In this document: positions 1-64,000 of the stretch, piece after piece
How the letters are laid out: the number at the start of each line of letters is the position of its first letter
Numbering within the stretch: the first letter of the stretch is position 1
Assembly: GCF_011193355.1 (NCBI RefSeq)
Contig: NZ_CP049780.1
Location: forward strand, 693,686-757,685
DNA length: 64,000 nucleotides
Reading direction: 5' to 3'
Source of the DNA: Streptomyces sp. JB150
GTDB lineage: Bacteria > Actinomycetota > Actinomycetes > Streptomycetales > Streptomycetaceae
Notes under the pieces: model-generated
Databases searched by the model: none
The model's input: only the letters and a program-made list of their open reading frames with translations
What the model was told of the DNA's origin: nothing
Made by a program: the position numbers and the translations under genes

Positions 1-148
1 CGTTGACCGGGGACATCAGCACCCGGGCGCCCGGCCGGCACCAGCGCCGCAGGGCCAGGTAGAGGGCCAGCCGGGCCGAGGGGGTGTAGACGCACTCGCG
101 TCCGAGCCGCCGTGTCATCGCCGCGGCGAGCCGCGAGCCGTACGGCAT
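1..148 (-). CDS. DegT/DnrJ/EryC1/StrS-family aminotransferase, N-terminus only (partial)
   Basis: Only the first 49 codons are in the window; the gene runs off the left edge. The visible protein begins MPYGSRLAAAMTRRLG and continues with VYTPSARLALYLAL, resembling the N-terminal helix of DegT/DnrJ/EryC1 PLP-dependent sugar aminotransferases, which often transaminate nucleotide-linked keto-sugars for surface glycans or antibiotics. The catalytic lysine lies outside, so activity cannot be judged. The ATG at 148 has an AGAGGTG ribosome site just upstream. The acetyltransferase gene ending at 272 lies 123 nt upstream on the same strand, so the two may form one transcription unit. Family call is moderate because so little is visible. 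Confidence 0.6.
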   Translation of the reverse strand, partial: MPYGSRLAAAMTRRLGRECVYTPSARLALYLALRRWCRPGARVLMSPVN

Positions 149-271
149 CGTCACCTCTTCCGTCCTTCCGTGAAAGCCGTTGGGGTGGGTCGCCGGGACC
201 GGCGGCACGTCGGGAGGGCGTGGGCCGTCGTGTCACGGCGGGCGGGGACGGTGGCGGGCAGGGGGTGGGAC

Positions 272-1405
272 TCAGTGCGTCCGGGTGCGCGCGAGGGCGC
301 CGGCCGCGCGTCCGGTGCGCAGGGTGCCGGCGGTCTTCAGCAGGCGGTCGGCGGGCTCGCGCAGGCGCGGGTGGGCGAGGACGGTGTTGCGCAGCCCGCG
401 CACGGGTCCGCGCCACAACCGGTGGGCCGCCGCCACCGGGTGCGGGCGGGTCGCGAACCCCTCGCCGACCCGCAGGTCCCGGGTCTTGAGCCAGTCCTTG
501 TACTCCTTGTCGCCGCGCCCGGAGTCGATGACGCGGACGCCGTCCCGGCGCGCGGCCTCGGCCATCCGCAGGTGCATCAGCAGGCCGGGCGAGTAGGAGC
601 GCGGCTGCGGGTCGTAGGCGGTGAACCAGGCGGCGAGCACGGTGCGGGAACGGGGTCCGAAGTGCGCGGCGACCGGCCGGTCACCGGCGTAGAGCACGGA
701 CAGCACGCCGGTGAAGTGCTCCTCGCGCTGCCGGAACAGGTCGTCGGCGAGGTCGACGATCCAGGGCCGCGCGAACCGGTCCATCCGCCCGGTTCTGCGG
801 TACTGGGCGGACTTCCACGCCATCAGCCGGCGCAGCATCCGCGGGTCGCGCTCGTCGGCTGCGAAGCGCACCTCGCCGAGGTCGCGGCCGAGGCGGCGTT
901 CCTTCTTCAGCACCGTCCTGGCCAGGCCGGGGTAGGTGGCGCGCAGCCACCGCGGGTAGTCGGTGCCGTCGCCGGGCCCGAGGTCGACGACCGGTGAGGC
1001 GAACGTGCCGGTGACGTGCGCGGCGAACGGCTGCTGCTGCGCGACGAGGTGGTCGAACTCGAAGAGGGCCAGCCCGCAGGCGCGCAGCAGCTCGCGGGTC
1101 TCCCAGGTGACGCCGGGCAGGTGCACGAGGGCCTGGCAGTCGGACAGGCCGAGGCCGATCGCCCGGCCGACGCCGAGGGGGCCCCGCTCGTGGGGCAGGA
1201 ACCCGACGGGTTCCCCACCCTCCCGCAGCACCGCCACCCGCACCCGGGTCCCGGTGCGGTGGCGGCCGACGCCGGCCGTGAACTCGGGTGCGAGGAAGGG
1301 GTTGGCGTACTCGGGCGACGCGTCCATCGCCCGGTGCCAGGCCCGCGTCAGCGGGGCGTCCAGTTCCTCCGGTCCGTGCACCGTGATGCTGCGCGAGCTT
1401 CGCAT
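272..1405 (-). CDS. GNAT/BioF2-like (CelD-type) acyltransferase
   Basis: A 377-residue cytoplasmic protein with no signal peptide or membrane segment. The second half has the layout of the BioF2-like/FemAB-type GNAT fold: a basic stretch LKKERRLGRD near residue 165, the core strand VLSVLYAGDRPVAAHFG around 240, and the conserved end RVIDSGRGDKEYKDWLKT around 310. Proteins of this group (CelD/BcsL) transfer acyl or aminoacyl groups in polysaccharide or peptidoglycan synthesis; the substrate here is unknown. A DegT aminotransferase gene follows on the same strand, which favours surface glycan or nucleotide-sugar chemistry. A TTGACA hexamer on this strand at 1472-1467 is a possible -35 element. 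Confidence 0.75.
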   Translation of the reverse strand: MRSSRSITVHGPEELDAPLTRAWHRAMDASPEYANPFLAPEFTAGVGRHRTGTRVRVAVLREGGEPVGFLPHERGPLGVGRAIGLGLSDCQALVHLPGVTWETRELLRACGLALFEFDHLVAQQQPFAAHVTGTFASPVVDLGPGDGTDYPRWLRATYPGLARTVLKKERRLGRDLGEVRFAADERDPRMLRRLMAWKSAQYRRTGRMDRFARPWIVDLADDLFRQREEHFTGVLSVLYAGDRPVAAHFGPRSRTVLAAWFTAYDPQPRSYSPGLLMHLRMAEAARRDGVRVIDSGRGDKEYKDWLKTRDLRVGEGFATRPHPVAAAHRLWRGPVRGLRNTVLAHPRLREPADRLLKTAGTLRTGRAAGALARTRTH

Positions 1406-1569
1406 GCCGACCGCTCCCCCCAGAACTGCGCCGCGAGGCTCAAACGTGGCGAAACAGTACGCACCCTGTCAAGAGTGCTCGCGGATACGTGCCGGAGCGA
1501 CCCCGGTCACAGTCACCGGACGCAAGCATGGTTATCATCTGAGCGCCACCTAGCTCGAAAGATGGATCT

Positions 1570-3015
1570 GTGACTGTCAACGAGGACTCGTTCACGAACT
1601 GGAAGAACCGCGAAGAGATCGCGGAGTCGATGATCCCGATCATCGGGAAGCTGCACCGGGAGCGGGACGTCACCGTCCTCCTCCACAGCCGCTCCTTGGT
1701 GAACAAGTCGGTCGTCAGCATCCTCAAGACCCACCGCTTCGCCCGGCAGATCGCCGGCGAGGAGCTGTCGGTCACCGAGACGATGCCGTTCCTGCAGGCG
1801 CTGACCACGCTCGACCTCGGCCCGTCCCAGATCGACATCGGTATGCTCGCGGCCACCTACAAGGCCGACGACCGCGGCCTGTCGATCGAGGACTTCACCG
1901 CCGAGGCCGTCGCCGGCGCCACCGGCGCCAACAAGATCGAGCGCGGCGAGGGCCGCGACGTCGTCCTGTACGGCTTCGGCCGCATCGGCCGCCTCGTCGC
2001 CCGCCTGCTCATCGAGAAGGCCGGCTCCGGCAACGGGCTGCGGCTGCGCGCGATCGTGGTGCGCGGCGGCGGCGACCAGGACCTCGTGAAGCGGGCCTCG
2101 CTGCTGCGCCGCGATTCGATCCACGGCCAGTTCCAGGGCACGATCACCGTCGACGAGGAAGCCGGCACGATCGTCGCCAACGGCAACACCATCAAGGTGA
2201 TCTACGCCGACGACCCCTCCGAGGTCGACTACACGGCGTACGGCATCAAGAACGCCATCCTCATCGACAACACCGGCAAGTGGCGCGACCGCGCGGGCCT
2301 GTCGAAGCACCTGCGTCCCGGCATCGACAAGGTCGTGCTGACCGCGCCGGGCAAGGGCGACGTCCCGAACATCGTGCACGGCGTCAACCACGACACGATC
2401 AAGCCGGACGAGAAGATCCTGTCCTGCGCCTCCTGCACCACCAACGCGATCGTCCCGCCGCTGAAGGCGATGGACGACGAGTTCGGCGTGTTGCGCGGCC
2501 ACGTGGAGACCGTCCACTCGTTCACCAACGACCAGAACCTGCTGGACAACTACCACAAGGCCGACCGCCGCGGCCGGTCCGCGCCGCTCAACATGGTGAT
2601 CACCGAGACGGGTGCCGCCTCGGCCGTCGCCAAGGCGCTGCCGGACCTGAAGGCGCCGATCACCGGCAGCTCGATCCGCGTGCCGGTGCCGGACGTGTCG
2701 ATCGCGATCCTCAGCCTGCGCCTGGGCCGCGAGACCACCCGCGAGGAGGTCCTGGACTACCTGCGGAACGTCTCGCTGACCTCGCCGCTCAAGCGCCAGA
2801 TCGACTTCACCACGGCGCCCGACGCGGTCTCCAGCGACTTCATCGGCTCGCGCCACGCGTCCATCGTGGACGCCGGCGCCACCAAGGTCGACGGCGACAA
2901 CGCGATCCTGTACCTGTGGTACGACAACGAGTTCGGCTACTCGTGCCAGGTGATCCGCGTCGTCCAGCACGTCTCCGGGGTGGAGTACCCGACCTACCCG
3001 GCGCCCAGCGCCTGA
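1570..3015 (+). CDS. gap: Glyceraldehyde-3-phosphate dehydrogenase, long form with N-terminal extension
   Basis: Oxidises glyceraldehyde-3-phosphate to 1,3-bisphosphoglycerate in glycolysis, or the reverse. The NAD-binding start VVLYGFGRIGRLVARLL sits at residues 131-147 rather than at the N-terminus, and the catalytic motif SCTTN is at 288-292 (Cys289). The C-terminal WYDNEFGYS motif is present. Standard GAPDH is about 335 residues; this one has about 130 extra residues in front, helical and without signal sequence. I recall similar 480-residue forms in other streptomycetes, so the extension is not a mis-assembly. The GTG at 1570 starts VNEDSFTNWKNREEI; its ribosome site is weak. Single gene, followed by a hairpin. 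Confidence 0.93.
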   Translation: MTVNEDSFTNWKNREEIAESMIPIIGKLHRERDVTVLLHSRSLVNKSVVSILKTHRFARQIAGEELSVTETMPFLQALTTLDLGPSQIDIGMLAATYKADDRGLSIEDFTAEAVAGATGANKIERGEGRDVVLYGFGRIGRLVARLLIEKAGSGNGLRLRAIVVRGGGDQDLVKRASLLRRDSIHGQFQGTITVDEEAGTIVANGNTIKVIYADDPSEVDYTAYGIKNAILIDNTGKWRDRAGLSKHLRPGIDKVVLTAPGKGDVPNIVHGVNHDTIKPDEKILSCASCTTNAIVPPLKAMDDEFGVLRGHVETVHSFTNDQNLLDNYHKADRRGRSAPLNMVITETGAASAVAKALPDLKAPITGSSIRVPVPDVSIAILSLRLGRETTREEVLDYLRNVSLTSPLKRQIDFTTAPDAVSSDFIGSRHASIVDAGATKVDGDNAILYLWYDNEFGYSCQVIRVVQHVSGVEYPTYPAPSA

Positions 3016-3028
3016 TCCGGGCACGGCG

Positions 3029-3069
3029 GCGGCCGTCCGTCCGGCCTCACCGGTCGGGCGTACGGCCGC
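3029..3069 (+). terminator. Candidate terminator after gap
   Basis: An interrupted hairpin begins 13 nt after the gap stop. GCGGCCGT (3029-3036) pairs with ACGGCCGC (3062-3069), and an inner CCGTCCGG pairs with CCGGTCGG. No T-run follows, as is usual in streptomycetes. Confidence 0.5.
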
Positions 3070-3157
3070 TGTCCGGTTTTCGCGGAAAGAGCGCAACCAT
3101 TCCGGGAACCCGGCTGTCTCACCTGATAACGGACAGCTCATCCCCCCGGGGGACACC

Positions 3158-3736
3158 ATGGCACGTACACGAACAGCATGGGCGGCAGTCGCGCTCATGG
3201 GCGCGACACTGGCGGCGGCGACGGTGCCGGCCCAGGCCACCGCGCTCACCACCACCCAGGCCACGGCCTGCCCCACCGGCTGGGGCAGCCGCGCCAAGAC
3301 CGCCGACGCGGGCACCACGGCACCGGTGACGGACATCCGGGCCGGCCGCCACGCCTGCTTCGACCGGCTCGTCGTCGACATCCCCGGCGGCGGGAAGAAC
3401 GTCGGCTACCGGGTCGGCTACGTCGAACGCCTCCACCAGGACGGATCGGGGCGCCCCGTCCCGGTCGCCGGCGGCGCCGTCCTCGAGGTGCGGGTCACCG
3501 CCCCCGCCTACGACCCCGACACCGGCGCGCCCACCTATCCCGGCCGGGTGGGGCGCCCCCTGCCCGGCGTCGACCTGACCGGGTACCGCACCTTCCGCGA
3601 CACCCGCTTCGCGGGCAGCTTCGAGGGCGAGACCCAGATCGGCCTGGGCGTCCGCGCCCGCCTGCCGTTCCGGGTGACCCAGGTGGCCGACCGGGTCGTC
3701 ATCGACGTGGCCCACACCTGGACCGGGAGCCGCTGA
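3158..3736 (+). CDS. Secreted AMIN-like domain protein
   Basis: A 192-residue exported protein of unknown function. Residues 1-28 form a Sec signal peptide (charged start MARTRTAW, hydrophobic Ala/Leu core, AxA-type cleavage near VPAQATA). The mature part keeps the pattern of actinobacterial AMIN-like domains: CFDRLVVDIPGG near residue 65, VGYRVGYVERL, then strands ending with RVTQVADRVVIDVAHTW. Two cysteines (CPTGW and HACFD) could form a disulfide outside the cell. AMIN-type domains are thought to bind cell-wall components; that is family inference. It is transcribed away from gap and convergent with the small membrane protein. Confidence 0.7.
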   Translation: MARTRTAWAAVALMGATLAAATVPAQATALTTTQATACPTGWGSRAKTADAGTTAPVTDIRAGRHACFDRLVVDIPGGGKNVGYRVGYVERLHQDGSGRPVPVAGGAVLEVRVTAPAYDPDTGAPTYPGRVGRPLPGVDLTGYRTFRDTRFAGSFEGETQIGLGVRARLPFRVTQVADRVVIDVAHTWTGSR

Positions 3737-3788
3737 GGACCGCCGGCGCGCCCTCGGCGACCGCCGGAGCGCGTCGGCAACCCCAGGC

Positions 3789-4340
3789 TCAGACCGGCTG
3801 CCGGGTCCGCCCGGCAGCCGGTGACGTACGCCCGGACTCCGCCGCCCGCGACCCGCGGCCCCGGCGGGTGAGGCCCCAGGGCTTCAGGACCGAGATCGCC
3901 GTCATGAAGACGTAGGCGGTCAGCGAGACGACCGGGCCGAACAGGAGGTCGCCGGCGTCCGGCAGCGGCCGTCCGCCGCTCGCCGCGGCGACCGCCTCGT
4001 TCACGCCCGGACGCAGCGCGAAGGCCGTGGCCGCGGTGGTGGCGAGGGTGAGCCAGAACTTGGTGTACACCCACCGGTGCCGCGCCAGCCCCCACGCGGT
4101 GCCGAGCGCCAGCACCAGCCCGCTGAGCAGGGTGAGGAGCGCGGCCGGCAGCAGCAGCCAGTCGGCGAACAGCTTCATGGCCCGGACACAGGCCGCCACG
4201 GCCGGCGCCGGACCGGTGGTGGCGGCGGTGATCCCCAGGGCGAGCAGCCCGAGCGTGAGCCCGAGCCAGCTCGCGGAGGCGGCCACATGGACGACGAGGA
4301 GAGCCCGGCGTGCGGGACGGCTGAGTTTCACGCCTCCCAC
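3789..4340 (-). CDS. Four-helix integral membrane protein (DUF2269-like)
   Basis: A 183-residue membrane protein with four hydrophobic helices: LLVVHVAASASWLGLTLGLL, LLLPAALLTLLSGLVLALG, FWLTLATTAATAFAL and VVSLTAYVFMTAISVL. The layout and the early HVAASASW motif resemble DUF2269-type membrane proteins, whose function is not known. The tail is basic and probably cytoplasmic. It stands alone, convergent with the AMIN-like gene and divergent from the GntR remnant. The start chosen gives MGGVKLSRPARRALL; a start at the following in-frame codons is possible. No regulatory element is evident in the 200 nt upstream. Confidence 0.7.
   Translation of the reverse strand: MGGVKLSRPARRALLVVHVAASASWLGLTLGLLALGITAATTGPAPAVAACVRAMKLFADWLLLPAALLTLLSGLVLALGTAWGLARHRWVYTKFWLTLATTAATAFALRPGVNEAVAAASGGRPLPDAGDLLFGPVVSLTAYVFMTAISVLKPWGLTRRGRGSRAAESGRTSPAAGRTRQPV
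3793..3822. terminator. Perfect hairpin overlapping the 3' end of the downstream convergent gene
   Basis: ACCGGCTGCCGGG and CCCGGCAGCCGGT form a perfect 13-bp stem with a TCCG loop. It sits just inside the last codons of the minus-strand membrane gene and 56 nt after the stop of the plus-strand secreted protein, so it could terminate the latter's transcript. Confidence 0.5.
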
Positions 4341-4530
4341 GCTGCCGGGACCCGGCCGCGGACGCGTCCTGCGACGGGAGCGACCGCGCGTACTCGGCTC
4401 GGCGTACGGGCCACCGGAGCGACTGGCGCATCTCCCCGCCCGGACGGGGAAATTCGCAGGTCAGCGCCGTACTCGGCGGGCAGTCAGATGGCACAACACT
4501 CCGGCAACACCACACGCGCGGCGCCGCCGC

Positions 4531-4536
4531 TAGGGT
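4531..4536 (+). promoter_or_regulatory. -10-like TAGGGT for a leaderless GntR transcript
   Basis: TAGGGT lies exactly 7 nt before the ATG at 4544 and there is no ribosome-binding sequence in between, so a transcript would start at or next to the start codon. Confidence 0.4.
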
Positions 4537-4543
4537 CCCGGAC

Positions 4544-4846
4544 ATGCCCACCGACCGCATCCGCGACCACGCCGGCCAGGGCGCGCCCACCGTCGCCGCT
4601 CACCGCACCCGGCGCCGGCTGCGCGCGGACCAGGCCCGCCAGCTCGCCGACCTGCTGCGCCGCCAGCTGCCGAGCGGGTGCTTCCCGTCCGGCACGCTGC
4701 CGCACGAGTCGGTGCTCGCCGCCGACTACCGGGCCTCCCACAACGCCGTCCGCCAGGCCCTCGACCTGCTGCGCGCCGAAGGCCTGGTGGAGCGCCTGCC
4801 CGGCGTGGGCACGGTGGTGGTCGCCGAGAAGTACCGTACGGGTGGA
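4544..4846 (+). pseudogene. GntR-family regulator, N-terminal remnant
   Basis: About 100 residues of a GntR winged-helix DNA-binding domain: QARQLADLLRRQLPSG, then LPHESVLAADYRASHNAVRQ and the wing LVERLPGVGTVVVAEKYRTG. The effector-binding half is missing. Directly after KYRTG the sequence continues, one frame over, as the C-terminal part of a flavoprotein, so the gene was cut by a deletion ending near 4846. The GntR frame itself stays open to 5245 but encodes only shadow sequence there. The promoter looks intact, so a truncated DNA-binding domain fused to nonsense residues could still be made. Confidence 0.8.
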
Positions 4847-5135
4847 CGACCACGCCCGCACGACCGTGCCCCGGCTGTACGCGGCCGGCGACCTGGCCTG
4901 CGTCCCGCACAACTACATGATCGGCGCGTTCGTTGTCGGCGACCTCGCGGGCGCGGACGCCGCGCGGTACGCGGCGTACGGGGGCGCCCTGCCCGAGGAC
5001 CAGCTGCGCGAGGTGCACGAGTTGGTCTACCGGCCGCTGCGCCACCCGGACGGCCCGACGCAGCCCCAGGTCGAGTACACGCTGCGGCGGTTCGTGCACG
5101 ACTACGTGGCCCCGCCCAAGTCCGGCGCGGGCCGG
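4847..5135 (+). pseudogene. AprA/fumarate-reductase-like flavoprotein, C-terminal fragment
   Basis: In the frame beginning VDDHARTTVPRLYAAGDLA the FAD-binding C-terminal motif of fumarate reductase/succinate dehydrogenase/adenylylsulfate reductase flavoproteins is clear, followed by NYMIGAFVVGDLAGADAARY and a helical tail REVHELVYRPLRHPDG. Family members are over 500 residues, so at least 400 residues including the GxGxxG nucleotide site are gone. The fragment ends around VAPPKSGAG, where the next remnant starts in another frame. In related genomes, as I remember, such a flavoprotein sits with a ferredoxin and a sulfonate-type ABC transporter, which fits the intact operon at 5.4-10.8 kb. Confidence 0.75.
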
Positions 5136-5149
5136 TGCGGCCGCCGCCC

Positions 5150-5343
5150 TGTCGGCCGCGGACCGGGCCGTGGCCGTACCCGCGCTGGCCGCGGCGGTCA
5201 CCGACCCGAACACCGACGTCCGCAAGGCGGCCGTGCTGGCCCTGACCCGCCACCGGTCCGCCCCGGACGCGCGGACGGCCCTGACGGCCGCGACCGGGGA
5301 CTCGGACGCGGATGTCAGGGCTTATGCGGCACGCGCGCTGTGA
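5150..5343 (+). pseudogene. HEAT-repeat (PBS-lyase-like) protein, C-terminal fragment
   Basis: The last 60 or so residues read as two HEAT repeats: RAVAVPALAAAVTDPNTDVRKAAVLALTRH and ARTALTAATGDSDADVRAYAARAL, then a TGA at 5341-5343. No start or ribosome site precedes it, and the frame upstream belongs to the flavoprotein fragment. HEAT-repeat proteins of this type serve as protein-binding scaffolds. It is convergent with the haloperoxidase-like gene 40 nt away. Read as the third surviving piece of a locus reduced by at least two deletions. Confidence 0.7.
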
Positions 5344-5383
5344 GGGCGAGCCGGCGCGTGCCGGCTGCCGAGGAGGGCGGGTT

Positions 5384-6631
5384 CTAGCGGGCGGTGAGGA
5401 GGCGGTCGGCGTGGCGGAGGGTGTGGCGGGCGACGTCCCTGCCGAGGGTGATGCCGGCCTCGTCGGCCGTGCGGGTGTGGATGCCGGACCACACCCGGGC
5501 GTCCACGTTCTCCTCGGACAGCTGCTTCCAGGCGGTGTAGGTGCGGGTCACGCCGGGCGCCGTGGGGCTGGTCAGGTCGAACGGGGCGGTGCGGGGGCCG
5601 GTGAGCACCGACAGGACCGTCTCGGCGGCGCCGGAGTAGGTGGCGTGGCCGCTCGGGTAGTCGGGGTGCGCGGGGGTGGTGTGCAGCGGCGTCCAGGCGG
5701 GGTCGGGGTCGAGGGCGCCGGTGCGGATCGCGGTCACCGGACGCCACCGCTCGTAGGCGTACTTGCTGTCGGAGGTGGCGATCTGCGTGTCCACGAGCGC
5801 GGTGTGGAACAGCGCCACCAGCCGCGCCTGCCCGGCGACGCCCCGCTCGGTGCGGGAGAGCGCGACCCGCAGCGGCTCGGTGTAGAGGGTGAGCGAGGAG
5901 CCGTACCAGAAGGCGGCGGTCTCCGTCTGCCGGGCGCTGCGCACCGCGCTGTCCGCCGCGCCGTACGCCCGCACCTCGGCCAGGTCGGCGGCGTAGCGCG
6001 CGGAGTCGAGCGCGGGCGGCGGGCCCAGCCGGAACTGGGCGGCGGTGGTGAGCGCGAACGGCCGGGCGAGGCGGTTGCCGTACTGGGTGGCCGGGGCGTA
6101 CGCGGGCGGCGTGGGCTGCCACACGCCGGGTGCGGCGGGCCGCACGGCGTAGGGCGCGTTCACGGACGCGGCATCGAGCCCGTCGCCCCGCCGCTCGGCG
6201 AGGGCGAGGTCCGCCTGGCGCTGTCCGGCGGCGACACCGCGGCGTTCCGCGGGGCCGTCGGGGACGGCGTCGAGGGTCGCCGTCAGCTGGGCGTCGAGCT
6301 GTTCTGCGCGGCTCGGGACGAGGGTGACGAGGGCGCGGTGCACGGCCGCGGCGAGGGCCGCCTCCTGGTAGGGGCGGCGTTCCACGCCGTCGGGCACCGC
6401 GCGGGTCGCGCGGGCCGCCGCGAGCCAGCCGATCGCCCAGGTGCGGCTGTTGGTGACCTGGGTGGGCGCCCCGGCCGTCGCGATGGTCTCGGCCGTGGCG
6501 TCGTACCAGGTGAGCGCGGTCGCGGCCCGGTCGTGGCCGGCCGCGGTGGCCTGCGGGACCGCGACGGAGGTGGTGAGCAGGGCGGTCGCGCCCAGCGCGG
6601 AGAGGGCGAGTCGGGATCTGAGCGCACTCAT
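5384..6631 (-). CDS. Secreted vanadium-dependent haloperoxidase-like (PAP2 superfamily) protein
   Basis: A 415-residue exported enzyme. Residues 1-31 are a Sec signal peptide (MSALRSRLALSALGAT, cleavage near VPQATAAG). The three vanadate/phosphate motifs of the family are complete: Lys290-x6-Arg297-Pro, PSGH at 326-329, and Arg379-x5-His385. Known members oxidise halides with hydrogen peroxide or hydrolyse phosphate esters; sequence alone does not separate these. The ATG at 6631 overlaps the stop of the monooxygenase gene by 4 nt (ATGA), so it is the last gene of the sulfonate-type operon and likely translationally coupled. A longer frame upstream exists but begins inside the monooxygenase gene and lacks the signal peptide at its start. 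Confidence 0.85.
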   Translation of the reverse strand: MSALRSRLALSALGATALLTTSVAVPQATAAGHDRAATALTWYDATAETIATAGAPTQVTNSRTWAIGWLAAARATRAVPDGVERRPYQEAALAAAVHRALVTLVPSRAEQLDAQLTATLDAVPDGPAERRGVAAGQRQADLALAERRGDGLDAASVNAPYAVRPAAPGVWQPTPPAYAPATQYGNRLARPFALTTAAQFRLGPPPALDSARYAADLAEVRAYGAADSAVRSARQTETAAFWYGSSLTLYTEPLRVALSRTERGVAGQARLVALFHTALVDTQIATSDSKYAYERWRPVTAIRTGALDPDPAWTPLHTTPAHPDYPSGHATYSGAAETVLSVLTGPRTAPFDLTSPTAPGVTRTYTAWKQLSEENVDARVWSGIHTRTADEAGITLGRDVARHTLRHADRLLTAR

Positions 6632-7989
6632 GCGGGGTCCTTCGGTGAGATCGCGGGTGTCAGGGGTGTCACGGATACGGCGGCGGGGCGCGGGAGTCCG
6701 TAGTGGTCGCGCAGGGTGGTGCCCCGGTAGGCGGTGCGGAACAGGCCGCGGGCGCGGAGGATCGGCACGACGTGGTCGGCGAAGAGACCGAAGCCGCCGG
6801 GCAGCCAGGGCGGCATGATGTTGAAACCGTCGGCCGCGCCGTGCTCGAACCACTCCTGGATGTGGTCGGCGATCTGCTCCGGGGTGCCCGCGACGACCTG
6901 GTGGCCGCGGGCCCCGGCGAGGCGGTGCAGCAGCTCGCGGACGGTGGGCCGTTCGCGGTCGACGATGTCGAGGACCAGCCGGAAGCGGCTGCCGTTGCCG
7001 CGTTCGCCGCCGGGTTCGACGAGTTGGCGCGGGAAGGGCTCGTCGAGCCGGTCGGCGGTGAGCCGGACGCCGAGCAGCCGGTGCAGCAGGTCCAGCGAGT
7101 AGGCGGGCTGGACGAGTTCGTCGAACTCCCGGCGCAGCGCGTGCGCCTCCGCCTCGGTGGAGGCGATGTACGGGCTGATGCCGGGCAGGACGAGCACCAG
7201 GTCCGGGTCCCGGCCGAGTGCCGCCGCCCGGCTCTTGATGTCGGCGTAGAACTCCTGTCCGCTCGCCAGCGTCTGGTGGGCGGTGAAGACGGCCTCGGCG
7301 TGGCGGGCGGCGAACGCGCGGCCGTCCCGTGAGGAGCCGGCCTGGACGTAGACGGGGCGGCCCTGGGGGCTGCGCGGTGTGTTGAGGGGGCCACGCACCC
7401 GGAAGTGACGGCCCTGGTGGTCGATGGGGTGGATGCGGTCGGTGTCGGCGAACAGGCCGGTCTTCTGGTCGGCGACCAGTGCCTCGTCCTCCCAGCTGTC
7501 CCAGAGCCTGGTGACGACGTCCACGAACTCGTCGGCGCGGTCGTAGCGTTCGGCGTGCGTGGGGTGGGCGTCGAGGCCGAAGTTCGCGGCGGCCTGCGGG
7601 GCACCGGTGGTGACGATGTTCCAGCCGGCCCGGCCCCGGCTCAGATGGTCCAGGGACGCGAAGAGCCGGGCCAGGTTGTACGGCTCGGTGTAGGTGGTGG
7701 ACGCGGTGGCGACCAGCCCGATCCGCTCGGTGGCCGCGGCGATGGCGGCCAGCCAGGTGAACGGTTCCAGCCGGAAGCGGCTGGCGTACCGGACGTCGTC
7801 GGCGAGGGACGGCCCGTCGGCGAGGAACACGGCGTCGAACGTGGCGTCCTCGGCGGCGCGGGCCAGTTCCTGGTAGAAGCCGATGTCCAGCAGCCGTTCC
7901 GGATCGGTGCCGGGGTGGCGCCAGGCCGCCTCGTGGTGGCCGCCCGGGTAGACGAAGAGGTTCAGGTGCAGTTGGCGTCGCCCGGTCAT
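6628..7989 (-). CDS. LLM-class flavin-dependent monooxygenase (NtaA/SnaA/DszA family)
   Basis: A 453-residue two-component flavin monooxygenase. The start LHLNLFVYPGGHHEAAWRHP and the segment ATERIGLVATASTTYTEPYN followed by RLFASLDHLSRGRAGWNIVT are signatures of the NtaA/SnaA/DszA branch, enzymes that use FMNH2 from a separate reductase to attack chelators, sulfones or other organosulfur compounds. Its place after a sulfonate/taurine-type ABC transporter and a sulfur-type leader peptide makes an organosulfur substrate most likely (inference). It overlaps both neighbours by 4 nt. No flavin reductase is in the operon; one with a matching leader peptide lies at 31.2 kb. The longer upstream frame is rejected because it runs through the ATPase gene. 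Confidence 0.88.
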   Translation of the reverse strand: MTGRRQLHLNLFVYPGGHHEAAWRHPGTDPERLLDIGFYQELARAAEDATFDAVFLADGPSLADDVRYASRFRLEPFTWLAAIAAATERIGLVATASTTYTEPYNLARLFASLDHLSRGRAGWNIVTTGAPQAAANFGLDAHPTHAERYDRADEFVDVVTRLWDSWEDEALVADQKTGLFADTDRIHPIDHQGRHFRVRGPLNTPRSPQGRPVYVQAGSSRDGRAFAARHAEAVFTAHQTLASGQEFYADIKSRAAALGRDPDLVLVLPGISPYIASTEAEAHALRREFDELVQPAYSLDLLHRLLGVRLTADRLDEPFPRQLVEPGGERGNGSRFRLVLDIVDRERPTVRELLHRLAGARGHQVVAGTPEQIADHIQEWFEHGAADGFNIMPPWLPGGFGLFADHVVPILRARGLFRTAYRGTTLRDHYGLPRPAAVSVTPLTPAISPKDPA

Positions 7990-8756
7990 ACGGGGGTCAC
8001 CTCCTCCAGCGGGTCCACGCCCAGCCGGACGAGCAGGCGCTCGCGCAGCGCGGCGTACTCGGGGCCGTCGGGGCGGCGCGGGGCGGGCAGCTCCACCGGC
8101 AGGTCGGCGGCGATCCGGCCCTCGTCCAGCACCACCACGCGGTCGGCGAGGACGATCGCCTCGTCGACGTCGTGGGTGACGAGCAGCACGGCGGGCCGGT
8201 GCCGGGCGCACAGCCGGCGCAGCAGGGCGTGCATCCTGATCCGGGTGAGGGCGTCCAGCGCGCCGAAGGGTTCGTCGGCGAGCAGCAGGCGCGGTTCACG
8301 GACCAGGGAACGGGCGAGCGAGACGCGCTGCTGCTCGCCGCCGGAGAGTTCCACGGGCCAGGCGCGTTCGCGTCCGCGCAGACCGACCTCGGTGAGGGCG
8401 TCCCGGCCGCGCTGTTCGGCGTCCGGCCCGGTCAGGCCGAGGACGACGTTGTCCAGCACGCGTTTCCAGGGCAGCAGCCGGGCGTCCTGGAAGACGACGG
8501 AGAGGTGGTCGGGGGCGACGAGGGTGCCGCTGCCCCGTACGTCCCGGTCGAGCCCGGCGAGCGCCCGCAGCAGGGTACTCTTGCCGGAGCCGCTGCGGCC
8601 GAGCAGGGCCACGAACTCGCCGGGTGCGATGGTGAGGTCGAGTCCGTCGAGGACTCGGCGCTGCCCGAAGGAGCGCACCAGCTGCTCGATCCGGACGGCG
8701 GCCCGCTCGCCGTCGCGGGGTTCCGCGCCGGTCAGCTGCCGAGGGTGCGTCGCCAT
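7986..8756 (-). CDS. ABC transporter ATP-binding protein, sulfonate/nitrate/taurine type (SsuB-like)
   Basis: A 256-residue cytoplasmic ATPase that drives import through the permease encoded just upstream. Walker A GRSGSGKST, Q-loop VVFQDARLLPW (the ARLLPW form is typical of the nitrate/taurine/sulfonate group), signature LSGGEQQR, Walker B LLLADEPFGALD and the switch histidine in LLVTHDVDEA are all intact. Start MATHPRQLTGAEPR at 8756 lies inside the end of the permease gene (25-nt overlap), and its stop overlaps the monooxygenase start. Substrate cannot be read from the ATPase; the group assignment comes from the Q-loop and context. Confidence 0.9.
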   Translation of the reverse strand: MATHPRQLTGAEPRDGERAAVRIEQLVRSFGQRRVLDGLDLTIAPGEFVALLGRSGSGKSTLLRALAGLDRDVRGSGTLVAPDHLSVVFQDARLLPWKRVLDNVVLGLTGPDAEQRGRDALTEVGLRGRERAWPVELSGGEQQRVSLARSLVREPRLLLADEPFGALDALTRIRMHALLRRLCARHRPAVLLVTHDVDEAIVLADRVVVLDEGRIAADLPVELPAPRRPDGPEYAALRERLLVRLGVDPLEEVTPV

Positions 8757-9724
8757 GACAGCGTCCCCCTCTCCACGAGCCGCACCAGGGCGTCGGAGAA
8801 GAGCCCGAACAGGCCGTACACGACGAGGCCGACGAGGATGACGTCGGTCTGCCCGTAGGTCCGCGCGAGCTCCATCATGTAGCCGATGCCGCTGGTGGCG
8901 TTGACCTGTTCCACGACGACCAGCGCGAGCCACGCGGCGGTCACCGCGAAGCGCATCCCGAGCAGGAAGCCGGGCAGCGCACCGGGCAGGACGACGTGCC
9001 GGACGAACGCGAGCCGGCCGAGCCGGACGGTCTCGGCGAGTTCGACGTAGCGGTGGTCGATGGCGCGCAGCCCGTTGTGGGTGTGGATGTAGACGGGGAC
9101 GAACACGCCGAGGGCGATGGTGACGACCTTCATGGTCTCGCCGATGCCGAACCACAGGACGAGCAGCGGGATCAGCGCCAGCGAGGGGATGGCCCGCTTG
9201 ATCTGCACCGGGCCGTCGATGACCGCCTCGCCGATCCGGCTGAGCCCGGCGACGAGCGCGAGCAGCAGCCCGCCCGCGACGCCGAACAGCAGTCCCAGGA
9301 GGGCCCGCTGGGCGGAGGTGGCGAGGTGGTCCTGGAGCCGTCCGTCGGCGAGGAGGTCACCGGTGGTGGCGGCGACGGTCCACGGCGAGGGCAGACTGCG
9401 CGGATCGAGCAGCCCGGCCGCGGAGCCGCCCGCCCAGAGGGCGAACAGCAGCAGCGGGCCGAGCGCCCACCCGTACGGCACGGGACGTCCGGGGGCGAGC
9501 CGCGGGCGGGGGCGGCGGCGGGGTCCGGCGGAGGAGGAGGGTGAGGGCGAGGAGTCTGGGGGTGGGGTGGCCGTCGACGATGAGGTCGCAGGTGGGGAGC
9601 CCGTGGACGAGGGCACCGCGGGTGGGGAGCCGGCGGACGAGGAGGCCGGGGACGAGGAGGTCACGGGTGGGGAGGCCGGTGACGGGGGCGGGGTCGGCTG
9701 ATGGCCGAAGACGGCGGCGCTCAT
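8732..9724 (-). CDS. ABC transporter permease (SsuC-like) with repetitive N-terminal extension
   Basis: Residues from about 80 on form a normal six-helix binding-protein-dependent permease: YGWALGPLLLFALWAGG, then helices to the EAA loop region HVVLPGALPGFLLGMRFAVT and a last helix VILVGLVVYGLFGLF. The first 80 residues, counted from the ATG at 9724, are almost only Pro, Ser, Thr and Ala and come from a 30-bp tandem DNA repeat. That ATG overlaps the stop of the lipoprotein gene by 4 nt, which supports it, but a GTG at 9481 (VPYGWALG) would give a normal 249-residue permease. Codon-position composition in the repeat favours a different frame, so the true start is open. Confidence 0.8.
   Translation of the reverse strand: MSAAVFGHQPTPPPSPASPPVTSSSPASSSAGSPPAVPSSTGSPPATSSSTATPPPDSSPSPSSSAGPRRRPRPRLAPGRPVPYGWALGPLLLFALWAGGSAAGLLDPRSLPSPWTVAATTGDLLADGRLQDHLATSAQRALLGLLFGVAGGLLLALVAGLSRIGEAVIDGPVQIKRAIPSLALIPLLVLWFGIGETMKVVTIALGVFVPVYIHTHNGLRAIDHRYVELAETVRLGRLAFVRHVVLPGALPGFLLGMRFAVTAAWLALVVVEQVNATSGIGYMMELARTYGQTDVILVGLVVYGLFGLFSDALVRLVERGTLSWRRTLGS
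9561..9685. repeat. 30-bp tandem repeat in the permease 5' region
   Basis: Units begin with GGTGGGG on the plus strand at 9561, 9591 and 9621, with a partly expanded copy from 9648 and a last partial copy from 9666. Units 9561-9590 and 9591-9620 are exactly 30 bp; the third carries about 15 bp extra. Divergence is about one base in five. Confidence 0.75.
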
Positions 9725-10839
9725 GCGGCGTCTCCCGCGGTGCGGTCCGCGGCGGCCTTCCCGGCACCCGCCTCTCCGGTTCCCTCGATGGCGTCGGCGC
9801 CCACGGATTCGTAGCGGCGGTCGAAGAGAACGTTCGCGTCGAAGGCCTCACGCTTCTGTTCTCTCGCCAGCAGGTCGATGGTCTGCTGCTGACGCCGGAT
9901 GGCCGCGTCCCAGTCCGCCGGAATGTCCGGATGTCCGGCCCGCTCCACGAGGTATGCGCCGTCCTCGCGGCTCAGGCCCTGGTCCTTGACGTAGAAACCC
10001 TCGACCCATTCCTCGGGATGTGTGTCGATCCAGATGCGGGCGCGCGCCCAGATTTCCACCAGTTCCCTGATCGCGGCGGATTTCCCGGGGTCGCTGACGG
10101 AGTCGGTGAGCGCCCACAGATGTTCGGGATCGTCGCGCAGTCCGTGCCGGACGGTGGTGGCGCCGTCCTTCCCGTACTTCGCGAGATAGCGCTTGATGTT
10201 GACGTCCGCGATGGGGGCGGCGTGCACCTGGCGGTTGCCGAGCGCCGTGGGATAGACGTCGTCGGTGCTGGCCAGCTCGACGAGTTCGACGTCGTCCTGG
10301 GTGAGGCCGGCCTTGCGCAGGATCCGCAGCACGAGCGCGCCCTGCGCCTGCCCCGGGCTGTAGGCGATTTTCTTCCCGCGCAGGTCGGCGAGGGTCTTGA
10401 TGCCCGCGCCGGGCGCGATGCCCAGCTCGTAGACCGGGTACCGCAGGGGGTCCTTGCGGAACTTGGCCGCCACGAGCTTGGTGTCGAGACCCGTCCAGTA
10501 GGCGTTGATCGCCGGGATGTCCGCGGCGGAGCAGACGTCGAGCGCGCCCGCCCGGAAGGCCTCGGAGCACTTGGGACCACCGCTGATGTTGGCCCACTCG
10601 ACCTCGAAGGGCAGCTTGTCGATCTGCCCCGACAACTCGAGCGCGACCTTGAGTTCCGGTGATCCGACGGTGAGGGTGGTGTCAGGCGAGACGGTGGCCG
10701 GGATGTCCCGGCCGGAGACGTCCTTGCCGACCGAGGCGGTCTGTGCGTTGTCCACGCACGAGGTCAGCAGCAGAACGAGAGCGGACGTGGCCGCGACAGC
10801 CGCGGCCCTGGTTGCGGGCATGCGTATATGAGCGATCAT
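9721..10839 (-). CDS. ABC transporter substrate-binding lipoprotein, sulfonate/taurine type (SsuA/TauA-like)
   Basis: A 372-residue lipoprotein with a lipobox LLLTSC near residue 28, so it is anchored outside the membrane. The mature part has the nitrate/sulfonate-binding-protein pattern: LELSGQIDKLPFEVEWANI, SEAFRAGALDVCSAADIPAI, then ADLRGKKIAYSPGQAQGALV, and a C-terminal lobe with WARARIWIDTHPEEW. It is the first gene of the five-gene operon and 48 nt downstream of a leader peptide whose translation probably controls it. Start: the ATG at 10839 gives MIAHIRMPATRAA; an internal ATG six codons later is equally possible. Confidence 0.87.
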   Translation of the reverse strand: MIAHIRMPATRAAAVAATSALVLLLTSCVDNAQTASVGKDVSGRDIPATVSPDTTLTVGSPELKVALELSGQIDKLPFEVEWANISGGPKCSEAFRAGALDVCSAADIPAINAYWTGLDTKLVAAKFRKDPLRYPVYELGIAPGAGIKTLADLRGKKIAYSPGQAQGALVLRILRKAGLTQDDVELVELASTDDVYPTALGNRQVHAAPIADVNIKRYLAKYGKDGATTVRHGLRDDPEHLWALTDSVSDPGKSAAIRELVEIWARARIWIDTHPEEWVEGFYVKDQGLSREDGAYLVERAGHPDIPADWDAAIRRQQQTIDLLAREQKREAFDANVLFDRRYESVGADAIEGTGEAGAGKAAADRTAGDAA

Positions 10840-10887
10840 GGACGCCTTCGGAGCGGGAGATCGGGAGGAAGTGGCCGCGGTGGAACG

Positions 10888-10962
10888 TCAGCTACACACC
10901 GCGGTGGCGACCCGCATGAAATCGATGGCCCGCCGCCGGTAAAAGCGCTCGGAGGTCCGCAT
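10888..10962 (-). CDS. Short leader peptide, actinobacterial sulfur-attenuator type (24 aa)
   Basis: Too short for ordinary ORF calling. ATG at 10962, TGA at 10888-10890. The peptide begins MRTSERFYRRRAIDF and ends MRVATAVCS. The pattern R-R-x-I/V-D-x-x-R-V-x-x-A-x-C near the C-terminus is that of small actinobacterial peptides I know as 'putative leader peptide', found in front of sulfur-assimilation and organosulfur genes. The single Cys next to the stop suggests ribosome stalling when cysteinyl-tRNA is scarce (inference from analogous cysteine-responsive uORFs). It ends 48 nt before the lipoprotein gene on the same strand. Confidence 0.75.
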   Translation of the reverse strand: MRTSERFYRRRAIDFMRVATAVCS

Positions 10963-11116
10963 GAGGCCGAACCTAACGACGCGTCAAACACCGGTCAACA
11001 AGTCCCCGCCGGGCCGGCCGGTACTGCAACGACACCGTCGTGGCGACGCCATACGGGCGTTACAAGCCCGGCTCCGAGGCCTTGTCCGCCCCCTTGCCCG
11101 CCCCCGGTCCCCCTCC

Positions 11117-11122
11117 TAGTCT
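11117..11122 (+). promoter_or_regulatory. -10-like TAGTCT for the MFS gene
   Basis: TAGTCT ends 6 nt before the GTG at 11129. With no ribosome-binding sequence in front of the start, this indicates a leaderless transcript. Confidence 0.4.
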
Positions 11123-11128
11123 GATTTT

Positions 11129-12409
11129 GTGCCGCAAATAAACAAAACCCGTTCGCACAGTGTCGTGCCGGGTCACCCCAGCCAGCTCACCCGTCTGCGC
11201 ATCGCCCTGACCACCTTCTTCGCCCTCGACGGCTTCGTTTTCGCGGGATGGGTCGTCCGGATCCCCGCCATCAAGGAACAGACCGGCGCGTCGCCCAGCG
11301 GCCTCGGACTCGCCCTCCTCGGCGTGTCCGCCGGCGCCGTCGTCACGATGACGCTGACCGGGCGGCTGTGCCGGCGGTTCGGCAACCACCGGGTCACCGT
11401 CGTCTGCGCCGTCCTGCTCTCCCTGAGCGTCGCCCTGCCCCCGCTCACCCACTCCGCGCTCACGCTGGGCGCGGTGCTGCTGGTGTTCGGAGCGGCGTAC
11501 GGCGGGATCAACGTGGCCTTCAACAGCGCCGCCGTGGATCTGGTGGCCGCGCTGCGCCGGCCGGTCATGCCGAGCTTCCACGCGGCGTTCAGCCTGGGCG
11601 GGATGCTCGGCGCGGGGCTCGGCGCGCTGGTGGCCGGGGCGGTGTCGCCCACCCGGCACCTGCTGGGGCTGGCCGTCGTCGGCCTGGTGGTCACCGCGGT
11701 CGCGGCACCGGGGCTGCTGCGCCACCGGCTGCCCCGGCCCCCGGAACGGCCGCGCCCCACGGCGGGCGCCGCACCTCACCCGGAGCGCCCGGACCGTCCA
11801 GACCACTCGGACCGCCCGGACCACAAGGACCACCGCTCGGAGCGCCCGGACCGCCCGGATCGCCGCACCCGCGCCCTCGTCCTGGTCTTCGGTCTGATCG
11901 CCCTGTGCACCGCCTACGGCGAGGGCGCCCTGGCCGACTGGGGCGCGCTGCACCTGGAGCAGGATCTCGGCGCCTCCCCCGGCGTCGCCGCGAGCGGCTA
12001 CTCCTGCTTCGCCCTGGCCATGACCGTGGGCCGGCTGAGCGGTACGGTGCTGCTGGAGCGCCTGGGCCGGACCCGCACGGTGGTGGCGGGCGGTGCCACC
12101 GCGGCGGTGGGCATGCTGTTCGGCGCCCTCGCGCCCTGGCTGTGGGCGGCACTGCTCGGGTTCGCGGTCGCGGGCCTCGGTCTCGCCAATCTCTTCCCGG
12201 TCGCCGTGGAGCGCGCGGGAGCCCTCTCCGGTTCGAACGGGGTGGCCGTCGCCTCGACACTGGGCTACGGCGGCATGCTGCTCGGTCCGCCCGCCATCGG
12301 TTTCATGGCCGACTGGTTCTCCCTGCCGGCCGCGCTCACCAGCGTCGCCGTGCTCGCCGCGCTCGCCGCGCTGATCGGCCTGACGACGCGGCGCGTCACG
12401 GCCATCTGA
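11129..12409 (+). CDS. MFS transporter with charged central loop
   Basis: A 426-residue major facilitator with about 12 membrane helices. The first helix follows LTRLRIALTTFFALDGFVFAGW; the loop 2-3 motif is GRLCRRFGNHR. Between helices 6 and 7 lies an unusual Pro/Asp/Arg loop built from near-repeats of the type ERPDRPDH (about residues 210-248), encoded by imperfect 9-bp DNA repeats. Related streptomycete MFS proteins with a WVVRIPAIK motif are uncharacterised exporters; substrate unknown. It is transcribed divergently from the sulfonate operon. Start GTG 11129 is supported by the -10 hexamer 6 nt upstream. Confidence 0.8.
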   Translation: MPQINKTRSHSVVPGHPSQLTRLRIALTTFFALDGFVFAGWVVRIPAIKEQTGASPSGLGLALLGVSAGAVVTMTLTGRLCRRFGNHRVTVVCAVLLSLSVALPPLTHSALTLGAVLLVFGAAYGGINVAFNSAAVDLVAALRRPVMPSFHAAFSLGGMLGAGLGALVAGAVSPTRHLLGLAVVGLVVTAVAAPGLLRHRLPRPPERPRPTAGAAPHPERPDRPDHSDRPDHKDHRSERPDRPDRRTRALVLVFGLIALCTAYGEGALADWGALHLEQDLGASPGVAASGYSCFALAMTVGRLSGTVLLERLGRTRTVVAGGATAAVGMLFGALAPWLWAALLGFAVAGLGLANLFPVAVERAGALSGSNGVAVASTLGYGGMLLGPPAIGFMADWFSLPAALTSVAVLAALAALIGLTTRRVTAI

Positions 12410-12413
12410 CGCG

Positions 12414-12579
12414 AACTCCCGGCCACCTGCGCGGATGGTGGCCTGGCCTGGTAGCTCTGGACCCCGTCGGCGGGGGCGACGGCACGGTAGGACTGGGTCC
12501 TGTCGATCTCGTCCCGGGCGGCGATCGCCTGCTGGACGAGGCCGCCGTTGAGCGTGGTCGAAGCGCCACCGGTCGACAC
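12414..12579 (-). pseudogene. Orphan coding-like fragment between MFS and maleylpyruvate-isomerase-like genes
   Basis: The 304-nt gap 12410-12713 holds, on the minus strand, a stretch reading STTLNGGLVQQAIAARDEI then DRTQSYRAVAPADGVQSYQA with G or C at nearly every third codon position, as in real genes here. It has no stop of its own (the frame runs on as shadow inside the MFS gene) and no ribosome site at the possible GTG (12579). I do not recognise the family. Best read as a remnant of a deleted gene. Confidence 0.3.
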
Positions 12580-12675
12580 CCGGTCGCGCGGCCTCCGCGG
12601 CCCCGGAGCACCCCTGAACGCCCGTGTGAACGCCCGTGCGGGGCACGCCTCGTCGACGCGTGTGCGGAAACTCCC

Positions 12676-12706
12676 TTGCGCTGGAGCGCACTCCATCCGG
12701 CACACT
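12676..12706 (+). promoter_or_regulatory. MerR-type promoter: dyad in a 19-bp spacer
   Basis: TTGCGC (12676-12681) as -35, the dyad TGGAGCGCACTCCA (12682-12695), and CACACT (12701-12706) as -10 give a 19-bp spacer, the hallmark of MerR-family-activated promoters. The start codon follows 7 nt after the -10, so the mRNA would be leaderless. The same -35 and dyad recur at 40756-40775. Confidence 0.65.
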
Positions 12707-12713
12707 CGCCCGC

Positions 12714-13457
12714 ATGGCACCCACCGCCCCGAAGACGGGCCGTTTCATCGAAACCCTCGACCGGGAGGGCCGGTTGCTCGCGGCAGCGGCCGAACAGGCC
12801 GGTACGGACGCCAAGGTCCCCACCTGTCCCGGCTGGCAGGTACGCGATCTGCTGCGCCACCTCGGCGCGGTCCACCGCTGGGCCGCGTCGTACGTCCGCG
12901 AAGGACGCACGGAGGGACGCCCCATCGGCGACCCTCCCGGCCTGGACGGGGCGGAGCTGGTGGACTGGTACCGCGAGAGCCACAGCGGACTCGTCGACAC
13001 CCTCTCCGGGGCGGCGCCCGACGTCGTCTGCTTCACGTTCCTGCCGGCGCCGTCACCACTGGAGTTCTGGGCGCGCCGCCAGGCGCACGAGACGACCGTG
13101 CACCGCTACGACGCGCAGGCGGCCCTCGGCGGCACCCCGGACCCGGTCGCGCCGGACCTCGCGGCGGACGGCATCGACGAGTTGCTGCGCGGCTTCCACG
13201 CCCGCTCCCGCAGCCGGGTCCGCACGCAGACGCCCCGTACCCTGCGGGTGCGCGCCACGGACGCGGACGCGGTGTGGACCGTACGGCTGTCCCCGGAGCC
13301 CCCGGTGACCGCGCGCGACGACTCCGGGGAGGCGGACTGCGAACTGTCGGGCACGGCAGGGGAGTTGTATCTGGCACTGTGGAACCGGGTGCCCGTGCCG
13401 TCGGTCACGGGCGACCGGGCGCTGGCCGCGCTGTGGCGGGAGCGGTCGGCGGTCTGA
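12714..13457 (+). CDS. Maleylpyruvate isomerase family mycothiol-dependent enzyme
   Basis: A 247-residue actinobacterial DinB-like/MDMPI protein. The N-terminal four-helix metal-binding domain shows CPGWQVRDLLRHLGAVHRW (about residues 39-57) and RRQAHETTVHRYDAQ (about 122-136), carrying the histidines that usually hold a divalent metal. The C-terminal MDMPI_C-type domain follows, with GTAGELYLALWNR near the end. Members use mycothiol, the actinobacterial thiol, in isomerisation or detoxification; most have no known substrate. The MerR-type promoter fits a role in electrophile or thiol-stress response. Start ATG 12714 agrees with the leaderless promoter. Confidence 0.85.
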   Translation: MAPTAPKTGRFIETLDREGRLLAAAAEQAGTDAKVPTCPGWQVRDLLRHLGAVHRWAASYVREGRTEGRPIGDPPGLDGAELVDWYRESHSGLVDTLSGAAPDVVCFTFLPAPSPLEFWARRQAHETTVHRYDAQAALGGTPDPVAPDLAADGIDELLRGFHARSRSRVRTQTPRTLRVRATDADAVWTVRLSPEPPVTARDDSGEADCELSGTAGELYLALWNRVPVPSVTGDRALAALWRERSAV

Positions 13458-13470
13458 GGACGCCGGCCGG

Positions 13471-13485
13471 CCGCGGGTCCCGCGG
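13471..13485. terminator. Short palindrome in a convergent gap
   Basis: CCGCGGG-T-CCCGCGG is perfectly symmetric and lies in the 29-nt gap between two convergent genes. Its loop is too small for a good hairpin, so a terminator role is only possible. Confidence 0.25.
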
Positions 13486-13486
13486 G

Positions 13487-13996
13487 TCAGCCGGCCGCGG
13501 CACCCTCCGAGCCCGCCGCGCGCGCCCCGTCGTCCGCACCCTGCGGACCGCCCGCGTCGCCCGGGCCACCCGAGTCGTTCGGGTCACCGGCGTCGTCCGT
13601 CTCGCCCCTCAGCGTCCGGGCCAGTACCGCCCGGTGCACCGGCAGCACCTCGGCGTGCAGGGCGCGTCCCTTGTCGGTGAGGGCCACGCGGACGCCGCGC
13701 CGGTCCTCCTCGCACATGCCGCGGCTGACCAGCCCGTCCTTCTCCAGCCGGGCGATCAGCCGGGACAGCGCGCTCTGGCTGAGGTGGATGTGCCCGGAGA
13801 TCTCCTGCACGCGGTAACTGCACGGGCCTTTCGGCCGCTCCCCCTCGGCCAGCACGTCGAGGACCTCGAAGTCGCTGGCGCACAGACCGTGCCCGTGCAG
13901 GGCCCGGTCGAGCTCTCCCTGGGTGCGGGCGTGCACCGCCAGGATGTCCCGCCACTGCTCCACAAGCGCCTGCTCGGCCGCCTTCTTCGCCGCCAT
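13487..13996 (-). CDS. MarR-family regulator of the adjacent MFS exporter
   Basis: A 169-residue winged-helix regulator. The recognition region reads VQEISGHIHLSQSALSRLIARLEKDGLVSRGMCEEDRRG, with the DRRG wing typical of MarR. The last 35 residues are a Gly/Asp/Ala tail of low complexity. It is divergent from the DHA2-type transporter with 85 nt between the starts, a standard autoregulated MarR/efflux arrangement. Start ATG 13996 (MAAKKAAEQALVEQW) was chosen because upstream in-frame codons would cover the operator region. Ligands are probably small aromatic or lipophilic molecules (family inference). Confidence 0.88.
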   Translation of the reverse strand: MAAKKAAEQALVEQWRDILAVHARTQGELDRALHGHGLCASDFEVLDVLAEGERPKGPCSYRVQEISGHIHLSQSALSRLIARLEKDGLVSRGMCEEDRRGVRVALTDKGRALHAEVLPVHRAVLARTLRGETDDAGDPNDSGGPGDAGGPQGADDGARAAGSEGAAAG

Positions 13997-14024
13997 GTCC
14001 GCACCGTAGCAGAGAAACCGTTTT

Positions 14025-14059
14025 ATTGCATCGGAATTAAATGCGATTGCATCTGATGC
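14025..14059. promoter_or_regulatory. Candidate MarR operator between regulator and transporter
   Basis: Two copies of ATTGCATC start at 14025 and 14046, 21 bp apart (two helical turns). The second copy forms the palindrome GCATC-T-GATGC at 14049-14059. The block is AT-rich against its surroundings and sits between the divergent starts. Confidence 0.6.
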
Positions 14060-14081
14060 GCATGCATGTAGTGTCCCGGTC

Positions 14082-15560
14082 ATGACCTCTCCGCTCACCG
14101 ACGCCCCGTCCTCCGAGGTGCGCTGGACACCTCGCCTGTGGGGCACCCTGCTCGTGCTCTGCGCCGCCATGTTCCTGGACGCGCTCGACGTGTCCATGGT
14201 CGGCGTGGCCCTGCCGTCCATCGGCGCCGACCTCGGTCTGTCCACCTCGACCCTGCAATGGATCGTCAGCGGCTACATCCTCGGCTACGGCGGCCTGCTG
14301 CTGCTCGGCGGACGCACCGCCGACCTGCTGGGCCGGCGCCAGGTCTTCCTCGTGGCGCTGGGTGTCTTCGCCCTCGCCTCGCTCCTCGGCGGACTCGTCG
14401 ACTCCGGCCCGCTGCTCATCGCCAGCCGCTTCATCAAGGGGCTGAGCGCGGCGTTCACCGCCCCGGCCGGCCTGTCGATCATCACCACGACGTTCCCCGA
14501 GGGCCCGCTGCGCAACCGGGCCCTGTCCATCTACACCACCTGCGCGGCCACCGGCTTCTCCATGGGCCTGGTGCTGTCCGGTCTGCTCACCGAGGCCAGC
14601 TGGCGCCTGACCATGCTGCTGCCCGCGCCCATCGCCCTGATCGCCCTGCTCGCCGGTCTGAAGCTGCTCCCGCACAGCACCCGCGAACGCGAGCACCGCG
14701 GCTACGACATCCCCGGCGCCGTCCTCGGCACCGCCGCGATGCTGCTGCTGGTCTTCACCGTCGTCCAGGCACCCGAGGCCGGCTGGGCCGCCACTCGCAC
14801 CCTGCTGTCCTTCCTGGCGGTGGCCGTGCTGCTGACGGCGTTCGTCCTGGTCGAGCGGCGCTCACCGGGACCGCTGGTGCGGCTCGGCGTGCTGCGCTCC
14901 GGCACCCAGGTCCGCGCCCAGCTCGGCGCCATGGCCTTCTTCGGGTCGTACGTCGGCTTCCAGTTCTTGGTGACCCTGTACATGCAGTCGCTGCTCGGCT
15001 GGTCGGCGCTGCACACGGCGCTCGCCTTCCTGCCGGCGGGCGCGCTGGTGGCGCTGTCCGCGACGAAGGTGGGCGCGATCGTCGACCGGTTCGGCACCCC
15101 GCGCCTGATCGCGGCCGGCTTCGCGCTGATGGTCGCCGGATACGCGCTGTTCCTCGGCGTCGACCTCGACCCGGTGTACGCGGTCGCGATCCTGCCCAGC
15201 ATGCTGCTGATCGGCGCGGCCTGCGCGCTGGTCTTCCCGTCGCTGAACATCCAGGCCACCAACGGGGTCGAGGACCACGAGCAGGGCATGGTGTCCGGGC
15301 TGCTGAACACCTCGGTGCAGGTCGGCGGCGCGATCTTCCTGGCGGTGGTCACCGCCGTCGTCACCGCCAACACGCCGGCTGGCGCCTCCCCTCAGGCAGT
15401 CCTCGACAGCTACCGGCCCGGCCTCGTCGTGGTCACGGGCATCGCCGTCGCCGGCCTGCTGATCTCGCTGACGGGTCTGCGCACCCGGCGCGGCCGGCCG
15501 TCCGTGGTGGTCGTCGAGTCCACCGCCCCGCAGGCGGAGCGCGTGCCGGTACGCGACTGA
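14082..15560 (+). CDS. DHA2-type (EmrB/QacA-like) MFS drug transporter
   Basis: A 492-residue proton antiporter with about 14 helices. Helix 1 carries LDALDVSMVGVALPSIGADL, the QacA/EmrB form of the D-x-T/S-x-V-x-V-A-L-P motif; loop 2-3 has GGRTADLLGRRQVF; helix 5 has GPLRNRALSIY and the antiporter motif C region GFSMGLVLSGLLTEA. It should export toxic compounds or a natural product across the inner membrane. The divergent MarR gene and the operator in between point to substrate-induced expression. Start ATG 14082; no strong ribosome site is visible. Confidence 0.88.
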   Translation: MTSPLTDAPSSEVRWTPRLWGTLLVLCAAMFLDALDVSMVGVALPSIGADLGLSTSTLQWIVSGYILGYGGLLLLGGRTADLLGRRQVFLVALGVFALASLLGGLVDSGPLLIASRFIKGLSAAFTAPAGLSIITTTFPEGPLRNRALSIYTTCAATGFSMGLVLSGLLTEASWRLTMLLPAPIALIALLAGLKLLPHSTREREHRGYDIPGAVLGTAAMLLLVFTVVQAPEAGWAATRTLLSFLAVAVLLTAFVLVERRSPGPLVRLGVLRSGTQVRAQLGAMAFFGSYVGFQFLVTLYMQSLLGWSALHTALAFLPAGALVALSATKVGAIVDRFGTPRLIAAGFALMVAGYALFLGVDLDPVYAVAILPSMLLIGAACALVFPSLNIQATNGVEDHEQGMVSGLLNTSVQVGGAIFLAVVTAVVTANTPAGASPQAVLDSYRPGLVVVTGIAVAGLLISLTGLRTRRGRPSVVVVESTAPQAERVPVRD

Positions 15561-15651
15561 GGACCCCTCCCTGTGACATCAGGTGACGGAAGGCCCCGGC
15601 GCCCGGCGGAGCACGTTGTCCCGCCGGGCGCACGGCTGCGAGAATCGGATC

Positions 15652-15936
15652 ATGACGACATACGGGGGACGGCGCGACCAGGCCGCACGGGACGCCATCA
15701 CGGTGGAGATCGGATACGCGCTGTGCAGCGCGGCCTTCGCGGCCGCGGTGGTCTTCGGGGCGCTGGCCGGGCCGGTGTGGCTGTTCACCCTGCCCGGCAT
15801 CGCGGAGACCGTGCTGCTGCGCACCGCTCAGGTGGTCGCGCCGGTGCTGTTCGCCGCGCGGGTGATCTCGGTCCTGGTCCGCTTCCGCACGGACGCTCAG
15901 CCCAGCCAGCCCGGCCGCACCAACCCCGACTCGTAG
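15652..15936 (+). CDS. Small two-helix membrane protein (DUF6332-like)
   Basis: A 94-residue protein with two hydrophobic segments, YALCSAAFAAAVVFGALAG and VLLRTAQVVAPVLFAARVIS, after a short polar start MTTYGGRRDQAARD. Size and layout match the streptomycete DUF6332 family as I remember it; function unknown. The ATG at 15652 has a GAGAAT hexamer ending 6 nt upstream, suggesting a leaderless message. Its last 40 nt overlap the 3' end of the convergent response-regulator gene. A longer start at 15583 would add 23 unlikely residues. Confidence 0.6.
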   Translation: MTTYGGRRDQAARDAITVEIGYALCSAAFAAAVVFGALAGPVWLFTLPGIAETVLLRTAQVVAPVLFAARVISVLVRFRTDAQPSQPGRTNPDS

Positions 15937-16562
15937 GCCAGGACCACGAGTTGCGCCCGGTCGCGGGCGCCCAGCTTCACCATCGCGCGGCTCACATGCG
16001 TCTTGGCGGTGAGAGGGCTGACGACCAGGCGGCGGGCGATCTCCTCGTTCGACAGGCCGATGCCGACCAGCGCCATCACCTCCCGCTCCCGCTCGGTGAG
16101 CGCGGCCAGCGCGCCGGCCGCCGCGGGCTCCTTGGAGCGGGCGGCGAACTCGGCGATCAGCCGCCGGGTCACGCCCGGCGAGAGCAGCGCGTCCCCCGCG
16201 ACCACCGCGCGGACCGCGCGCAGCAGTTCGTCCGGCTCGGTGTCCTTCACCAGGAACCCGGAGGCGCCCGCGCGGATCGCCTCGAAGACGTACTCGTCCA
16301 GCTCGAACGTGGTCAGCATGACCACCTTCACGTCCGCCAGCCCCGGGTCCCGGGTGATCCGCCGGGTGGCGGCGAGTCCGTCGAGGACGGGCATGCGGAT
16401 GTCCATCAGGACGACGTCCGGGCGCAGTTCGCGGACCCGGCGCAGCGCCTCCTCGCCGTCCGCGGCCTCCGCGACGGCCTCGATGTCCGGTTGCGCGTCG
16501 AGCAGCGCCCGGAAACCGGCCCGCACCAGGTGCTGGTCGTCGGCGAGCAGTACGCGGATCAC
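15897..16562 (-). CDS. NarL/FixJ-family response regulator
   Basis: A 221-residue transcription factor. Receiver domain residues are complete: Asp8-Asp9, phosphorylated Asp54 in VVLMDIRMPV, Thr84 and Lys106. A LuxR-type helix-turn-helix follows, LTEREREVMALVGIGLSNEEIARRL with VSPLTAKTHVSRAMVKLGA. The GTG at 16562 overlaps the histidine kinase stop by 4 nt, so the two are co-translated as a two-component system. No target gene is obvious nearby; its stimulus is unknown. Confidence 0.92.
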   Translation of the reverse strand: MIRVLLADDQHLVRAGFRALLDAQPDIEAVAEAADGEEALRRVRELRPDVVLMDIRMPVLDGLAATRRITRDPGLADVKVVMLTTFELDEYVFEAIRAGASGFLVKDTEPDELLRAVRAVVAGDALLSPGVTRRLIAEFAARSKEPAAAGALAALTEREREVMALVGIGLSNEEIARRLVVSPLTAKTHVSRAMVKLGARDRAQLVVLAYESGLVRPGWLG

Positions 16563-17806
16563 CGGTCCTCCTCCTCGCGGTGCGGCGGCGCCAGCGGCAG
16601 TACGGCGATCACGCTGAACCCGCCGTCGGGGCGCGCGCCCGCCTCGATGGTGCCACCGAGGGCGGCGGCCCGCTCCCGCATTCCGGCCAGCCCGTTGCCG
16701 CCACCGCCCGCGTCGGCGCCGGCCGCCGGGCCGTCGTCGTCGATCCGCAGCCGCAGCGCGCCGGCCTCGCGGGTGAGCCGCACGCGCGCGTGCCGGGAGC
16801 CGGAGTGCCGGACGGCGTTCGTCAGCGCCTCCTGGACGATCCGGAAGGCGGCGAGGTCGGTGGCCGGCGGCAACCGCGGGGCCGTGCCCTCGACACGGAC
16901 GGCGAGGCCCGCGTCCGCCGCCGCCTCCACCAGCTCGGGCAGCCGGTCGAGACCGGGGGCGGGGGCACGCGGCGCGTCTCCGGGGGTGCGCAGACTGTCG
17001 AGCACCTGACGGACCTCGCCCAGCGCCTCCTTGCTGGCGCCCTTGATGGTGGTGAGCGCGGTCCGCGCCTGCTCGGGGTCGGTGTCGAGCAGGGCGAGTC
17101 CGACGCCCGCCTGCACGTTGATCACGGAGAGGCTGTGCGCGAGGACGTCGTGCAGCTCGCGGGCGATCCGCAGCCGCTCCTCGTCGGCCCGCCGCCGCGC
17201 CCCCTGGGCCCGCTCGGCCCGCTCCCGCGCCCACTGCTCGCGCCGGGCGCGGGCCAGCTCCGCGAGGGCCACGATCGCCACGACCCAGGCGGCGGTCACC
17301 GCCTCCTGCCCCCAGGAGGCCGCCGTGTCCCCGGACGGCGGCAGCCACCGGTACAGCCGGTGCGCGACCAGCACATGCGCCGCCCACAGCATGCCGAGCG
17401 CCGCCCAGGCGGCCCTGCGGTGCCCGGCGACGATCGCGTTGAAGCAGGCGACGGCGACCGTGAGCAGCACCGGCCCGTACGGATACCCGGCGCCCAGGTA
17501 CACCGCGACGGTCGCCGCCGTACCGAACGCCACGGCCCGCGGACACCGGTGCCGCCACAGCAGCTGCCCGGCCGCGATCAGCAGCAGGACCCGCGCGAAG
17601 GGGTCGAGGGCGGCCCGCTCGTCCAGCTGGCCGCGCGCGGCGATCTGCGAGCCCGCCAGCACGAACGCGGTGAGCAGCACGGTGGAACGCCACGGCCACC
17701 GGGCCCGCCGCTCCTCCCCGTCCGCGCCGTCCCGCCACGGCGGCCCGTGCCCCCACCACGCGGGCGGACCGCCCGGACGTACGCGCTGCTCCTCCATGCC
17801 CGCCAC
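16559..17806 (-). CDS. Sensor histidine kinase (HisKA_3 type), partner of the response regulator
   Basis: A 415-residue membrane kinase. Residues about 40-190 hold five or six hydrophobic segments with short loops, so sensing is probably within the membrane. The dimerisation/phosphoacceptor motif is ELHDVLAHSLSVINVQAGVG, and the ATPase domain has the N-box IVQEALTNAVRHS and G-box GNGLAGMRERAAALGG. It phosphorylates the regulator encoded immediately downstream. The start may be the ATG at 17806 or three codons later. The TetR gene upstream on the same strand is 122 nt away and probably separate. Confidence 0.9.
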   Translation of the reverse strand: MAGMEEQRVRPGGPPAWWGHGPPWRDGADGEERRARWPWRSTVLLTAFVLAGSQIAARGQLDERAALDPFARVLLLIAAGQLLWRHRCPRAVAFGTAATVAVYLGAGYPYGPVLLTVAVACFNAIVAGHRRAAWAALGMLWAAHVLVAHRLYRWLPPSGDTAASWGQEAVTAAWVVAIVALAELARARREQWARERAERAQGARRRADEERLRIARELHDVLAHSLSVINVQAGVGLALLDTDPEQARTALTTIKGASKEALGEVRQVLDSLRTPGDAPRAPAPGLDRLPELVEAAADAGLAVRVEGTAPRLPPATDLAAFRIVQEALTNAVRHSGSRHARVRLTREAGALRLRIDDDGPAAGADAGGGGNGLAGMRERAAALGGTIEAGARPDGGFSVIAVLPLAPPHREEEDR

Positions 17807-17852
17807 GCTAGACGCCGGCCCGCGTCACCGGCGTCCCCCACGGGAGGTGATC

Positions 17853-17909
17853 ATGCGTACTCCTCACGGGGTACGCCCGCTCGGGTACCGCCGCCCCTCG
17901 GGGCAGTGA
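17853..17909 (+). CDS. Possible 18-codon mini-ORF behind a perfect Shine-Dalgarno
   Basis: GGAGGTGATC (17843-17852) matches the full anti-Shine-Dalgarno end of 16S rRNA and directly precedes ATG 17853. The peptide would begin MRTPHGVRPLGYRRP. No plus-strand gene follows for 1.1 kb, so it is not an obvious leader. An imperfect inverted repeat GCGTAC/GGTACGC covers its first codons. Could be chance. Confidence 0.2.
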   Translation: MRTPHGVRPLGYRRPSGQ

Positions 17910-17928
17910 CCCTGGGGCCGCTCGTCGT

Positions 17929-18696
17929 TCACTCGTGCACCAGCCCCACGGAGTGGGCCAGCTGGGCCACCGCGTGGCGGAAGAACGGTTCGCGGTCCTC
18001 GACGACCCGGTTGAACTGGCCGAAGACCTCGAAGCCGACCAGCCCGAACAGCTGCGCCCAGGCCGCGACCAGCACGGCCACGACCTCCGGCGGGAGGTCG
18101 GGGGCGAGGTCGGCGGCGATGCGCTCGGCCTCGGCGCGCAGCCCGGCGGGCAGCGGGGTCCTGGCGACGCCCTTGCCCCGGTGGGCGTCGCGCACGATCC
18201 GGATGAGGAGGTGTCCGACGCGGGCGGCGGGCGGGACGGTGGCCTGCGGGGCGGTGTAGCCGGGCACGGGCGAGCCGTAGATCAGGGCGTACTCGTGGGG
18301 GTGCGCGAGCGCCCACGCGCGCACCGCCTCGCACACGGCCGTCCAGCGCCGTACCGGTCCGGCGTCGGCCACCGCGTCGTGCGCGGTCTCGGCGGCCTCG
18401 CCGAGGGAGTCGTAGGCGTCGATGATGAGCGCGGTCAGCAGGTCGTCGCGGCTGGGGAAGTAGCGGTAGAGCGCGGAGGAGACCATGCCGAGTTCCCGGG
18501 CGACCGCGCGCAGGGAGAGCTTGGCGGCGCCGTCGACCGCGAGCTGCCGGCGGGCCTCGCCCTTGATGGCTTCCGTGACTTCGATCCGGGCTCGGGCGCG
18601 GGCACCGCGCGGGGCGCTGGGGGCGTTGGGGGCGCTGAGGGCATATCGCGGGGCGCTCGGGGTGGCGCTCGCGCCTGCCGTGTCGCTGCTGCTCAT
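17929..18696 (-). CDS. TetR/AcrR-family regulator
   Basis: A 255-residue repressor. After a 40-residue Ala/Pro/Ser-rich start comes a TetR helix-turn-helix: IKGEARRQLAVDGAAKLSLR, AVARELGMVSSALYRYFPSRDDLL. The C-terminal half has a TetR_C-type core (WALAHPHEYALIYGSPVPGY). The divergent neighbour is a deazaflavin-dependent reductase and the 308-nt gap between them is filled with a repeated operator-like sequence, so it most likely represses the reductase and itself. Start ATG 18696; a shorter N-terminus cannot be excluded. Confidence 0.85.
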   Translation of the reverse strand: MSSSDTAGASATPSAPRYALSAPNAPSAPRGARARARIEVTEAIKGEARRQLAVDGAAKLSLRAVARELGMVSSALYRYFPSRDDLLTALIIDAYDSLGEAAETAHDAVADAGPVRRWTAVCEAVRAWALAHPHEYALIYGSPVPGYTAPQATVPPAARVGHLLIRIVRDAHRGKGVARTPLPAGLRAEAERIAADLAPDLPPEVVAVLVAAWAQLFGLVGFEVFGQFNRVVEDREPFFRHAVAQLAHSVGLVHE

Positions 18697-18720
18697 GGCG
18701 GCAGTCTCCCATGGATATGG

Positions 18721-18905
18721 GAGCGGTGCACTGAAACGAGAGCAGTGCACGCGAACGAGAGCAGCGCACGCGCGTGAGAGCAGCGCACACGTCCGAGAGC
18801 AGCCTCGCGAACGAGATCGGCGCACACATTCGAGATCAGTGCTCTTGCTTTGGATCAGCGCTCTCGTGCACACTGCTCACAACCGAGAGCACTGCTCACA
18901 CTAAC
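18721..18905. repeat. Tandem array of ~19-bp TetR-operator-like half-sites
   Basis: The gap 18697-19004 holds units of the form GAGAGCAGYGCACRCG starting at 18738, 18757, 18776, 18795 and 18813 (spacing 19, 19, 19, 18), preceded by a weaker copy at 18721 and followed by copies at 18832 and 18885. The copy at 18885, GAGAGCA-C-TGCTCAC, is a near-perfect 15-bp palindrome; the copy at 18832 is a two-mismatch version. The other units keep one half and have lost the partner half. Inverted copies (AGCGCTCTCG) occur near 18858. Confidence 0.8.
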
Positions 18906-19004
18906 GCTGACGCCCAGCTCACACTCACGGCGGCGCCCGCCCAAGGTCGCGCCCGCACCCACGCTCCACCCATGACCCACACCCCACCCACGACAGGGGG
19001 AACC

Positions 19005-19469
19005 ATGTCCACCCACGTCCGCAAGCCCGGCTGGCTCACCGTCAACGTCATCAACCGCGCCGTCGCCTGGCTGACCCGCCGCGGCCTCAGCGTCTGGGGC
19101 TCCCGCGTCCTCGCCGTCCGCGGCCGCAAGAGCGGCGAGTGGCGGACCACGCCGGTGAACGTGCTGACCGTGGACGGCGGGCGGTATCTCGTCGCGCCGC
19201 GCGGGCACGTCCAGTGGACGCACAACATGCGCGCGGCGGGCGGCGGCGAGCTGCGTCTCGGCCGGACCGTGGAGGCCTTCACCGCCACCGAGGTCGCCGA
19301 CGACGACAAGCCGCCGCTCCTGCGCGCCTACCTGAAGCGGTGGAAGGCCGAGGTGGGCGTGTTCTTCAACGGCGTCGGCCCCCACTCCCCCGACGCCGAG
19401 CTGCGCCGTATCGCCCCCGACCACCCCGTCTTCCGCATCGAGACGATTTCCGTCAGGACGACGAGCTGA
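19005..19469 (+). CDS. Deazaflavin (F420)-dependent nitroreductase-family protein
   Basis: A 154-residue split-barrel protein of the DDN/F420-binding nitroreductase family. Diagnostic stretches are VRGRKSGEWRTTPVNVL, GRYLVAPRGHVQWTHNMRAAG and the C-terminal DHPVFRIE. Members reduce quinones, nitro compounds or other electron-poor substrates with F420H2; the natural substrate is rarely known. The ATG at 19005 follows AGGGGGAACC, a good ribosome site. Its end overlaps the convergent flavoprotein gene by 17 nt. The repeat array upstream and the divergent TetR gene suggest tight repression. Confidence 0.87.
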   Translation: MSTHVRKPGWLTVNVINRAVAWLTRRGLSVWGSRVLAVRGRKSGEWRTTPVNVLTVDGGRYLVAPRGHVQWTHNMRAAGGGELRLGRTVEAFTATEVADDDKPPLLRAYLKRWKAEVGVFFNGVGPHSPDAELRRIAPDHPVFRIETISVRTTS

Positions 19470-20793
19470 CCTCGGCCCCGGCGGTCCCGGTCCCGTTCCC
19501 GCTCCCGGATCCCGACCCGTTCCCGGCCCCGGCTCCGGACCCCGCCGCACCCGCGGACTCGGTCTCGGCCCCGGACCAGGCCCCGGCCCGCCGGTCGAGC
19601 ACGGTCAGGGCCCGCTGCGCGATCGGCCGGGTCCGGACGATCTCGCCCAGGGACGTCGAGCCGCGCGTGATGTCCATGAACGCCCGCCAGGCCGGCCGGA
19701 AACCGGTCAGCGCCGCGTGGAAGAGCCCGGGCCGCCGCTCGAACGCCTGGAGCAGCCGCTTGCCGACGGCCATCTCCACGCCCAGCCCGGCCTTGACGGC
19801 GAAGGCGTAGTTCAGGGCCTGCCGGCGGGTGTCCACGGCGTCGTGCGCCTCGGCGATGCGGACCGCCCACTCCCCCGCGAGCCGCCCCGAGCGCAGCGCG
19901 AACGAGATGCCCTCGCGGGTCCACGGCTCCAGCAGCCCCGCCGCGTCCCCGCACACCAGCACCCGTCCGCGCGACAGTGGCGAGTCGTCGGCGCGGCAGC
20001 GGGTCAGATGCCCGGAGGAGACGCTCGGTTCGAAGCCGGCGAGACCGAGCCGCCCGATGAAGTCCTCCAGGTACCGCTTGGTCGCGGCGCCCTCGCCGCG
20101 CGCCGAGATCACACCGACGGTGAGCGTGTCGCCCTTGGGGAAGACCCAGCCGTAACTGCCCGGGATCGGCCCCCAGTCGATGAGGATCCGCCCCTTCCAG
20201 TCCTCGGCGACCGTCTCCGGCACCGGGATCTCCGCCTCCAGGCCGAGGTCGACCTGTCCGAGCTTCACGCCGACATGTGCTCCTATGCGGCTGGCGCTGC
20301 CGTCCGCGCCGACCACGGCCCGCGCGAGCACCGTCTCGCCGCCCTGGAGGACGACGGCGACGGTGCGCCGGTCCGGGACCGCCGAGCCGTGCTGTTCGAC
20401 CCGCTGGACGGTGACGCCGGTGCGCAGCTCGGCGCCCGCCTTCTGGGCGTGCTCGACCAGCCGCTGGTCGAACTCGGGCCGGTTGACGAGCCCGAAGAGC
20501 ATCTGCTTGGAGCGCCGGGTGCGGGCGAAGCGGCCGTTGTGGGAGAACGTCACCGCGTGCACGCGGTCTTTGAACGGCAGTTCGAAGCCGGGCGGCAGGG
20601 CGTCGCGCGAGGGCCCGATGATGCCGCCGCCGCAGGTTTTGTAGCGGGGCAGCTCCGCCTTCTCCAGCAACAGCACACGCCGTCCGGCCACCGCCGCCGC
20701 GTAGGCGGCCGAAGCGCCCGCGGGTCCCGCGCCCACCACGACGACGTCCCACACCTGCCGCACGTCGTCCGCCGAAGAGTTCTCGCTGCTCAC
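19453..20793 (-). CDS. Geranylgeranyl-reductase-family FAD oxidoreductase
   Basis: A 446-residue flavoprotein. It has the FAD Rossmann start VVVVGAGPAGASAAYAAAVAG, a CGGGII motif about 30 residues later, GADGSASRIG in the middle and CGDAAGLLEPWTREGISFAL toward the end, the order found in geranylgeranyl/digeranylgeranyl reductases that saturate isoprenoid chains such as menaquinone tails. The last 40 residues are Gly/Ser/Ala-rich and variable. GTG 20793 was chosen because it begins SSENSSADDVRQVWDVV directly before the Rossmann fold; an upstream ATG at 20862 would add 23 residues. Confidence 0.88.
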   Translation of the reverse strand: MSSENSSADDVRQVWDVVVVGAGPAGASAAYAAAVAGRRVLLLEKAELPRYKTCGGGIIGPSRDALPPGFELPFKDRVHAVTFSHNGRFARTRRSKQMLFGLVNRPEFDQRLVEHAQKAGAELRTGVTVQRVEQHGSAVPDRRTVAVVLQGGETVLARAVVGADGSASRIGAHVGVKLGQVDLGLEAEIPVPETVAEDWKGRILIDWGPIPGSYGWVFPKGDTLTVGVISARGEGAATKRYLEDFIGRLGLAGFEPSVSSGHLTRCRADDSPLSRGRVLVCGDAAGLLEPWTREGISFALRSGRLAGEWAVRIAEAHDAVDTRRQALNYAFAVKAGLGVEMAVGKRLLQAFERRPGLFHAALTGFRPAWRAFMDITRGSTSLGEIVRTRPIAQRALTVLDRRAGAWSGAETESAGAAGSGAGAGNGSGSGSGNGTGTAGAEVSSSS

Positions 20794-20959
20794 GATGGTC
20801 TGCTGCTCCCGATCCGCCGCCTGCCGCTCCCCCCGGCCCTCGGTCGGGCAGGGGTCCCCCATGTCCTTCGCATCCTACGGCGAAGATCGCGCGAGGCCGC
20901 TGTGGGAGGATCGGCACCACTCGCACTCGTACAACGTCGCACCCACAAGGAGCGTGCCC

Positions 20960-22315
20960 ATGTCGTCGAATCCGGTCGCCGAGACCGTCGCCTCGCTGAT
21001 GCCCAGGGCGAAGGCGGAGCTCACCGAACTGGTGGCCTTCAAGTCGGTGGCGGACTTCGACCAGTTCCCGAAGGCCGAGAGCGAGGGCGCCGCGCGCTGG
21101 GTCGCGGACGCGCTCACCGCCGAGGGGTTCCAGGACGTGGCCCTGCTCGACACCCCGGACGGCACCCAGTCGGTGTACGGCTACCTGCCCGGCCCCGAGG
21201 GCGCGAAGACGGTGCTGCTGTACGCGCACTACGACGTGCAGCCGCCGCTGGACGAGGCGGCCTGGACCACCCCGCCGTTCGAGCTGACCGAGCGGGACGG
21301 CCGCTGGTACGGGCGGGGCGCCGCCGACTGCAAGGGCGGCGTGATCATGCACCTGCTCGCGCTGCGCGCGCTGAAGGCGAACGGCGGCATACCGGTGCAC
21401 GTCAAGGTGATCGCCGAGGGCTCCGAGGAGATGGGCACGGGCGGTCTGGAGCGGTACGCCGAGGCGCACCCGGAGCTGCTGGAGGCCGACACGATCGTGA
21501 TCGGCGACGCGGGCAACTTCCGCGTGGGCCTGCCGACGGTCACCTCGACGCTGCGCGGGATGACCCTGGTCCGGGTCCGGGTCGACACCCTGGCGGGCAA
21601 TCTGCACTCGGGCCAGTTCGGCGGCGCCGCGCCGGACGCGCTGGCCGCGCTGATCCGCGTGCTGGACTCGTTGCGCGCCGAGGACGGCTCGACGACCGTG
21701 GACGGGCTGACCGCAGACGCCTCGTGGGACGGTCTGCAGTACGACGAGGAGCAGTTCCGCAAGGACGCCAAGGTGCTGGACGGCGTGGAGCTGATCGGTT
21801 CGGGTACGGTCGCGGACCGCATCTGGGCGCGGCCCGCGGTCACCGTGCTCGGCATCGACTGCCCGCCGGTGGTCGGCGCGACCCCGTCGGTGCAGGCGAG
21901 CGCGCGGGCGCTGGTGAGCCTGCGGGTGCCGCCGGGCGTGGACGCGGCGGAGGCGACGAAGCTGCTCCAGGCGCACCTGGAGGCGCACACCCCGTGGGGC
22001 GCGCGGGTGAGCACCGAGCAGATCGGTCAGGGCCAGCCGTTCCGCGCCGACACGACCAGCCCCGCGTACCAGGCGATGGCGGAGGCGATGGCGGTGGCCT
22101 ACCCGGGTGAGGAGATGCAGTACGCCGGCCAGGGCGGCTCGATCCCGCTGTGCAACACGCTCGCCTCGCTCTACCCCCGCGCGGAGATCCTGCTGATCGG
22201 GCTGAGCGAGCCGGAGGCGCAGATCCACGCGGTGAACGAGAGCGTGTCGCCCGAGGAGCTGGAGCGGCTGTCGGTGGCGGAGGCGCTGTTCCTGCGCAAC
22301 TACGCGGCGAGCTGA
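20960..22315 (+). CDS. M20-family dipeptidase/metallopeptidase
   Basis: A 451-residue cytoplasmic dinuclear zinc peptidase. All metal and catalytic residues of M20 are in place: His90 in LLYAHYDVQPP, bridging Asp123 in RGAADCKGG, catalytic Glu156-Glu157 in EGSEEMGT, Asp183 in IGDAGNF, and the C-terminal His in IHAVNESV. The lid-domain motif GNLHSGQFGG is also present. It probably cleaves dipeptides or carnosine-like substrates. ATG 20960 follows AAGGAG. It is divergent from the geranylgeranyl-reductase-like gene. Confidence 0.93.
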   Translation: MSSNPVAETVASLMPRAKAELTELVAFKSVADFDQFPKAESEGAARWVADALTAEGFQDVALLDTPDGTQSVYGYLPGPEGAKTVLLYAHYDVQPPLDEAAWTTPPFELTERDGRWYGRGAADCKGGVIMHLLALRALKANGGIPVHVKVIAEGSEEMGTGGLERYAEAHPELLEADTIVIGDAGNFRVGLPTVTSTLRGMTLVRVRVDTLAGNLHSGQFGGAAPDALAALIRVLDSLRAEDGSTTVDGLTADASWDGLQYDEEQFRKDAKVLDGVELIGSGTVADRIWARPAVTVLGIDCPPVVGATPSVQASARALVSLRVPPGVDAAEATKLLQAHLEAHTPWGARVSTEQIGQGQPFRADTTSPAYQAMAEAMAVAYPGEEMQYAGQGGSIPLCNTLASLYPRAEILLIGLSEPEAQIHAVNESVSPEELERLSVAEALFLRNYAAS

Positions 22316-22384
22316 GGCACCGCCTCCGCTCTGCTCTCGGCCAAGGCCCCTCGCCTTGCGGCGGGGGGCTTCTACCGTCCTGCC

Positions 22385-23092
22385 ATGGACGTCATCGAAC
22401 TCCTCCCCCGTCTGCATCTGCTGCGTTTCCCGGTCGGCCAGGCCTATCTCTGGCGGGACGGGGACGAGTTGACCCTGGTCGACGCCGGTCCGGGCGGCTC
22501 GGGCGCGGCGCTCGCCGAGGCGGTGGCCGGGCTGGGCCGGGTCCCGGGCGACGTACGGCGGATCGTGCTCACGCACTTCCACGAGGACCATGTGGGCGGG
22601 GCGGCGGAGTTCGCCGCGCTGAGCGGGGCGGAGGTGTACGCGCACGGTCTGGACGCGCCGTACGTCCGGGGTGAACGGCCCGGTCCGCCGCCGGTGTTCG
22701 AGGACTGGGAGCGCCCGGTCCACGCGGAGGCGGCCAAGCTCCTCCCGCCGGACGACTTCCCGCGTCCGGCCGAGGTGACGGAAGTGTCCGACGGTGATCT
22801 GCTCGGCTTCGGGGGCGGGGCGCGGGTCGTCCACGTCCCGGGCCACACCGAGGGCAGTGTCGCGTTGCATCTGCCGCGGTACGGGGTGCTGTTCACCGGG
22901 GACGCGGTGGCCGCGTCCCCGGTGGACGGCGCGGTGCTGCCCGGTGTGTTCAACCTGGACCGGGCGCGCACCCTCGCGTCGCTGCGGCGGCTGGCGGAAC
23001 TCGACGCGGAGGTCGCCTGCTTCGGGCACGGCGATCCGGTGCTCGCGGGGGCCGGCCGGGTGCTCGGGAAGGTGGCGGAGGGCGCTGTCTAG
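22385..23092 (+). CDS. MBL-fold metallohydrolase
   Basis: A 235-residue metallo-beta-lactamase-fold enzyme with a complete dinuclear site: THFHEDHVGG (His64, His66, Asp68, His69), VPGHTEGS, FTGDAV and CFGHGDPV. The family covers glyoxalase II-like thioesterases, lactonases and others; nothing here fixes the substrate. TACCGT ends 6 nt before the ATG, suggesting a leaderless message. Its TAG stop shares the tetranucleotide CTAG with the stop of the convergent NUDIX gene. Confidence 0.9.
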   Translation: MDVIELLPRLHLLRFPVGQAYLWRDGDELTLVDAGPGGSGAALAEAVAGLGRVPGDVRRIVLTHFHEDHVGGAAEFAALSGAEVYAHGLDAPYVRGERPGPPPVFEDWERPVHAEAAKLLPPDDFPRPAEVTEVSDGDLLGFGGGARVVHVPGHTEGSVALHLPRYGVLFTGDAVAASPVDGAVLPGVFNLDRARTLASLRRLAELDAEVACFGHGDPVLAGAGRVLGKVAEGAV

Positions 23093-24165
23093 GGGGTGTC
23101 GGGCGCCGTACCGTCGTGCCGGTCGCCGACCGGGACGCCGGCCTCCAGGTACAGTGCCGCTCCGCGCTCGCGGGCTCTCAGGGCCCAGCGCAGGCGTTCG
23201 TAGCGTACGGGCGGCAGCAGGCCGGCGGCTTCCTGTTCGGTGACGAAGCGCCAGCCGCGCAGTTCGGGTCCGGGCAGCAGGACCCGGGCCGTCTCGGCGG
23301 AGTCGAGGCGTCCGCCGTCGAAGAGCAGCCGCAGCCCGCCGTAGCCGGGGGGTGTGGGCGGTTCCCAGTCGGCGACGAGCAGCCGCGGTACGTCGGTCAG
23401 GCGGATGCCGGTCTCCTCGGCGACCTCGCGCATGCCGGCCCGGGCGGGTGCCTCGCCGGGCTCCACGACGCCGCCGGGGAACTCCCAGCCGGGCTTGTAG
23501 GTGGGGTCGACGAGCAGCACGCGGTCCTGCTCGTCGAAGAGGAGGACGCCGGCGGCCAGCGTCTCGGCGGTGGGTTCGGGGGTCTGCACGATCTCGCAGA
23601 CGGGCACCTCGCCGGTGGCGACGGCCGCCGCGATGCGGACGGCGGTCTCGTAGGGGGTGAGGCGGCCGTTGTCGACGAGATGGGCGTCGACGGCGAGCCA
23701 GGAGGCGAGGGCGGCGCGGTACGGCTCGATGTGGTCGTAGGCCCACTGCCGTATCCGTATCTCGCCGTCGGGGAGGTCCGGTGGGATCTCCCGGTGGGCT
23801 ATCCGCTCGCGCAGTATCGTTTCGGCCGGGGCGAGCAGCACATGGCTGACGGTGATCCGGCGGGCGGCGAGCCCGCCGAAGATCTCGTCGCGGTAGTCCT
23901 GGCGGAGCAGGGTCATGGGGACCACCAGGGTGCCGCCGAGTTCTGTCAGCATCGCGGCCGCGGTGTCGATGACCAGCCGGCGCCAGATCGGCAGATCCTG
24001 GAAGTCGCCGACCTCGGCGAGGTGTTTGGCCGGCAGCAGCTGTGCGAGCGCGCCGCCGATGACCTCGGGGTCGAAGAGCGTGCTGTTCGGGATCAGGTCG
24101 ATCAGTTCCCGTGCGGTGGTCGTCTTCCCCGCACCGAACGTGCCGTTGATCCAGACGACGGTCAC
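23089..24165 (-). CDS. P-loop kinase-NUDIX fusion protein
   Basis: A 358-residue two-domain protein. Residues 1-180 are a small-molecule kinase-like P-loop domain: INGTFGAGKTTTARELIDLI at the N-terminus, a lid region LRERIAHREIP and an Asp-containing AAVDAHLVDNG. Residues 205-340 are a NUDIX hydrolase with a full box, GVVEPGEAPARAGM followed by REVAEETGI. The pairing suggests that one protein phosphorylates and another part hydrolyses a nucleoside or its diphosphate derivative, but substrates are unknown. Start GTG 24165 begins TVVWINGTFG; the upstream Met at 24246 lacks a conserved sequence. Expressed alone. Confidence 0.85.
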   Translation of the reverse strand: MTVVWINGTFGAGKTTTARELIDLIPNSTLFDPEVIGGALAQLLPAKHLAEVGDFQDLPIWRRLVIDTAAAMLTELGGTLVVPMTLLRQDYRDEIFGGLAARRITVSHVLLAPAETILRERIAHREIPPDLPDGEIRIRQWAYDHIEPYRAALASWLAVDAHLVDNGRLTPYETAVRIAAAVATGEVPVCEIVQTPEPTAETLAAGVLLFDEQDRVLLVDPTYKPGWEFPGGVVEPGEAPARAGMREVAEETGIRLTDVPRLLVADWEPPTPPGYGGLRLLFDGGRLDSAETARVLLPGPELRGWRFVTEQEAAGLLPPVRYERLRWALRARERGAALYLEAGVPVGDRHDGTAPDTP

Positions 24166-24248
24166 GTTTCCCCCTCTTCTGTTGGCCCCCTGTGGATTGC
24201 CCGCTCCACCCTGCCACGGAAACCAGCCCCCGTTGAGGGCGCACAAGC

Positions 24249-24288
24249 GGAAGGCGCCGGTCCCCGTGGCGGGGAACCGGCGCCTTCC
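24249..24288 (-). terminator. Strong hairpin after the small secreted protein gene
   Basis: GGAAGGCGCCGGTCCCC pairs with GGGGAACCGGCGCCTTCC with a single bulged A and a 4-nt loop. It begins 15 nt past the stop of the gene at 24303-24503. Confidence 0.7.
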
Positions 24289-24302
24289 GGCCCTGAACCG
24301 GG

Positions 24303-24503
24303 TCAGTTCTCCTGCTCGCCGGACGCGTCGTCGCCGGCGGCCGTGTCCAGGCTGTCGTGGGCGAGGACCGGGTCGAGGCTGCTGACGTTGTCGCCCACGT
24401 TGAGGCCCGACAGCTGTTCCCCGAGCGCGTGCGACGGGGTGACCGCCGCGACGACGAATCCGGTGGCGAGGGAGGCGATGGCGAGCATGCTGCGCTTCTT
24501 CAT
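24303..24503 (-). CDS. Small secreted protein of unknown function (66 aa)
   Basis: A 66-residue pre-protein. The first 27 residues are a Sec signal peptide (MKKRSMLAIASLATGFVVAA, cleavage after SHA). The mature peptide of about 40 residues is acidic with no cysteine: GEQLSGLNVGDNVSSLDPV, then HDSLDTAAGDDASGEQEN. It resembles chaplin-sized exported peptides in length only, without their Gly/aromatic pattern. The gene has its own terminator and is the only small exported protein here. No family recognised. Confidence 0.65.
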   Translation of the reverse strand: MKKRSMLAIASLATGFVVAAVTPSHALGEQLSGLNVGDNVSSLDPVLAHDSLDTAAGDDASGEQEN

Positions 24504-24569
24504 GCCCCGTTCAACTGAGAACGGGGCACGAGGTCACGCGTGCGCGGCCAGGACGTTGCCCCGCGAACC

Positions 24570-25523
24570 TCACACACCCGCCGCGGCCGCGTCCGTGCGG
24601 TGGGCCAGGACCGCGGCGGCCGCACCCACCAGGCCCGCGTCGGTGCCCGTTTGGGCCGGGGCGACCTCCAGGTGCCGGGCGAAGGAGAGGGTGGCGTAGT
24701 CGGACAGCGCCCGGCGCAGTGGGGTGAACAGGACATCGCCCGCCTTGCCCACGCCCCCGCCGATCACGGCGATGTCGATCTCCACGAGGGTGGCGGTCGC
24801 GGCGATCCCCGCGGCGAGCGCGCGGGCGGCCCGCTCGAAGGAGGCGACGGCGACCGGATCGCCGGCCCGCGCCGCGGCGGCCACCGCGGCGGCGGAGGTG
24901 TCGCCGTCCGGGCCGGGCCGCCAGCCGTTTGCCAGGGCGCGCCGGGCGATGTTCGGGCCGCTCGCGATGCGCTCCACACAGCCGCGCGCTCCGCACGGGC
25001 AGGGATCGCCGTCGAGGTCGACGCTGATGTGCCCGATGTGGCCCGCGTTGCCGGTCGGGCCGGGGTGCAGCCGCCCGTTCAGCACCAGGCCGCCGCCGAC
25101 GCCCGTGGACACCACCATGCACAGCGCGTTGTCGTGCCCCCGCGCGGCACCCTGCCAGTGTTCGGCGGCGGTGATGGCCACGCCGTCGCCGATCAGCTCG
25201 ACGGGCAGCCCGCCGGTCGCCGCGCGGACCCGCTCGACCAGCGGATAGCCGCGCCAGCCGGGCACGTTCACCGGGCTCACCGTGCCGGCGGAGGCGTCCA
25301 CCGGCCCGGCGCTGCCGATGCCGACGGCGTCCACGCGGCTCCACAGCGGCACGGCGGCCAGCTCGTCGAGGACGTCGCGGACGGCCCGCATCACGGTGTC
25401 GCCGTCCTCCTGCGCGGGCGTCGGGCGCTGCGCCCGCACCACGATCCGGCCGCCGCCGTCCACCAGCGCGCCTGCGATCTTGGTGCCGCCGATGTCGAGC
25501 GCGGCCACGAGGTCGGTGTGCAT
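24570..25523 (-). CDS. ROK-family sugar kinase (glucokinase-like)
   Basis: A 317-residue kinase. The ATP-binding start is LVAALDIGGTKIAGALVDGGG; the sugar-binding and catalytic core has GDGVAITAAEHWQGAARG and STGVGGGLVLNGRL; the zinc motif CPCGARGCVE (ROK signature) is complete; there is no N-terminal HTH, so it acts as an enzyme. It should phosphorylate glucose or an N-acetylated hexosamine. It is divergent from a LacI regulator, with a clear palindrome in the gap, so expression is probably sugar-controlled. No sugar transporter lies next to it. Confidence 0.9.
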   Translation of the reverse strand: MHTDLVAALDIGGTKIAGALVDGGGRIVVRAQRPTPAQEDGDTVMRAVRDVLDELAAVPLWSRVDAVGIGSAGPVDASAGTVSPVNVPGWRGYPLVERVRAATGGLPVELIGDGVAITAAEHWQGAARGHDNALCMVVSTGVGGGLVLNGRLHPGPTGNAGHIGHISVDLDGDPCPCGARGCVERIASGPNIARRALANGWRPGPDGDTSAAAVAAAARAGDPVAVASFERAARALAAGIAATATLVEIDIAVIGGGVGKAGDVLFTPLRRALSDYATLSFARHLEVAPAQTGTDAGLVGAAAAVLAHRTDAAAAGV

Positions 25524-25642
25524 CAGAGTCGGATCTCCCCGTCAACCAGGTGTGTTCTCCCCGTCGACCAGGGGAGATGGGCCGGCCGGTCCTGCGGTGG
25601 GGCGCGGGTCCGGAATGTGCGGTGGACAGTCTCTCCCGCGCC

Positions 25643-25657
25643 TGACAACGTTGTCCA
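25643..25657. promoter_or_regulatory. LacI-type operator between ROK kinase and LacI gene
   Basis: GACAACGTTGTC (25644-25655) is a perfect 12-bp palindrome with a central CG, the form typical of LacI-family operators, embedded in TGACAACGTTGTCCA. It sits 81 nt upstream of the chosen LacI start and 120 nt upstream of the ROK start. Confidence 0.7.
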
Positions 25658-25738
25658 GGCTCTATGCTCGACGCCACATCCTCGTACAACCCCACGGACC
25701 CAAGCACCCCCGTGGATCACAGGACAGGACACCGCACC

Positions 25739-26788
25739 GTGCCCGAGACCATCCGCCGAGCCGACCGTCTCCCCGGCAGCCGCTACGGCAACCGGCCCAC
25801 CATGAAGGACGTCGCGGCGCGCGCCGGAGTCGGACTGAAGACGGTCTCCCGGGTCGTCAACGGCGAGCCGGGCGTCACACCGGAGACCGAACAGCGCGTC
25901 CAGGAGGCCATAGCGGCGCTGGGCTTCCGCCGCAACGACAGCGCGCGGGTGCTGCGCAAGGGCCGTACGGCGAGCATCGGGCTGGTCCTGGAGGACCTCG
26001 CCGACCCGTTCTACGGCCCGCTGAGCCGCGCGGTCGAGGAAGTGGCCCGCGCCCACGGCGCGCTGCTGATCAACGGCTCCAGCGCGGAGGACCCGGAGCG
26101 CGAGCAGGAACTGGTGCTGGCGCTGTGCGCGCGGCGGGTGGACGGGCTGGTGGTGATCCCCGCCGGGGACGACCACCGGTATCTGGAGCCGGAGATCAGG
26201 GCGGGCGTCGCCACGGTCTTCGTGGACCGCCCGGCCGGGAAGATCGACGCGGACGTGGTGCTCGCCGACAACTATGGCGGCGCCCGCGACGGCGTGGCCC
26301 ATCTGATCGCCCACGGGCACCGCCGTATCGGCTTCATCGGCGACATGCCCCGCATCCACACCGCCGCGGAGCGGCTGCGCGGCTACCGGGCCGCGATGGA
26401 GGACGCCGGGATAGCGGTCGAGGAGTCCTGGATGTCGCTCGGCGCCACGGACCCGGCGCGGGTGCGCCGCGCGGCCGAGGACATGCTGTCCGGGCCGGCG
26501 CCCGTCACCGCGGTCTTCACGGGCAACAACCGGGTCACCGTGACGGTGATCCGGGTGCTGGCCGAGCACAGCCGCCGGGTGGCCCTGGTCGGCTTCGACG
26601 ACATCGAGCTGGCCGATCTGCTCCGGCCCGGCGTCACGGTCGTCGCGCAGGACGCGGCGGCGCTCGGCCGGACCGCCGCCGAGCGGCTGTTCCGTCAGCT
26701 GGACGGCTCCCTGACCGTGCCGGAGCGGATCGAGCTGCCGACCCGGCTGATCACGCGCGGCTCCGGTGAGCTGCCCCCGGCCCCCTGA
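25739..26788 (+). CDS. LacI-family transcriptional regulator
   Basis: A 349-residue repressor. The helix-turn-helix and hinge are RPTMKDVAARAGVGLKTVSR-VVNGEPGV; the periplasmic-binding-like sensor domain has SIGLVLEDLADPFYGPLSRA and ends with the LacI hallmark VALVGFDDIELADLL. GTG 25739 is preferred: AGGACAGGA lies about 9 nt upstream, whereas the longer ATG (25664) begins 6 nt after the operator with no ribosome site. It likely controls the divergent ROK kinase and itself in response to a sugar. The following gene starts 7 nt after its stop and may be co-transcribed. Confidence 0.9.
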   Translation: MPETIRRADRLPGSRYGNRPTMKDVAARAGVGLKTVSRVVNGEPGVTPETEQRVQEAIAALGFRRNDSARVLRKGRTASIGLVLEDLADPFYGPLSRAVEEVARAHGALLINGSSAEDPEREQELVLALCARRVDGLVVIPAGDDHRYLEPEIRAGVATVFVDRPAGKIDADVVLADNYGGARDGVAHLIAHGHRRIGFIGDMPRIHTAAERLRGYRAAMEDAGIAVEESWMSLGATDPARVRRAAEDMLSGPAPVTAVFTGNNRVTVTVIRVLAEHSRRVALVGFDDIELADLLRPGVTVVAQDAAALGRTAAERLFRQLDGSLTVPERIELPTRLITRGSGELPPAP

Positions 26789-26795
26789 GGTTCCC

Positions 26796-27647
26796 GTGAC
26801 CGGATCCGGCGACCGCTCCCTGCGCGCGCTCGGCCTCGCCGACGCGCCGCGCGAGCACCCGCTGCTCTATCCGGGTGCCTGGCCCGAGGACTCCGGGCTG
26901 CTCACCGGGGACCGCCTGCTGGCCCTCGGCCGGCTGACGTACGAGGACCGGGTGCCGGTCCTCGCCGTCGGCTCCAACGCCTGCCCCGGACAGCTGCGCC
27001 ACAAGATGGACGAGGCCGGCGTCGATTCGCCCGTTCCTCTGGTGAAGACCCGGGTGACCGGCCTCGACGTGGGCGTCTCGGCGCACGTGAGCCGCATGGG
27101 CTATGTGTCCGCGTCGCCGTTCGCGGCGGCCGGTGCGGTGCGGGAGCTGTTCGTCCTCTGGCTGGACGCCGAGCAACTCGCGGTGGTCGACGCCAGCGAG
27201 GGCGTGCCGCTGCCGGGCGGCAACTTCCGGCGGGCCTGGCTGCCGGCGCCCGAGGTCCGGATCGAGACGGCGGACGGCCGTACCCTGCCCGGCGCGTACG
27301 CCTATGTGAACCGCCGTGGCGTCCTCCACGACGGCACGGACGTGCCGCGCCGCCACCCCGGCCGGCAGCGCGTCCTCCTCACCGCACTCCTCGCCGCGCT
27401 CCCCCGCTTGCGGGCCCTGTTCGGCGTCACGCCGGAGGAGTTCTCCGCGCGGGCCCGCGCCGACCGGAGGCTGTGCGACCGGGGCACCCGGCTGTTCGCC
27501 GAGGAGAAGCTGGTGACGATGTCCGGCCTGGAGCAGTACGCCGGGACCGGGCCGGGCGGCCGGCCGGACGGCGAGCCGGGCAGCGACGGCCGGCCCGGCG
27601 GGCCAGACGGGCCCGCGGCCCCGCAGTCCCCGCAGGGAGGCCCCTGA
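26796..27647 (+). CDS. Uncharacterised protein with a gamma-glutamylcyclotransferase-like motif
   Basis: A 283-residue cytoplasmic protein. The motif VPVLAVGSNACPGQLRHKM near residue 50 resembles the YGSN-type loop of gamma-glutamylcyclotransferase-like folds, and AAGAVRELFVLWLDAEQLAVVD resembles the next strand, so a GGCT-like fold is possible. The last 35 residues are Gly/Pro/Asp-rich. GTG 26796 has GAGG 5 nt upstream. Only 7 nt separate it from the LacI stop, which suggests one transcript. I do not recognise a characterised homologue. Confidence 0.55.
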   Translation: MTGSGDRSLRALGLADAPREHPLLYPGAWPEDSGLLTGDRLLALGRLTYEDRVPVLAVGSNACPGQLRHKMDEAGVDSPVPLVKTRVTGLDVGVSAHVSRMGYVSASPFAAAGAVRELFVLWLDAEQLAVVDASEGVPLPGGNFRRAWLPAPEVRIETADGRTLPGAYAYVNRRGVLHDGTDVPRRHPGRQRVLLTALLAALPRLRALFGVTPEEFSARARADRRLCDRGTRLFAEEKLVTMSGLEQYAGTGPGGRPDGEPGSDGRPGGPDGPAAPQSPQGGP

Positions 27648-27714
27648 GGGGCGGGGAGGGGGCGCGGGGCAGGGTGTACGGCGGTCCGGGGGACGGCCTG
27701 CGGGGCGAGGGCCG

Positions 27715-29010
27715 TCAGCCGGCCGAGGGGGTCAGGTCCCCTCGGCGGGGGGCGGCGAAGCCCTCCAGGTCGGCCCGGGTCAGTCCGGACAGCCGGGCGA
27801 CCTCGGCGATGTCCAGGGCGCCGCAGTCGAGGCCGCGCAGCAGGTAGCCGCTGAGGGCCTTGGCGGTGGCGGGCTCGTCCATGACGTCGCCGCCGGCCCG
27901 GTTGGCGTAGCGGGCGAGGCGCCCGGCGGCCTGCTCGAAGCCCTCGCGGTAGAAGGCGAAGACGGCGGCGTAGCGGGTGGGGATGTGGCCGGGGTGCATG
28001 TCCCAGCCCTGGTAGTAGGCGCGGGCCAGGGCGCGGCGGGTGAGGGCGTAGTGCAGGCGCCAGGCGTCGTGGACCTTCGCGGTGGGGCCGACGGGCAGGA
28101 CGTTGGTGGAGCCGTCGCAGACGCGTACGCCGGTGCCCGCGGCGGCGACCTGCATGATCGCCTTGGCGTGGTCGGCGGCGGGGTGGTCGCTGGCCTGGTA
28201 GGCGGCGGAGACGCCGAGGCAGGCGCTGTAGTCGAAGGTGCCGTAGTGCAGGCCGGTGGCGCGGCCCTCGGCGGCCGGGATCATCCGGGCGACGGTGGCG
28301 GTGCCGTCGGCGGCGAGGATGGCCTGGCTGGTCTCGATCTGGATCTCGAAGCCGATCCGGCCGGGCTCCAGGCCGTGCGCCTTCTCGAAGGCCTCCAGGA
28401 GCCGGACCAGGGCGGTGACCTGCTCGGGGTAGGTGACCTTGGGCAGGGTCAGGACGAGTCCGCCGGGCAGGCCGCCCGCGTTCATCAGGCCGGTGAGGAA
28501 GACGTCCAGGGTGCGGATGCCGCGGTCGCGGACCGGCGCCTCCATGCACTTCATGCGGATGCCCATGTACGGGGCGGCGGTGCCGTTCTCGTAGGCCTCG
28601 GCGATCAGGCGGGCGGCGCGGGCCGCGTCCCGGTCCTCGTCCTCGCCCTGGTAGCCGTCCTCGAAGTCGACGCGCAGGTCCTCGATGGGTTCGCGCTCCA
28701 GCTTGGCGCGGACGCGGGAGTAGACGGGCTCGGCGAGGTCGTCGGAAAGGCCGAGAGCGGCGGCGAAGGACGCGGCGTCGGGGGCGTGCTCGTCAAGGGC
28801 GGCGAGGGCCTGGTCGCCCCAGGAGCGGATGGTGCCGGCGGTGAAGGCGTCACCGGGGACGTAGACGGTGTGGACGGGCTGGCGGGTGCCCGGGTCTCCG
28901 GGGTAGAGGCGCTCCAGTGCGGCGTCGACCGGTGCGAGGGAGGCGCTGATCTCCTCGCCGACGGCGCCCGCGAGGCTCGTCGCGACCTGCTCCTGCTGGC
29001 CCTGACCCAT
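27715..29010 (-). CDS. DUF6986-type aldolase-like protein (HpcH/HpaI-like barrel)
   Basis: A 431-residue protein. Segments EDLRVDFEDGYQGEDEDRD, YMGIRMKCMEAPVRDRGI, LTLPKVTYPEQVTALVRLLE and GRIGFEIQIETSQAI follow the order of CitE/HpcH-type aldolase barrels (acidic loop, Arg, Glu), and GYLLRGLDCGALDIAEV near the end is typical of the streptomycete proteins I recall as DUF6986. A C-C lyase or malate-synthase-like reaction in purine or aromatic breakdown is possible but unproven. ATG 29010 follows AGGAGGG. The upstream region carries an IclR-like dyad. Confidence 0.7.
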   Translation of the reverse strand: MGQGQQEQVATSLAGAVGEEISASLAPVDAALERLYPGDPGTRQPVHTVYVPGDAFTAGTIRSWGDQALAALDEHAPDAASFAAALGLSDDLAEPVYSRVRAKLEREPIEDLRVDFEDGYQGEDEDRDAARAARLIAEAYENGTAAPYMGIRMKCMEAPVRDRGIRTLDVFLTGLMNAGGLPGGLVLTLPKVTYPEQVTALVRLLEAFEKAHGLEPGRIGFEIQIETSQAILAADGTATVARMIPAAEGRATGLHYGTFDYSACLGVSAAYQASDHPAADHAKAIMQVAAAGTGVRVCDGSTNVLPVGPTAKVHDAWRLHYALTRRALARAYYQGWDMHPGHIPTRYAAVFAFYREGFEQAAGRLARYANRAGGDVMDEPATAKALSGYLLRGLDCGALDIAEVARLSGLTRADLEGFAAPRRGDLTPSAG

Positions 29011-29027
29011 CCCAACACCCTCCTGTT

Positions 29028-29042
29028 TTCCACTCTACGGAA
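29028..29042. promoter_or_regulatory. IclR-like dyad upstream of the DUF6986 gene
   Basis: TTCC-N7-GGAA (TTCCACTCTACGGAA) lies 18 nt before the start codon, overlapping the likely promoter. Dyads of this form are bound by IclR-type regulators of allantoin/glyoxylate genes in streptomycetes (recollection). No IclR gene is in the window. Confidence 0.4.
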
Positions 29043-29115
29043 TCAACAATCCGTTGAACGAAAACTATCCGTGGACTCGCGGCTGGTCAACACCCTCAGT
29101 AGAGCACCCGCGTAC

Positions 29116-29157
29116 GCCGAGACCCCCGTGACCGTCGGCGGTCACGGGGGCCTCGGC
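29116..29157. terminator. Strong hairpin downstream of etfA
   Basis: GCCGAGACCCCCGTGACCG (29116-29134) pairs with 29139-29157 with one mismatch and a 4-nt loop. It begins 16 nt past the etfA stop. Confidence 0.75.
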
Positions 29158-29172
29158 TCAGCCGTGCGGGGT

Positions 29173-30135
29173 TCAGCCCTTGCGGGCCTTGACCTGCTCG
29201 GTCAGCTGCGGGACGACCTCGAACAGGTCACCGACGACGCCGTAGTCGACCAGGTCGAAGATCGGGGCCTCGGGGTCCTTGTTGATGGCCACGATCGTCT
29301 TCGAGGTCTGCATACCCGCGCGGTGCTGGATCGCGCCGGAGATGCCGGCGGCGATGTACAGCTGCGGGGAGACGGACTTGCCGGTCTGGCCGACCTGGTT
29401 GGTGTGCGGGTACCAGCCCGCGTCCACCGCGGCGCGCGAGGCGCCGACGGCCGCGCCGAGCTGGTCGGCGAGGGCCTCGATGATCGCGAAGTTCTCGGCA
29501 CCGTTGACGCCGCGGCCACCGGAGACCACGATCGCGGCCTCGGTCAGCTCCGGGCGGCCGGTCGACTCACGCGGCGTACGGCCGGTGATCCTGGTGCCGG
29601 TGGCCTTCTCGGAGAAGGTCACCTCCAGGGCCTCGACCGTACCGGCGGCCGGGGCGGCCTCCACGGCGGCCGAGTTCGGCTTGACCGTGATGACCGGGAT
29701 GCCCTTGGAGACACGGGACTTGGTGGTGAAGGCGGCGGCGAACACCGACTGGGTGGCCACCGGGCCCTCGTCGCCGGCCTCCAGGTCGACGGCGTCGGTG
29801 ATGATGCCGGAGCCGATGCGCAGCGCCAGGCGGGCGGCGATCTCCTTGCCCTCCGCAGAGGACGGGACCAGGACGGCGGCCGGCTGGACGGCCTCGACCG
29901 CGGCCTGGAGGGCGTCCACCTTCGGCACGACGAGGTAGTCGGCGTACTCGGCGGCGTCGTGGGTCAGGACCTTCACCGCGCCGTGCTCGGCGAGCGCGGC
30001 GGCGGTGTCGGCGGCGCCGTTGCCGAGGGCGACGGCGACCGGCTCGCCGACGCGGCGGGCCAGGGTCAGCAGCTCCAGGGTGGGCTTGCGGACGGCACCG
30101 TCCACGTGGTCGACGTAGACGAGGACTTCAGCCAT
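29173..30135 (-). CDS. etfA: Electron transfer flavoprotein alpha subunit
   Basis: A 320-residue FAD-binding subunit. The C-terminal FAD domain is diagnostic: [50 protein letters not shown] and [21 protein letters not shown]. Together with EtfB it passes electrons from acyl-CoA and other dehydrogenases to the quinone pool through ETF-quinone oxidoreductase. Second gene of the etfBA operon, 53 nt after etfB, followed by a strong terminator. The start gives [18 protein letters not shown], the usual beginning. Confidence 0.97.
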
Positions 30136-30188
30136 GGGACTTCTTCTCTCCTGCTTGCGAAGTTGAGGGGCGGTCAGCGAAGCCGGGC

Positions 30189-30974
30189 TCAGATGAACTT
30201 CTGGCCCGCGAGGAACTCAGCGAGCTGCTTGCCGCCCTCGCCCTCGTCCTTGACGATCGTGCCGGCCGTGCGGGCCGGGCGCTCGGCCGCGGAGTCGACC
30301 GTGGTGTAGGCACCCTCGAGACCGACCTCGTCGGCCTCGATGTCCAAGTCGGACAGGTCCCAGGACTCCACCGGCTTCTTCTTGGCGGCCATGATGCCCT
30401 TGAAGGACGGGTAACGCGCCTCGCCCGACTGGTCGGTGACGGACACGACGGCCGGCAGGGAGGCCTCGAGCTGCTCGGAGGCGGCGTCGCCGTCGCGGCG
30501 GCCCTTGACGACGCCGTCCTCGACGGAGACCTCGGAGAGCAGGGTGACCTGCGGGACGCCCAGGCGCTCGGCCAGCAGGGCCGGAAGGACGCCCATGGTG
30601 CCGTCGGTGGAGGCCATGCCGGAGATGACCAGGTCGTAGCCGGCCTTGTCGATGGCCTTGGCCAGGACCAGGGAGGTGCCGATGGCGTCGGTGCCGTGCA
30701 GGTCGTCGTCCTCGACGTGGATGGCCTTGTCGGCACCCATGGAGAGGGCCTTGCGCAGGGCGTCCTTGGCGTCCTCGGGGCCGACCGTCAGGACGGTGAC
30801 CTCGGCGTCGTCGGCGTTCTCGGCGATCTGGAGCGCCTGCTCGACCGCGTACTCGTCCAGTTCGGAGAGCAGACCGTCCACGTCGTCACGGTCGACGGTC
30901 AGGTCATCGGCGAAGTGCCGGTCGCCAGTGGCGTCGGGCACGTACTTCACGGTGACAACGATCCTCAAGCTCAC
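30189..30974 (-). CDS. etfB: Electron transfer flavoprotein beta subunit
   Basis: A 261-residue AMP-binding subunit. The start MSLRIVVTVKYVPDATGDR, the segment ELDEYAVEQALQIAE and VLTVGPEDAKDALRKALSMGAD, and the signature region VISGMASTDGTMGVLPALLAERLG are typical. First gene of etfBA. A palindrome about 110 nt upstream resembles operators of fatty-acid-degradation repressors, which would fit the role in beta-oxidation. Start at 30974 is the usual one for the family. Confidence 0.97.
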   Translation of the reverse strand: MSLRIVVTVKYVPDATGDRHFADDLTVDRDDVDGLLSELDEYAVEQALQIAENADDAEVTVLTVGPEDAKDALRKALSMGADKAIHVEDDDLHGTDAIGTSLVLAKAIDKAGYDLVISGMASTDGTMGVLPALLAERLGVPQVTLLSEVSVEDGVVKGRRDGDAASEQLEASLPAVVSVTDQSGEARYPSFKGIMAAKKKPVESWDLSDLDIEADEVGLEGAYTTVDSAAERPARTAGTIVKDEGEGGKQLAEFLAGQKFI

Positions 30975-31081
30975 GCCGGCTCTCCTACTGCCTCGTCATT
31001 TCTCGGCTGCCTCTTGCAGGCAGCATAGGCGCCCCAAGCGGCCGCTCCCGACCGGGGCGACCTGCGCTCCCGGCCGAAATA

Positions 31082-31095
31082 TTACTCGTCAGTAC
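31082..31095. promoter_or_regulatory. FadR-like palindrome upstream of etfBA
   Basis: TTACTCGTCAGTAC is an imperfect palindrome with ACT/AGT arms, close to the TTACTSRCSAGTAA form I associate with actinobacterial TetR-type fatty-acid regulators. It is 108 nt upstream of etfB. Confidence 0.4.
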
Positions 31096-31192
31096 ACCCA
31101 GTTCGTTCCCACTAAGCAAGCGCTTTGAACTGTGACCTTCGCAACGCAGCGTAACCGGAACTCGACGCCTTCGCAGGCCGAGCGGGACGTGA

Positions 31193-31855
31193 TCAATCGC
31201 GCAGCGCGGTGAACCGGCCCTGGTGGTAGAGCAGCGGACGGCCGGCGCCGGCGGGGTCGCCGACGACGATCTCCGCGAGCACGATCCGATGGTCCCCCGC
31301 GGGCACGCGCGCGTGGACCCGGCACACCAGCCAGGCCAGCACGCCGTCGAGCAGGGGCACGCCCTCGGGGCCCTCCCGCCAGGCGGTGGGCGCGCCGAAC
31401 CGGTCGGCGCCGCTGCGGGCGAAGGTCGCGGCCAGCTCCTGCTGGTGCTCGCCCAGGATGTGGACGCCCACGTGGTCGGTCCCGGCGATGGCGGGCCAGC
31501 TGGACGCGGCGGTGCCGACGCCGAAGGAGAGCATCGGCGGATCCGCGGAGACCGAGGTGAGGGAGGTGGCGGTGAAGCCGACCGGGCCCGACTCGCCGCG
31601 CGCGGTGATCACCGCGACGCCGGCCGCGTGCCGCCGGAAGACGGCGCGGAGCAGGTCGGGAGAGGCGGGCTGCGGCGGCGGGCCCGGGCGGGGGGCGGGC
31701 AGCCCGGAAGCCGACTGGGCCGGAGCGGACCCGGCCGGAGCGGACCGGGCGGGAGTGGTCGCCACGGAGGAGTTCGCGGCCGAGGAGTTCGGAGCCGAAG
31801 AAGCCGGAACGGAAGAAGTCGGAGCCGGGCCGGCCAGATCAGGCGTTGCCGTCAT
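31193..31855 (-). CDS. Flavin reductase (FMN-dependent, FlaRed/HpaC type)
   Basis: A 220-residue enzyme whose first 65 residues are a Ser/Ala/Pro linker and the rest a flavin-reductase domain: LLRAVFRRHAAGVAVITARG, GPVGFTATSLTSVSADPPML, SFGVGTAASSWPAI, HVGVHILGEHQQELA and GDHRIVLAEIVVGD. It reduces FMN or FAD with NAD(P)H and hands it to a partner monooxygenase. A sulfur-type leader peptide lies 44 nt upstream on the same strand, as for the LLM monooxygenase operon at 5.4-10.8 kb, so this may be that enzyme's reductase (inference). ATG 31855 has AGAAGG in front. Confidence 0.88.
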   Translation of the reverse strand: MTATPDLAGPAPTSSVPASSAPNSSAANSSVATTPARSAPAGSAPAQSASGLPAPRPGPPPQPASPDLLRAVFRRHAAGVAVITARGESGPVGFTATSLTSVSADPPMLSFGVGTAASSWPAIAGTDHVGVHILGEHQQELAATFARSGADRFGAPTAWREGPEGVPLLDGVLAWLVCRVHARVPAGDHRIVLAEIVVGDPAGAGRPLLYHQGRFTALRD

Positions 31856-31899
31856 GGGGTGGGGCCTTCTGAGGGTGGGACGAGCGGGTCCGTGGCTGC

Positions 31900-31980
31900 T
31901 CAACAGCCCGGACAGCGTGCGCTCGCGGTGCGGACGAGATCTATGTGGGCCCGCCCGTGGAGAAGGAGTTCCGAAGGCAC
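31900..31980 (-). CDS. Short leader peptide, actinobacterial sulfur-attenuator type (26 aa)
   Basis: GTG 31980, TGA 31900-31902. The peptide begins MPSELLLHG and continues RAHIDLVRTASARCPGC. The core R-x-H-I-D-L-V-R-T-A-S-A-x-C is the best-known form of the actinobacterial leader-peptide family upstream of sulfur genes, with two Cys codons, the second being the last before the stop. It precedes the flavin reductase gene by 44 nt. The GTG has no clear ribosome site; the start is the least certain part. Confidence 0.75.
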   Translation of the reverse strand: MPSELLLHGRAHIDLVRTASARCPGC

Positions 31981-32053
31981 GGGCCCAGGCTGACGATCGC
32001 CGGCATGCACAGTCAAGTCTCTCCGGGCTTCTGGGAGCTGGGTCACGTCGGAC

Positions 32054-32467
32054 TCAGACGGCTTCGCCGAGGGCCGCGATCACGTCGGCCTTGCGGGGCT
32101 GCCCGGTGGCCCGGCGGACGATCCGGCCGTCGGCGTCGAGCACCAGCACGGTCGGCGTGCGGAGGATGCCGAGGCGCCGGACGAGGCCGAGACGGGACTC
32201 GGCGTCGATCTCGACATGGCTGACGCCCGGCACCAGGCCGGCCACCTCGCCGAGGATCCGCCGGGTGGCCCGGCAGGGGGCGCAGAAGGCGCTGGAGAAC
32301 TGCACCAGCGTGGCGCGCTCGCCCAGTTCCGCGCCCAGCTCGGCCGCGTCGAGCCGCTGCCCCTCGTCCCGCACGCGCACCCGTACTCTCCCGTTCCGCC
32401 GCCGTCGCAGCACTGCGCAGGCGCTCGCCGCCGCGAGCACCGCACAGCACACCATCAGTCCGGTCAT
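32054..32467 (-). CDS. Membrane-anchored thioredoxin-like protein
   Basis: A 137-residue protein: one N-terminal hydrophobic helix (MTGLMVCCAVLAAASACAVL) then a basic stop-transfer RRRRNGR, then a thioredoxin fold. The redox motif is CAPC in FSSAFCAPCRATRRIL and the cis-Pro loop is RTPTVLVLDADG. Its location suggests a cytoplasmic or membrane-surface disulfide reductase. In related genomes it travels with a DUF4395 membrane protein, and a broken DUF4395 gene is indeed divergent next to it. ATG 32467 was chosen to start at the membrane helix; longer frames run into the DUF4395 remnant's promoter. Confidence 0.85.
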   Translation of the reverse strand: MTGLMVCCAVLAAASACAVLRRRRNGRVRVRVRDEGQRLDAAELGAELGERATLVQFSSAFCAPCRATRRILGEVAGLVPGVSHVEIDAESRLGLVRRLGILRTPTVLVLDADGRIVRRATGQPRKADVIAALGEAV

Positions 32468-32543
32468 CACTGTGCTGCAGCGTTCACGAGACCGCAAAGA
32501 TTCCCGGCTCCCCGCGGGCGGCCCGTTGCGGAATGCTGGATTC

Positions 32544-32806
32544 ATGGACATCGACGTGAGGGGGCCGCGGTTCGTGGCGGCCGTGACGGCCGCCGTCCTG
32601 GCGGTCGTGCTGATCACGGAAGCACGTGGCTGCTGGCATGGCAGACGCTGGTGTTCGCGCTCGGCGCGGCCGGCGGGGTGGGGCGATCGCCGTACGGCTG
32701 GGTGTTCCGGAGGGCGGTACGGCCGCGGCTCGGGCCGCCGACCGCGTTCTGCCTGGGCTGCGAAACCTACCTGCTCGCGCGGCGCGTCACGGTCCAGGCG
32801 GAGTGA
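32544..32806 (+). pseudogene. DUF4395 membrane protein, broken by a frameshift and an internal deletion
   Basis: ATG 32544 gives MDIDVRGPRFVAAVTAAVLAV then VLITE, after which the correct continuation STWLLAWQTLVFALGAAGG is found one frame over, so a base has been lost near 32616-32620. The second frame continues VGRSPYGWVFRRAVRPRLGPP and jumps directly to FCLGCETYLLARR, the normal C-terminal CxxC end of DUF4395, with about 50 middle residues missing. The intact family is about 130-150 residues with several helices. Both lesions are inactivating; the neighbouring thioredoxin gene remains intact. Confidence 0.8.
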
Positions 32807-32918
32807 CGAGCAGGGGAAAACCCGAGGTGATCATGGCTGGGACGTGACGAGAATCTCGCCGCATACGGGCACGAGGACTGGCTACCCGTCCGTTCTTGGG
32901 GCACCATCTGCGACATGC

Positions 32919-32938
32919 CGTAAACCTACGGCTGCGTA
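32919..32938. promoter_or_regulatory. Alternating CGTA/TACG half-sites upstream of the acyltransferase gene
   Basis: CGTAaaccTACGgctgCGTA holds three 4-nt half-sites in alternating orientation with 4-nt spacers, so two overlapping dyads share the central TACG. It lies 53 nt before the start codon, inside the likely promoter. Confidence 0.5.
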
Positions 32939-32990
32939 ACTTTCCACTGGGAGCCCCTTCCCAGGAGAGAAGGAAGGGTCCACTTCGTCC

Positions 32991-33719
32991 ATGGCAGAGC
33001 TCGTCTACCGTCCCGTCATCGGTCTCGCCCGCACGATGTTCAAGGTGTGGGACCTCAAGATCGACTGCAAGGGCTCGGAGAACATCCCGCGCTCGGGCGG
33101 TGCCGTGCTGGTCAGCAATCACATCAGCTACCTGGACTTCGTCTTCAACGGGCTGGCGGCGCTGCCGCAGAAGCGGCTCGTCCGTTTCATGGCCAAGGAG
33201 TCGGTCTTCCGGCACAAGGTGTCCGGGCCGCTGATGCGCGGAATGAAGCACATCCCCGTGGACCGCAAGCAGGGTGAGACGGCGTACGCGCACGCCCTCG
33301 ACTCGCTGCGGTCCGGCGAGGTCGTCGGGGTCTTCCCGGAGGCGACCATCTCGGAGTCGTTCACGCTGAAGAGCTTCAAGTCGGGCGCCGCGCGCCTGGC
33401 GCAGGAGGCGGGGGTGCCGCTCATCCCGATGGCGGTGTGGGGTACCCAGCGGCTGTGGACCAAGGGCCACCCGCGCAACTTCAAGCGCAGCCACACCCCG
33501 ATCACCATCCGGGTGGGCGAGGCGATCGAGGCGTCCCGCGACAAGTACGCCGGCGCCCTCACCCGGCAGCTGCGCGAGCGCGTGCAGGAGCTGCTGGAGG
33601 CCGCGCAGCGCGCCTACCCGGTCCGCCCGAAGGACACCGACGACCCGTGGTGGCTCCCCGCCCACCTGGGCGGCACCGCCCCGACGGCGGACGAGCTGCG
33701 GGCGGCCGAGGCGCACTGA
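32991..33719 (+). CDS. 1-acyl-sn-glycerol-3-phosphate acyltransferase (PlsC-like)
   Basis: A 242-residue membrane-associated acyltransferase that adds the second acyl chain in phosphatidic-acid synthesis. Motif I is NHISYLDF (His44, Asp49), motif II RGMKHIPVDRKQGE, motif III FPEATISESF (Ala replacing the usual Gly of FPEGT) and motif IV GVPLIPMAVWGTQ. The AGAGAAGGAAGGG ribosome site is rather far (about 16 nt) from ATG 32991. The region between 32807 and 32990 holds the alternating half-site operator. Confidence 0.9.
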   Translation: MAELVYRPVIGLARTMFKVWDLKIDCKGSENIPRSGGAVLVSNHISYLDFVFNGLAALPQKRLVRFMAKESVFRHKVSGPLMRGMKHIPVDRKQGETAYAHALDSLRSGEVVGVFPEATISESFTLKSFKSGAARLAQEAGVPLIPMAVWGTQRLWTKGHPRNFKRSHTPITIRVGEAIEASRDKYAGALTRQLRERVQELLEAAQRAYPVRPKDTDDPWWLPAHLGGTAPTADELRAAEAH

Positions 33720-33742
33720 CCGCAGTGTCCGGGTGCCGGGGC

Positions 33743-34315
33743 TCAGAGCGTCCTGGGAAGCGTCCGCATCAGCTGTGCCCGGTCGTCGGCGGCCCGCAGG
33801 GCGGCCAGGACGGCCGGGTGGGGCGCGGCGTACAGCACGGGGTGGTCGAGCTCCCCGGAGTCCGGATCGGTGACGAAGGCCAGCCGCTCACCGTCGAGTG
33901 AGAACCGGGCGTCCACGCCGGGTTTGTTGCCCCGGGGATCCTGCCGGTGCCAGGCGCCGCGGAAGCGGACGGCGACCAGGCCGTGCACCACGTCGAACTG
34001 CTGGTAGCACAGCGCCGTCGGGATGTCCTCCGCGCGCAGCAGCGCGGCGAGCGCGTGCGCCTTGGCGTAGCAGATGCCGGTCCCCTGCTCCAGCACGTCG
34101 GAGGCCCGCCAAGTGACGCGCGGGTCACCGGAGTCCTGCGAGTGGGCAATGGTGTCGCGGACGAACTCGAAGGCCGCGCGCGCATAGTCATACGAGTCGG
34201 CCGCCTCCCGAGCCAGGCGGTCGGCGGTTTCCCGTACCCGCGGATGATCGTGGTCGATGACCTCGTCGGCGGCCAGGTAGGCGGACAGGTCTGCGGTTTG
34301 CTGGATCAGCTGCAT
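33743..34315 (-). CDS. Transglutaminase-like cysteine protease-fold protein
   Basis: A 190-residue stand-alone transglutaminase-core protein without signal peptide. The catalytic Cys lies in QGTGICYAKAHALAALLRAE (about residue 82), the His in VVHGLVAVRFRGAWHRQDPR and an Asp follows shortly after. Members hydrolyse or crosslink peptide bonds; stand-alone bacterial forms are mostly uncharacterised. Convergent with the acyltransferase gene (23-nt gap). The ATG at 34315 starts MQLIQQTADLSAYLAADEV, the usual beginning of this streptomycete family. Confidence 0.85.
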   Translation of the reverse strand: MQLIQQTADLSAYLAADEVIDHDHPRVRETADRLAREAADSYDYARAAFEFVRDTIAHSQDSGDPRVTWRASDVLEQGTGICYAKAHALAALLRAEDIPTALCYQQFDVVHGLVAVRFRGAWHRQDPRGNKPGVDARFSLDGERLAFVTDPDSGELDHPVLYAAPHPAVLAALRAADDRAQLMRTLPRTL

Positions 34316-34428
34316 GCCCGTGAAGCCTAGGACCCGAGACGATCACCGGTCAATGGATTTACCTTCTGTCGTATAGATATGCAGCGCGCGGATCTATGGC
34401 TGCATCCGGTCAGCAGCGGATACGACGA

Positions 34429-34459
34429 AGAGCGGCCGCCCCCTCGGGACGGCCGCTCT
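34429..34459 (-). terminator. Hairpin after the threonine aldolase operon
   Basis: AGAGCGGCCG (34429-34438) pairs with CGGCCGCTCT (34450-34459); the loop is 11 nt. It begins 18 nt past the threonine aldolase stop. Confidence 0.65.
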
Positions 34460-34476
34460 CTCCATGTCCTGGCCCG

Positions 34477-35547
34477 TCAGCGGGCCATCTCCTCCTTGAC
34501 GGCGGCGACGAACGCGTCCACGTCCTCCTCGGTCGTGTCGAACGCGCACATCCAGCGCACGACACCGGCCGCCTCGTCCCAGAAGTAGAAGCGGAACTTC
34601 TTCTGCAGCCGCTCGCTCACCTCGTGCGGGAGCCTGGCGAAGACGCCGTTGGCCTGCACCGGGTACAGGATCTCCACGCCGTGCACCGCGCGGACGCCCT
34701 CGGCGAGGCGCTGGGCCATCTCGTTGGCGTGGCGGGCGTTGCGCAGCCACAGGTCCTTGGCGAGCAGCGCCTCCAGCTGCACCGACACGAAGCGCATCTT
34801 CGAGGCGAGCTGCATGGACATCTTGCGCAGATGCTTCATCTTGCGGACGGCGTCCGGGTTGAGGACGACGACCGCCTCGCCGAACAGCGCGCCGTTCTTC
34901 GTCCCGCCCAGCGAGAGGATGTCCACGCCGACCGCGTTGGTGAACGTGCGCATCGGCACGTCCAGCGAGGCCGCGGCGTTGGCTATCCGGGAGCCGTCCA
35001 GGTGCACCTTCATGCCGTGCGCGTGGGCGTGCTCGCAGATCGCGCGGATCTCGCCCGGCGTGTAGAGGGTGCCCAGCTCGGTGCTCTGGGTGATCGACAC
35101 GACCTGCGGCATCGCGCGGTGCTCGTCGTCCCAGCCCCAGGCCTGCCGGTCGATCAGCTCGGGCGTGAGCTTGCCGTCGGGGGTCGGCACGGTGAGCAGC
35201 TTCAGGCCGCCCATGCGCTCCGGGGCGCCGCCCTCGTCGACGTTGATGTGGGCGCTCTCGGCGCAGATCACCGCGCCCCAGCGGTCGGTGACCGCCTGGA
35301 GCGCGACGACGTTGGCGCCGGTGCCGTTGAAGACCGGGAACGCCTCGGCGCTCGCCCCGAAGTGGCTGCGGATGATCCGCTGGAGGTTGTCGGTGTAGGC
35401 GTCCTCGCCGTACGCGACCTGGTGCCCGCCGTTGGCCAGGGCCAGGGCGGCGAGCACCTCCGGGTGGGCGCCGGCGTAGTTGTCACTGGCGAAACCGCGG
35501 ACCTCCGGGTCGTGATGGCGACGCGCGTCGGTCTTCGGGGGGTTCAC
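34477..35547 (-). CDS. ltaE: Low-specificity L-threonine aldolase
   Basis: A 356-residue PLP enzyme that splits threonine or allo-threonine to glycine and acetaldehyde. Signatures: RGFASDNYAGAHPEVLAAL, FPVFNGTGANVVALQAV, ICAESAHINVDEGGAPE, MKVHLDGSRIANAAASL and the PLP-lysine loop ILSLGGTKNGALFGEAVV. GTG 35547 overlaps the SDR stop by 4 nt, so it is the last gene of a three-gene operon with DUF6421 and SDR genes. A strong hairpin follows. Confidence 0.93.
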   Translation of the reverse strand: MNPPKTDARRHHDPEVRGFASDNYAGAHPEVLAALALANGGHQVAYGEDAYTDNLQRIIRSHFGASAEAFPVFNGTGANVVALQAVTDRWGAVICAESAHINVDEGGAPERMGGLKLLTVPTPDGKLTPELIDRQAWGWDDEHRAMPQVVSITQSTELGTLYTPGEIRAICEHAHAHGMKVHLDGSRIANAAASLDVPMRTFTNAVGVDILSLGGTKNGALFGEAVVVLNPDAVRKMKHLRKMSMQLASKMRFVSVQLEALLAKDLWLRNARHANEMAQRLAEGVRAVHGVEILYPVQANGVFARLPHEVSERLQKKFRFYFWDEAAGVVRWMCAFDTTEEDVDAFVAAVKEEMAR

Positions 35548-36290
35548 GGCTTCTCGGTCAGCCACAGACGGTTTCCGTTCACTTCCGCGGCGGGCTTGTC
35601 CCAGACGCCGACGATCGCCTCGGCGAGGTCCTTGACGTCCGTGAAGCCCGCGAACTTCGCGTTGGGCCGCTCGGCGCGCATCGCGTCGTGCACCAACGCC
35701 TTCACCACCAGGATGGCAGCCGCCGAGGTCGGACCCTGCTCGCCCCCGGCCTTGCGGAAGTAGTCGGCCAGGGCCAGCGTCCACGCCTCGGCGGCGGCCT
35801 TGGCGGCGGCGTACGAGGCGTTGCCCGCGGTGGGCTTGGTGGCGCCGGCCGCGCTGATCAGCACGTACCGGCCGCGGTCGCTGCGCTGGATGGCCTCGTG
35901 GAAGGCGAGGGAGGTGTGCTGCACGGTGCGGATGAGCAACAGCTCCAGCAGGTCCCAGTCGTCCAGGTTGGTTTTGGTGAAGGTCTCGCTGCCGCGCCAG
36001 CCGCCGACGAGGTGGACCAGGCCGTCGACGCGGCCGAACTCCTTCTCGGTGCGGGTGGCCCAGTCGCGGGTGGCTTCCAGGTTGAGCAGGTCGACCGTCT
36101 CGCCGGTGACGGTGGCGCCGCCGGAGGCGTAGCGCGCCGCGTCCACGGCCTCGGCCAGCCGCTCCGGGTCGTTGTCGGCGCCGACGACCGTGGCGCCGGC
36201 CTCGGCGAGCCGCAGCAGCGCCGCCCGCCCGGCGGGTCCGCCCGCGCCGGCGACCGCGATCACCGCACCGCTGAGAGCCCCGTTCCCCAT
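35544..36290 (-). CDS. Short-chain dehydrogenase/reductase
   Basis: A 248-residue Rossmann oxidoreductase. The nucleotide motif is AVAGAGGPAGRAALLRLAEAG (a glycine-rich variant of TGxxxGxG), the active site ISAAGATKPTAGNASYAAAK includes Ser, Tyr and Lys in the usual spacing. ATG 36290 has AGGAGG 8 nt upstream and starts MGNGALSGAVIAVAG; a GTG at 36338 overlapping the DUF6421 stop would add 16 residues and cannot be excluded. Middle gene of the DUF6421-SDR-LtaE operon; it may act on a product of one of these partners. Confidence 0.85.
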   Translation of the reverse strand: MGNGALSGAVIAVAGAGGPAGRAALLRLAEAGATVVGADNDPERLAEAVDAARYASGGATVTGETVDLLNLEATRDWATRTEKEFGRVDGLVHLVGGWRGSETFTKTNLDDWDLLELLLIRTVQHTSLAFHEAIQRSDRGRYVLISAAGATKPTAGNASYAAAKAAAEAWTLALADYFRKAGGEQGPTSAAAILVVKALVHDAMRAERPNAKFAGFTDVKDLAEAIVGVWDKPAAEVNGNRLWLTEKP

Positions 36291-36334
36291 GTTCTTCGCC
36301 TCCTGCTGAGCAGTGTTCTCGGTACGGCGGTCGC

Positions 36335-37732
36335 TCACGCGGCGATCCGCTCGACGCTGTCCGCCGTGATGCCCTTGGTGGAGGCGATCACGTTTTTCAG
36401 CTTCTTGGACAGTGCCTCATAGAACATGCTCAGCGGAAACTCGTCCGGAAGCACGTCATCGACGAGCTTGCGCGGCGGCTGGGTCAGGTCCAGGGCGTCC
36501 GGACCCTTGGCCCACTTGGAGCCGGGGTGCGGGGCGAGGTAGGTGGCGACCAGCTCGTAGCCGGCGAACCAGTGGACGAGCTTCGGGCGGTCGATGCCGT
36601 CACGGTAGAGCTTCTCGATCTCGGCGCAGAGCTGGTTGGTGACCTCGGGGGCGCGCTTCCAGTCGATGGACAGCTTGTTGTCGGTCCAGCGCACGACGTC
36701 GTGCTGGTGCAGGTAGGCGAAGAGCAGCTGGCCGCCGACGCCGTCGTAGTTGCGGTTGCGGTCGCCGGTGACCGGGAAGCGGAACATGCGGTCGAAGAGC
36801 ACCGCGTACTGCACGTCACGGGCCTGCGGGACGCCCTCGGCCTCCAGCTTCACGGCCTCCTTGAAGGCGGTGAGGTCGCAGCGCAGCTCCTCCAGGCCGT
36901 ACATCCAGAACGGCTGGCGCTGCTTGATCATGAACGGGTCGAACGGCAGGTCGCCGTGGCTGTGGGTGCGGTCGTGGACCATGTCCCACAGCACGAAGGC
37001 CTCTTCGCAGCGCTTCTGGTCGTGGACCATGGCGGCGATGTCGTCGGGCAGCTCCAGGCCGAGGATGTCGACGGCGGCGGCGGTGACCCGGCGGAAGCGG
37101 GCGGCTTCGCGGTCGCAGAAGATGCCGCCCCAGGTGAAACGCTCGGGCGCCTCGCGCACGGCGATGGTCTCGGGGAAGAGGACGGCGGAGTTGGTGTCGT
37201 AGCCGGCCGTGAAGTCCTCGAACTTGATGCCGCAGAACAGCGGGTTGTCGTAGCGGGTGCGCTCCAGCTCGGCCAGCCAGTCGGGCCAGACCATGCGCAG
37301 CACGACCGCTTCGAGGTTGCGGTCCGGGTTGCCGTTCTGCGTGTACATCGGGAAGACGACCAGGTGCTGGAGGCCGTCCTGCCGGTCGGCGGCGGGCTGG
37401 AAGGCCAGCAGCGAGTCCAGGAAGTCCGGGACCTGGAAGCCCTCGTCCGCCCAGCGGCGCAGGTCCTTCACCAGGGCCGCGTGGTAGGCGGCGTCGTGCG
37501 GGAGCAGCGGGGAGAGCGCCTCGACGGCCTCGGTGACCTCGCGTACGGCGGCCTCGGCGTCCTCACGGCGCGGGGCGCCCTCGGCCTCGAAGTCGATCGA
37601 TCCGTCCTTGGACTGCCATGGCCGGATCCGCTCCACGGCATCCTTGAGCCGGGGCCACGCAGGGTGCTCCACGACCCTGTCCGCCGAAGGAACCTGGCCC
37701 TCCGTACCCACCTGCACAAGAATTTCCGTCAT
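36335..37732 (-). CDS. DUF6421 protein of unknown function
   Basis: A 465-residue soluble protein without recognised catalytic domain. The most telling stretch is VLWDMVHDRTHSHGDLPFDPF (residues about 248-268), whose His253, His257 and His259 with nearby Asp/Glu could bind a metal. Other conserved-looking parts are TWGGIFCDREAARFRRV and QKRCEEAF. First gene of a three-gene operon; ATG 37732 has GGAGG 7 nt upstream. Family name recalled from streptomycete annotations. Context (SDR and threonine aldolase) suggests an amino-acid-derived small-molecule pathway, unproven. Confidence 0.7.
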   Translation of the reverse strand: MTEILVQVGTEGQVPSADRVVEHPAWPRLKDAVERIRPWQSKDGSIDFEAEGAPRREDAEAAVREVTEAVEALSPLLPHDAAYHAALVKDLRRWADEGFQVPDFLDSLLAFQPAADRQDGLQHLVVFPMYTQNGNPDRNLEAVVLRMVWPDWLAELERTRYDNPLFCGIKFEDFTAGYDTNSAVLFPETIAVREAPERFTWGGIFCDREAARFRRVTAAAVDILGLELPDDIAAMVHDQKRCEEAFVLWDMVHDRTHSHGDLPFDPFMIKQRQPFWMYGLEELRCDLTAFKEAVKLEAEGVPQARDVQYAVLFDRMFRFPVTGDRNRNYDGVGGQLLFAYLHQHDVVRWTDNKLSIDWKRAPEVTNQLCAEIEKLYRDGIDRPKLVHWFAGYELVATYLAPHPGSKWAKGPDALDLTQPPRKLVDDVLPDEFPLSMFYEALSKKLKNVIASTKGITADSVERIAA

Positions 37733-37767
37733 GTCCCATCCTCCGCTGGAGAACCTTGCGTAAAGAC

Positions 37768-37797
37768 ACCGTATGCATATGCGGTTTCTCCCAGCAA
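37768..37797 (-). promoter_or_regulatory. Promoter of the DUF6421 operon
   Basis: On the minus strand TTGCTG (37797-37792) and TACGGT (37773-37768) are spaced by 18 bp. The spacer contains overlapping palindromes ATGCAT and GCATATGC. The rest of the 344-nt divergent gap 37733-38076 holds nothing I can assign apart from the leaderless promoter of the GDPD gene. Confidence 0.5.
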
Positions 37798-38063
37798 GAG
37801 GAGGAGCGGGAAATTATTCTGCACAGCCCCATCATCACCGAACTTTTTCCTGTCCCTCACGGCAGTTGGTGTGACGCGTCGCGGAACCGTCACCGCCGCG
37901 CCACGTTCGCACGACACCGCGCGGGCGGCCGGGGACGCACGGGCAGGCTGCCCGTATGACGATTTCCGGTCAGGCGTGCGGCTGCGGTGAGATCCGCGAA
38001 TCATGCCGGGCGCGGCTCCGGCACGATGCGTGCGCGGCCGGTTCCCTTACGCGACGGGCGCAC

Positions 38064-38069
38064 TAGGCT
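38064..38069 (+). promoter_or_regulatory. -10-like TAGGCT for the GDPD gene
   Basis: TAGGCT ends 7 nt before the GTG at 38077 with no ribosome site between. The same hexamer and spacing recur before the VOC gene at 39400. Confidence 0.4.
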
Positions 38070-38076
38070 GACGGAC

Positions 38077-38787
38077 GTGTCCGTCGACGGAAGCGAGCGA
38101 ACCTTGAACTTCCTCACCATCGGTCATCGCGGAGTCATGGGTGTCGAGCCCGAGAACACCCTGCGTTCCTTCGTCGCCGCCGAACAGGCCGGCCTCGACG
38201 TCATCGAACTCGATCTTCATCTGAGCAAGGACGGCGCCCTCGTCGTCATGCACGACGCCGAGGTCGACCGTACGACCGACGGCAGCGGCCCCATCGCGGA
38301 GAAGACGCTGGCGGAGCTGCGCGCCCTGGACGCGGGCGACGGCGAGCGGATCCCGGTCTTCGAGGAGGTCCTGGACGCGGTGAGCACCCCGCTCCAGGCG
38401 GAGATCAAGGACGTGGCGGCGGCGCGGGCGCTGGCGGAGGTGATCCGGCAGCGGGGGCTCACCGGCCGCGTCGAGGTGTCGTCGTTCCACGACGACGCCA
38501 TCGCCGAGACGGCCCGGATGCTGCCCGGCGTGCGCACCGCGCTGATCGCCAGCCGCTACGGCACCGACATCGTGGAACGCGCGGTGCAGGCCGGTGCCGC
38601 GACGGTCTGTCTCGACATCCGCCGCCTCACCCTGGAGGTCGTCGAGCACGCCCGCGCGGCCGACCTGCGGGTCATCGCCTGGGTGGTGAACTCGCAGAAG
38701 CATCTGCGGCTGGTGCGGGCGCTGGAACTGGACGGCGCGACCACCGACTACCCGGACATCAAGCGCACCGGCCGGTTCACCGCGTGA
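38077..38787 (+). CDS. Glycerophosphodiester phosphodiesterase
   Basis: A 236-residue cytoplasmic GDPD that cleaves glycerophosphodiesters to glycerol-3-phosphate and an alcohol. Motifs: TIGHRGVMGVEPENTLRSF (catalytic His, Arg, Glu) and VIELDLHLSKDGALVVMHD (metal-binding Glu-x-Asp and second catalytic His). The TIM-barrel end VNSQKHLRLVRALELDGATT follows. No signal peptide. GTG 38077 fits the leaderless promoter; a TTG at 38104 (LNFLTIGHRG) is the alternative. Convergent with the acetyltransferase gene. Confidence 0.9.
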   Translation: MSVDGSERTLNFLTIGHRGVMGVEPENTLRSFVAAEQAGLDVIELDLHLSKDGALVVMHDAEVDRTTDGSGPIAEKTLAELRALDAGDGERIPVFEEVLDAVSTPLQAEIKDVAAARALAEVIRQRGLTGRVEVSSFHDDAIAETARMLPGVRTALIASRYGTDIVERAVQAGAATVCLDIRRLTLEVVEHARAADLRVIAWVVNSQKHLRLVRALELDGATTDYPDIKRTGRFTA

Positions 38788-38790
38788 GCC

Positions 38791-39330
38791 TCAGTCCAGC
38801 GGCTTGACCAGCAGCTCGAACTGCAGGTCGGGACGGAGCGGGAGGCCGAAGCGCTCGTCGCCGTACGGGAACGGGGACAGCTCACCCGTACGGCGGTAGC
38901 CGCGCCGCTCGTACCAGGCGATCAGGTCCTCGCGCACGGAGATCACCGTCATGTGCATCTCCCGCGCGCCCCAGACCTCGCGCGCCTGGCGCTCCGCCTC
39001 CGCGATGACCGCCTTGCCCAGTCCGGCTCCCTGGAGCGTCGGGCTGACCGCGAACATGCCGAAGTAGGCGTACTCGCCGCGGTGTTCGAGCTGGCAGCAG
39101 GCGACGACGGTGCCGTCCCGCTCGACCGTCAGCAGCCGGCTGTCCGGCGACGTGACGACCTCCAGCACGCCCTCGGGATCGGTCCGCTGCCCTTCGAGGA
39201 TGTCCGCCTCGGTGGTCCACCCGGCCCGGCTGGCGTCACCGCGGTACGCCGACTCGATCAGCGCCACCAGCGTGTCGACGTCGGCCTCCGTGGCGTCGCG
39301 GAAGGTCAGTCCGGTGGTGGTGGTGTCCAT
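38791..39330 (-). CDS. GNAT-family N-acetyltransferase
   Basis: A 179-residue acetyl-CoA-dependent transferase. The acetyl-CoA site is GMFAVSPTLQGAGLGKAVIA (Q-x-x-G-x-G/A form) followed by AEAERQAREVWGAREMHMTV and the C-terminal IAWYERRGYRRTGEL motif. Start MDTTTTGLTFRDATEADVD at 39330. Stop lies 3 nt from the GDPD stop (convergent). Substrate unknown; the overall pattern resembles acetyltransferases acting on small amines. Confidence 0.88.
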   Translation of the reverse strand: MDTTTTGLTFRDATEADVDTLVALIESAYRGDASRAGWTTEADILEGQRTDPEGVLEVVTSPDSRLLTVERDGTVVACCQLEHRGEYAYFGMFAVSPTLQGAGLGKAVIAEAERQAREVWGAREMHMTVISVREDLIAWYERRGYRRTGELSPFPYGDERFGLPLRPDLQFELLVKPLD

Positions 39331-39399
39331 GCGGTACGTCTCCGTTCTCGGCGCGGCTCGGGCAGGGATGAGCGTAACCCCGGCGCTAGGCTCCGGTGC

Positions 39400-39792
39400 A
39401 TGGTGCATGTACTGGGCAGCCGGATCCTGCTGCGCCCCACGGACCCCGAGCGCTCCCGGACCTTCTACGGCGAGCGGCTGGGCCTCGCCGTCTACCGGGA
39501 GTTCGGCACCGGTCCCGAGCGGGGCACCGTCTACTTCCTCGGCGGTGGCTTCCTGGAGCTCTCCGGGCGCTCCGACACCCCGCCCTCCCCCGCCGTACGC
39601 CTCTGGCTCCAGGTGGCCGACGCGCAGGCGGCCCGCGACGAGCTGCGCGGCCGGGGCGTGAAAATCGTCCGGCCGCCGGTGCGGGAGCCGTGGGGCCTGA
39701 TCGAGATGTGGATCGCCGATCCGGACGGAACGCAGATCGTGCTGGTGGAGGTGCCGGCGGATCATCCGCTGCGGTACCGGCCGGGAATCTAG
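39400..39792 (+). CDS. VOC-family (glyoxalase/bleomycin-resistance fold) protein
   Basis: A 130-residue single VOC protein: LGSRILLRPTDPERSRTFYG, ERLGLAVYREFGTGPERGT, FLELSGRS and the closing strand PWGLIEMWIADPDGTQIVLVE with the usual terminal Glu metal ligand. As a homodimer it would bind a metal in the cleft. ATG 39400 has TAGGCT 7 nt upstream, as for GDPD. Function unknown; candidates are dioxygenase-like, isomerase or antibiotic-binding roles. Confidence 0.85.
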   Translation: MVHVLGSRILLRPTDPERSRTFYGERLGLAVYREFGTGPERGTVYFLGGGFLELSGRSDTPPSPAVRLWLQVADAQAARDELRGRGVKIVRPPVREPWGLIEMWIADPDGTQIVLVEVPADHPLRYRPGI

Positions 39793-39978
39793 CTGATCTG
39801 GGGTCTGGGATCTGGGATCCACGGATGCGCGGTGCACGGACTTACGGCGGTCGAGGTCGGCGGCAGACTGAGCGGCTGAGTCCCGGCTCGGATGGCCGTC
39901 GGGCAGGGCCGGGGCTAGCGTGCTGGCAGGGGGCGCCCCGGCGTCCCCGCACCCCGGCCGGCTGCGGAAAGGGACGCC

Positions 39979-40743
39979 ATGAAGCTCGACGCGCCGGTGA
40001 CCGGCGGGCCCTGCTGGGCGGAGCTGGCCACCAGTGACCCGGAGGCGGCGCAGCGGTTCTACGCGCGGCTGTTCGGGTGGCGGTGCGCGACCGATCCGCG
40101 GCAGGAGGCGGGCGGTTACACCGTCGCGCACCTCGGGGACGCGGCGGTCGCGGCGCTGGCCCCGCTCTACCAGGAGCCGCAGCCGGTGGCGTGGAACGTG
40201 TCGTTCGCCGTGGCCGACGCGGACGCCACGGCCTTGCTGGTCGAGGAGGCGGGCGGACGGGTACTGCTCGGGCCCATGGACGTGTTCGACCTGGGCCGTT
40301 TCGCGGTGGCGCTCGACCCGGGCGGCGCGGCCTTCCAGCTGTGGCAGGCAGGCGAGTTCCCCGGCGCCGGGGTGTTCAACGCGCCCGGCTCGCTGGGCTG
40401 GGTGGAGCTGCTGACCCGCGACCCGGCCCGCGCGGAGCGCTTCTACACCACGGTCTTCGGCTGGACGGTGCGCCCCTCGGAGCACTATCCGCAGTGGGGC
40501 GTCGGCGGGGCCGACTTCGGCGGCATGATCACCATGGACGACAAGTTCCCGCACGAGGTGCCGCCGCACTGGCTGCCGTACTTCGCGGTCGCCGACGTCG
40601 ACGCCTGCGCCGCCACGGCGGCCGGCGCGGGCGGCACGGTGCTCATGGCGCCCACGTCGGTGCCCGAGGGCCCGCGCATCGCGGTGCTGCGCGATCCGCA
40701 GGCCGCCGTGTTCGGCGTGTACCGGGCCGGCGACCACGACTGA
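39979..40743 (+). CDS. Two-domain VOC-family protein
   Basis: A 254-residue tandem VOC protein. Domain 1 begins GGPCWAELATSDPEAAQRFY and ends FAVALDPGGAAFQLWQ; domain 2 begins GSLGWVELLTRDPARAERFY and ends IAVLRDPQAAVFGVY. The motif FYxxLFGW/FYTTVFGW is typical of the CFP32-like hydroxylase/oxidoreductase group. It likely binds a small ligand in a pseudo-dimer. Not obviously in an operon: the MerR-type promoter begins 13 nt after its stop. Confidence 0.87.
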   Translation: MKLDAPVTGGPCWAELATSDPEAAQRFYARLFGWRCATDPRQEAGGYTVAHLGDAAVAALAPLYQEPQPVAWNVSFAVADADATALLVEEAGGRVLLGPMDVFDLGRFAVALDPGGAAFQLWQAGEFPGAGVFNAPGSLGWVELLTRDPARAERFYTTVFGWTVRPSEHYPQWGVGGADFGGMITMDDKFPHEVPPHWLPYFAVADVDACAATAAGAGGTVLMAPTSVPEGPRIAVLRDPQAAVFGVYRAGDHD

Positions 40744-40755
40744 GCCCGCGCGGGC

Positions 40756-40786
40756 TTGCGCTGGAGTGCGCTCCATCTCCTAGCGT
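40756..40786 (+). promoter_or_regulatory. MerR-type promoter: dyad in a 19-bp spacer
   Basis: TTGCGC (40756-40761), dyad TGGAGTGCGCTCCA (40762-40775, perfect) and TAGCGT (40781-40786) as -10 give a 19-bp spacer. Identical in layout to the promoter at 12676-12706. A ribosome site AAGGGGAA follows before the GTG at 40820. Confidence 0.7.
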
Positions 40787-40819
40787 CGGCCGCACGAACT
40801 GCTCGAAGGGGAAAGCGAC

Positions 40820-41872
40820 GTGCGGTACACACTGTTCGGCAGGACCGGGCTGCGGGTGAGCGAGCTGAGCCTCGGCGCGATGGTCATGGGCGACGGCCTG
40901 GACCACGGCTCCGACGAGGACACCAGCGCACGGCTCCTCGACGCCTACGCGGAGGCCGGCGGCAACTTCGTCGACACCGCCGACATCTACGGCAAGGGCG
41001 CCTCGGAGCGGCTCCTGGGCCGGCTGCTGGAGGGGCGGCGCGACGAGTTCGTCCTGGCCAGCAAGTACACGTGCGGCACCCGGGACGGCGATGTCAATGC
41101 CGCCGGCAACCACCGCAAGAATCTGGTGCGGTCGGTGGAGGCCAGTCTGGAACGGCTGCGCACCGACCGGCTGGACGTGCTGTGGGTGCACGCCCGTGAC
41201 CACTTCACCCCCGTCGAGGAGGTGATGCGCGCCCTCGACGACCTGGTGCGCGCCGGGAAGGTGCTCTACATCGGCGCATCCGACTGGGCGGCGTGGGAGA
41301 TCGCGCAGGCCTGCACCCTGGCCGAGCTGCGCGGCTGGACGGCGTTCGCGGGTTCCCAGCTGCGCTACAACCTGCTGGAGCGCACCCCGGAGCGGGAACT
41401 GCTGCCGCAGGCGCGGGCGTTCGACCAGGCGGTCCTGGCCTGGGCGCCGCTGGCGGCCGGGAAGCTGACCGGCAAGTACCTGCGCGGCGAGGCGGGCCGG
41501 CTCGGCGCGTCCGGCGGTACGGCCGGTGCGCGCGAGGAGGCCGTCGTCCGCACCGTCGTGGAGATCGCCGAGCAGGGCGGCTGGTCCCCGGCGCAGGTGG
41601 CGCTGGCCTGGCTGCTGGGCCGGCCCGGGAACGTAGTGCCAATCGTGGCGGCGACCAGGGAGAGCCAGCTCGCCGACAACCTGGGCGCGGTCGACGTCCG
41701 GCTCGACGCCGACGCCGTGGCCCGCCTCGACGAGGTGAGCGCCGTACCGCTGGGCTTCCCGCACGACTTCCTGCGGGAGCCCGGGGTGACCCGGACCGTC
41801 TACGGGGACCGGTGGGAGCGGATCGACGAGCGGCGCTCCACGTACCGGCGCAGCGTCCACGACGTCCTCTGA
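40820..41872 (+). CDS. Aldo/keto reductase
   Basis: A 350-residue NADPH-dependent reductase of the YhdN/Tas-like group. The catalytic tetrad is complete: Asp52 and Tyr57 in NFVDTADIYGKG, Lys82 in FVLASKYTC and His124 in VLWVHARDHFTP. The cofactor loop AWLLGRPGNVVPIVAATRE near 265 is present. It probably detoxifies aldehydes. The MerR-type promoter in front supports induction by reactive electrophiles or aldehydes, as in other MerR-controlled reductases. GTG 40820. Confidence 0.92.
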   Translation: MRYTLFGRTGLRVSELSLGAMVMGDGLDHGSDEDTSARLLDAYAEAGGNFVDTADIYGKGASERLLGRLLEGRRDEFVLASKYTCGTRDGDVNAAGNHRKNLVRSVEASLERLRTDRLDVLWVHARDHFTPVEEVMRALDDLVRAGKVLYIGASDWAAWEIAQACTLAELRGWTAFAGSQLRYNLLERTPERELLPQARAFDQAVLAWAPLAAGKLTGKYLRGEAGRLGASGGTAGAREEAVVRTVVEIAEQGGWSPAQVALAWLLGRPGNVVPIVAATRESQLADNLGAVDVRLDADAVARLDEVSAVPLGFPHDFLREPGVTRTVYGDRWERIDERRSTYRRSVHDVL

Positions 41873-41882
41873 CGCCGCGGGT

Positions 41883-42440
41883 TCAGGTGCGCCGCACCGC
41901 GCCCAGGCGTCCCTCCAGCTGGGTGAGGAGCGCGCCGAGCAGGGCCGCGAGTTCGCCCTGTTCGGCGCTGCCCACGCCGGACAGGACGGCGCTCTCGTAG
42001 GCCAGTTGGTCCGGCAGGATGGCGTCGACCAGTTCGCGTCCGGCGTCCGTGAGGCGGACGTGGGCCACCCGGCGGTCGCGGGTGTCGCCGCGCCGCTCGA
42101 CCAGGCCGCGCTCGGTGAGCTGCTTGAGCCGTTTGGTGACGGCGGCGCCCGAGGAGAAGGTCTCCCGAGCCAGTTCGCCCGGCGTCAGCTCGTGGCCGGT
42201 GCGGCGCAGCGCGCCGAGCAGGTCGAACTCGGGCCGGCTGAGTCCGGCCCGGCGCAGCGGGGCGTCCTCGGCCTGCTGGAGGAGGGCGGCGCAGCGGTTG
42301 ACCCGGCCGATGATCTCCATGGGCGCGGTGTCGAGGTCCGGACGGACGGCGCGCCACTGCCGTACGACGGCGGCCACGGTGTCGGCTCGTGCGGCCTCGC
42401 GGCTGTCTTCCGTGTCCGGCCGCCCGTTCGTCGCCGTCAT
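41883..42440 (-). CDS. MarR-family regulator, downstream partner of the FUSC exporter
   Basis: A 185-residue MarR protein: PEFDLLGALRRTGHELTPGE, LARETFSSGAAVTKRLKQLT, ERGLVERRGDTRDRRVAHVR (HTH and DRR wing). Its ATG overlaps the FUSC stop (ATGA), so FUSC and MarR are one operon in the order transporter then regulator. An AT-rich dyad lies upstream of the FUSC gene, so it probably represses the pair until an aromatic acid binds. Convergent with the aldo/keto reductase gene. Confidence 0.9.
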   Translation of the reverse strand: MTATNGRPDTEDSREAARADTVAAVVRQWRAVRPDLDTAPMEIIGRVNRCAALLQQAEDAPLRRAGLSRPEFDLLGALRRTGHELTPGELARETFSSGAAVTKRLKQLTERGLVERRGDTRDRRVAHVRLTDAGRELVDAILPDQLAYESAVLSGVGSAEQGELAALLGALLTQLEGRLGAVRRT

Positions 42441-44137
42441 GGCCGTGGTTCCTCCGTGGTCTCGTCCTGGTCCGGCCGGGCGTGGGTGCCGCGGTCCGGT
42501 GCGGTGCGGACGGCGTCCGTCGCCGGGGTGTCCGCTGGTCCGTCCAGGATGAGGCCGCGGCGGCGTACCGTCTCGGCGAGGGTACGGTGTCCGGCCTGCT
42601 CGGCGCGGTCGACCCGGTCCGCGGGCGGGGTGCGCCGGCACCGCTCGCCGGCCGCGGCGTCGGCGGCGGCGCGCAGCTCGGCCAGGGCGGCGGCGAGAGA
42701 CTGGCGGGCCGCCTCCAGGGCGCCGGGGGCCGGGTGCGGTTCGGCGAGGAGGCGGGCGGCGCGCTCGCGGGCGCGTTCGGCCGCGGCGAGCGCGTGCTCC
42801 AGGCGGGGGCCGGCGCGGCGGTTGGTGACCGCGACGGCGGCGGCCAGGCCGAGCAGCGCGCCGACGAGGGTGTCCACGACCCGCTCGGTGACCAGTTCGC
42901 CGGGGTCCTGGTAGCCGGTGAACTCGGTGATGAGCAGCGCCATCGGGGTCACGCAGACGCTGCCGAGCCAGTAGTTGCGGCTGATCAGCGCCTCGGCGCC
43001 GAAGCTGAACGCCAGACAGCACAGGATTAGGGCGGCCTGCCCGAGACGGGCGAGCGGGGCGACGGCGGCGAAGACGAGGACACCGGCGAGGTTGCCGACC
43101 ACGCGCTGCACGCTCCGGCTCCAGGTGAGGGTGAGGTTCGCCTGGTAGAGGGCGGCGGCGGTGACGAGGGCCCAGTAGGGGCGGCCGATGCCGAGGGCGA
43201 GGGAGCCGTATCCGGCGAGGGCGCAGCCGAGGGCCGTGCGGGCGGCGATGGGGGTGAGCGGGGCCAGCCGGTGCCGCAGCCGCTCGGCGGGGCACTCGGC
43301 GGCGTCCGGCTCGACGGGTGCGGGGGCGCCGTCGTACGGCACGGGACCGGTGCCGCGCAGCGCGCGGGCCCGGGCGCGCAGCCGGTCCGGGTCGGCGTCG
43401 GCGGGGGCGGCGAGGGCGACCTCGGCGCGCAGGAGGAGGTGCGCGAGGGCGGGGCGTGCGGGCGCCGAGCGGGCGCCGCCGGCGAGCAGCGCCTGCCGGG
43501 CGGCGAGTACGGCGGCGTTGGCGGCCGTACGCGCGCGGGCGTGGCCGGGGCCGGTGCCGCCGGTGGCGGCGTACGCGGCGGCGGCGTTCAGGGCCCGGGC
43601 GGTGGCGCGGCGCTCGGGTCCGTGGGGGCGGAGCAGGCCGGGCGCCATGCACACCAGCCAGGCCCAGCCGCCCGCCGCGAGGCCCAGCGCGAGATGGCCG
43701 GGCACCTGGCCGAGGTGCTGCGGGGCGAACAGGGCGGCGGAGCTGACGAAGGTGAGCACCACGTTCCCGGGCGGGCCGAGGCGGGTGGCGTCGCACAGCG
43801 CCTTCTGCGCGGCGGCGAGCAGCGCGCCGACGGTGACGAGCACGAGCGCGTTGCCCGTGAGCGAAGCGGTGACGAGGGCGACCGCGAGCCCGCCGAGCAT
43901 GCCGAGCACCACCCCGGCCAGGACGCGGGCGCGGGCGGCGTAGGGGCGGTCGTGGGCGTAGAGCGCGCACAGGGAGCCGGCCATCGTGTACACGGCCAGG
44001 TCGAGGCGGCCGAGGGCCAGCAGGGTCAGGTTGGGCGGCGCGATGGAGACAACGACGCTGAGCGCGGGCTTGAACCAGATGTCGGACGGGCGGCCGACGC
44101 GCAGGGCACCGGTGAGCGGGAGGGGACGGACGGGCAT
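42437..44137 (-). CDS. FUSC-family (aromatic-acid-exporter-like) membrane protein
   Basis: A 566-residue membrane protein with two blocks of helices separated by a soluble domain. Block 1: LTLLALGRLDLAVYTMAGSL, GVVLGMLGGLAVALV, then to about residue 155. Block 2 from 315 with YGSLALGIGRPYWALVTAAALYQA followed by the FUSC motif TWSRSVQRVVGNLAGVL. A C-terminal cytoplasmic helical domain follows. FUSC proteins export aromatic carboxylic acids or similar toxic compounds. ATG 44137; co-transcribed with the MarR gene. Confidence 0.87.
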   Translation of the reverse strand: MPVRPLPLTGALRVGRPSDIWFKPALSVVVSIAPPNLTLLALGRLDLAVYTMAGSLCALYAHDRPYAARARVLAGVVLGMLGGLAVALVTASLTGNALVLVTVGALLAAAQKALCDATRLGPPGNVVLTFVSSAALFAPQHLGQVPGHLALGLAAGGWAWLVCMAPGLLRPHGPERRATARALNAAAAYAATGGTGPGHARARTAANAAVLAARQALLAGGARSAPARPALAHLLLRAEVALAAPADADPDRLRARARALRGTGPVPYDGAPAPVEPDAAECPAERLRHRLAPLTPIAARTALGCALAGYGSLALGIGRPYWALVTAAALYQANLTLTWSRSVQRVVGNLAGVLVFAAVAPLARLGQAALILCCLAFSFGAEALISRNYWLGSVCVTPMALLITEFTGYQDPGELVTERVVDTLVGALLGLAAAVAVTNRRAGPRLEHALAAAERARERAARLLAEPHPAPGALEAARQSLAAALAELRAAADAAAGERCRRTPPADRVDRAEQAGHRTLAETVRRRGLILDGPADTPATDAVRTAPDRGTHARPDQDETTEEPRP

Positions 44138-44142
44138 ACAAC

Positions 44143-44159
44143 AAACTTAACAGGTGTTT
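44143..44159. promoter_or_regulatory. Candidate operator upstream of FUSC-MarR
   Basis: AAACTTAACAGGTGTTT is an AT-rich imperfect palindrome 5 nt before the FUSC start, in a divergent gap that is otherwise GC-rich. Probable MarR target. Confidence 0.4.
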
Positions 44160-44285
44160 TACCCGTAAATAATTCTGTTGGTCGCGCTCCGCCGCACGCT
44201 CCCCCTCTACACCCTTGCGCTCGTATGCGCGCCCGACGGCCCGGGCATCGCTTCCCGTGGACCGACGTCGAGCGGGGAGGCGCGT

Positions 44286-44837
44286 GTGCACGGACCTGCT
44301 GCGTCCGGCTGGCTGATGGTCGCGCTGTGCGCGGCGACCGGCGCCTACTGCCTGCTGCGGATGCGCAGCACCGTGGAGGAACAGCGCAGTGCCGCGGGCG
44401 CCGAGGCCCTGATGGGGTTCGGCATGGCCGTGATGGCGGTGCCGTCGACGGCGTTCACGCCGCCCGGCTGGGCCTGGGCCGGCTACGCCGCGGTGTTCGG
44501 CGCGGCCGTGCCGCACGCCCTGTGGGCGGTGCGACGCGGCGCCCACCATCTGCACCACCTGATGGGAGCCGCGGCCATGGTGTACATGGCGGTCGCCATG
44601 GCGTCGTCCGCCCCCGGCCACCACCACGGCGGCGGCGACTCGGGCGTGCCGCTGGTGACGGGGGCGCTGCTGCTGTACTTCGCCGGGTACGTCCTGCTGT
44701 CCGGGGCCCGGCTGGTGCCGGCCGTCGCGGTCGCCGCGGGCCCCGCACCGCCCGGCTGGGCCGACCGGCCCGAACTGGCGCGGGCATGCCGGCTGTCGAT
44801 GGCGATCGCGATGGTGGCGATGCTGCTGACCATGTGA
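44286..44837 (+). CDS. DUF5134 membrane protein
   Basis: A 183-residue protein with five or six helices: WLMVALCAATGAYCLLRM, AEALMGFGMAVMAVPSTAF, AGYAAVFGAAVPHALWAV, HLHHLMGAAAMVYMAVAMA, TGALLLYFAGYVLLSGARLV and MAIAMVAMLLTM. The His-rich HHLHHL and HHHGGG loops resemble DUF5134 and could bind a metal. GTG 44286 has GGGGAGG a few nt upstream. Followed by an M56 peptidase gene, a known pairing in streptomycetes (recollection). Confidence 0.75.
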   Translation: MHGPAASGWLMVALCAATGAYCLLRMRSTVEEQRSAAGAEALMGFGMAVMAVPSTAFTPPGWAWAGYAAVFGAAVPHALWAVRRGAHHLHHLMGAAAMVYMAVAMASSAPGHHHGGGDSGVPLVTGALLLYFAGYVLLSGARLVPAVAVAAGPAPPGWADRPELARACRLSMAIAMVAMLLTM

Positions 44838-44908
44838 CCGCCCGCGGAATCCGTCGTGGTCTCCGTCACTTCACGCAGTGGGCCGTACCGCACAGTAGCC
44901 ATGACTCA

Positions 44909-44914
44909 TAGGGT
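44909..44914 (+). promoter_or_regulatory. -10-like TAGGGT for the M56 gene
   Basis: TAGGGT ends 7 nt before ATG 44922 with no ribosome site between, suggesting a leaderless message separate from DUF5134. Confidence 0.4.
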
Positions 44915-44921
44915 TGTTCCC

Positions 44922-45857
44922 ATGATGGTCCCCGCGGCATTGCTGCTGCTCGGCGCCCTGACCGCCGTGGCGGCACCCCGGTTGCTCGCCCGCGCCGACT
45001 GGCCGGACCGCGAACCGGTGGTGGCCCTGTGGGTGTGGCAGTGCGTGGTGGCGGCGGTCCTGCTGTGCTGCGCGCTGTCGATGGTCCTCAGCGCGGCGGC
45101 CGCCTGGCAGGCCGTACGGGGCCATGTGTTCGCCCCGGCGCCCCGCGCGGTGGTGGAGGCGTACGCGCTCGGCGCGGCCGGCCCCTGGGCGGCGACCACC
45201 GCGGTGGCACTGGCCCTCGGCGGGGTGTGGAGCGCGGCCATGCTGGTCCGTGAGGTGGTACGGGCCCGGGCCCGCCGTCGCCGGCGGCGCGCCGAACTCT
45301 CCCTGCGGGCCCCGCTGCTGCCCGGCGAGCAGTTCGAGCGGGGACGGCTCGTCGTGCTGGAGGGCGAGCGTCCGGACGCCTGGTGGCTGCCGGGTACGGC
45401 TCCCCGGCTCGTCGTGACCACCGCGGCGGTGCGCCGCCTCAAGGGGCGGCAGCTGGACGCCGTACTCGCCCATGAGCAGGGACACGCGCGGGCCCGGCAC
45501 GACTGGCTGCTGCACTGCTCGGCGGCGCTGGCGGGCGGGTTCCCGCCGGTGCCGGTGTTCGCGGCGTTCCGCGACGAGATGCACCGGCTGGTGGAGCTGG
45601 CCGCCGACGACATGGCGTCGCGGCGCTTCGGCCGGCTGACGACCGCGCTGGCGCTGGTCGAACTCAACGAGGACCGGGGCGTGTTCGCACCCGCACCGGC
45701 CGGGCACGCGGACGTCCCGCGGCGGGTGCACCGCCTGCTCACTCCCCCGGACCGGCTCACCGCGGCGCGCCGGCTGCGGCTGACCGCGGCGGCGGCGCTG
45801 GTGCCGGTGGTTCCGGTGCTGGTGGCGTTCGTGCCGGGGCTGCGGGCGCTGGGCTAG
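44922..45857 (+). CDS. M56-family (BlaR1-like) membrane metallopeptidase
   Basis: A 311-residue membrane peptidase. Helices at the N-terminus (VPAALLLLGALTAVAAP, VWQCVVAAVLLCCALSMV, AATTAVALALGGVW) precede a cytoplasmic zinc site HEQGH at 184-188, within AVLAHEQGHARARHDWLLH, and a third ligand Glu in VELAADDMASRRFG. In BlaR1/MecR1 systems this domain cleaves a BlaI repressor; no BlaI gene is next to this one. It lacks an extracellular penicillin-binding domain, so the signal is unknown. Confidence 0.87.
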   Translation: MMVPAALLLLGALTAVAAPRLLARADWPDREPVVALWVWQCVVAAVLLCCALSMVLSAAAAWQAVRGHVFAPAPRAVVEAYALGAAGPWAATTAVALALGGVWSAAMLVREVVRARARRRRRRAELSLRAPLLPGEQFERGRLVVLEGERPDAWWLPGTAPRLVVTTAAVRRLKGRQLDAVLAHEQGHARARHDWLLHCSAALAGGFPPVPVFAAFRDEMHRLVELAADDMASRRFGRLTTALALVELNEDRGVFAPAPAGHADVPRRVHRLLTPPDRLTAARRLRLTAAAALVPVVPVLVAFVPGLRALG

Positions 45858-45990
45858 ACCGCTTCGCGCAGGCACGCACGGCCCGGCAGTCGCGGACCGG
45901 GATCGGATCGGGCCGTACGGCGCGTGCTCGTAGCGGCGTGCGCGCGCGGTGTGAGCCGCCGGGGCCGGGGCATCCGGTCCGGCCGGCCGG

Positions 45991-46037
45991 GCGCGCGTGA
46001 GCGCGAGTCGTCCCTGCCGCCCTCCGCTCACGCGCGC
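45991..46037. terminator. Hairpin in the convergent gap, containing the TetR stop
   Basis: GCGCGCGTGAGCG (45991-46003) pairs with CGCTCACGCGCGC (46025-46037); loop 21 nt. It covers the stop codon of the TetR gene and lies 134 nt past the M56 stop. Confidence 0.45.
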
Positions 46038-46669
46038 GTGAGCGCCAGTTCCCGCTCGAAACCGGACAGCAGCGCGTCGAGCGCGAACTCGAAGCGTTCC
46101 CCGGCCGCGTCCTCGCCCGCCTCCCGGGCGGCCGCGACCAGCAGCGGGTAGGCGTCCTGGTCCAGCGCGGCCAGTTCGCCGCCGCCGTCGACGCCGCCCG
46201 CCTGCGCGGCGGCCTGGCCGACGACGAAGCCGGTCAGGGAGTAGAGGATGTCGAGGGTCCGGCGCAGCGGGAAGCCCGCCTCGTGCAGCATCGTGACGAC
46301 GGCCTCCATCGTCCGCAGGTTGCGGGGCGTCATGGCGGGCCGGGACAGCAGCAGCGGCACGGCGTGCGGGTGCGCGGCCAGCACGGCCATCAGCGCGTGG
46401 GCGTAGGCCCGCAGGTCCTCCCGCCAGGTGGCGGCGCCGAACTGTGGGGGTACGGCCTCGGCGACAACCTGCTCGATCATCCCGTCCAGCAGGGCGGTCT
46501 TGTTCGGCACGTAGTGGTAGAGGGTCATCGCCTCCACGCCCAGTTCGGCGCCGAGCCGGCGCATGGACAGCGCCTTCATCCCCTCGCGGTCGACCAGGCG
46601 TACGGCCGCCTCCAGGACCGCCTGCCGGGTGAGCCCCGCGCGCTGCCCGCGAGCCCTGTGGGCCGTCAT
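46028..46669 (-). CDS. TetR/AcrR-family repressor of the adjacent ABC exporter
   Basis: A 213-residue TetR protein of the tetracycline-repressor-like subgroup. HTH: RQAVLEAAVRLVDREGMKAL, SMRRLGAELGVEAMTLYHYV, PNKTALLDGMIEQVV. The TetR_C-type domain follows with PLLLSRPAMTPRNLRTMEAV and LTGFVVGQAAAQAGG. Divergent from the two-gene ABC exporter; two operator copies lie between, one inside the exporter's promoter. Probably released by the exporter's substrate. Confidence 0.9.
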   Translation of the reverse strand: MTAHRARGQRAGLTRQAVLEAAVRLVDREGMKALSMRRLGAELGVEAMTLYHYVPNKTALLDGMIEQVVAEAVPPQFGAATWREDLRAYAHALMAVLAAHPHAVPLLLSRPAMTPRNLRTMEAVVTMLHEAGFPLRRTLDILYSLTGFVVGQAAAQAGGVDGGGELAALDQDAYPLLVAAAREAGEDAAGERFEFALDALLSGFERELALTRA

Positions 46670-46713
46670 GACCCCTCCCCTCCGCTCTCCAACCAGCCGC
46701 CGCGGCCGCCCGG

Positions 46714-46768
46714 TTGACCATTCTTACGGCGTAAGTATAACGTCGGGACTCAGTCTTACACCGTAAGA
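46714..46768 (+). promoter_or_regulatory. ABC exporter promoter with two TetR operators
   Basis: TTGACC (46714-46719) and TATAAC (46736-46741) form a promoter with a 16-bp spacer. The spacer holds CTTACGGCGTAAG (46723-46735), a perfect 13-bp palindrome; a second copy CTTACACCGTAAG (46755-46767) follows 32 bp on (three helical turns). Confidence 0.75.
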
Positions 46769-46790
46769 ATCCGTGGGGGTACGGAAGACG

Positions 46791-48638
46791 ATGACCAACG
46801 CCGAATCCGTGCGGGTGCGCCCGTACGCGGGGGCCTTCGCCGCCGTGATCGTGCTCCAGGTCCTCGGCGCCGTGGCCGGGCTCGCTCCGCTGTACGCCAT
46901 CGTGGAGCTGGGCCGCGCCCTGCTCGCGCCCGGTCCGGTCGACGACGGCCACGTCCGGTTCGTCGTGGTCGCGGGCGTGGCGGGCCTGTTCGTCCGGCTG
47001 CTGTTCACCGCGGCCGCGGCAGCCGTCGGTCATCTGCTGGACGGGCGGGTGCAGCTGGCGCTGCGCCGCGCGCTGGCGGCACGGCTGGGGCGGGTGCCGA
47101 TGGGCTGGCTGTCCCGCCGCCGCAGCGGTGAACTGGCCAGGCTGGTGGGCGAGGACGTCGGCGCCGTCCATCCGTTCATCGCCCACACCCCCGGCGAGCT
47201 GGCGTCGGCGTTCGTCGTGCCGCTGGTGTCGCTGGTCTACCTGTTCACCGTCGACTGGCGGCTGACGCTGATCACGCTGGTCCCGGTGGTCGCGGCGGTG
47301 GCGCTGGTCCCGCTGATGATGACCCCGGCCCGGTTGCGCGAACAGGCCGACTTCGACACGGCGGTGACGCGGATCGCCGGTGCGGCCGTGGAGTTCGTCC
47401 AGGGCATCGCGGTGGTCAAGGCGTTCGGCGGGGGCGAGCGCGCCCACCGCGCGTTCCGCGCCGCCGCCGACGACTTCGTCGCCGCCTTCCGTCGCTGGGT
47501 GCACGGGATCTCCCCGGTCGCCGCGGGGATGCAGCTGGCGCTGTCACCCCCGTTCGTGCTGCTGACCGTGCTGCTGGGCGGAACCGCACTGATCACCGGC
47601 GGCGGCCTGGCCCCGGCCGATCTGCTGCCGTTCCTGCTGCTCGGACTCGGGCTGACCGCGCCCGTGGCGGCGCTCGGGCACGGTTTCGACGAGGCGCAGG
47701 CCGCCCGCCGCGCGGTCGGCCGGATCCGCGAGGTTCTCGCCGTGGAGCCGCTGCCGGAGCCGGCGCGGCCGGTCGCGCCGCGCGGCCACCGGGTGGAGCT
47801 GCGGGGCGTCCGCTTCGCCTACGACCCCGGCCACGAGGTGCTGCGCGGGATCGACCTCGTGCTGGAGCCGGGGACGGTCACCGCACTCGTCGGGCCGTCG
47901 GGCAGCGGCAAGTCCACGCTGGTGCGGCTGCTGCCGCGGTTCGCCGACCCGACCGGCGGCTCCGTCCGCCTCGGCGGTGTCGACCTGCGCGAGCTGGGCA
48001 GCCGCGAGCTGTACCGGCGGGTGTCCTTCGTCTTCCAGGACGTCCGCCTGCTGCGCGCCTCGGTCACGGACAACATCGCGCTGGCGGTACCGGACGCCGG
48101 CCCCGAGGAGGTGGCGCGCGCCGCCCGGCTGGCCGGCATCCACGAGCGCGTGCTGGAACTGCCGTACGGATACGACACGGTGATCGGCAAGCACGCCCGG
48201 CTCTCCGGCGGCGAGGCGCAACGGATCGCGCTCGCCCGGGCGTTGCTGGCGGACACGCCGGTCCTCGTGCTCGACGAGGCGACCTCGTTCGCCGACCCGC
48301 ACACCGAGCGGGCGGTGCGCCGCGCCCTGGAGACGGTGCGGGGCGACCGTACGGTCCTGGTCATCGCCCACCGGCTGGAGACCGTCCTCGGCGCCGACAC
48401 CGTCGCCGTGCTGGAGGACGGGGTCGTCGTGGAGCACGGCAGCCCGGCCGATCTGCTCGCCGCCGACGGGGCCTTCGCCGCGCTGTGGCGCTCGCGCCGC
48501 GCGGGGGAGGCGGCGGTCCCCGGGACGGCGGAGACGGAGGCGGCGGAGACGGAGACGGCGGAGGCGGTGGTCCGGGAGGGGGCGGTCCCGGAGGCGGCGG
48601 AGGCGGTGCTCCAGGAGAGGGCCGGTGAGCGGCGGTGA
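46791..48638 (+). CDS. ABC half-transporter (permease-ATPase fusion), first subunit
   Basis: A 615-residue exporter subunit: six helices in residues 15-290, then a nucleotide-binding domain with Walker A GPSGSGKST, signature LSGGEAQR, Walker B VLVLDEATSF and H-loop IAHRLET. It pairs with the following gene as a heterodimer, similar to siderophore-type IrtAB/YbtPQ exporters or importers. ATG 46791 has GGAAG upstream. The last 40 residues are a Glu/Ala/Thr repeat (from GGCGGAGAC-type DNA repeats) ending at a TGA (48636). The frame downstream of this stop keeps coding-like composition, so the tail may once have been longer. Confidence 0.88.
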   Translation: MTNAESVRVRPYAGAFAAVIVLQVLGAVAGLAPLYAIVELGRALLAPGPVDDGHVRFVVVAGVAGLFVRLLFTAAAAAVGHLLDGRVQLALRRALAARLGRVPMGWLSRRRSGELARLVGEDVGAVHPFIAHTPGELASAFVVPLVSLVYLFTVDWRLTLITLVPVVAAVALVPLMMTPARLREQADFDTAVTRIAGAAVEFVQGIAVVKAFGGGERAHRAFRAAADDFVAAFRRWVHGISPVAAGMQLALSPPFVLLTVLLGGTALITGGGLAPADLLPFLLLGLGLTAPVAALGHGFDEAQAARRAVGRIREVLAVEPLPEPARPVAPRGHRVELRGVRFAYDPGHEVLRGIDLVLEPGTVTALVGPSGSGKSTLVRLLPRFADPTGGSVRLGGVDLRELGSRELYRRVSFVFQDVRLLRASVTDNIALAVPDAGPEEVARAARLAGIHERVLELPYGYDTVIGKHARLSGGEAQRIALARALLADTPVLVLDEATSFADPHTERAVRRALETVRGDRTVLVIAHRLETVLGADTVAVLEDGVVVEHGSPADLLAADGAFAALWRSRRAGEAAVPGTAETEAAETETAEAVVREGAVPEAAEAVLQERAGERR

Positions 48639-48768
48639 CGGCGCACGGGCACCGAGCCCGCCGATCCCCCGGCGCCCGCTGATCCCGCGAAGCGCATCGA
48701 CCGCATCGCGCACACCGAGCCCATCGAGCCCACCCAGCCCACCGAGCCCACCGAGGAGACCACCCCAG
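48639..48768 (+). repeat. Repetitive segment between the two ABC genes
   Basis: Between the stop of the first ABC gene and the ATG of the second lie 9-bp near-repeats CCCACCGAG (48712-48755). Read in the frame of the first gene it gives TEPADPPAPADPAKRIDRI and TEPIEPTQPTEPTEET with almost all third positions G or C; read in the second gene's frame it is a Ser/Pro-rich extension with many A-ending codons. Confidence 0.6.
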
Positions 48769-50484
48769 ATGATCCGCATGCTGCTGCGCGTGCTGGGCGA
48801 CCGGTACGCCCGCCCGATGCGCCGCACCCTTGCCCTGATGACGGCGACCGCGGTCACCGAGGGTCTGTCGTACGCGCTGCTGGTGCCCGTGCTGCGGGCG
48901 CTGCTCGGGGACACCCCAGAGGACGCCTGGCCCTGGCTGGGCGCGTTCGGCGGCGCGGTGGCGGCCTACGCGGTGCTGCGCTACGTCAGCGACCTGTCGG
49001 GGTTCCGCGTGGGCACCGCGCTGCTGCGCGGCGTGTACCACCGCCTGGGCGACCATCTGGCCCGGCTGCCGCTCGGCTGGTACGGCGCGGCACGGGTCGG
49101 AGAGGTGTCCGTGCTGGCCGGTCAGGGCGTCCTGCGGGCGATGAGCGTGATCGCGCACCTGCTGGCGCCGCTCGTCTCCGCCACCGTCACGCCGCTGACG
49201 GTCGTCGTCGTGATCCTCGCGTTCGACTGGCGGCTGGGCCTGGCCGCGCTGGCCGCCGTGCCGCTCGTCGCGGCGACGCAGATCCTCACCGGGCGGGCGG
49301 CGGCCACCGAGGACGCGGAGCGTGCCGCCCGCGACCACGAGGCCACCGAAAGGGTCGTCGAGTACCTCCAGGCGCAGCCGGTGCTACGGGCCGGCGGCCG
49401 GACCGCCGAGCGGTTCCGGCTGCTGGACGACGCCCTGCGGCAGGTGCGGCACGCCTCCCGCCGCGCCACGCTGTCGGCGCTGCCCGGCGCGCTGGGTCTG
49501 ACCCTCACGGTCCAGGCCGTGTTCACCGCGGTGCTGGTGCTGGGGGCGCGGCTCCCGCTCGGCGGGGACATCGGGGCCGCGGAGGTGCTGACGGTCCTGG
49601 TGCTGGCCGCCCGCTGCGCGGATCCGCTGCTGTCGCTGGCCGACCTCGGCGGCAGGCTGCGCGGCGCGCGCGGCGAACTGGCCCGGCTGGACGCGCTGCT
49701 GCGCACCGAGCCGCTGCCGCGGGCGGCCGTCCCGGTGGGACCGGCGGGCAATGCCATCGAGTTCGACTCGGTGGTGTTCCGGCACGGCGGTCGCACGGTG
49801 ATCGACGGACTGTCGCTGTCCGTGCCCGAGGGTCAGCGGCTGGCCGTGGTGGGGCCGTCGGGCGCGGGCAAGACGACGCTGCTGCAGCTGCTGGCACGGT
49901 TCCACGACGTGGAAGCGGGCGCGGTCCGGGTCGGCGGTGCGGACGTACGCGCGATCGACACCGAGACGCTGATGGCGCGGTTCGCCATCGTCTTCCAGGA
50001 CGTCTACCTCTTCGACGGCACGATCGAGGACAACGTGCGCCTGGGACGCCCCGGCGCCACCGCGGCACAGGTGCGGGCGGCCGCGGCCGCCGCGCGGCTG
50101 GACGAGGTCGTGGAGCGGCTGCCCGACGGCTGGGCGACGCGTGTCGGCGAGGGCGGTGCGCGCCTGTCGGGCGGGGAGCGTCAGCGCGTCTCGATCGCCC
50201 GGGCGCTGCTGAAGGACGCGCCGGTGGTGCTGCTGGACGAAGTGACCTCCGCGCTGGACCCGGTCGGCGAGGCGGCCGTGCACGCCGGCATCGAGCGCCT
50301 GATGGCGGGGCGGACGGTGGTGATGGTGGCCCACCGGATGCGCACCGTCCGGCACGCCGACCGCATCGTCTTCCTGGACGCCGGCCGCGTGGTCGAGGAG
50401 GGCGGTCACGAGGAACTGCTGCGCCGCGGCGGCCGTTACGCCGAGTTCTGGCACCTGTCCCTGGCGCCGGCGGCCGAGGCCTGA
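48769..50484 (+). CDS. ABC half-transporter (permease-ATPase fusion), second subunit
   Basis: A 571-residue subunit with helices between residues 20 and 290 and an ATPase domain with Walker A GPSGAGKTT, signature LSGGERQR, Walker B VVLLDEVTSALD and H-loop VAHRMRT. ATG 48769 (MIRMLLRVLGDRYARP) has GAGGAG about 10 nt upstream. A GTG at 48625, overlapping the first gene, would add 48 Pro/Ser-rich residues whose codon composition is poor, so it is not preferred. Forms the heterodimeric exporter with the upstream gene under TetR control. Confidence 0.88.
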   Translation: MIRMLLRVLGDRYARPMRRTLALMTATAVTEGLSYALLVPVLRALLGDTPEDAWPWLGAFGGAVAAYAVLRYVSDLSGFRVGTALLRGVYHRLGDHLARLPLGWYGAARVGEVSVLAGQGVLRAMSVIAHLLAPLVSATVTPLTVVVVILAFDWRLGLAALAAVPLVAATQILTGRAAATEDAERAARDHEATERVVEYLQAQPVLRAGGRTAERFRLLDDALRQVRHASRRATLSALPGALGLTLTVQAVFTAVLVLGARLPLGGDIGAAEVLTVLVLAARCADPLLSLADLGGRLRGARGELARLDALLRTEPLPRAAVPVGPAGNAIEFDSVVFRHGGRTVIDGLSLSVPEGQRLAVVGPSGAGKTTLLQLLARFHDVEAGAVRVGGADVRAIDTETLMARFAIVFQDVYLFDGTIEDNVRLGRPGATAAQVRAAAAAARLDEVVERLPDGWATRVGEGGARLSGGERQRVSIARALLKDAPVVLLDEVTSALDPVGEAAVHAGIERLMAGRTVVMVAHRMRTVRHADRIVFLDAGRVVEEGGHEELLRRGGRYAEFWHLSLAPAAEA

Positions 50485-50554
50485 GTGGCGGTATCCGTGC
50501 CCCACGACGCGCCCGGGTTGGCCTTCGACCCCGCCCCTCGGCGAGGATCGCACC

Positions 50555-51226
50555 ATGCACACCGGTTCCGTCGACTCCCCGCCCCGCCCTCCGCAGCACC
50601 GCCGCGCCGTGCGCGCGGGCACCGGTCTGGCACTGGGCTCGCTGCTGCTGATCGCCCTGGTCGCCGCCGAGTGGGGGCCGCTGCTGTCGCTCGACGGCGA
50701 GATCGCCCGCACCACCCACCGCTGGGCGGTCGACGCGCCGGGCCTGACGCAGGCGTGCCGCATTCTGACGGACTGGGTGTGGGATCCGAACACGATGCGG
50801 ATCCTGTGCGGGGTGACCGCGGTCGCGCTGGTGTGGCGGTTCAGAGCGCGGTGGACGGCGGCGTGGCTGGTGGTGACGGTGGCGCTCGGCACGGCGCTGC
50901 AGCAGTCCGTGAAGGCCGGGGTGGGCCGCGCCCGCCCGGTCTGGCCGGACCCGGTCGACTCCGCCCACTACGCGGCCTTCCCGTCCGGTCACGCCATGTC
51001 CGCCGTGGTGGTGTGCGGCCTGCTCCTGTGGCTGCTGCGCCGCCACGGCGTGGGCGCCGCGCTGTGGCGTACGGCGGTGGGCGTGGCGGTGGTCTCGGTG
51101 ACCGGCGTGGGGTTGACGCGGATCTGGCTCGGCGTGCACTGGCCGACCGACGTGCTCGGCGGCTGGCTCCTGGGCGCGGCCTGGGTGGCCCTGGCGGTCG
51201 CCGTGCACCAGCGCCTGCGGCCATGA
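50555..51226 (+). CDS. PAP2-family membrane phosphatase
   Basis: A 223-residue integral membrane phosphatase with about five or six helices. The three PAP2 motifs are complete: Lys120-x6-Arg127-Pro, FPSGHAM (PSGH 143-146) and Arg189-x5-His195 with the downstream Asp in WPTDVLGG. It should dephosphorylate a lipid pyrophosphate such as undecaprenyl pyrophosphate or phosphatidic acid on the outer face. GAGGAT ends 6 nt before ATG 50555 (possible leaderless promoter). It is 70 nt after the ABC gene and may be expressed with it. Confidence 0.9.
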   Translation: MHTGSVDSPPRPPQHRRAVRAGTGLALGSLLLIALVAAEWGPLLSLDGEIARTTHRWAVDAPGLTQACRILTDWVWDPNTMRILCGVTAVALVWRFRARWTAAWLVVTVALGTALQQSVKAGVGRARPVWPDPVDSAHYAAFPSGHAMSAVVVCGLLLWLLRRHGVGAALWRTAVGVAVVSVTGVGLTRIWLGVHWPTDVLGGWLLGAAWVALAVAVHQRLRP

Positions 51227-51550
51227 CCGGACTTCGCCGCGATCCCCCGGCACCCCTGACGCCGTGGCCGCGGCTACCTGAAGGCTGTCCCGTTACTGGA
51301 TGGCAGCTGGCGAACCTCTCGTACCGGACGCCGACGATGGGGCCGCGCTGGGTGGTGGCTCGGATGCCGGACAGCGGCGCGGCCTGGACGAGGTTGCCGC
51401 GGATGTGAAGGCAGAGGCAGGGCGCCGGCAGGAAGTGGTCTCGATCCAACGCGGGCCGTGGACATGGCCCGCCTCCGTGAGCGCTGCTGCTGCCCACCGG
51501 GTGCGTACTGGCGGTTGTAGACCTGCTCGAAGGCCCTAAGCTGCCGGGTT
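51227..51550. other. Gap of 324 nt without a convincing gene
   Basis: No intact CDS. On the minus strand, around 51300-51430, the frame reading HIRGNLVQAAPLSGIRATTQRG then GPIVGVRYERFASC has coding-like third positions but no start or stop nearby, so it may be a remnant. An 18-codon plus-strand ORF with three Cys in a row near 51459 is probably chance. Confidence 0.4.
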
Positions 51551-52120
51551 GTGGATGCGGGATTGGCCGCGCTGCTCGGCGCGATCGTTGGAGCCCTGGG
51601 CACCGGCGGTGCCGCTTTCGTGACTGGGTCACTGGGCCGTGGGCAAGCTCGGATGCAGCTTCGTGCTGAACATGTGCGGTTGCTGCGCGAGCCGCGGCGC
51701 TCCGCGTACGTTGCGTACGCTGAGTGCTTCCAGGAGGCGCACGCTCTGCACACGGAGGCGCTCAAGTGCGCGTCTGCGGCGGCGGACGCGCAGGAGCCGG
51801 ATCGGGGCAGGCTGCTGCGTGACGCCGACAGCGCCTACGTACGGGCCGGTGAACGGCTGCACGGTCGGCTTCAGCAACTGCAGTCGGCCGTGGCTGTCGA
51901 AGGTCCACCCCTCGTTACAGCTGCCGCGCTTGACGCGGAAGATGCATTGCTCACCGCACGTGGTGACATCCACCGCTACATCCGGCGCCTGGAGGACGGA
52001 ACCTTCACGGAGGAACACGAACGCGCAGCGGACGATGCGCTCTTGGGCGTGCACCAGCAGCTGGTCCGGTTCCTGAACGCGGCCTCCGCCGCTCTGGCAG
52101 ACGATGGACTGAGCACCTGA
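51551..52120 (+). CDS. Uncharacterised membrane-anchored helical protein
   Basis: A 189-residue protein: an N-terminal transmembrane helix (AALLGAIVGALGTGGAAFVT) followed by a long, mostly helical, charged region (QARMQLRAEHVRLLREPRRS, YAECFQEAHALHTEALKCA) of the kind found in many streptomycete phage-derived or island genes. No catalytic motif. Its codon use is less GC-biased than its neighbours, which suggests later acquisition. GTG 51551 is the only sensible start; TAAGCT lies 8 nt upstream. Confidence 0.6.
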   Translation: MDAGLAALLGAIVGALGTGGAAFVTGSLGRGQARMQLRAEHVRLLREPRRSAYVAYAECFQEAHALHTEALKCASAAADAQEPDRGRLLRDADSAYVRAGERLHGRLQQLQSAVAVEGPPLVTAAALDAEDALLTARGDIHRYIRRLEDGTFTEEHERAADDALLGVHQQLVRFLNAASAALADDGLST

Positions 52121-52338
52121 ACGGCCTCGCCGGATCACGGGTGATCGTGGGCGAAGGATCGGCAAGAGCGATGGTCTCGGGGTAGGTGACAGCTTCTCAA
52201 GCGGGGGCGGGCTCACGCCTGCCCATTCCGAGCGACAGGCGTCAAGTCGCCGTGACGATCACATCTCTGCACGGAGAGCCCGGCCGCGTATGTCGCGGTG
52301 TCGCCGGCATGCGGAACGGACATGGACAGACTCGGCTG

Positions 52339-52551
52339 ATGACATGGCGGAGGAAGCGACGCGCACGGTCTGAGCACTCAGAAGCTGAGGTCCCCGACGG
52401 CACATGGATGGCCGCCGCGGCTCTACCCCACCAACGGCCGATCAGCGTGCGCTGGAGCAACCAGCACGGCCGATGGGAGCCTGTGCATCCGGGAGCCGAA
52501 CTCCCCCGGCCGCCTGGTAGCGACGACGGCGCCTTCGAGCCGGGCACCTGA
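52339..52551 (+). CDS. Small hypothetical protein
   Basis: A possible 70-residue basic-then-acidic protein starting MTWRRKRRARSEHSEAEV and continuing ISVRWSNQHGRWEPVHPG. No family recognised and no ribosome site at ATG 52339; upstream in-frame starts exist to 52186. It lies in the same low-GC islet as the previous gene. Confidence 0.3.
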   Translation: MTWRRKRRARSEHSEAEVPDGTWMAAAALPHQRPISVRWSNQHGRWEPVHPGAELPRPPGSDDGAFEPGT

Positions 52552-52686
52552 CGCAGGGTCAGGCTTGCCCGGTGCGGTGAGCGGTTTTGCCCGGCTGCAC
52601 AACCTTGCCCATGCTGGGTGACCGAACGTCCCGAACAGCGACCGGCTCGTACATGCCAACCAAGAGATCGTTTACGGGACACGCCC

Positions 52687-52692
52687 TAGGAT
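52687..52692 (+). promoter_or_regulatory. -10-like TAGGAT for the HAD gene
   Basis: TAGGAT ends 6 nt before ATG 52699; no ribosome site between. Confidence 0.4.
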
Positions 52693-52698
52693 CGGCGC

Positions 52699-53391
52699 AT
52701 GACGGCAGCCGTACTGTTCGACTTCTCCGGAACGCTCTTCCGTGTCGAGTCCGCCGAGTCCTGGCTGCGCGCGGCGCTCGCCGGGCGGGGCCTCACCCTT
52801 CCCGGGCCCGAACTGGCCGGGACCGCGCGAGCGCTGGAGGCGGCGGGAGCGCTGCCGGGCGGCGCGCACCCGCACCGCCTCCCGGCGCAGATCGGCGAGG
52901 TCTGGGAGCTGCGCGACCTCGGCTCGGCCCACCACCGGGCCGCCTACACCGGTCTCGCCCGCCAGGTGCCCCTGCCCGACCCGGCCCTGTACGACGCCCT
53001 GTACGACCGCCACATGAACCCGGCCGCCTGGTCCCCGTACCCGGACGCCCTCGACGTGCTGGCCGGTCTGCGTGAGCGCGGCATCCCCGTCGGCGTGGTC
53101 AGCAACATCGGCTGGGACCTGCGCCCCGTCTTCCGCGCCCACGGCCTCGACCGCTACGTGGACACCTACGCCCTGTCGTTCGAACACGGCGTCCGCAAAC
53201 CGGACCCCCGTCTCTTCCGGCTCGCCTGCGCCGCGCTCGACGCCGACCCGCGCGCCGTCCTGATGGTCGGCGACAACCGCCACGCCGACGGAGGCGCCAC
53301 CGCCCTCGGCTGCACGGTCCACTTCGTGGACCACCTGCCGACCGCCCACCGCCCGGCGGGCCTGCGTCCGGTCCTCGAGCTGACCGCCTGA
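52699..53391 (+). CDS. HAD-family hydrolase with DxS nucleophile motif
   Basis: A 230-residue HAD hydrolase. Motif I is LFDFSGTLF, with nucleophile Asp8 but Ser10 where phosphatases have the acid/base Asp; motif II is VGVVSNIG, motif III Lys in GVRKPDPRLF and motif IV VLMVGDNRHADGGA. Small HAD proteins with this pattern are often poorly active phosphatases or act on other leaving groups. The start fits a leaderless promoter. A hairpin follows 110 nt after the stop. Confidence 0.87.
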   Translation: MTAAVLFDFSGTLFRVESAESWLRAALAGRGLTLPGPELAGTARALEAAGALPGGAHPHRLPAQIGEVWELRDLGSAHHRAAYTGLARQVPLPDPALYDALYDRHMNPAAWSPYPDALDVLAGLRERGIPVGVVSNIGWDLRPVFRAHGLDRYVDTYALSFEHGVRKPDPRLFRLACAALDADPRAVLMVGDNRHADGGATALGCTVHFVDHLPTAHRPAGLRPVLELTA

Positions 53392-53502
53392 CCCGCGGGC
53401 GACCACCTGGGGCCGATACCGGCGACCGGGGCGCGCTGGGCGTCGCCGGAAGGCGGAACCTGTAGTGGTGCGCCGGCAGAGCGGGAAAAAAGCCCCGCAA
53501 TT

Positions 53503-53547
53503 GCCGTCCGCCTCGGACGATCCCCCGCGTCGCCCGAGGCGGACGGC
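53503..53547. terminator. Hairpin between HAD and TetR genes
   Basis: GCCGTCCGCCTCGG (53503-53516) pairs perfectly with CCGAGGCGGACGGC (53534-53547); loop 17 nt. Confidence 0.6.
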
Positions 53548-53591
53548 TTGCCCGGCCGGGCCCGGGAACGGGTCGGTCGGGACGTGCTGAG

Positions 53592-53615
53592 TATAGTTGG
53601 CTGGCAGCCAGTCAA
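53592..53615 (+). promoter_or_regulatory. TetR operator overlapping its own promoter
   Basis: TATAGT (53592-53597) is a good -10; TTGGCTGGCAGCCAGTCAA (53597-53615) is a 19-bp palindrome with one mismatched pair, starting on its last base. Strong sign of autoregulation. Confidence 0.7.
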
Positions 53616-53630
53616 CGCAGGAGTTACAGG

Positions 53631-54305
53631 ATGTCCCCTCGAAGCGCCGCGGTCAATGAAGAGTTGCGGCGTCGTTCCCGGGAACGTCTGCTCCAGGCGG
53701 CGGTCGAGCTGGTCGGTGAACGCGGTTACGACGCCACGACCTTGGGAGACATCGCGGACCGGGCGGGATCGGCGCGCGGACTGGTGTCGTACTACTTTCC
53801 CGGCAAACGGCAGCTGGTGCAGTCGGCCGTGCACCGGCTGATGCACCGGACGCTGGAGGAGGCGCTGGAACGCGAACCGCGCACCGAGGACGGCCGGGAG
53901 CGGATGGCGCGGGCCATCGACGCGATCCTCGGCCTGGCGCGCGACCGGACCGTGCTGATGCGCCAGCACATGGCGGGGCTGCTGCAGGCGGAGGGGTTCG
54001 TGCGCTGCCCGGAGCAGCAGCGGCTCGCCGAACTGCTGAGCGACACGGTGGCCCGGCACGCCTCGTCGGAGGCCGCCACCGACTATCCGATGCTGCGGGC
54101 CCAACTCATGGGCGCCGTCTACGCGATGGTGCTGCCGAACGTCGGCATGCCCATCACCCCGCTGCGCGCCGAGCTGTTCCGGCGCTACGGCCTGGACTGG
54201 GAGATGGGTTCCCCGCCGGACGCGGAGACGTCCGGCGGGGAGTGCCAGCGGGATCTGTCACGGTTCTTCGCGACGGGGTCCCCGGTGGTGGATCAGTCGA
54301 AGTAG
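53631..54305 (+). CDS. TetR/AcrR-family regulator
   Basis: A 224-residue regulator. HTH: RERLLQAAVELVGERGYDAT, TLGDIADRAGSARGLVSYYF, PGKRQLVQSAVHRLM. C-terminal ligand domain without recognised subtype. No divergent partner: the upstream HAD gene reads the same way and ends 239 nt before. It controls itself through the palindrome and has other, unseen targets. Its 3' end overlaps the LVIVD gene by 13 nt. Confidence 0.87.
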   Translation: MSPRSAAVNEELRRRSRERLLQAAVELVGERGYDATTLGDIADRAGSARGLVSYYFPGKRQLVQSAVHRLMHRTLEEALEREPRTEDGRERMARAIDAILGLARDRTVLMRQHMAGLLQAEGFVRCPEQQRLAELLSDTVARHASSEAATDYPMLRAQLMGAVYAMVLPNVGMPITPLRAELFRRYGLDWEMGSPPDAETSGGECQRDLSRFFATGSPVVDQSK

Positions 54306-55795
54306 TCCGGCTGGGTCTGGACGTTGAGCTCGCTCAGCCGCACCCGCTCGGCGGGGTTCGTCCGCCGGTCGTCGAGCTTGAGGACGTCGAAGCCCTTGGC
54401 CATGTCGTTCGAGTAGATGTGGCCGTTGTAGTAGTACGCGGACCAGGAACCGCCGCCGACCAGGCGCTCGGTGCTGATCGGACCGCGCTCGAAGTAGGCG
54501 ATCTCCTTCGGGTGGGAGGAGTCGGTGAAGTCCCAGACGGAAACGCCGCCCTGGTACCACGCCTGGACCATGAGGTCCTTGCCCTTGACCGGGATCAGCG
54601 AGCCGTTGTGGGCCACGCAGTTCTCGGTGTCGGCCTGGTGGCGGGGGATCTTGAAGTAGCTGCGGAAGACCAGCTTGCGGTGGTCGCCCTTGCCGGTGAT
54701 GTCGTAGATGCCGTCCGCGCCGCGGTTCGGGCCGACGGCCGCGTTGCAGGTGGCCGCGCCACCGCCGCCCAGCTCGTCCGTGAACACGACCTTGTTGGCC
54801 TTCTGGTTGAAGGTCGCGGAGTGCCAGAACGCGAAGTTGACGTTGTCCTGCACCCGGTCGATGACCTTCGGGTTCTCCGGGTCCTCGATGGAGAAGAGGA
54901 TGCCGTCTCCCATGCACGCGCCCGCCGCGAGGTCCTTGGAAGGAAGCACGGTGATGTCGTGGCAGCCGGTGGTCTTGGAGACGCCCGGGTTCGTGGGCGC
55001 GCCGGGGTTGCCGCCGCCGTCGGGACCCTCACCGGGGAACAGCACCGGGAAGCCGACGACCGCCGCCTTCTCGGGGGCCTTGCGCGGCACCTTGATGACG
55101 GAGATGCCGTCGTGCGGCGGCTGGCAGTCGGGGTACGCGGCGTTCGGCGAGTAGGAGGAGACGTAGACGTAGACGTTGCGGCGCTCGGGCACCAGCGTGT
55201 GGGTGTGCGAGCCGCAGGCGGTCTCGACGGCGGCGACGTACTTCGGGTTCCTCTTGTCGCTGATGTCGAAGACCTTCATGCCCTCCCACGAGGACTTCTC
55301 GGTCGCCGGCTGGGTGGTGCTGTTGCAACTGCTGTCGCTGCGCGAGGAGTCGGTGGACAGGAACAGCAGGTCGCCGGAGACGGAGATGTCGTTCTGCGAG
55401 CCGGGGCACAGCACCTGGGAGACCGTCTTCGGGGCCTTCGGGTCGCTGATGTCGAAGATGCGGAAGCCGTCGTAGTTGCCGGCGAAGGCGTACTTGCCCT
55501 GGAAGGCCAGGTCCGAGTTGGTGCCCGGCAGCACGTCCTTGGGGATGTTCGTCAGGTGCTGGATGTTGGCGGAGTGGACGATCTGGTCCTGGCCGGGTAT
55601 CTCCCCGCTCTCCACCGCCTCCTTCACTTCCTGCCTGGTGCCTTCCGACACCCGCCTCTCGGCGGTCGGCGAGTCCCCGGGATCGGGGGTGGCGACCGCG
55701 GGCTGTGCGGTGATCAGCGCGGCCAGGAGCCCGGCGGCAGCCGTGGTGATTCCCAGGCGTCTGCGCCGTGTTCGGGATCTGCTCAACAGGGTCAC
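54293..55795 (-). CDS. Secreted LVIVD-repeat (beta-propeller-like) protein
   Basis: A 500-residue exported protein. After RRRRLGITTAAAGLLAALIT (signal region, cleavage after AVA) the mature chain contains repeats of the LVIVD type, e.g. FAGNYDGFRIFDISDPKAPK, MKVFDISDKRNPKYVAAV and VSVWDFTDSSHPKEI, probably forming a propeller. GTG 55795 is chosen because GGGAGGAAGCA precedes it; earlier Mets at up to 55906 have none. Divergent from a DUF305 lipoprotein; both exported, the pair may act together at the cell surface. Confidence 0.85.
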   Translation of the reverse strand: MTLLSRSRTRRRRLGITTAAAGLLAALITAQPAVATPDPGDSPTAERRVSEGTRQEVKEAVESGEIPGQDQIVHSANIQHLTNIPKDVLPGTNSDLAFQGKYAFAGNYDGFRIFDISDPKAPKTVSQVLCPGSQNDISVSGDLLFLSTDSSRSDSSCNSTTQPATEKSSWEGMKVFDISDKRNPKYVAAVETACGSHTHTLVPERRNVYVYVSSYSPNAAYPDCQPPHDGISVIKVPRKAPEKAAVVGFPVLFPGEGPDGGGNPGAPTNPGVSKTTGCHDITVLPSKDLAAGACMGDGILFSIEDPENPKVIDRVQDNVNFAFWHSATFNQKANKVVFTDELGGGGAATCNAAVGPNRGADGIYDITGKGDHRKLVFRSYFKIPRHQADTENCVAHNGSLIPVKGKDLMVQAWYQGGVSVWDFTDSSHPKEIAYFERGPISTERLVGGGSWSAYYYNGHIYSNDMAKGFDVLKLDDRRTNPAERVRLSELNVQTQPDYFD

Positions 55796-55989
55796 TGCTT
55801 CCTCCCTTGTGCCGTTCGCAAGGGAACGGTTCACGGACCCCCGAAGTATCGTCGTCATCATGGACAGATCAACAGGGGGCAACAGAGATGTAATGAATGT
55901 TTTCAACGGACAGTGCTCACCGGCGTGTTAAGACGGTCACCGGCACTCACGAAGTGCACCCCGCATACCGCCCGTCACAGGAGGTCGTC

Positions 55990-56646
55990 GTGCCCTTCCG
56001 CCGCGCGTCGCGTGTCACCGTCCCGCTGAGCGCGCTCGCCGCACTCGCCGCTCTCACGCTCGGCGCCTGCGACGCGGGCTCGACGCCCGCGCCCGACCGG
56101 GCGGCCGGCCCCTCGGTGCTCGTCCCCGGCAAGCCCGGTGAGGCCAACCGCACCCTCTCCGCGCAGGAGGCCGCCCAGCAGCGCGCCGACGACGACACCC
56201 CCAACTCGGCGGACGTCGACTACGCCCGCATGATGATCACCCATCACACGCAGGCGCTGGAGATGACCGGACTCGCCCCCGAGCGCGCCGAGTCCCCGCA
56301 GGTGAAGAAGCTCGCCGAGCGCATCACGGCCGCCCAGGAGCCCGAGATCGGCGTGCTGAAGGCGTGGCTGGCCGAGCACGGCAAGCGGGAGCAGGGCGAG
56401 GGCGGCCACGCGCACCGGGTCATGCCGGGGATGGCCACCGAGACCCAGCTGAGTAACCTGCGCGCGGCGCGCGGCAAGGCCTTCGACCAGCTGTTCCTGA
56501 CGCTGATGATCACCCATCACGAGGGCGCGATCACGATGGCCACGGACGCCAAGTCCCAGGGGAACAACGTGAAGATCGAGGAGATGGCGGACGACGTGAT
56601 CGCCCAGCAGACGAGCGAGATCACGCGGATGCGTCAGATGCTCTGA
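55990..56646 (+). CDS. DUF305 lipoprotein (probable metal-binding)
   Basis: A 218-residue lipoprotein with lipobox LTLGAC (Cys about residue 24). Two copies of the DUF305 helical motif occur: YARMMITHHTQALEMTGLA and LFLTLMITHHEGAITMATDA, rich in His and Met; the linker GEGGHAHRVMPGM adds more. DUF305 proteins bind copper or silver and take part in copper tolerance in some bacteria. GTG 55990 follows a perfect AGGAGGT, 4 nt away. An upstream frame to 55897 is rejected for that reason. Confidence 0.85.
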   Translation: MPFRRASRVTVPLSALAALAALTLGACDAGSTPAPDRAAGPSVLVPGKPGEANRTLSAQEAAQQRADDDTPNSADVDYARMMITHHTQALEMTGLAPERAESPQVKKLAERITAAQEPEIGVLKAWLAEHGKREQGEGGHAHRVMPGMATETQLSNLRAARGKAFDQLFLTLMITHHEGAITMATDAKSQGNNVKIEEMADDVIAQQTSEITRMRQML

Positions 56647-56741
56647 CGCCCGCGGGCGCACCGGCGGGCAGGCACGCCCGCCAGCCGCCCCGGCGGGCGC
56701 CCTGACGCGCCCCGTACCGGCCGGCGCCGGCTGAGGACCGG

Positions 56742-57473
56742 TCAGCCGCGGCGGGCGTGCCGGGGCGCCAGGAAGCCGGCGTCCCGCGCCCGGGCGATCA
56801 GCCGGAGCGACCTGCGGCGGCTGTGCCCCGTCGCGCACATCACCGCGAGCACCGGATCGGTCCCCTCCTCCTGGGCGGTCCGGTACGCCTGCGCGACCAG
56901 CCGCCGGCCCTCGATACCGCGCGGCCACGGCGGCCGGGCCCGGCGCGGCCCCGCCGCCCCAGCGGCGTCCGCTGCGTCCGATGCGCCCGCGTCGCCTCCG
57001 ACCTCGCCCTCGGCCCCGCCCGCGACGCCGATGTCTACGGCACTCACGCCCGCCCCGGTGTCTCCCGCCCCGCCGTCTCCCACCCCGCTCACGTCCACCT
57101 CGCTGGCCTCCGCCCCTCCCTGGCCCGCCGCCCCCTCCCCCACCGTCTCCGCCTCGTCCGCCTCCGGGCCCCGGCCCTCTGCGGTCCCCGCCGCGATCCC
57201 GCACGCCTCGAACAGCGGCCCCTCGAGCCAGTCGGCGAGCACCGCGAGGTCGTCGAGACAGAACGCGGGCCGGGCCCGTACGTCCTCCAGACAGACGTTC
57301 CCGTCCGCGACGACGGCCAGCGCCTCCACCACCGCCCCGTCGGCGAAGGCCAGCCGCACCTGGAACCAGGCGGTCACGACGCCGCCTTCCCACACCTCCC
57401 ACGCGGGCCACACGGACACCGCGCCGTCCTCCGGCAGGCGGTCGGAAAGACCAAGAAAGGATGCTTCCAGCAC
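56742..57473 (-). CDS. DUF6214-like protein with low-complexity centre
   Basis: A 243-residue protein of three parts: an N-terminal domain of about 95 residues (WFQVRLAFADGAVVEALAVV, ARPAFCLDDLAVLADWLEGP), a Glu/Gly/Ala linker (about residues 96-175) and a basic C-terminal domain (RGIEGRRLVAQAYRTAQEEG then CATGHSRRRSLRLIARARDA). The ends match the streptomycete DUF6214 family as I recall it. The C-terminus resembles a DNA- or protein-binding helix pair. Function unknown. Divergent from the FprA-like reductase, convergent with DUF305. Confidence 0.6.
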   Translation of the reverse strand: MLEASFLGLSDRLPEDGAVSVWPAWEVWEGGVVTAWFQVRLAFADGAVVEALAVVADGNVCLEDVRARPAFCLDDLAVLADWLEGPLFEACGIAAGTAEGRGPEADEAETVGEGAAGQGGAEASEVDVSGVGDGGAGDTGAGVSAVDIGVAGGAEGEVGGDAGASDAADAAGAAGPRRARPPWPRGIEGRRLVAQAYRTAQEEGTDPVLAVMCATGHSRRRSLRLIARARDAGFLAPRHARRG

Positions 57474-57609
57474 GCACGGAACGTAGCCGCATGATCACAT
57501 TCCGTACGAACGGACACGCGTCCGCTCCCGCGCACAGCACCCTGTCAGCGCAGCCCCGGCGGTGCGATGCTGGAAGCGACAGCGAATACGGGGGCGAAGG
57601 AGTTCCGCC

Positions 57610-58953
57610 GTGCTGCGTGTCGCCGTCGTGGGTTCCGGACCGAGCGGGGTCTACTCCGCCCAGACCGTCGTCGAGCAGGAACCGCGGGCCCGGGTCGACG
57701 TACTCGACCGGCTGCCGTGCCCGTACGGTCTCGTGCGCTACGGCGTGGCGCCCGACCACGAGAAGATCAAGTCGTTGCAGAACAATCTGCGCGCGGTGTT
57801 GGAGCACGACCGGGTGCGGTTCCTCGGCGGTGTCCAGGTCGGCGCCGGCGGGGTGCCGGCGGCCCGGCTGCGGGAGCTCTACCACGCGGTGGTGTACTGC
57901 GTGGGCGCCGCCACCGACCGGCGGCTGGGGATCCCCGGCGAGGACCTGCCGGGCAGCTGGTCGGCGACGCGGTTCGTGTCCTGGTACAGCGCCCACCCGG
58001 ACGCCGTCGACGACGGGTTCCTCCGGGGCGTCCGGTCGGCCGTGGTCATCGGGGTCGGGAACGTCGCGGTGGACGTCACCCGGATCCTGGCGCGCGGCGC
58101 GGCCGAGCTGAGCCCCACCGACATGCCGGACGCGGCGCTGCGCGCCCTGGCCGCGAGCCGGGTGACCGAGATCCAGATGGTGGGGCGGCGCGGACCGTCC
58201 CAGGCGCGTTTCACCACCAAGGAGCTGCGCGAGCTGGGCGCGCTGCCGGAGGCCGAGGTGACCGTCGACCCGGTGGAACCGGCGCTGGATCCGGCCTGGG
58301 CCGACCCGTCCGCGCTGCCGGCGCCGCAGCGCCGCAACGTGGAGGTGCTGCGGGGCTGGGCGGAGCGCGGCCCGCGCGGCGCCCCGCGCCGCATCCGACT
58401 GCGGTTCTTCCTGCGGCCCGTCGAACTGCTCGCCGAGGCGGGACGGGTGGGCGCGGTGCGGTTCGAGCGGACGGTGCCGGACGGGCGCGGCGGGGTGGCG
58501 GGCACCGGCGAGTTCCACGTGCTCGAGGCACAGCTGGTGCTGCGGTCGGTCGGCTATCGCGGGGTGCCGCTGGAGGGGCTGCCGTTCGACTCCGGCAGCG
58601 GCACGGTGCCGCACCGGGCGGGGCGGGTGCTGCGCGGTGGGGTGGTGTCGCCGGGTGAGTACGTGGCCGGCTGGATCAAGCGGGGTCCGACGGGCGTGAT
58701 CGGCACCAACCGGCCGTGCGCGAAGGAGACGGTGACCTCACTGCTGGAGGACGCCCCCGTGCTGGCCGGCCGGCCCCTCCCCGAGGACCCGCTGGCGGTC
58801 TTGCGCGCCGAGGGTGTGGAGCCGGTCGAGTGGGAGGGCTGGCAGGCCATCGAACGGGCGGAAGCGGCGCTGGGGGCGCAGCTGGGGCGGAGCGTGGTGA
58901 AACTGCCCGACTGGGACGCACTGTTGACCGCGGCGCGCGGCGACCGCCTCTAG
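57610..58953 (+). CDS. FprA-like ferredoxin/adrenodoxin-type NADP reductase
   Basis: A 447-residue FAD enzyme. FAD motif VAVVGSGPSGVYSAQTV, the adrenodoxin-reductase stretch RLPCPYGLVRYGVAPDHEKIK, NADP motif VIGVGNVAVDVTRIL, and the C-terminal AGWIKRGPTGVIGTNRPCAKET are those of mycobacterial FprA and adrenodoxin reductase. It passes electrons from NADPH to ferredoxins serving cytochrome P450s. GTG 57610 has AAGGAG 8 nt before it. Confidence 0.93.
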   Translation: MLRVAVVGSGPSGVYSAQTVVEQEPRARVDVLDRLPCPYGLVRYGVAPDHEKIKSLQNNLRAVLEHDRVRFLGGVQVGAGGVPAARLRELYHAVVYCVGAATDRRLGIPGEDLPGSWSATRFVSWYSAHPDAVDDGFLRGVRSAVVIGVGNVAVDVTRILARGAAELSPTDMPDAALRALAASRVTEIQMVGRRGPSQARFTTKELRELGALPEAEVTVDPVEPALDPAWADPSALPAPQRRNVEVLRGWAERGPRGAPRRIRLRFFLRPVELLAEAGRVGAVRFERTVPDGRGGVAGTGEFHVLEAQLVLRSVGYRGVPLEGLPFDSGSGTVPHRAGRVLRGGVVSPGEYVAGWIKRGPTGVIGTNRPCAKETVTSLLEDAPVLAGRPLPEDPLAVLRAEGVEPVEWEGWQAIERAEAALGAQLGRSVVKLPDWDALLTAARGDRL

Positions 58954-59021
58954 GTGCGAAGGGAACCGAACGCCCCTCGCGCGGCCGGTGTCCGGGCGAG
59001 GGCGGCCCCCGCGCGGGTGGT

Positions 59022-59381
59022 TCACCCGGTGGCGGTCTCGCCGAGCCGGGCGGACTGGCGGGTGGCGGCGTCCAGGAGGGCGTCGAGCAGTCCCGGGAAG
59101 AGATCGTCCAGGTCGTCGCGGCGCAGGCCGTTCATCTTGGCGGTGCCCCGGTAGGTCTGCCGGATGACCCCGCTCTCGCGCAGCACCCGGAAGTGGTGCG
59201 TGGTGGTGGACTTGGTGACCGGCAGCACGAAGTGTGAACAGGACAGCTCGTCGCCGTCGGCGGCGAGTTCGCGCACGATCCGCAGCCGCATCGGGTCGGA
59301 CAGCGCGTGCAGCACCTGCTCCAGCCGGATCTCGTCGCGCGCCGGGTGGGGCAGGGTGCGACTGGCACTGGCGGTGGTCAC
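59022..59381 (-). CDS. ArsR-family regulator of the adjacent oxidoreductase
   Basis: A 119-residue winged-helix repressor: LEQVLHALSDPMRLRIVREL, LPVTKSTTTHHFRVLRESGV, IRQTYRGTAKMNGLRRDDLD. A single Cys in ELSCSHF precedes the recognition helix and could act as a redox or thiol switch; there is no obvious metal site. Divergent from the Old Yellow Enzyme gene with two operators between, a pairing in which the reductase detoxifies the inducing electrophile (inference). Confidence 0.9.
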   Translation of the reverse strand: MTTASASRTLPHPARDEIRLEQVLHALSDPMRLRIVRELAADGDELSCSHFVLPVTKSTTTHHFRVLRESGVIRQTYRGTAKMNGLRRDDLDDLFPGLLDALLDAATRQSARLGETATG

Positions 59382-59412
59382 GGCGGCTCCACTTCCTCAG
59401 GGAGCTCCATTG

Positions 59413-59462
59413 TACGAGGGGCATCGTAGTTTGACATCTGCCGTACTACGAAAGCTATCGTA
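59413..59462. promoter_or_regulatory. Two ArsR operators between regulator and OYE gene
   Basis: TACGA-N6-TCGTA occurs twice: 59413-59428 (TACGAGGGGCATCGTA) and 59447-59462 (TACGAAAGCTATCGTA), centres 34 bp apart, with TTGACA between them at 59431. Confidence 0.75.
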
Positions 59463-59500
59463 CGAAACGAACCTTCGGTCCGTGACGAATGGAGCCCGCC

Positions 59501-60580
59501 GTGACCGCGCTGTTCGAGCCTTACTCCCTGCGCGACCTGACGATCCCGAACCGCGTGTGGATGGCGCCGATGTGCCAGTACTCCGCGGCTCCCGAGGGAC
59601 CCGAGGCCGGTGTGCCGCACGACTGGCACTTCGCGCACTACGCGGCCCGCGCGACCGGCGGCACCGGGCTGATCATCATCGAGGCCACCGCGGTCAGCCC
59701 CGAGGGGCGGATCTCGCCGTACGACCTGGGCCTGTGGAACGACACCCAGGTCGAGGCCTTCCGCCGGATCACCCGCTTCCTGGCCGGCCAGGGCACCGTC
59801 CCCGCGATCCAGCTGGCCCACGCGGGCCGCAAGGCGTCGACCGACCAGCCGTGGAAGGGCGGGGCGCCGCTCGGTCCGGACGCGTACGGCTGGCAGCCGC
59901 TCGCGCCGAGCCCCGTCGCGTTCGACGAGCGGCACCCGGTGCCGACGGAGCTGACGGTCGAGGAGATCCGCCAGATCGTGGGCCAGTTCGCCGACGCGGC
60001 CCGCCGGGCGCTCGCCGCCGGATTCGAGATCGCCGAGATCCACGGCGCCCACGGCTATCTGATCCACGAGTTCCTGTCCCCGTACTCCAACCACCGCACC
60101 GACGCCTACGGCGGCTCGTACGAGAACCGCGCCCGGTTCGCCCTGGAGGTGGCCGACGCCGTGCGGGAGGTCTGGCCGGACGACAAGCCGCTGTTCTTCC
60201 GCGTCTCGGCGACCGACTGGCTGGACGAGGGCGGCTGGACCGCCGACGACACCGTCCGCCTCGCCCGCGACCTGCAGGCGCACGGCATCGACCTGCTCGA
60301 CGTCTCGACCGGCGGCAACGCCCCCGCCGTCCGCATCCCCACCGGCCCCGGCTACCAGGTGCCCCTCGCCGCCCGGGTGAAGGCCGAGACCTCGCTGCCG
60401 GTCGCCGCCGTGGGCCTGATCACCGAGGCCGGGCAGGCGGAGAAGATCCTCGCCAACGGGGAGGCGGACGCCGTCCTCCTCGGCCGTGAGCTGCTGCGCA
60501 ACCCGTCGTGGGCGCGGCACGCGGCCCGCGAGCTGGGCGGCCAGGTGCGGGTGCCGGACCAGTACCACCGGTCCGTCTGA
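59501..60580 (+). CDS. Old Yellow Enzyme-family NADH:flavin oxidoreductase (YqjM-like)
   Basis: A 359-residue FMN ene-reductase. The start LFEPYSLRDLTIPNRVWMAP with the YqjM-type Cys in MCQYSA, the FMN motif IQLAHAGRKAS, substrate histidines in EIHGAHGYLIHEFLSP and the closing AVLLGRELLRNPSW are all present. It reduces electron-poor C=C bonds or nitro groups with NADPH. GTG 59501 (VTALFEPYS) has GGAG 6 nt upstream; an ATG four codons earlier (59489) is the alternative. ArsR-controlled. Confidence 0.92.
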   Translation: MTALFEPYSLRDLTIPNRVWMAPMCQYSAAPEGPEAGVPHDWHFAHYAARATGGTGLIIIEATAVSPEGRISPYDLGLWNDTQVEAFRRITRFLAGQGTVPAIQLAHAGRKASTDQPWKGGAPLGPDAYGWQPLAPSPVAFDERHPVPTELTVEEIRQIVGQFADAARRALAAGFEIAEIHGAHGYLIHEFLSPYSNHRTDAYGGSYENRARFALEVADAVREVWPDDKPLFFRVSATDWLDEGGWTADDTVRLARDLQAHGIDLLDVSTGGNAPAVRIPTGPGYQVPLAARVKAETSLPVAAVGLITEAGQAEKILANGEADAVLLGRELLRNPSWARHAARELGGQVRVPDQYHRSV

Positions 60581-60652
60581 GCCGTCCGCGTCCCGGTGCT
60601 GCCGGTGACTGCGCCGCACCCGCCCGCCCGGTGAGGCCGGCGGGTACGCGCC

Positions 60653-63600
60653 TCAGTCACCGGAGGGTGTGACGACCCGGCCCTCGATCGCGGCCTGCTT
60701 CGGCGACGCGCCGCCGTCGACCTGTCCGGCCTCGCCGGCCTGCGCGGACTGCTGCGCCTTGCCGGCCCGTTCGGTCTTTACCTCGCTCCCCGGCGTGCCG
60801 GTGGTGCCCACGCCGGCCGTGCGGGCCAGCCGCCGCACCGTCCCCTCCAGTTCCGGCAGGACCCGCTGCCCGGCCACCGCGAGGGCGATGGCCGCCGCGA
60901 CGCCCGCCCAGGCGAGCGGGCCGAGCGGGGTGCAGCCGACCAGCCGGCTGGCGACCGGGGTCTGGACGAGCGCGACCAGGGCGGCGGCGGAGCCCAGCGC
61001 GGTGACCTGGACCAGCGGGCTGTCGCGCCGGTCGAGCAGGGTCTGCGCGAGCTGGGTGCCGACCACCGCGCACAGCGCCATCGTCGTCGTACGGCGGGCC
61101 GTGCCCGGGGTGAACCGGCCGAACAGCCAGGCGGCGACCGCGCCCAGGCAGGTGGTCAGCGCCCGGTGCCGGATCTGCCGCATCAGCGGCTCGCCCAGCA
61201 GCGAGGTGCCCAGCGGCCCGCCCGCGCCGGTCTCGGCCGGGTCCTGCTTCGGGGTGACCGCGACGGCCATCGCCGGGAACAGGTCGGTGAACAGGTTCAC
61301 CAGCAGCATCTGCCGGGTCGACAGCGGTGCCGCGCCCGCGAGCAGCGTGCCGAGGATGCCGAAGCCGATCTCGCCCGCGTTGCCGCCGATCAGGATGGCG
61401 ACGGAGTCGGCGACGCTGTGCCACAGGGCGCGGCCCTCGCCGACCGCCTCCACCAGGACGGTCATGTCGTCGTCGGTGAGCACCAGGTCGGCGGCGTTGC
61501 GGGCGGCCGCCGAGCCGCGGGCGCTGATCCCGACGCCGATGTCGGCGGCGCGGATCGCGGCGGCGTCGTTGGCGCCGTCGCCGACCATGCCGACCACCCG
61601 GCCGGCGTCCCGCAGCGCCTCGACGACCTGGAGTTTCTGCTCGGGCGCGACGCGCGCCACGACGTCCGCGTCGCGCAGCATGCGGGAGCGTTCGCCGCGG
61701 TCCGCGGCGGCCAGGTCGTCGCCGGTGACGACGGCGGTGTCCTCGGGCCAGCCCAGGTCGAGGGCGATCGCCCGCGCGGTCTGCGGGTGGTCGCCGGTCA
61801 GCATCACCGGCCGTACGCCCGCCGCGCGCAGCCCGCGCACCAGGGCGTCGGACGTCTCGCGGGCCACGTCGGCGAGGGCGAGCAGCCCGGCGAACTCCAG
61901 GTCGTGCGGCGGCTCGTCGCAGACCTCGGCGTCGTTCTCGCCGTCGGCCAGCCGGCGCCGGGCGACCGCCAGCACCCGCAGCCCGTCACGGGCCAGCGCG
62001 TGCGCGGTCTCCTCGGCGTGCTCGGGCAGACCACGGCAGGCCGGCAGCACGGTCTCCGGAGCGCCCTTGACCTCGAAGACCCGCACACCGTCCGCGGCGT
62101 ACCCCACCGCGCCCGCGTAGCCGCGCCCCGCCTCGAAGGGCCGGGCCTCGGTCTGCGTCCACTCGGGGTCGCGGCCGGCCGCGTCCAGCACGGCCTCGTC
62201 GGTGGCGTGCACGACCTTCTCGCCGCCGTTGGGCTGCGGGCAGGCCCGTACGGCGATCCGCAGCACCTCGGAGTCGCGCGCCTCGCCGAGTCCGCGGACC
62301 GTGCCGTCGGCCTCGGCGACCCGGACCAGGCGCAGCTTGTTCTCCGTGAGCGTGCCGGTCTTGTCGAAGCAGATGGTGTCCATCCGGCCCAGCGCCTCCA
62401 GGGTGCGCGGGGCGCGCACCAGGACGCCGCGCCGGCTCAGCCGCCGGGCCGCAGCGAGCTGGCCCACCGTCGCCACCAGGGGCAGGCCCTCGGGGACGGC
62501 GGCCACCGCGACGGCCACGCCGCCGCTGACCGCCTCGCGGATGGGGGTGCCGCGCAGCAGCGACAGCCCGGTCACGGCGGCGCCGCCCGCCATCGTCCAC
62601 GGCAGCGCCTGGCTGGTGAGTTCCTGCAGCCGGGCCTGCACGCCGCCGGCCGCGGGGGTGCGCGCGGCGAGGTGGACGGCGCGGGCGGCCTCGGTGCGCT
62701 CGCCGGTCTCCACGACGACGGCCCGCGCGTGTCCGGCCACCACGGTGGTGCCCTCGAAGACCATGCAGCGGCGGTCGGCGACGGCAGCGCTGGGGGTGGG
62801 TTCCACCTGCTTGTCGACCGGCAGCGACTCGCCGGTCAGCGCGGACTCGTCGACCTCCAGGCCGTCCTCCCACAGCAGGCGGGCGTCGGCGGGCACGACG
62901 TCGTCGGCGTTCAGCTCGATCACGTCGCCGGGCACCAGGCGGGAGGCGTCGACGGTGCGCGGGCCCGGCCGCCGCCGGTCACGCCGCCGTCCGGGGGGAC
63001 CGGCCCAGCCGTCGTCGCTGATCCGCGCCTTCTGCTTCTGTTCGGCGACCAGTCCGGACAGCGCCCGCTCGGCCCGCAGCCGCTGCAGGCCGCCGACCAG
63101 GGCGTTGAGGTCGAGCGCGCCGACGACGAGCAAGGCGTCCGCGACGGAGCCGAGGATCGCCGACGCCGCCGACCCGACCGCGAGCACCGGAGTGAGCGGG
63201 TCGTCCAGCTCGTTGCGCACGGCGCGGGCGAGCTGGAACGTCCAGCGCGCCGGGGCCATGGCCGGCTTGCGGCCGACGGTGGTGACCGTCGCGCGCACCC
63301 GGTCCACGGTCTGCTCCAGAACGCTCTCCTCAACCTCCAGCCGGTCGGCCAGCCGGGCCCGCACGGAGCGGGAGTCCAGGGCGTGCCAGGCCACCCGGGG
63401 CTGGGGGTGCGGGGAGCGGGTCAGCGCCACAGCGAGGCCCGCGCGCACCCCGCCGAGCAGGGCCGTGGCGGCGGCCGCGTCGACAGGGACGTGACGCAGT
63501 CCGGGCAGCCACGGGTTGGTCTGCCGCCGGGCCTCGCCGACGGCCACGAGCAGCCCGGACAGGGCGGCGCCCGACCGGGCGAGGATCTGCGACCGGCGCC

Positions 63601-64000
63601 CGACCCCGCGGGCGGCGGGCACGGCGACGAGCAGCCGCCACACGTCGGACAGCCCGTCCGGGGTGAGGACGTCGGCGCCCCACGCGACGGCCGCGTCGCG
63701 GTCGGCGAGCCCGACGGCCAGGTCACCGGCGAACAAGGCCTCCAGGACCTCGGTGTCGTCGGCGGAGGCGGGCCGGGCCACGGTGATCACACAGCCGTCG
63801 TCCTGGCGCAGCCGCTCCACCGACTCGGCGGGCGGCCGCCCGGCGGGCACGATGTGGTCGGCGAGGCCGACGAAGTCGGTGAGGGCGGGGTCGTCACCGA
63901 CGACGACGCGCAGTTTCGCGCGGCGGGCCGCGTCGAGGACGGGCTCGGCCCACGGGTCGGCCTCGCCGTCGGCAGTGCGCAGCGCGCTGGGGTGCAGGAA
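60653..64000 (-). CDS. Large cation-transporting P-type ATPase (CtpI-like), N-terminus beyond window
   Basis: The frame is open from the stop at 60653 to the right edge (1,115 codons), so the start is outside. Visible catalytic parts: actuator TGESLP, PEGLP in the ion-site helix (AVAAVPEGLPLVATVGQLAA), phosphorylation site FDKTGTLTEN (Asp codon at 62364-62366), MLTGDHPQTA and hinge MVGDGANDAAAI, followed by four C-terminal helices (LLVNLFTDLFPAMAVAVTP). A long unconserved N-terminal region precedes these, as in mycobacterial CtpI, whose ion is not firmly known. The PEGLP form points to Ca/Mg-like rather than heavy-metal (CPC) transport. The C-terminus is a basic/polar tail. Confidence 0.87.
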   Translation of the reverse strand, partial: FLHPSALRTADGEADPWAEPVLDAARRAKLRVVVGDDPALTDFVGLADHIVPAGRPPAESVERLRQDDGCVITVARPASADDTEVLEALFAGDLAVGLADRDAAVAWGADVLTPDGLSDVWRLLVAVPAARGVGRRSQILARSGAALSGLLVAVGEARRQTNPWLPGLRHVPVDAAAATALLGGVRAGLAVALTRSPHPQPRVAWHALDSRSVRARLADRLEVEESVLEQTVDRVRATVTTVGRKPAMAPARWTFQLARAVRNELDDPLTPVLAVGSAASAILGSVADALLVVGALDLNALVGGLQRLRAERALSGLVAEQKQKARISDDGWAGPPGRRRDRRRPGPRTVDASRLVPGDVIELNADDVVPADARLLWEDGLEVDESALTGESLPVDKQVEPTPSAAVADRRCMVFEGTTVVAGHARAVVVETGERTEAARAVHLAARTPAAGGVQARLQELTSQALPWTMAGGAAVTGLSLLRGTPIREAVSGGVAVAVAAVPEGLPLVATVGQLAAARRLSRRGVLVRAPRTLEALGRMDTICFDKTGTLTENKLRLVRVAEADGTVRGLGEARDSEVLRIAVRACPQPNGGEKVVHATDEAVLDAAGRDPEWTQTEARPFEAGRGYAGAVGYAADGVRVFEVKGAPETVLPACRGLPEHAEETAHALARDGLRVLAVARRRLADGENDAEVCDEPPHDLEFAGLLALADVARETSDALVRGLRAAGVRPVMLTGDHPQTARAIALDLGWPEDTAVVTGDDLAAADRGERSRMLRDADVVARVAPEQKLQVVEALRDAGRVVGMVGDGANDAAAIRAADIGVGISARGSAAARNAADLVLTDDDMTVLVEAVGEGRALWHSVADSVAILIGGNAGEIGFGILGTLLAGAAPLSTRQMLLVNLFTDLFPAMAVAVTPKQDPAETGAGGPLGTSLLGEPLMRQIRHRALTTCLGAVAAWLFGRFTPGTARRTTTMALCAVVGTQLAQTLLDRRDSPLVQVTALGSAAALVALVQTPVASRLVGCTPLGPLAWAGVAAAIALAVAGQRVLPELEGTVRRLARTAGVGTTGTPGSEVKTERAGKAQQSAQAGEAGQVDGGASPKQAAIEGRVVTPSGD

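Follow-up and report, generated by a model that had tools for sequence, protein, structure and literature searches.

The window analysed here is a 64,000-nucleotide stretch of the Streptomyces sp. JB150 genome (contig NZ_CP049780.1; the genome coordinate minus 693685 gives the window position). Within it, a gene encoding a TetR-family repressor (17929..18696, minus strand) and a gene of the F420H2-dependent quinone reductase/deazaflavin nitroreductase family (19005..19469, plus strand) diverge from a gap at 18697-19004, and domain matches bear out both flanks as an earlier note on this DNA had named them. The repressor has an N-terminal TetR helix-turn-helix domain (TetR_N, PF00440, 41 bits against a cut-off of 24, E 1.6e-10) and a C-terminal ligand domain (TetR_C_33, PF13305, 98.1 bits against a cut-off of 26.8, E 5.5e-28), and its helix residues S73 to F80 (SSALYRYF) are invariant across 25 aligned sequences. 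The reductase matches F420H2_quin_red (PF04075, E 1.6e-10) and TIGR00026 (54.5 bits, cut-off 46.35). The divergent gene order and the conserved operator-like sites that the two genes share mark the locus as a divergent module, in which the encoded TetR probably binds the sites in the gap and the reductase gene is probably its target.

The gap holds a tandem array of ten units at 18719-18899, all given on the plus strand; the array of at least seven copies, 18-19 bp apart, that the earlier note had claimed is therefore real. The pitch is 19 bp except for one 18-bp step, after a broken unit at 18795, and one 15-bp step at the presumed core of the reductase promoter. Closest to tetR is unit A1 (GGGAGCGGTGCACTGAAAC, 18719..18737), which differs from GAGAGCAGYGCAC at no more than two positions, and the next three units (18738..18756, 18757..18775, and 18776..18794) match GAGAGCAGYGCAC exactly. 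The fifth unit, of 18 bp (18795..18812), has a broken right half, and the sixth (18813..18831) again has at most two mismatches to GAGAGCAGYGCAC. Two core operators follow, both within two mismatches of GAGAGCAGYGCAC: O1 (GAGATCAGTGCTCTTGCTT, 18832..18850), which is kept genus-wide, and O2 (GAGAGCACTGCTCAC, 18885..18899), the best dyad of the array. Between them, within the promoter core, lie the weak units O1' (18851..18865) and O2' (18866..18884), the latter starting 15 bp after the former. Tandem Repeats Finder also calls the array, at period 19 (score 69) and period 37 (score 105). Seven sites in the gap match at 11/12 or better, against a mean of 0.05 and a maximum of 2 in 1000 dinucleotide shuffles, and six pairs of sites have a spacing of exactly 19 bp, where the shuffles average 0.019 such pairs. 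Only four places in the rest of the window score as high (at least 11/12), and each is solitary. A cluster of overlapping tandem repeats of 9-54 bp lies at 48502-48755.

Candidate promoters for both genes overlap or adjoin the array. A putative reductase −35 element, TTGCTT (18845-18850, plus strand), lies inside O1, and a putative −10 element, CACACT (18869-18874, plus strand), lies inside O2' after an 18-bp spacer; it is their conservation that suggests a promoter role. For tetR, a candidate −10 element, GAGACT (18703..18708, minus strand), was read by eye about 6 nt before the ATG, a position from which the tetR transcript may be leaderless, and a CACACT-like hexamer to the left of unit A1 recurs in many aligned loci. 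A strict sigma-70 scan picked up neither the candidate tetR hexamers nor those of the reductase.

Unit structure and conservation

The unit consensus, GAGAGCA-S-YGCWCNC, is an asymmetric imperfect palindrome whose left half is conserved more than its right. When we compared interior units chosen by phase alone (55 units in 19 arrays, 64 within-array pairs), agreement was highest in the left half (positions 2-5; 0.85), lower in the right half (positions 9-12; 0.64), and lowest at the centre (0.51) and in the spacer (0.48). Taken together, the eight core positions agree at 0.75 versus 0.48 in the spacer, although the right half exceeds the spacer by only a modest margin and position 11, at 0.48, does not exceed it. 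In six arrays found elsewhere in chromosomes the corresponding values are 0.86 and 0.46, a comparison biased by the fact that these arrays were found via the core motif. The asymmetry is thus real across the genus, but the earlier description of most copies as keeping one half only was overstated, since the units are imperfect palindromes: eight of the ten window units keep 3-5 of the seven dyad pairs, O2 at 18885 keeps six, and the unit at 18795 keeps none. Bare half-sites were set aside as a description, though not fully refuted; interior units average 3.31 dyad pairs, compared with 0.80-2.36 in slid registers, except that the register one base to the left gives 3.15, and the centre is not sharp in GCGC-rich units.

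Among the 81 named Streptomyces regions, window included, the O1 consensus is GAGAGCA-S-TGCTCTTGC (78 regions) and the O2 consensus GAGAGCA-S-YGCTC(A/T)C (77 regions). The units upstream have the same left half. In their right half the G/C positions are retained, but positions 11 and 13 are mostly A where the core operators have T; these sites were picked on positions 0-12, and position 13 onward played no part in their choice. In A1 the frequency of A is 0.87 at position 11 and 0.95 at position 13 (62 regions), and in interior units chosen by phase only it is 0.58 and 0.45 (74 units). From this pattern we infer that the right half of A1 presumably also serves as the tetR −35 region and that A1 is the likely ancestor of many interior units. 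In G017, the nearest relative (TetR 91-92% identical), the extra units instead lie downstream of O2 and carry its right half. Because A1-type and, in that genome, O2-type right halves recur in extra units, the asymmetry of the unit looks like ancestry as much as function.

Distribution and turnover of the array

All of the best 80 of 301 Streptomyces relatives have at least two matches of 10/12 or better. Steps of 19, 38, 57, or 76 bp occur in 70 of these 80, nine more have only the core step of 51-59 bp, and one (L015) has neither. Adding further loci from the genome search and the window itself gave 133 same-genus candidates, from which five duplicates of the same region were dropped; 127 of the resulting 128 distinct tetR upstream regions carry 2-14 units and the remaining one (L132) carries a single unit, whereas two or more units occur in only four of 128 base-shuffled regions. 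Among more distant homologs, 50 of 53 distinct regions have 2-6 units and the other three (L154, L183, and L177) have one site. Steps of exactly 19 bp make up 290 of 498 in Streptomyces and 51 of 103 in the more distant homologs, and 108 of 134 upstream units lie at exact multiples of 19 bp from O1. These strict counts understate degenerate arrays; in two loci (L086 and L087) the matches cover some 450-490 bp. The arrays are not only assembly artefacts, because the loci include records described as complete (L024 and L054). At the other extreme, some loci have only two units, and long arrays are therefore not needed for the module.

Two observations concern pairs of units in other settings. 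In a distant actinomycete (L225, 1488-1536), a homolog with 43% identity adjoins an F420-type reductase gene and has two operators 48 bp apart, an arrangement that is likely a minimal form. Three IMG/VR viral contigs (L272, L273, and L274) have two strong operator-like units at a spacing of 19 bp and may make use of a host repressor.

The number of units changes quickly. It differs in 16 of 21 pairs of loci whose TetR proteins are at least 90% identical, with a mean difference of 1.95 (the pairs are not independent), so an array fixed in all strains, which the earlier note had named as refuting its reading, is not what is seen at the species level. One locus (L096) contains exact recent copies of the unit and two others (L061 and L086) contain 38-bp double repeats, and both support growth of the array by tandem duplication.

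Such turnover, together with broken units, a weakly kept right half, and exact recent copies, would also be expected of a mostly neutral satellite in which only O1, O2, and A1 function and the rest is slippage debris, the pitch being kept since duplication copies whole units. A neutral minisatellite should diverge evenly over the unit, and what we found is the uneven pattern of core and spacer described above; this speaks against neutrality because neutral decay should hit all 19 positions alike. The phase is also kept despite divergence of the spacer. We consider a mostly neutral array decidedly unlikely. The combination of a fixed pitch and core with a free number and spacer is the expectation for adjacent protein-binding sites. 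Even so, the array could be partly a relic, because many interior units are weak or broken, as at 18795 here, the right half is only modestly kept, and position 11 fares no better than the spacer.

Association with the tetR ortholog

We compared 37 same-genus genomes for the joint presence of the O1 pattern and the tetR ortholog. The pattern lies beside tetR in all 26 genomes that have the ortholog, and it is matched in two of the 11 genomes that lack it (in G006, where the match is inside a gene, and in G018). The sites also follow the helix of the protein. Of 74 homolog rows, four were set aside because the helix was not covered, leaving 70: strict upstream sites occur with 46 of the 47 homologs that have an SSA-x-YRY helix (the exception is L183) and with one of the 23 that have other helices (L203, one site; two genes are entered twice among the 23). 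Across actinomycete genera the motif thus accompanies the tetR ortholog and its recognition helix, which supports the identification of the units as probable TetR operators, first suggested in the earlier note. This tie is a correlation, and helix and operator also share ancestry.

The same data bear on whether some other DNA-binding protein is the main ligand of the array, with the tetR locus as one of its targets. Arrays without an adjacent tetR do exist, and two genomes that lack the ortholog contain one each, short in G006 and decayed in G002. Against this, the array co-occurs with the tetR ortholog and its recognition helix, and one case only adds to this: in the gap between an MBL-fold gene and crp (L229 2176-2422 and L233), which holds an array in two of 30 genomes looked at, G021 has the ortholog and keeps 13 phased units, while its near-sister G002, whose Crp is 99% identical, has no ortholog (best match 39% identity) and a decayed array. 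A different main ligand is, in our judgement, very improbable.

Arrays elsewhere in the chromosome

We ran the tandem-pair pattern on 61 genomes; the counts are a minimum, and the listed pairs were inspected in part. The same unit at the same pitch occurs far from tetR in at least four of 37 same-genus genomes, including the window's own, and two other genomes have a short array (G006) and a decayed one (G002). G021 has arrays of 14 units (contig C18), 13 units (C15), and about 15 units with two 17-bp steps (C13); G014 has one of 10 units (C13); and G017 has one of about 8 units (C346) and another of over 10 units, partly N (C980). Intergenic arrays with no adjacent tetR in these three genomes lie at L228 2204-2473, L230 1884-2169, L232 1900-2089, and L234 1958-2180. 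Rough gene calls place the arrays between convergent neighbours in L229, L232, L236, and L212, and in L233 by its likeness to L229; the neighbours are in tandem in L228 and L230 and divergent in L234, and L235 is at a contig end. In the window's own genome, the second array (G000:C1:6096368-6096480; L212 1069-1181) consists of six operator-like units at 19-bp pitch within what by eye is a decayed xdhC-like reading frame, a setting that would suit a neutral satellite; the array in L235 (G017) follows a gene like the SRPBCC-type neighbour of this second array. As a control for spacing, periods from 13 to 41 were allowed in five genomes, and of 47 forward pairs 31 were at 19, 8 at 38, and 8 elsewhere. 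A control with the reversed pattern was near zero, a test that is unfair to coding DNA.

These arrays are unexplained by plain promoter control. They would fit a titration sink, in which the extra units, above all the dispersed arrays, soak up TetR and set its threshold while O1 and O2 alone control the promoter. Same-pitch arrays far from tetR in G021, G014, G017, and the window's own genome point this way, as does a positive correlation between the number of units at the locus and that of tandem pairs elsewhere (Spearman 0.57, p 0.002, 26 same-genus genomes, uncorrected for kinship and coding pairs). In a nearest-neighbour lattice model with assumed affinities, which serves as an illustration and not a fit, 48 extra weak sites cut the occupancy of O1 strongly when a cell has 5-20 dimers but only slightly when it has 50. 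Yet dispersed arrays occur in a minority of the 37 same-genus genomes, and a sink next to the promoter would also raise the local TetR concentration, which has the opposite effect. On balance, we regard titration as the main role as unlikely.

Operator-like sites in the window's own genome were also considered as a possible regulon and rejected: among the matches listed, 11 places were examined, and only L212 is an array. Seven of the others (L207-L211, L213, and L214) fall within long reading frames and are apparently coding, L215 resembles a tRNA gene by eye, and L216 and L217, examined as regulon sites, gave nothing clear. Two of the coding places contain operator-like sites 19 bp apart that recur in several species, one in a Gfo/Idh/MocA-like gene (named by eye; L209, G000:C1:2073539-2073628) and one in another reading frame about 4 kb away (L208, 2069819-2069850). 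We treat these pairs as a coding coincidence because they are also found in genomes without the tetR ortholog.

Discussion

We put at roughly 60% the probability that the array is a set of tandem operators of the adjacent TetR, binding one dimer per unit, side by side at a fixed pitch, and lengthened repeatedly by tandem duplication. The sequences themselves show the unit, the pitch, their conservation, their tie to the ortholog and its helix, and their turnover. Each 19-bp unit, a 15-bp imperfect palindrome plus a 4-bp spacer, would take one TetR dimer. Because the presumed reductase promoter carries two conserved strong operators and the presumed tetR promoter carries one unit, TetR would repress both genes of the divergent pair. 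Within Streptomyces, repeated rounds of tandem duplication would have added weaker units between these anchor operators or next to them, again at a pitch of 19 bp, a spacing at which dimers on adjacent units could make contact. Dimers bound side by side would keep the promoter operators more fully occupied and make their release by ligand sharper, and array length would be an evolvable setting of the TetR response. We infer the promoters, the binding, the dimer contacts, the repression, the cooperativity, and the sharper response.

The lattice model illustrates what contacts could add. Without them, extra sites affect O1 only by acting as a sink. A contact factor of 50 lowers the half-point and raises the slope from 1 to about 3.2 at six units, and a factor of 10 takes the slope to about 1.7; the response sharpens with array length only if neighbours cooperate. 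More tentatively, the operator may behave as a spreading satellite. Its 19-bp dimer sites would multiply locally, and some lineages would also have gained whole arrays of at least 10 units in intergenic DNA elsewhere; these would serve as sponges for TetR or as docking platforms on the chromosome, setting the response threshold, and would persist only while the repressor does.

Several TetR-family systems offer comparisons. The target of EthR is a divergent oxidoreductase. EthR of M. tuberculosis binds as an octamer, with several dimers on one operator (Engohang-Ndong 2004, by its title as cited in PMC3511530 and PMC6657595), and ten phased units likewise leave room for several TetR-family dimers to share one gap. 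Unlike the one long operator of EthR, the array here consists of separate palindromic units spaced exactly 19 bp apart, whose strict count ranges from 2 to 14 between species, with further arrays elsewhere. In S. coelicolor, three perfect repeats of one 15-bp TetR palindrome lie between the divergent genes SCO7222 and SCO7223 and give three EMSA shifts (PMC3511530). This gap too belongs to a Streptomyces TetR and repeats a single 15-bp palindrome between divergent genes, but the copies number three, the palindrome is another, and the portion of that account drawn on here describes no variable array or 19-bp pitch. The TetR-family proteins SlmA and RefZ have several chromosomal sites, bind as adjacent subunits, and spread on DNA in vitro (PMC6657595). 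Sites at several chromosomal places are a shared feature; a landmark of the SlmA/RefZ kind implies many sites with positional bias, and what we observed are the arrays in at least four of 37 same-genus genomes and the short or decayed ones in two others. SlmA and RefZ act on cell division, whereas nothing links the TetR of this array to division.

Multi-dimer binding or spreading on DNA is thus known for EthR, QacR, HlyIIR, SlmA, and RefZ (PMC3511530, PMC6657595), and multi-dimer TetR operators and a three-operator Streptomyces gap are not new. What appears to be new is a genus-wide variable array accompanied by dispersed arrays; in the open-licence literature we found no description of a TetR operator array of variable length across a genus with arrays elsewhere. 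The locus provides a natural series of one repressor, one unit, and one pitch in 2 to 14 strict copies over more than a hundred Streptomyces upstream regions. Such a series would permit tests of operator number against repression, cooperativity, and repressor titration, for which earlier decoy work, as far as the sources drawn on here describe it, used synthetic sites. The dispersed arrays also raise the question of how a bacterial chromosome comes to accumulate copies of a transcription-factor site.

The comparison with solved relatives included no EthR-named sequence among the 49 matches listed. The nearest by sequence are Rv1816 (5d1r, E 4.2e-35) and SCO4313 (2oi8, E 3.2e-26), for which, unlike the locus here, no operator array is described in the part of the review drawn on (PMC6463170). 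According to the same review, palmitate lowers DNA binding by Rv1816, which by analogy hints that the ligand of this TetR could be fatty-acid-like.
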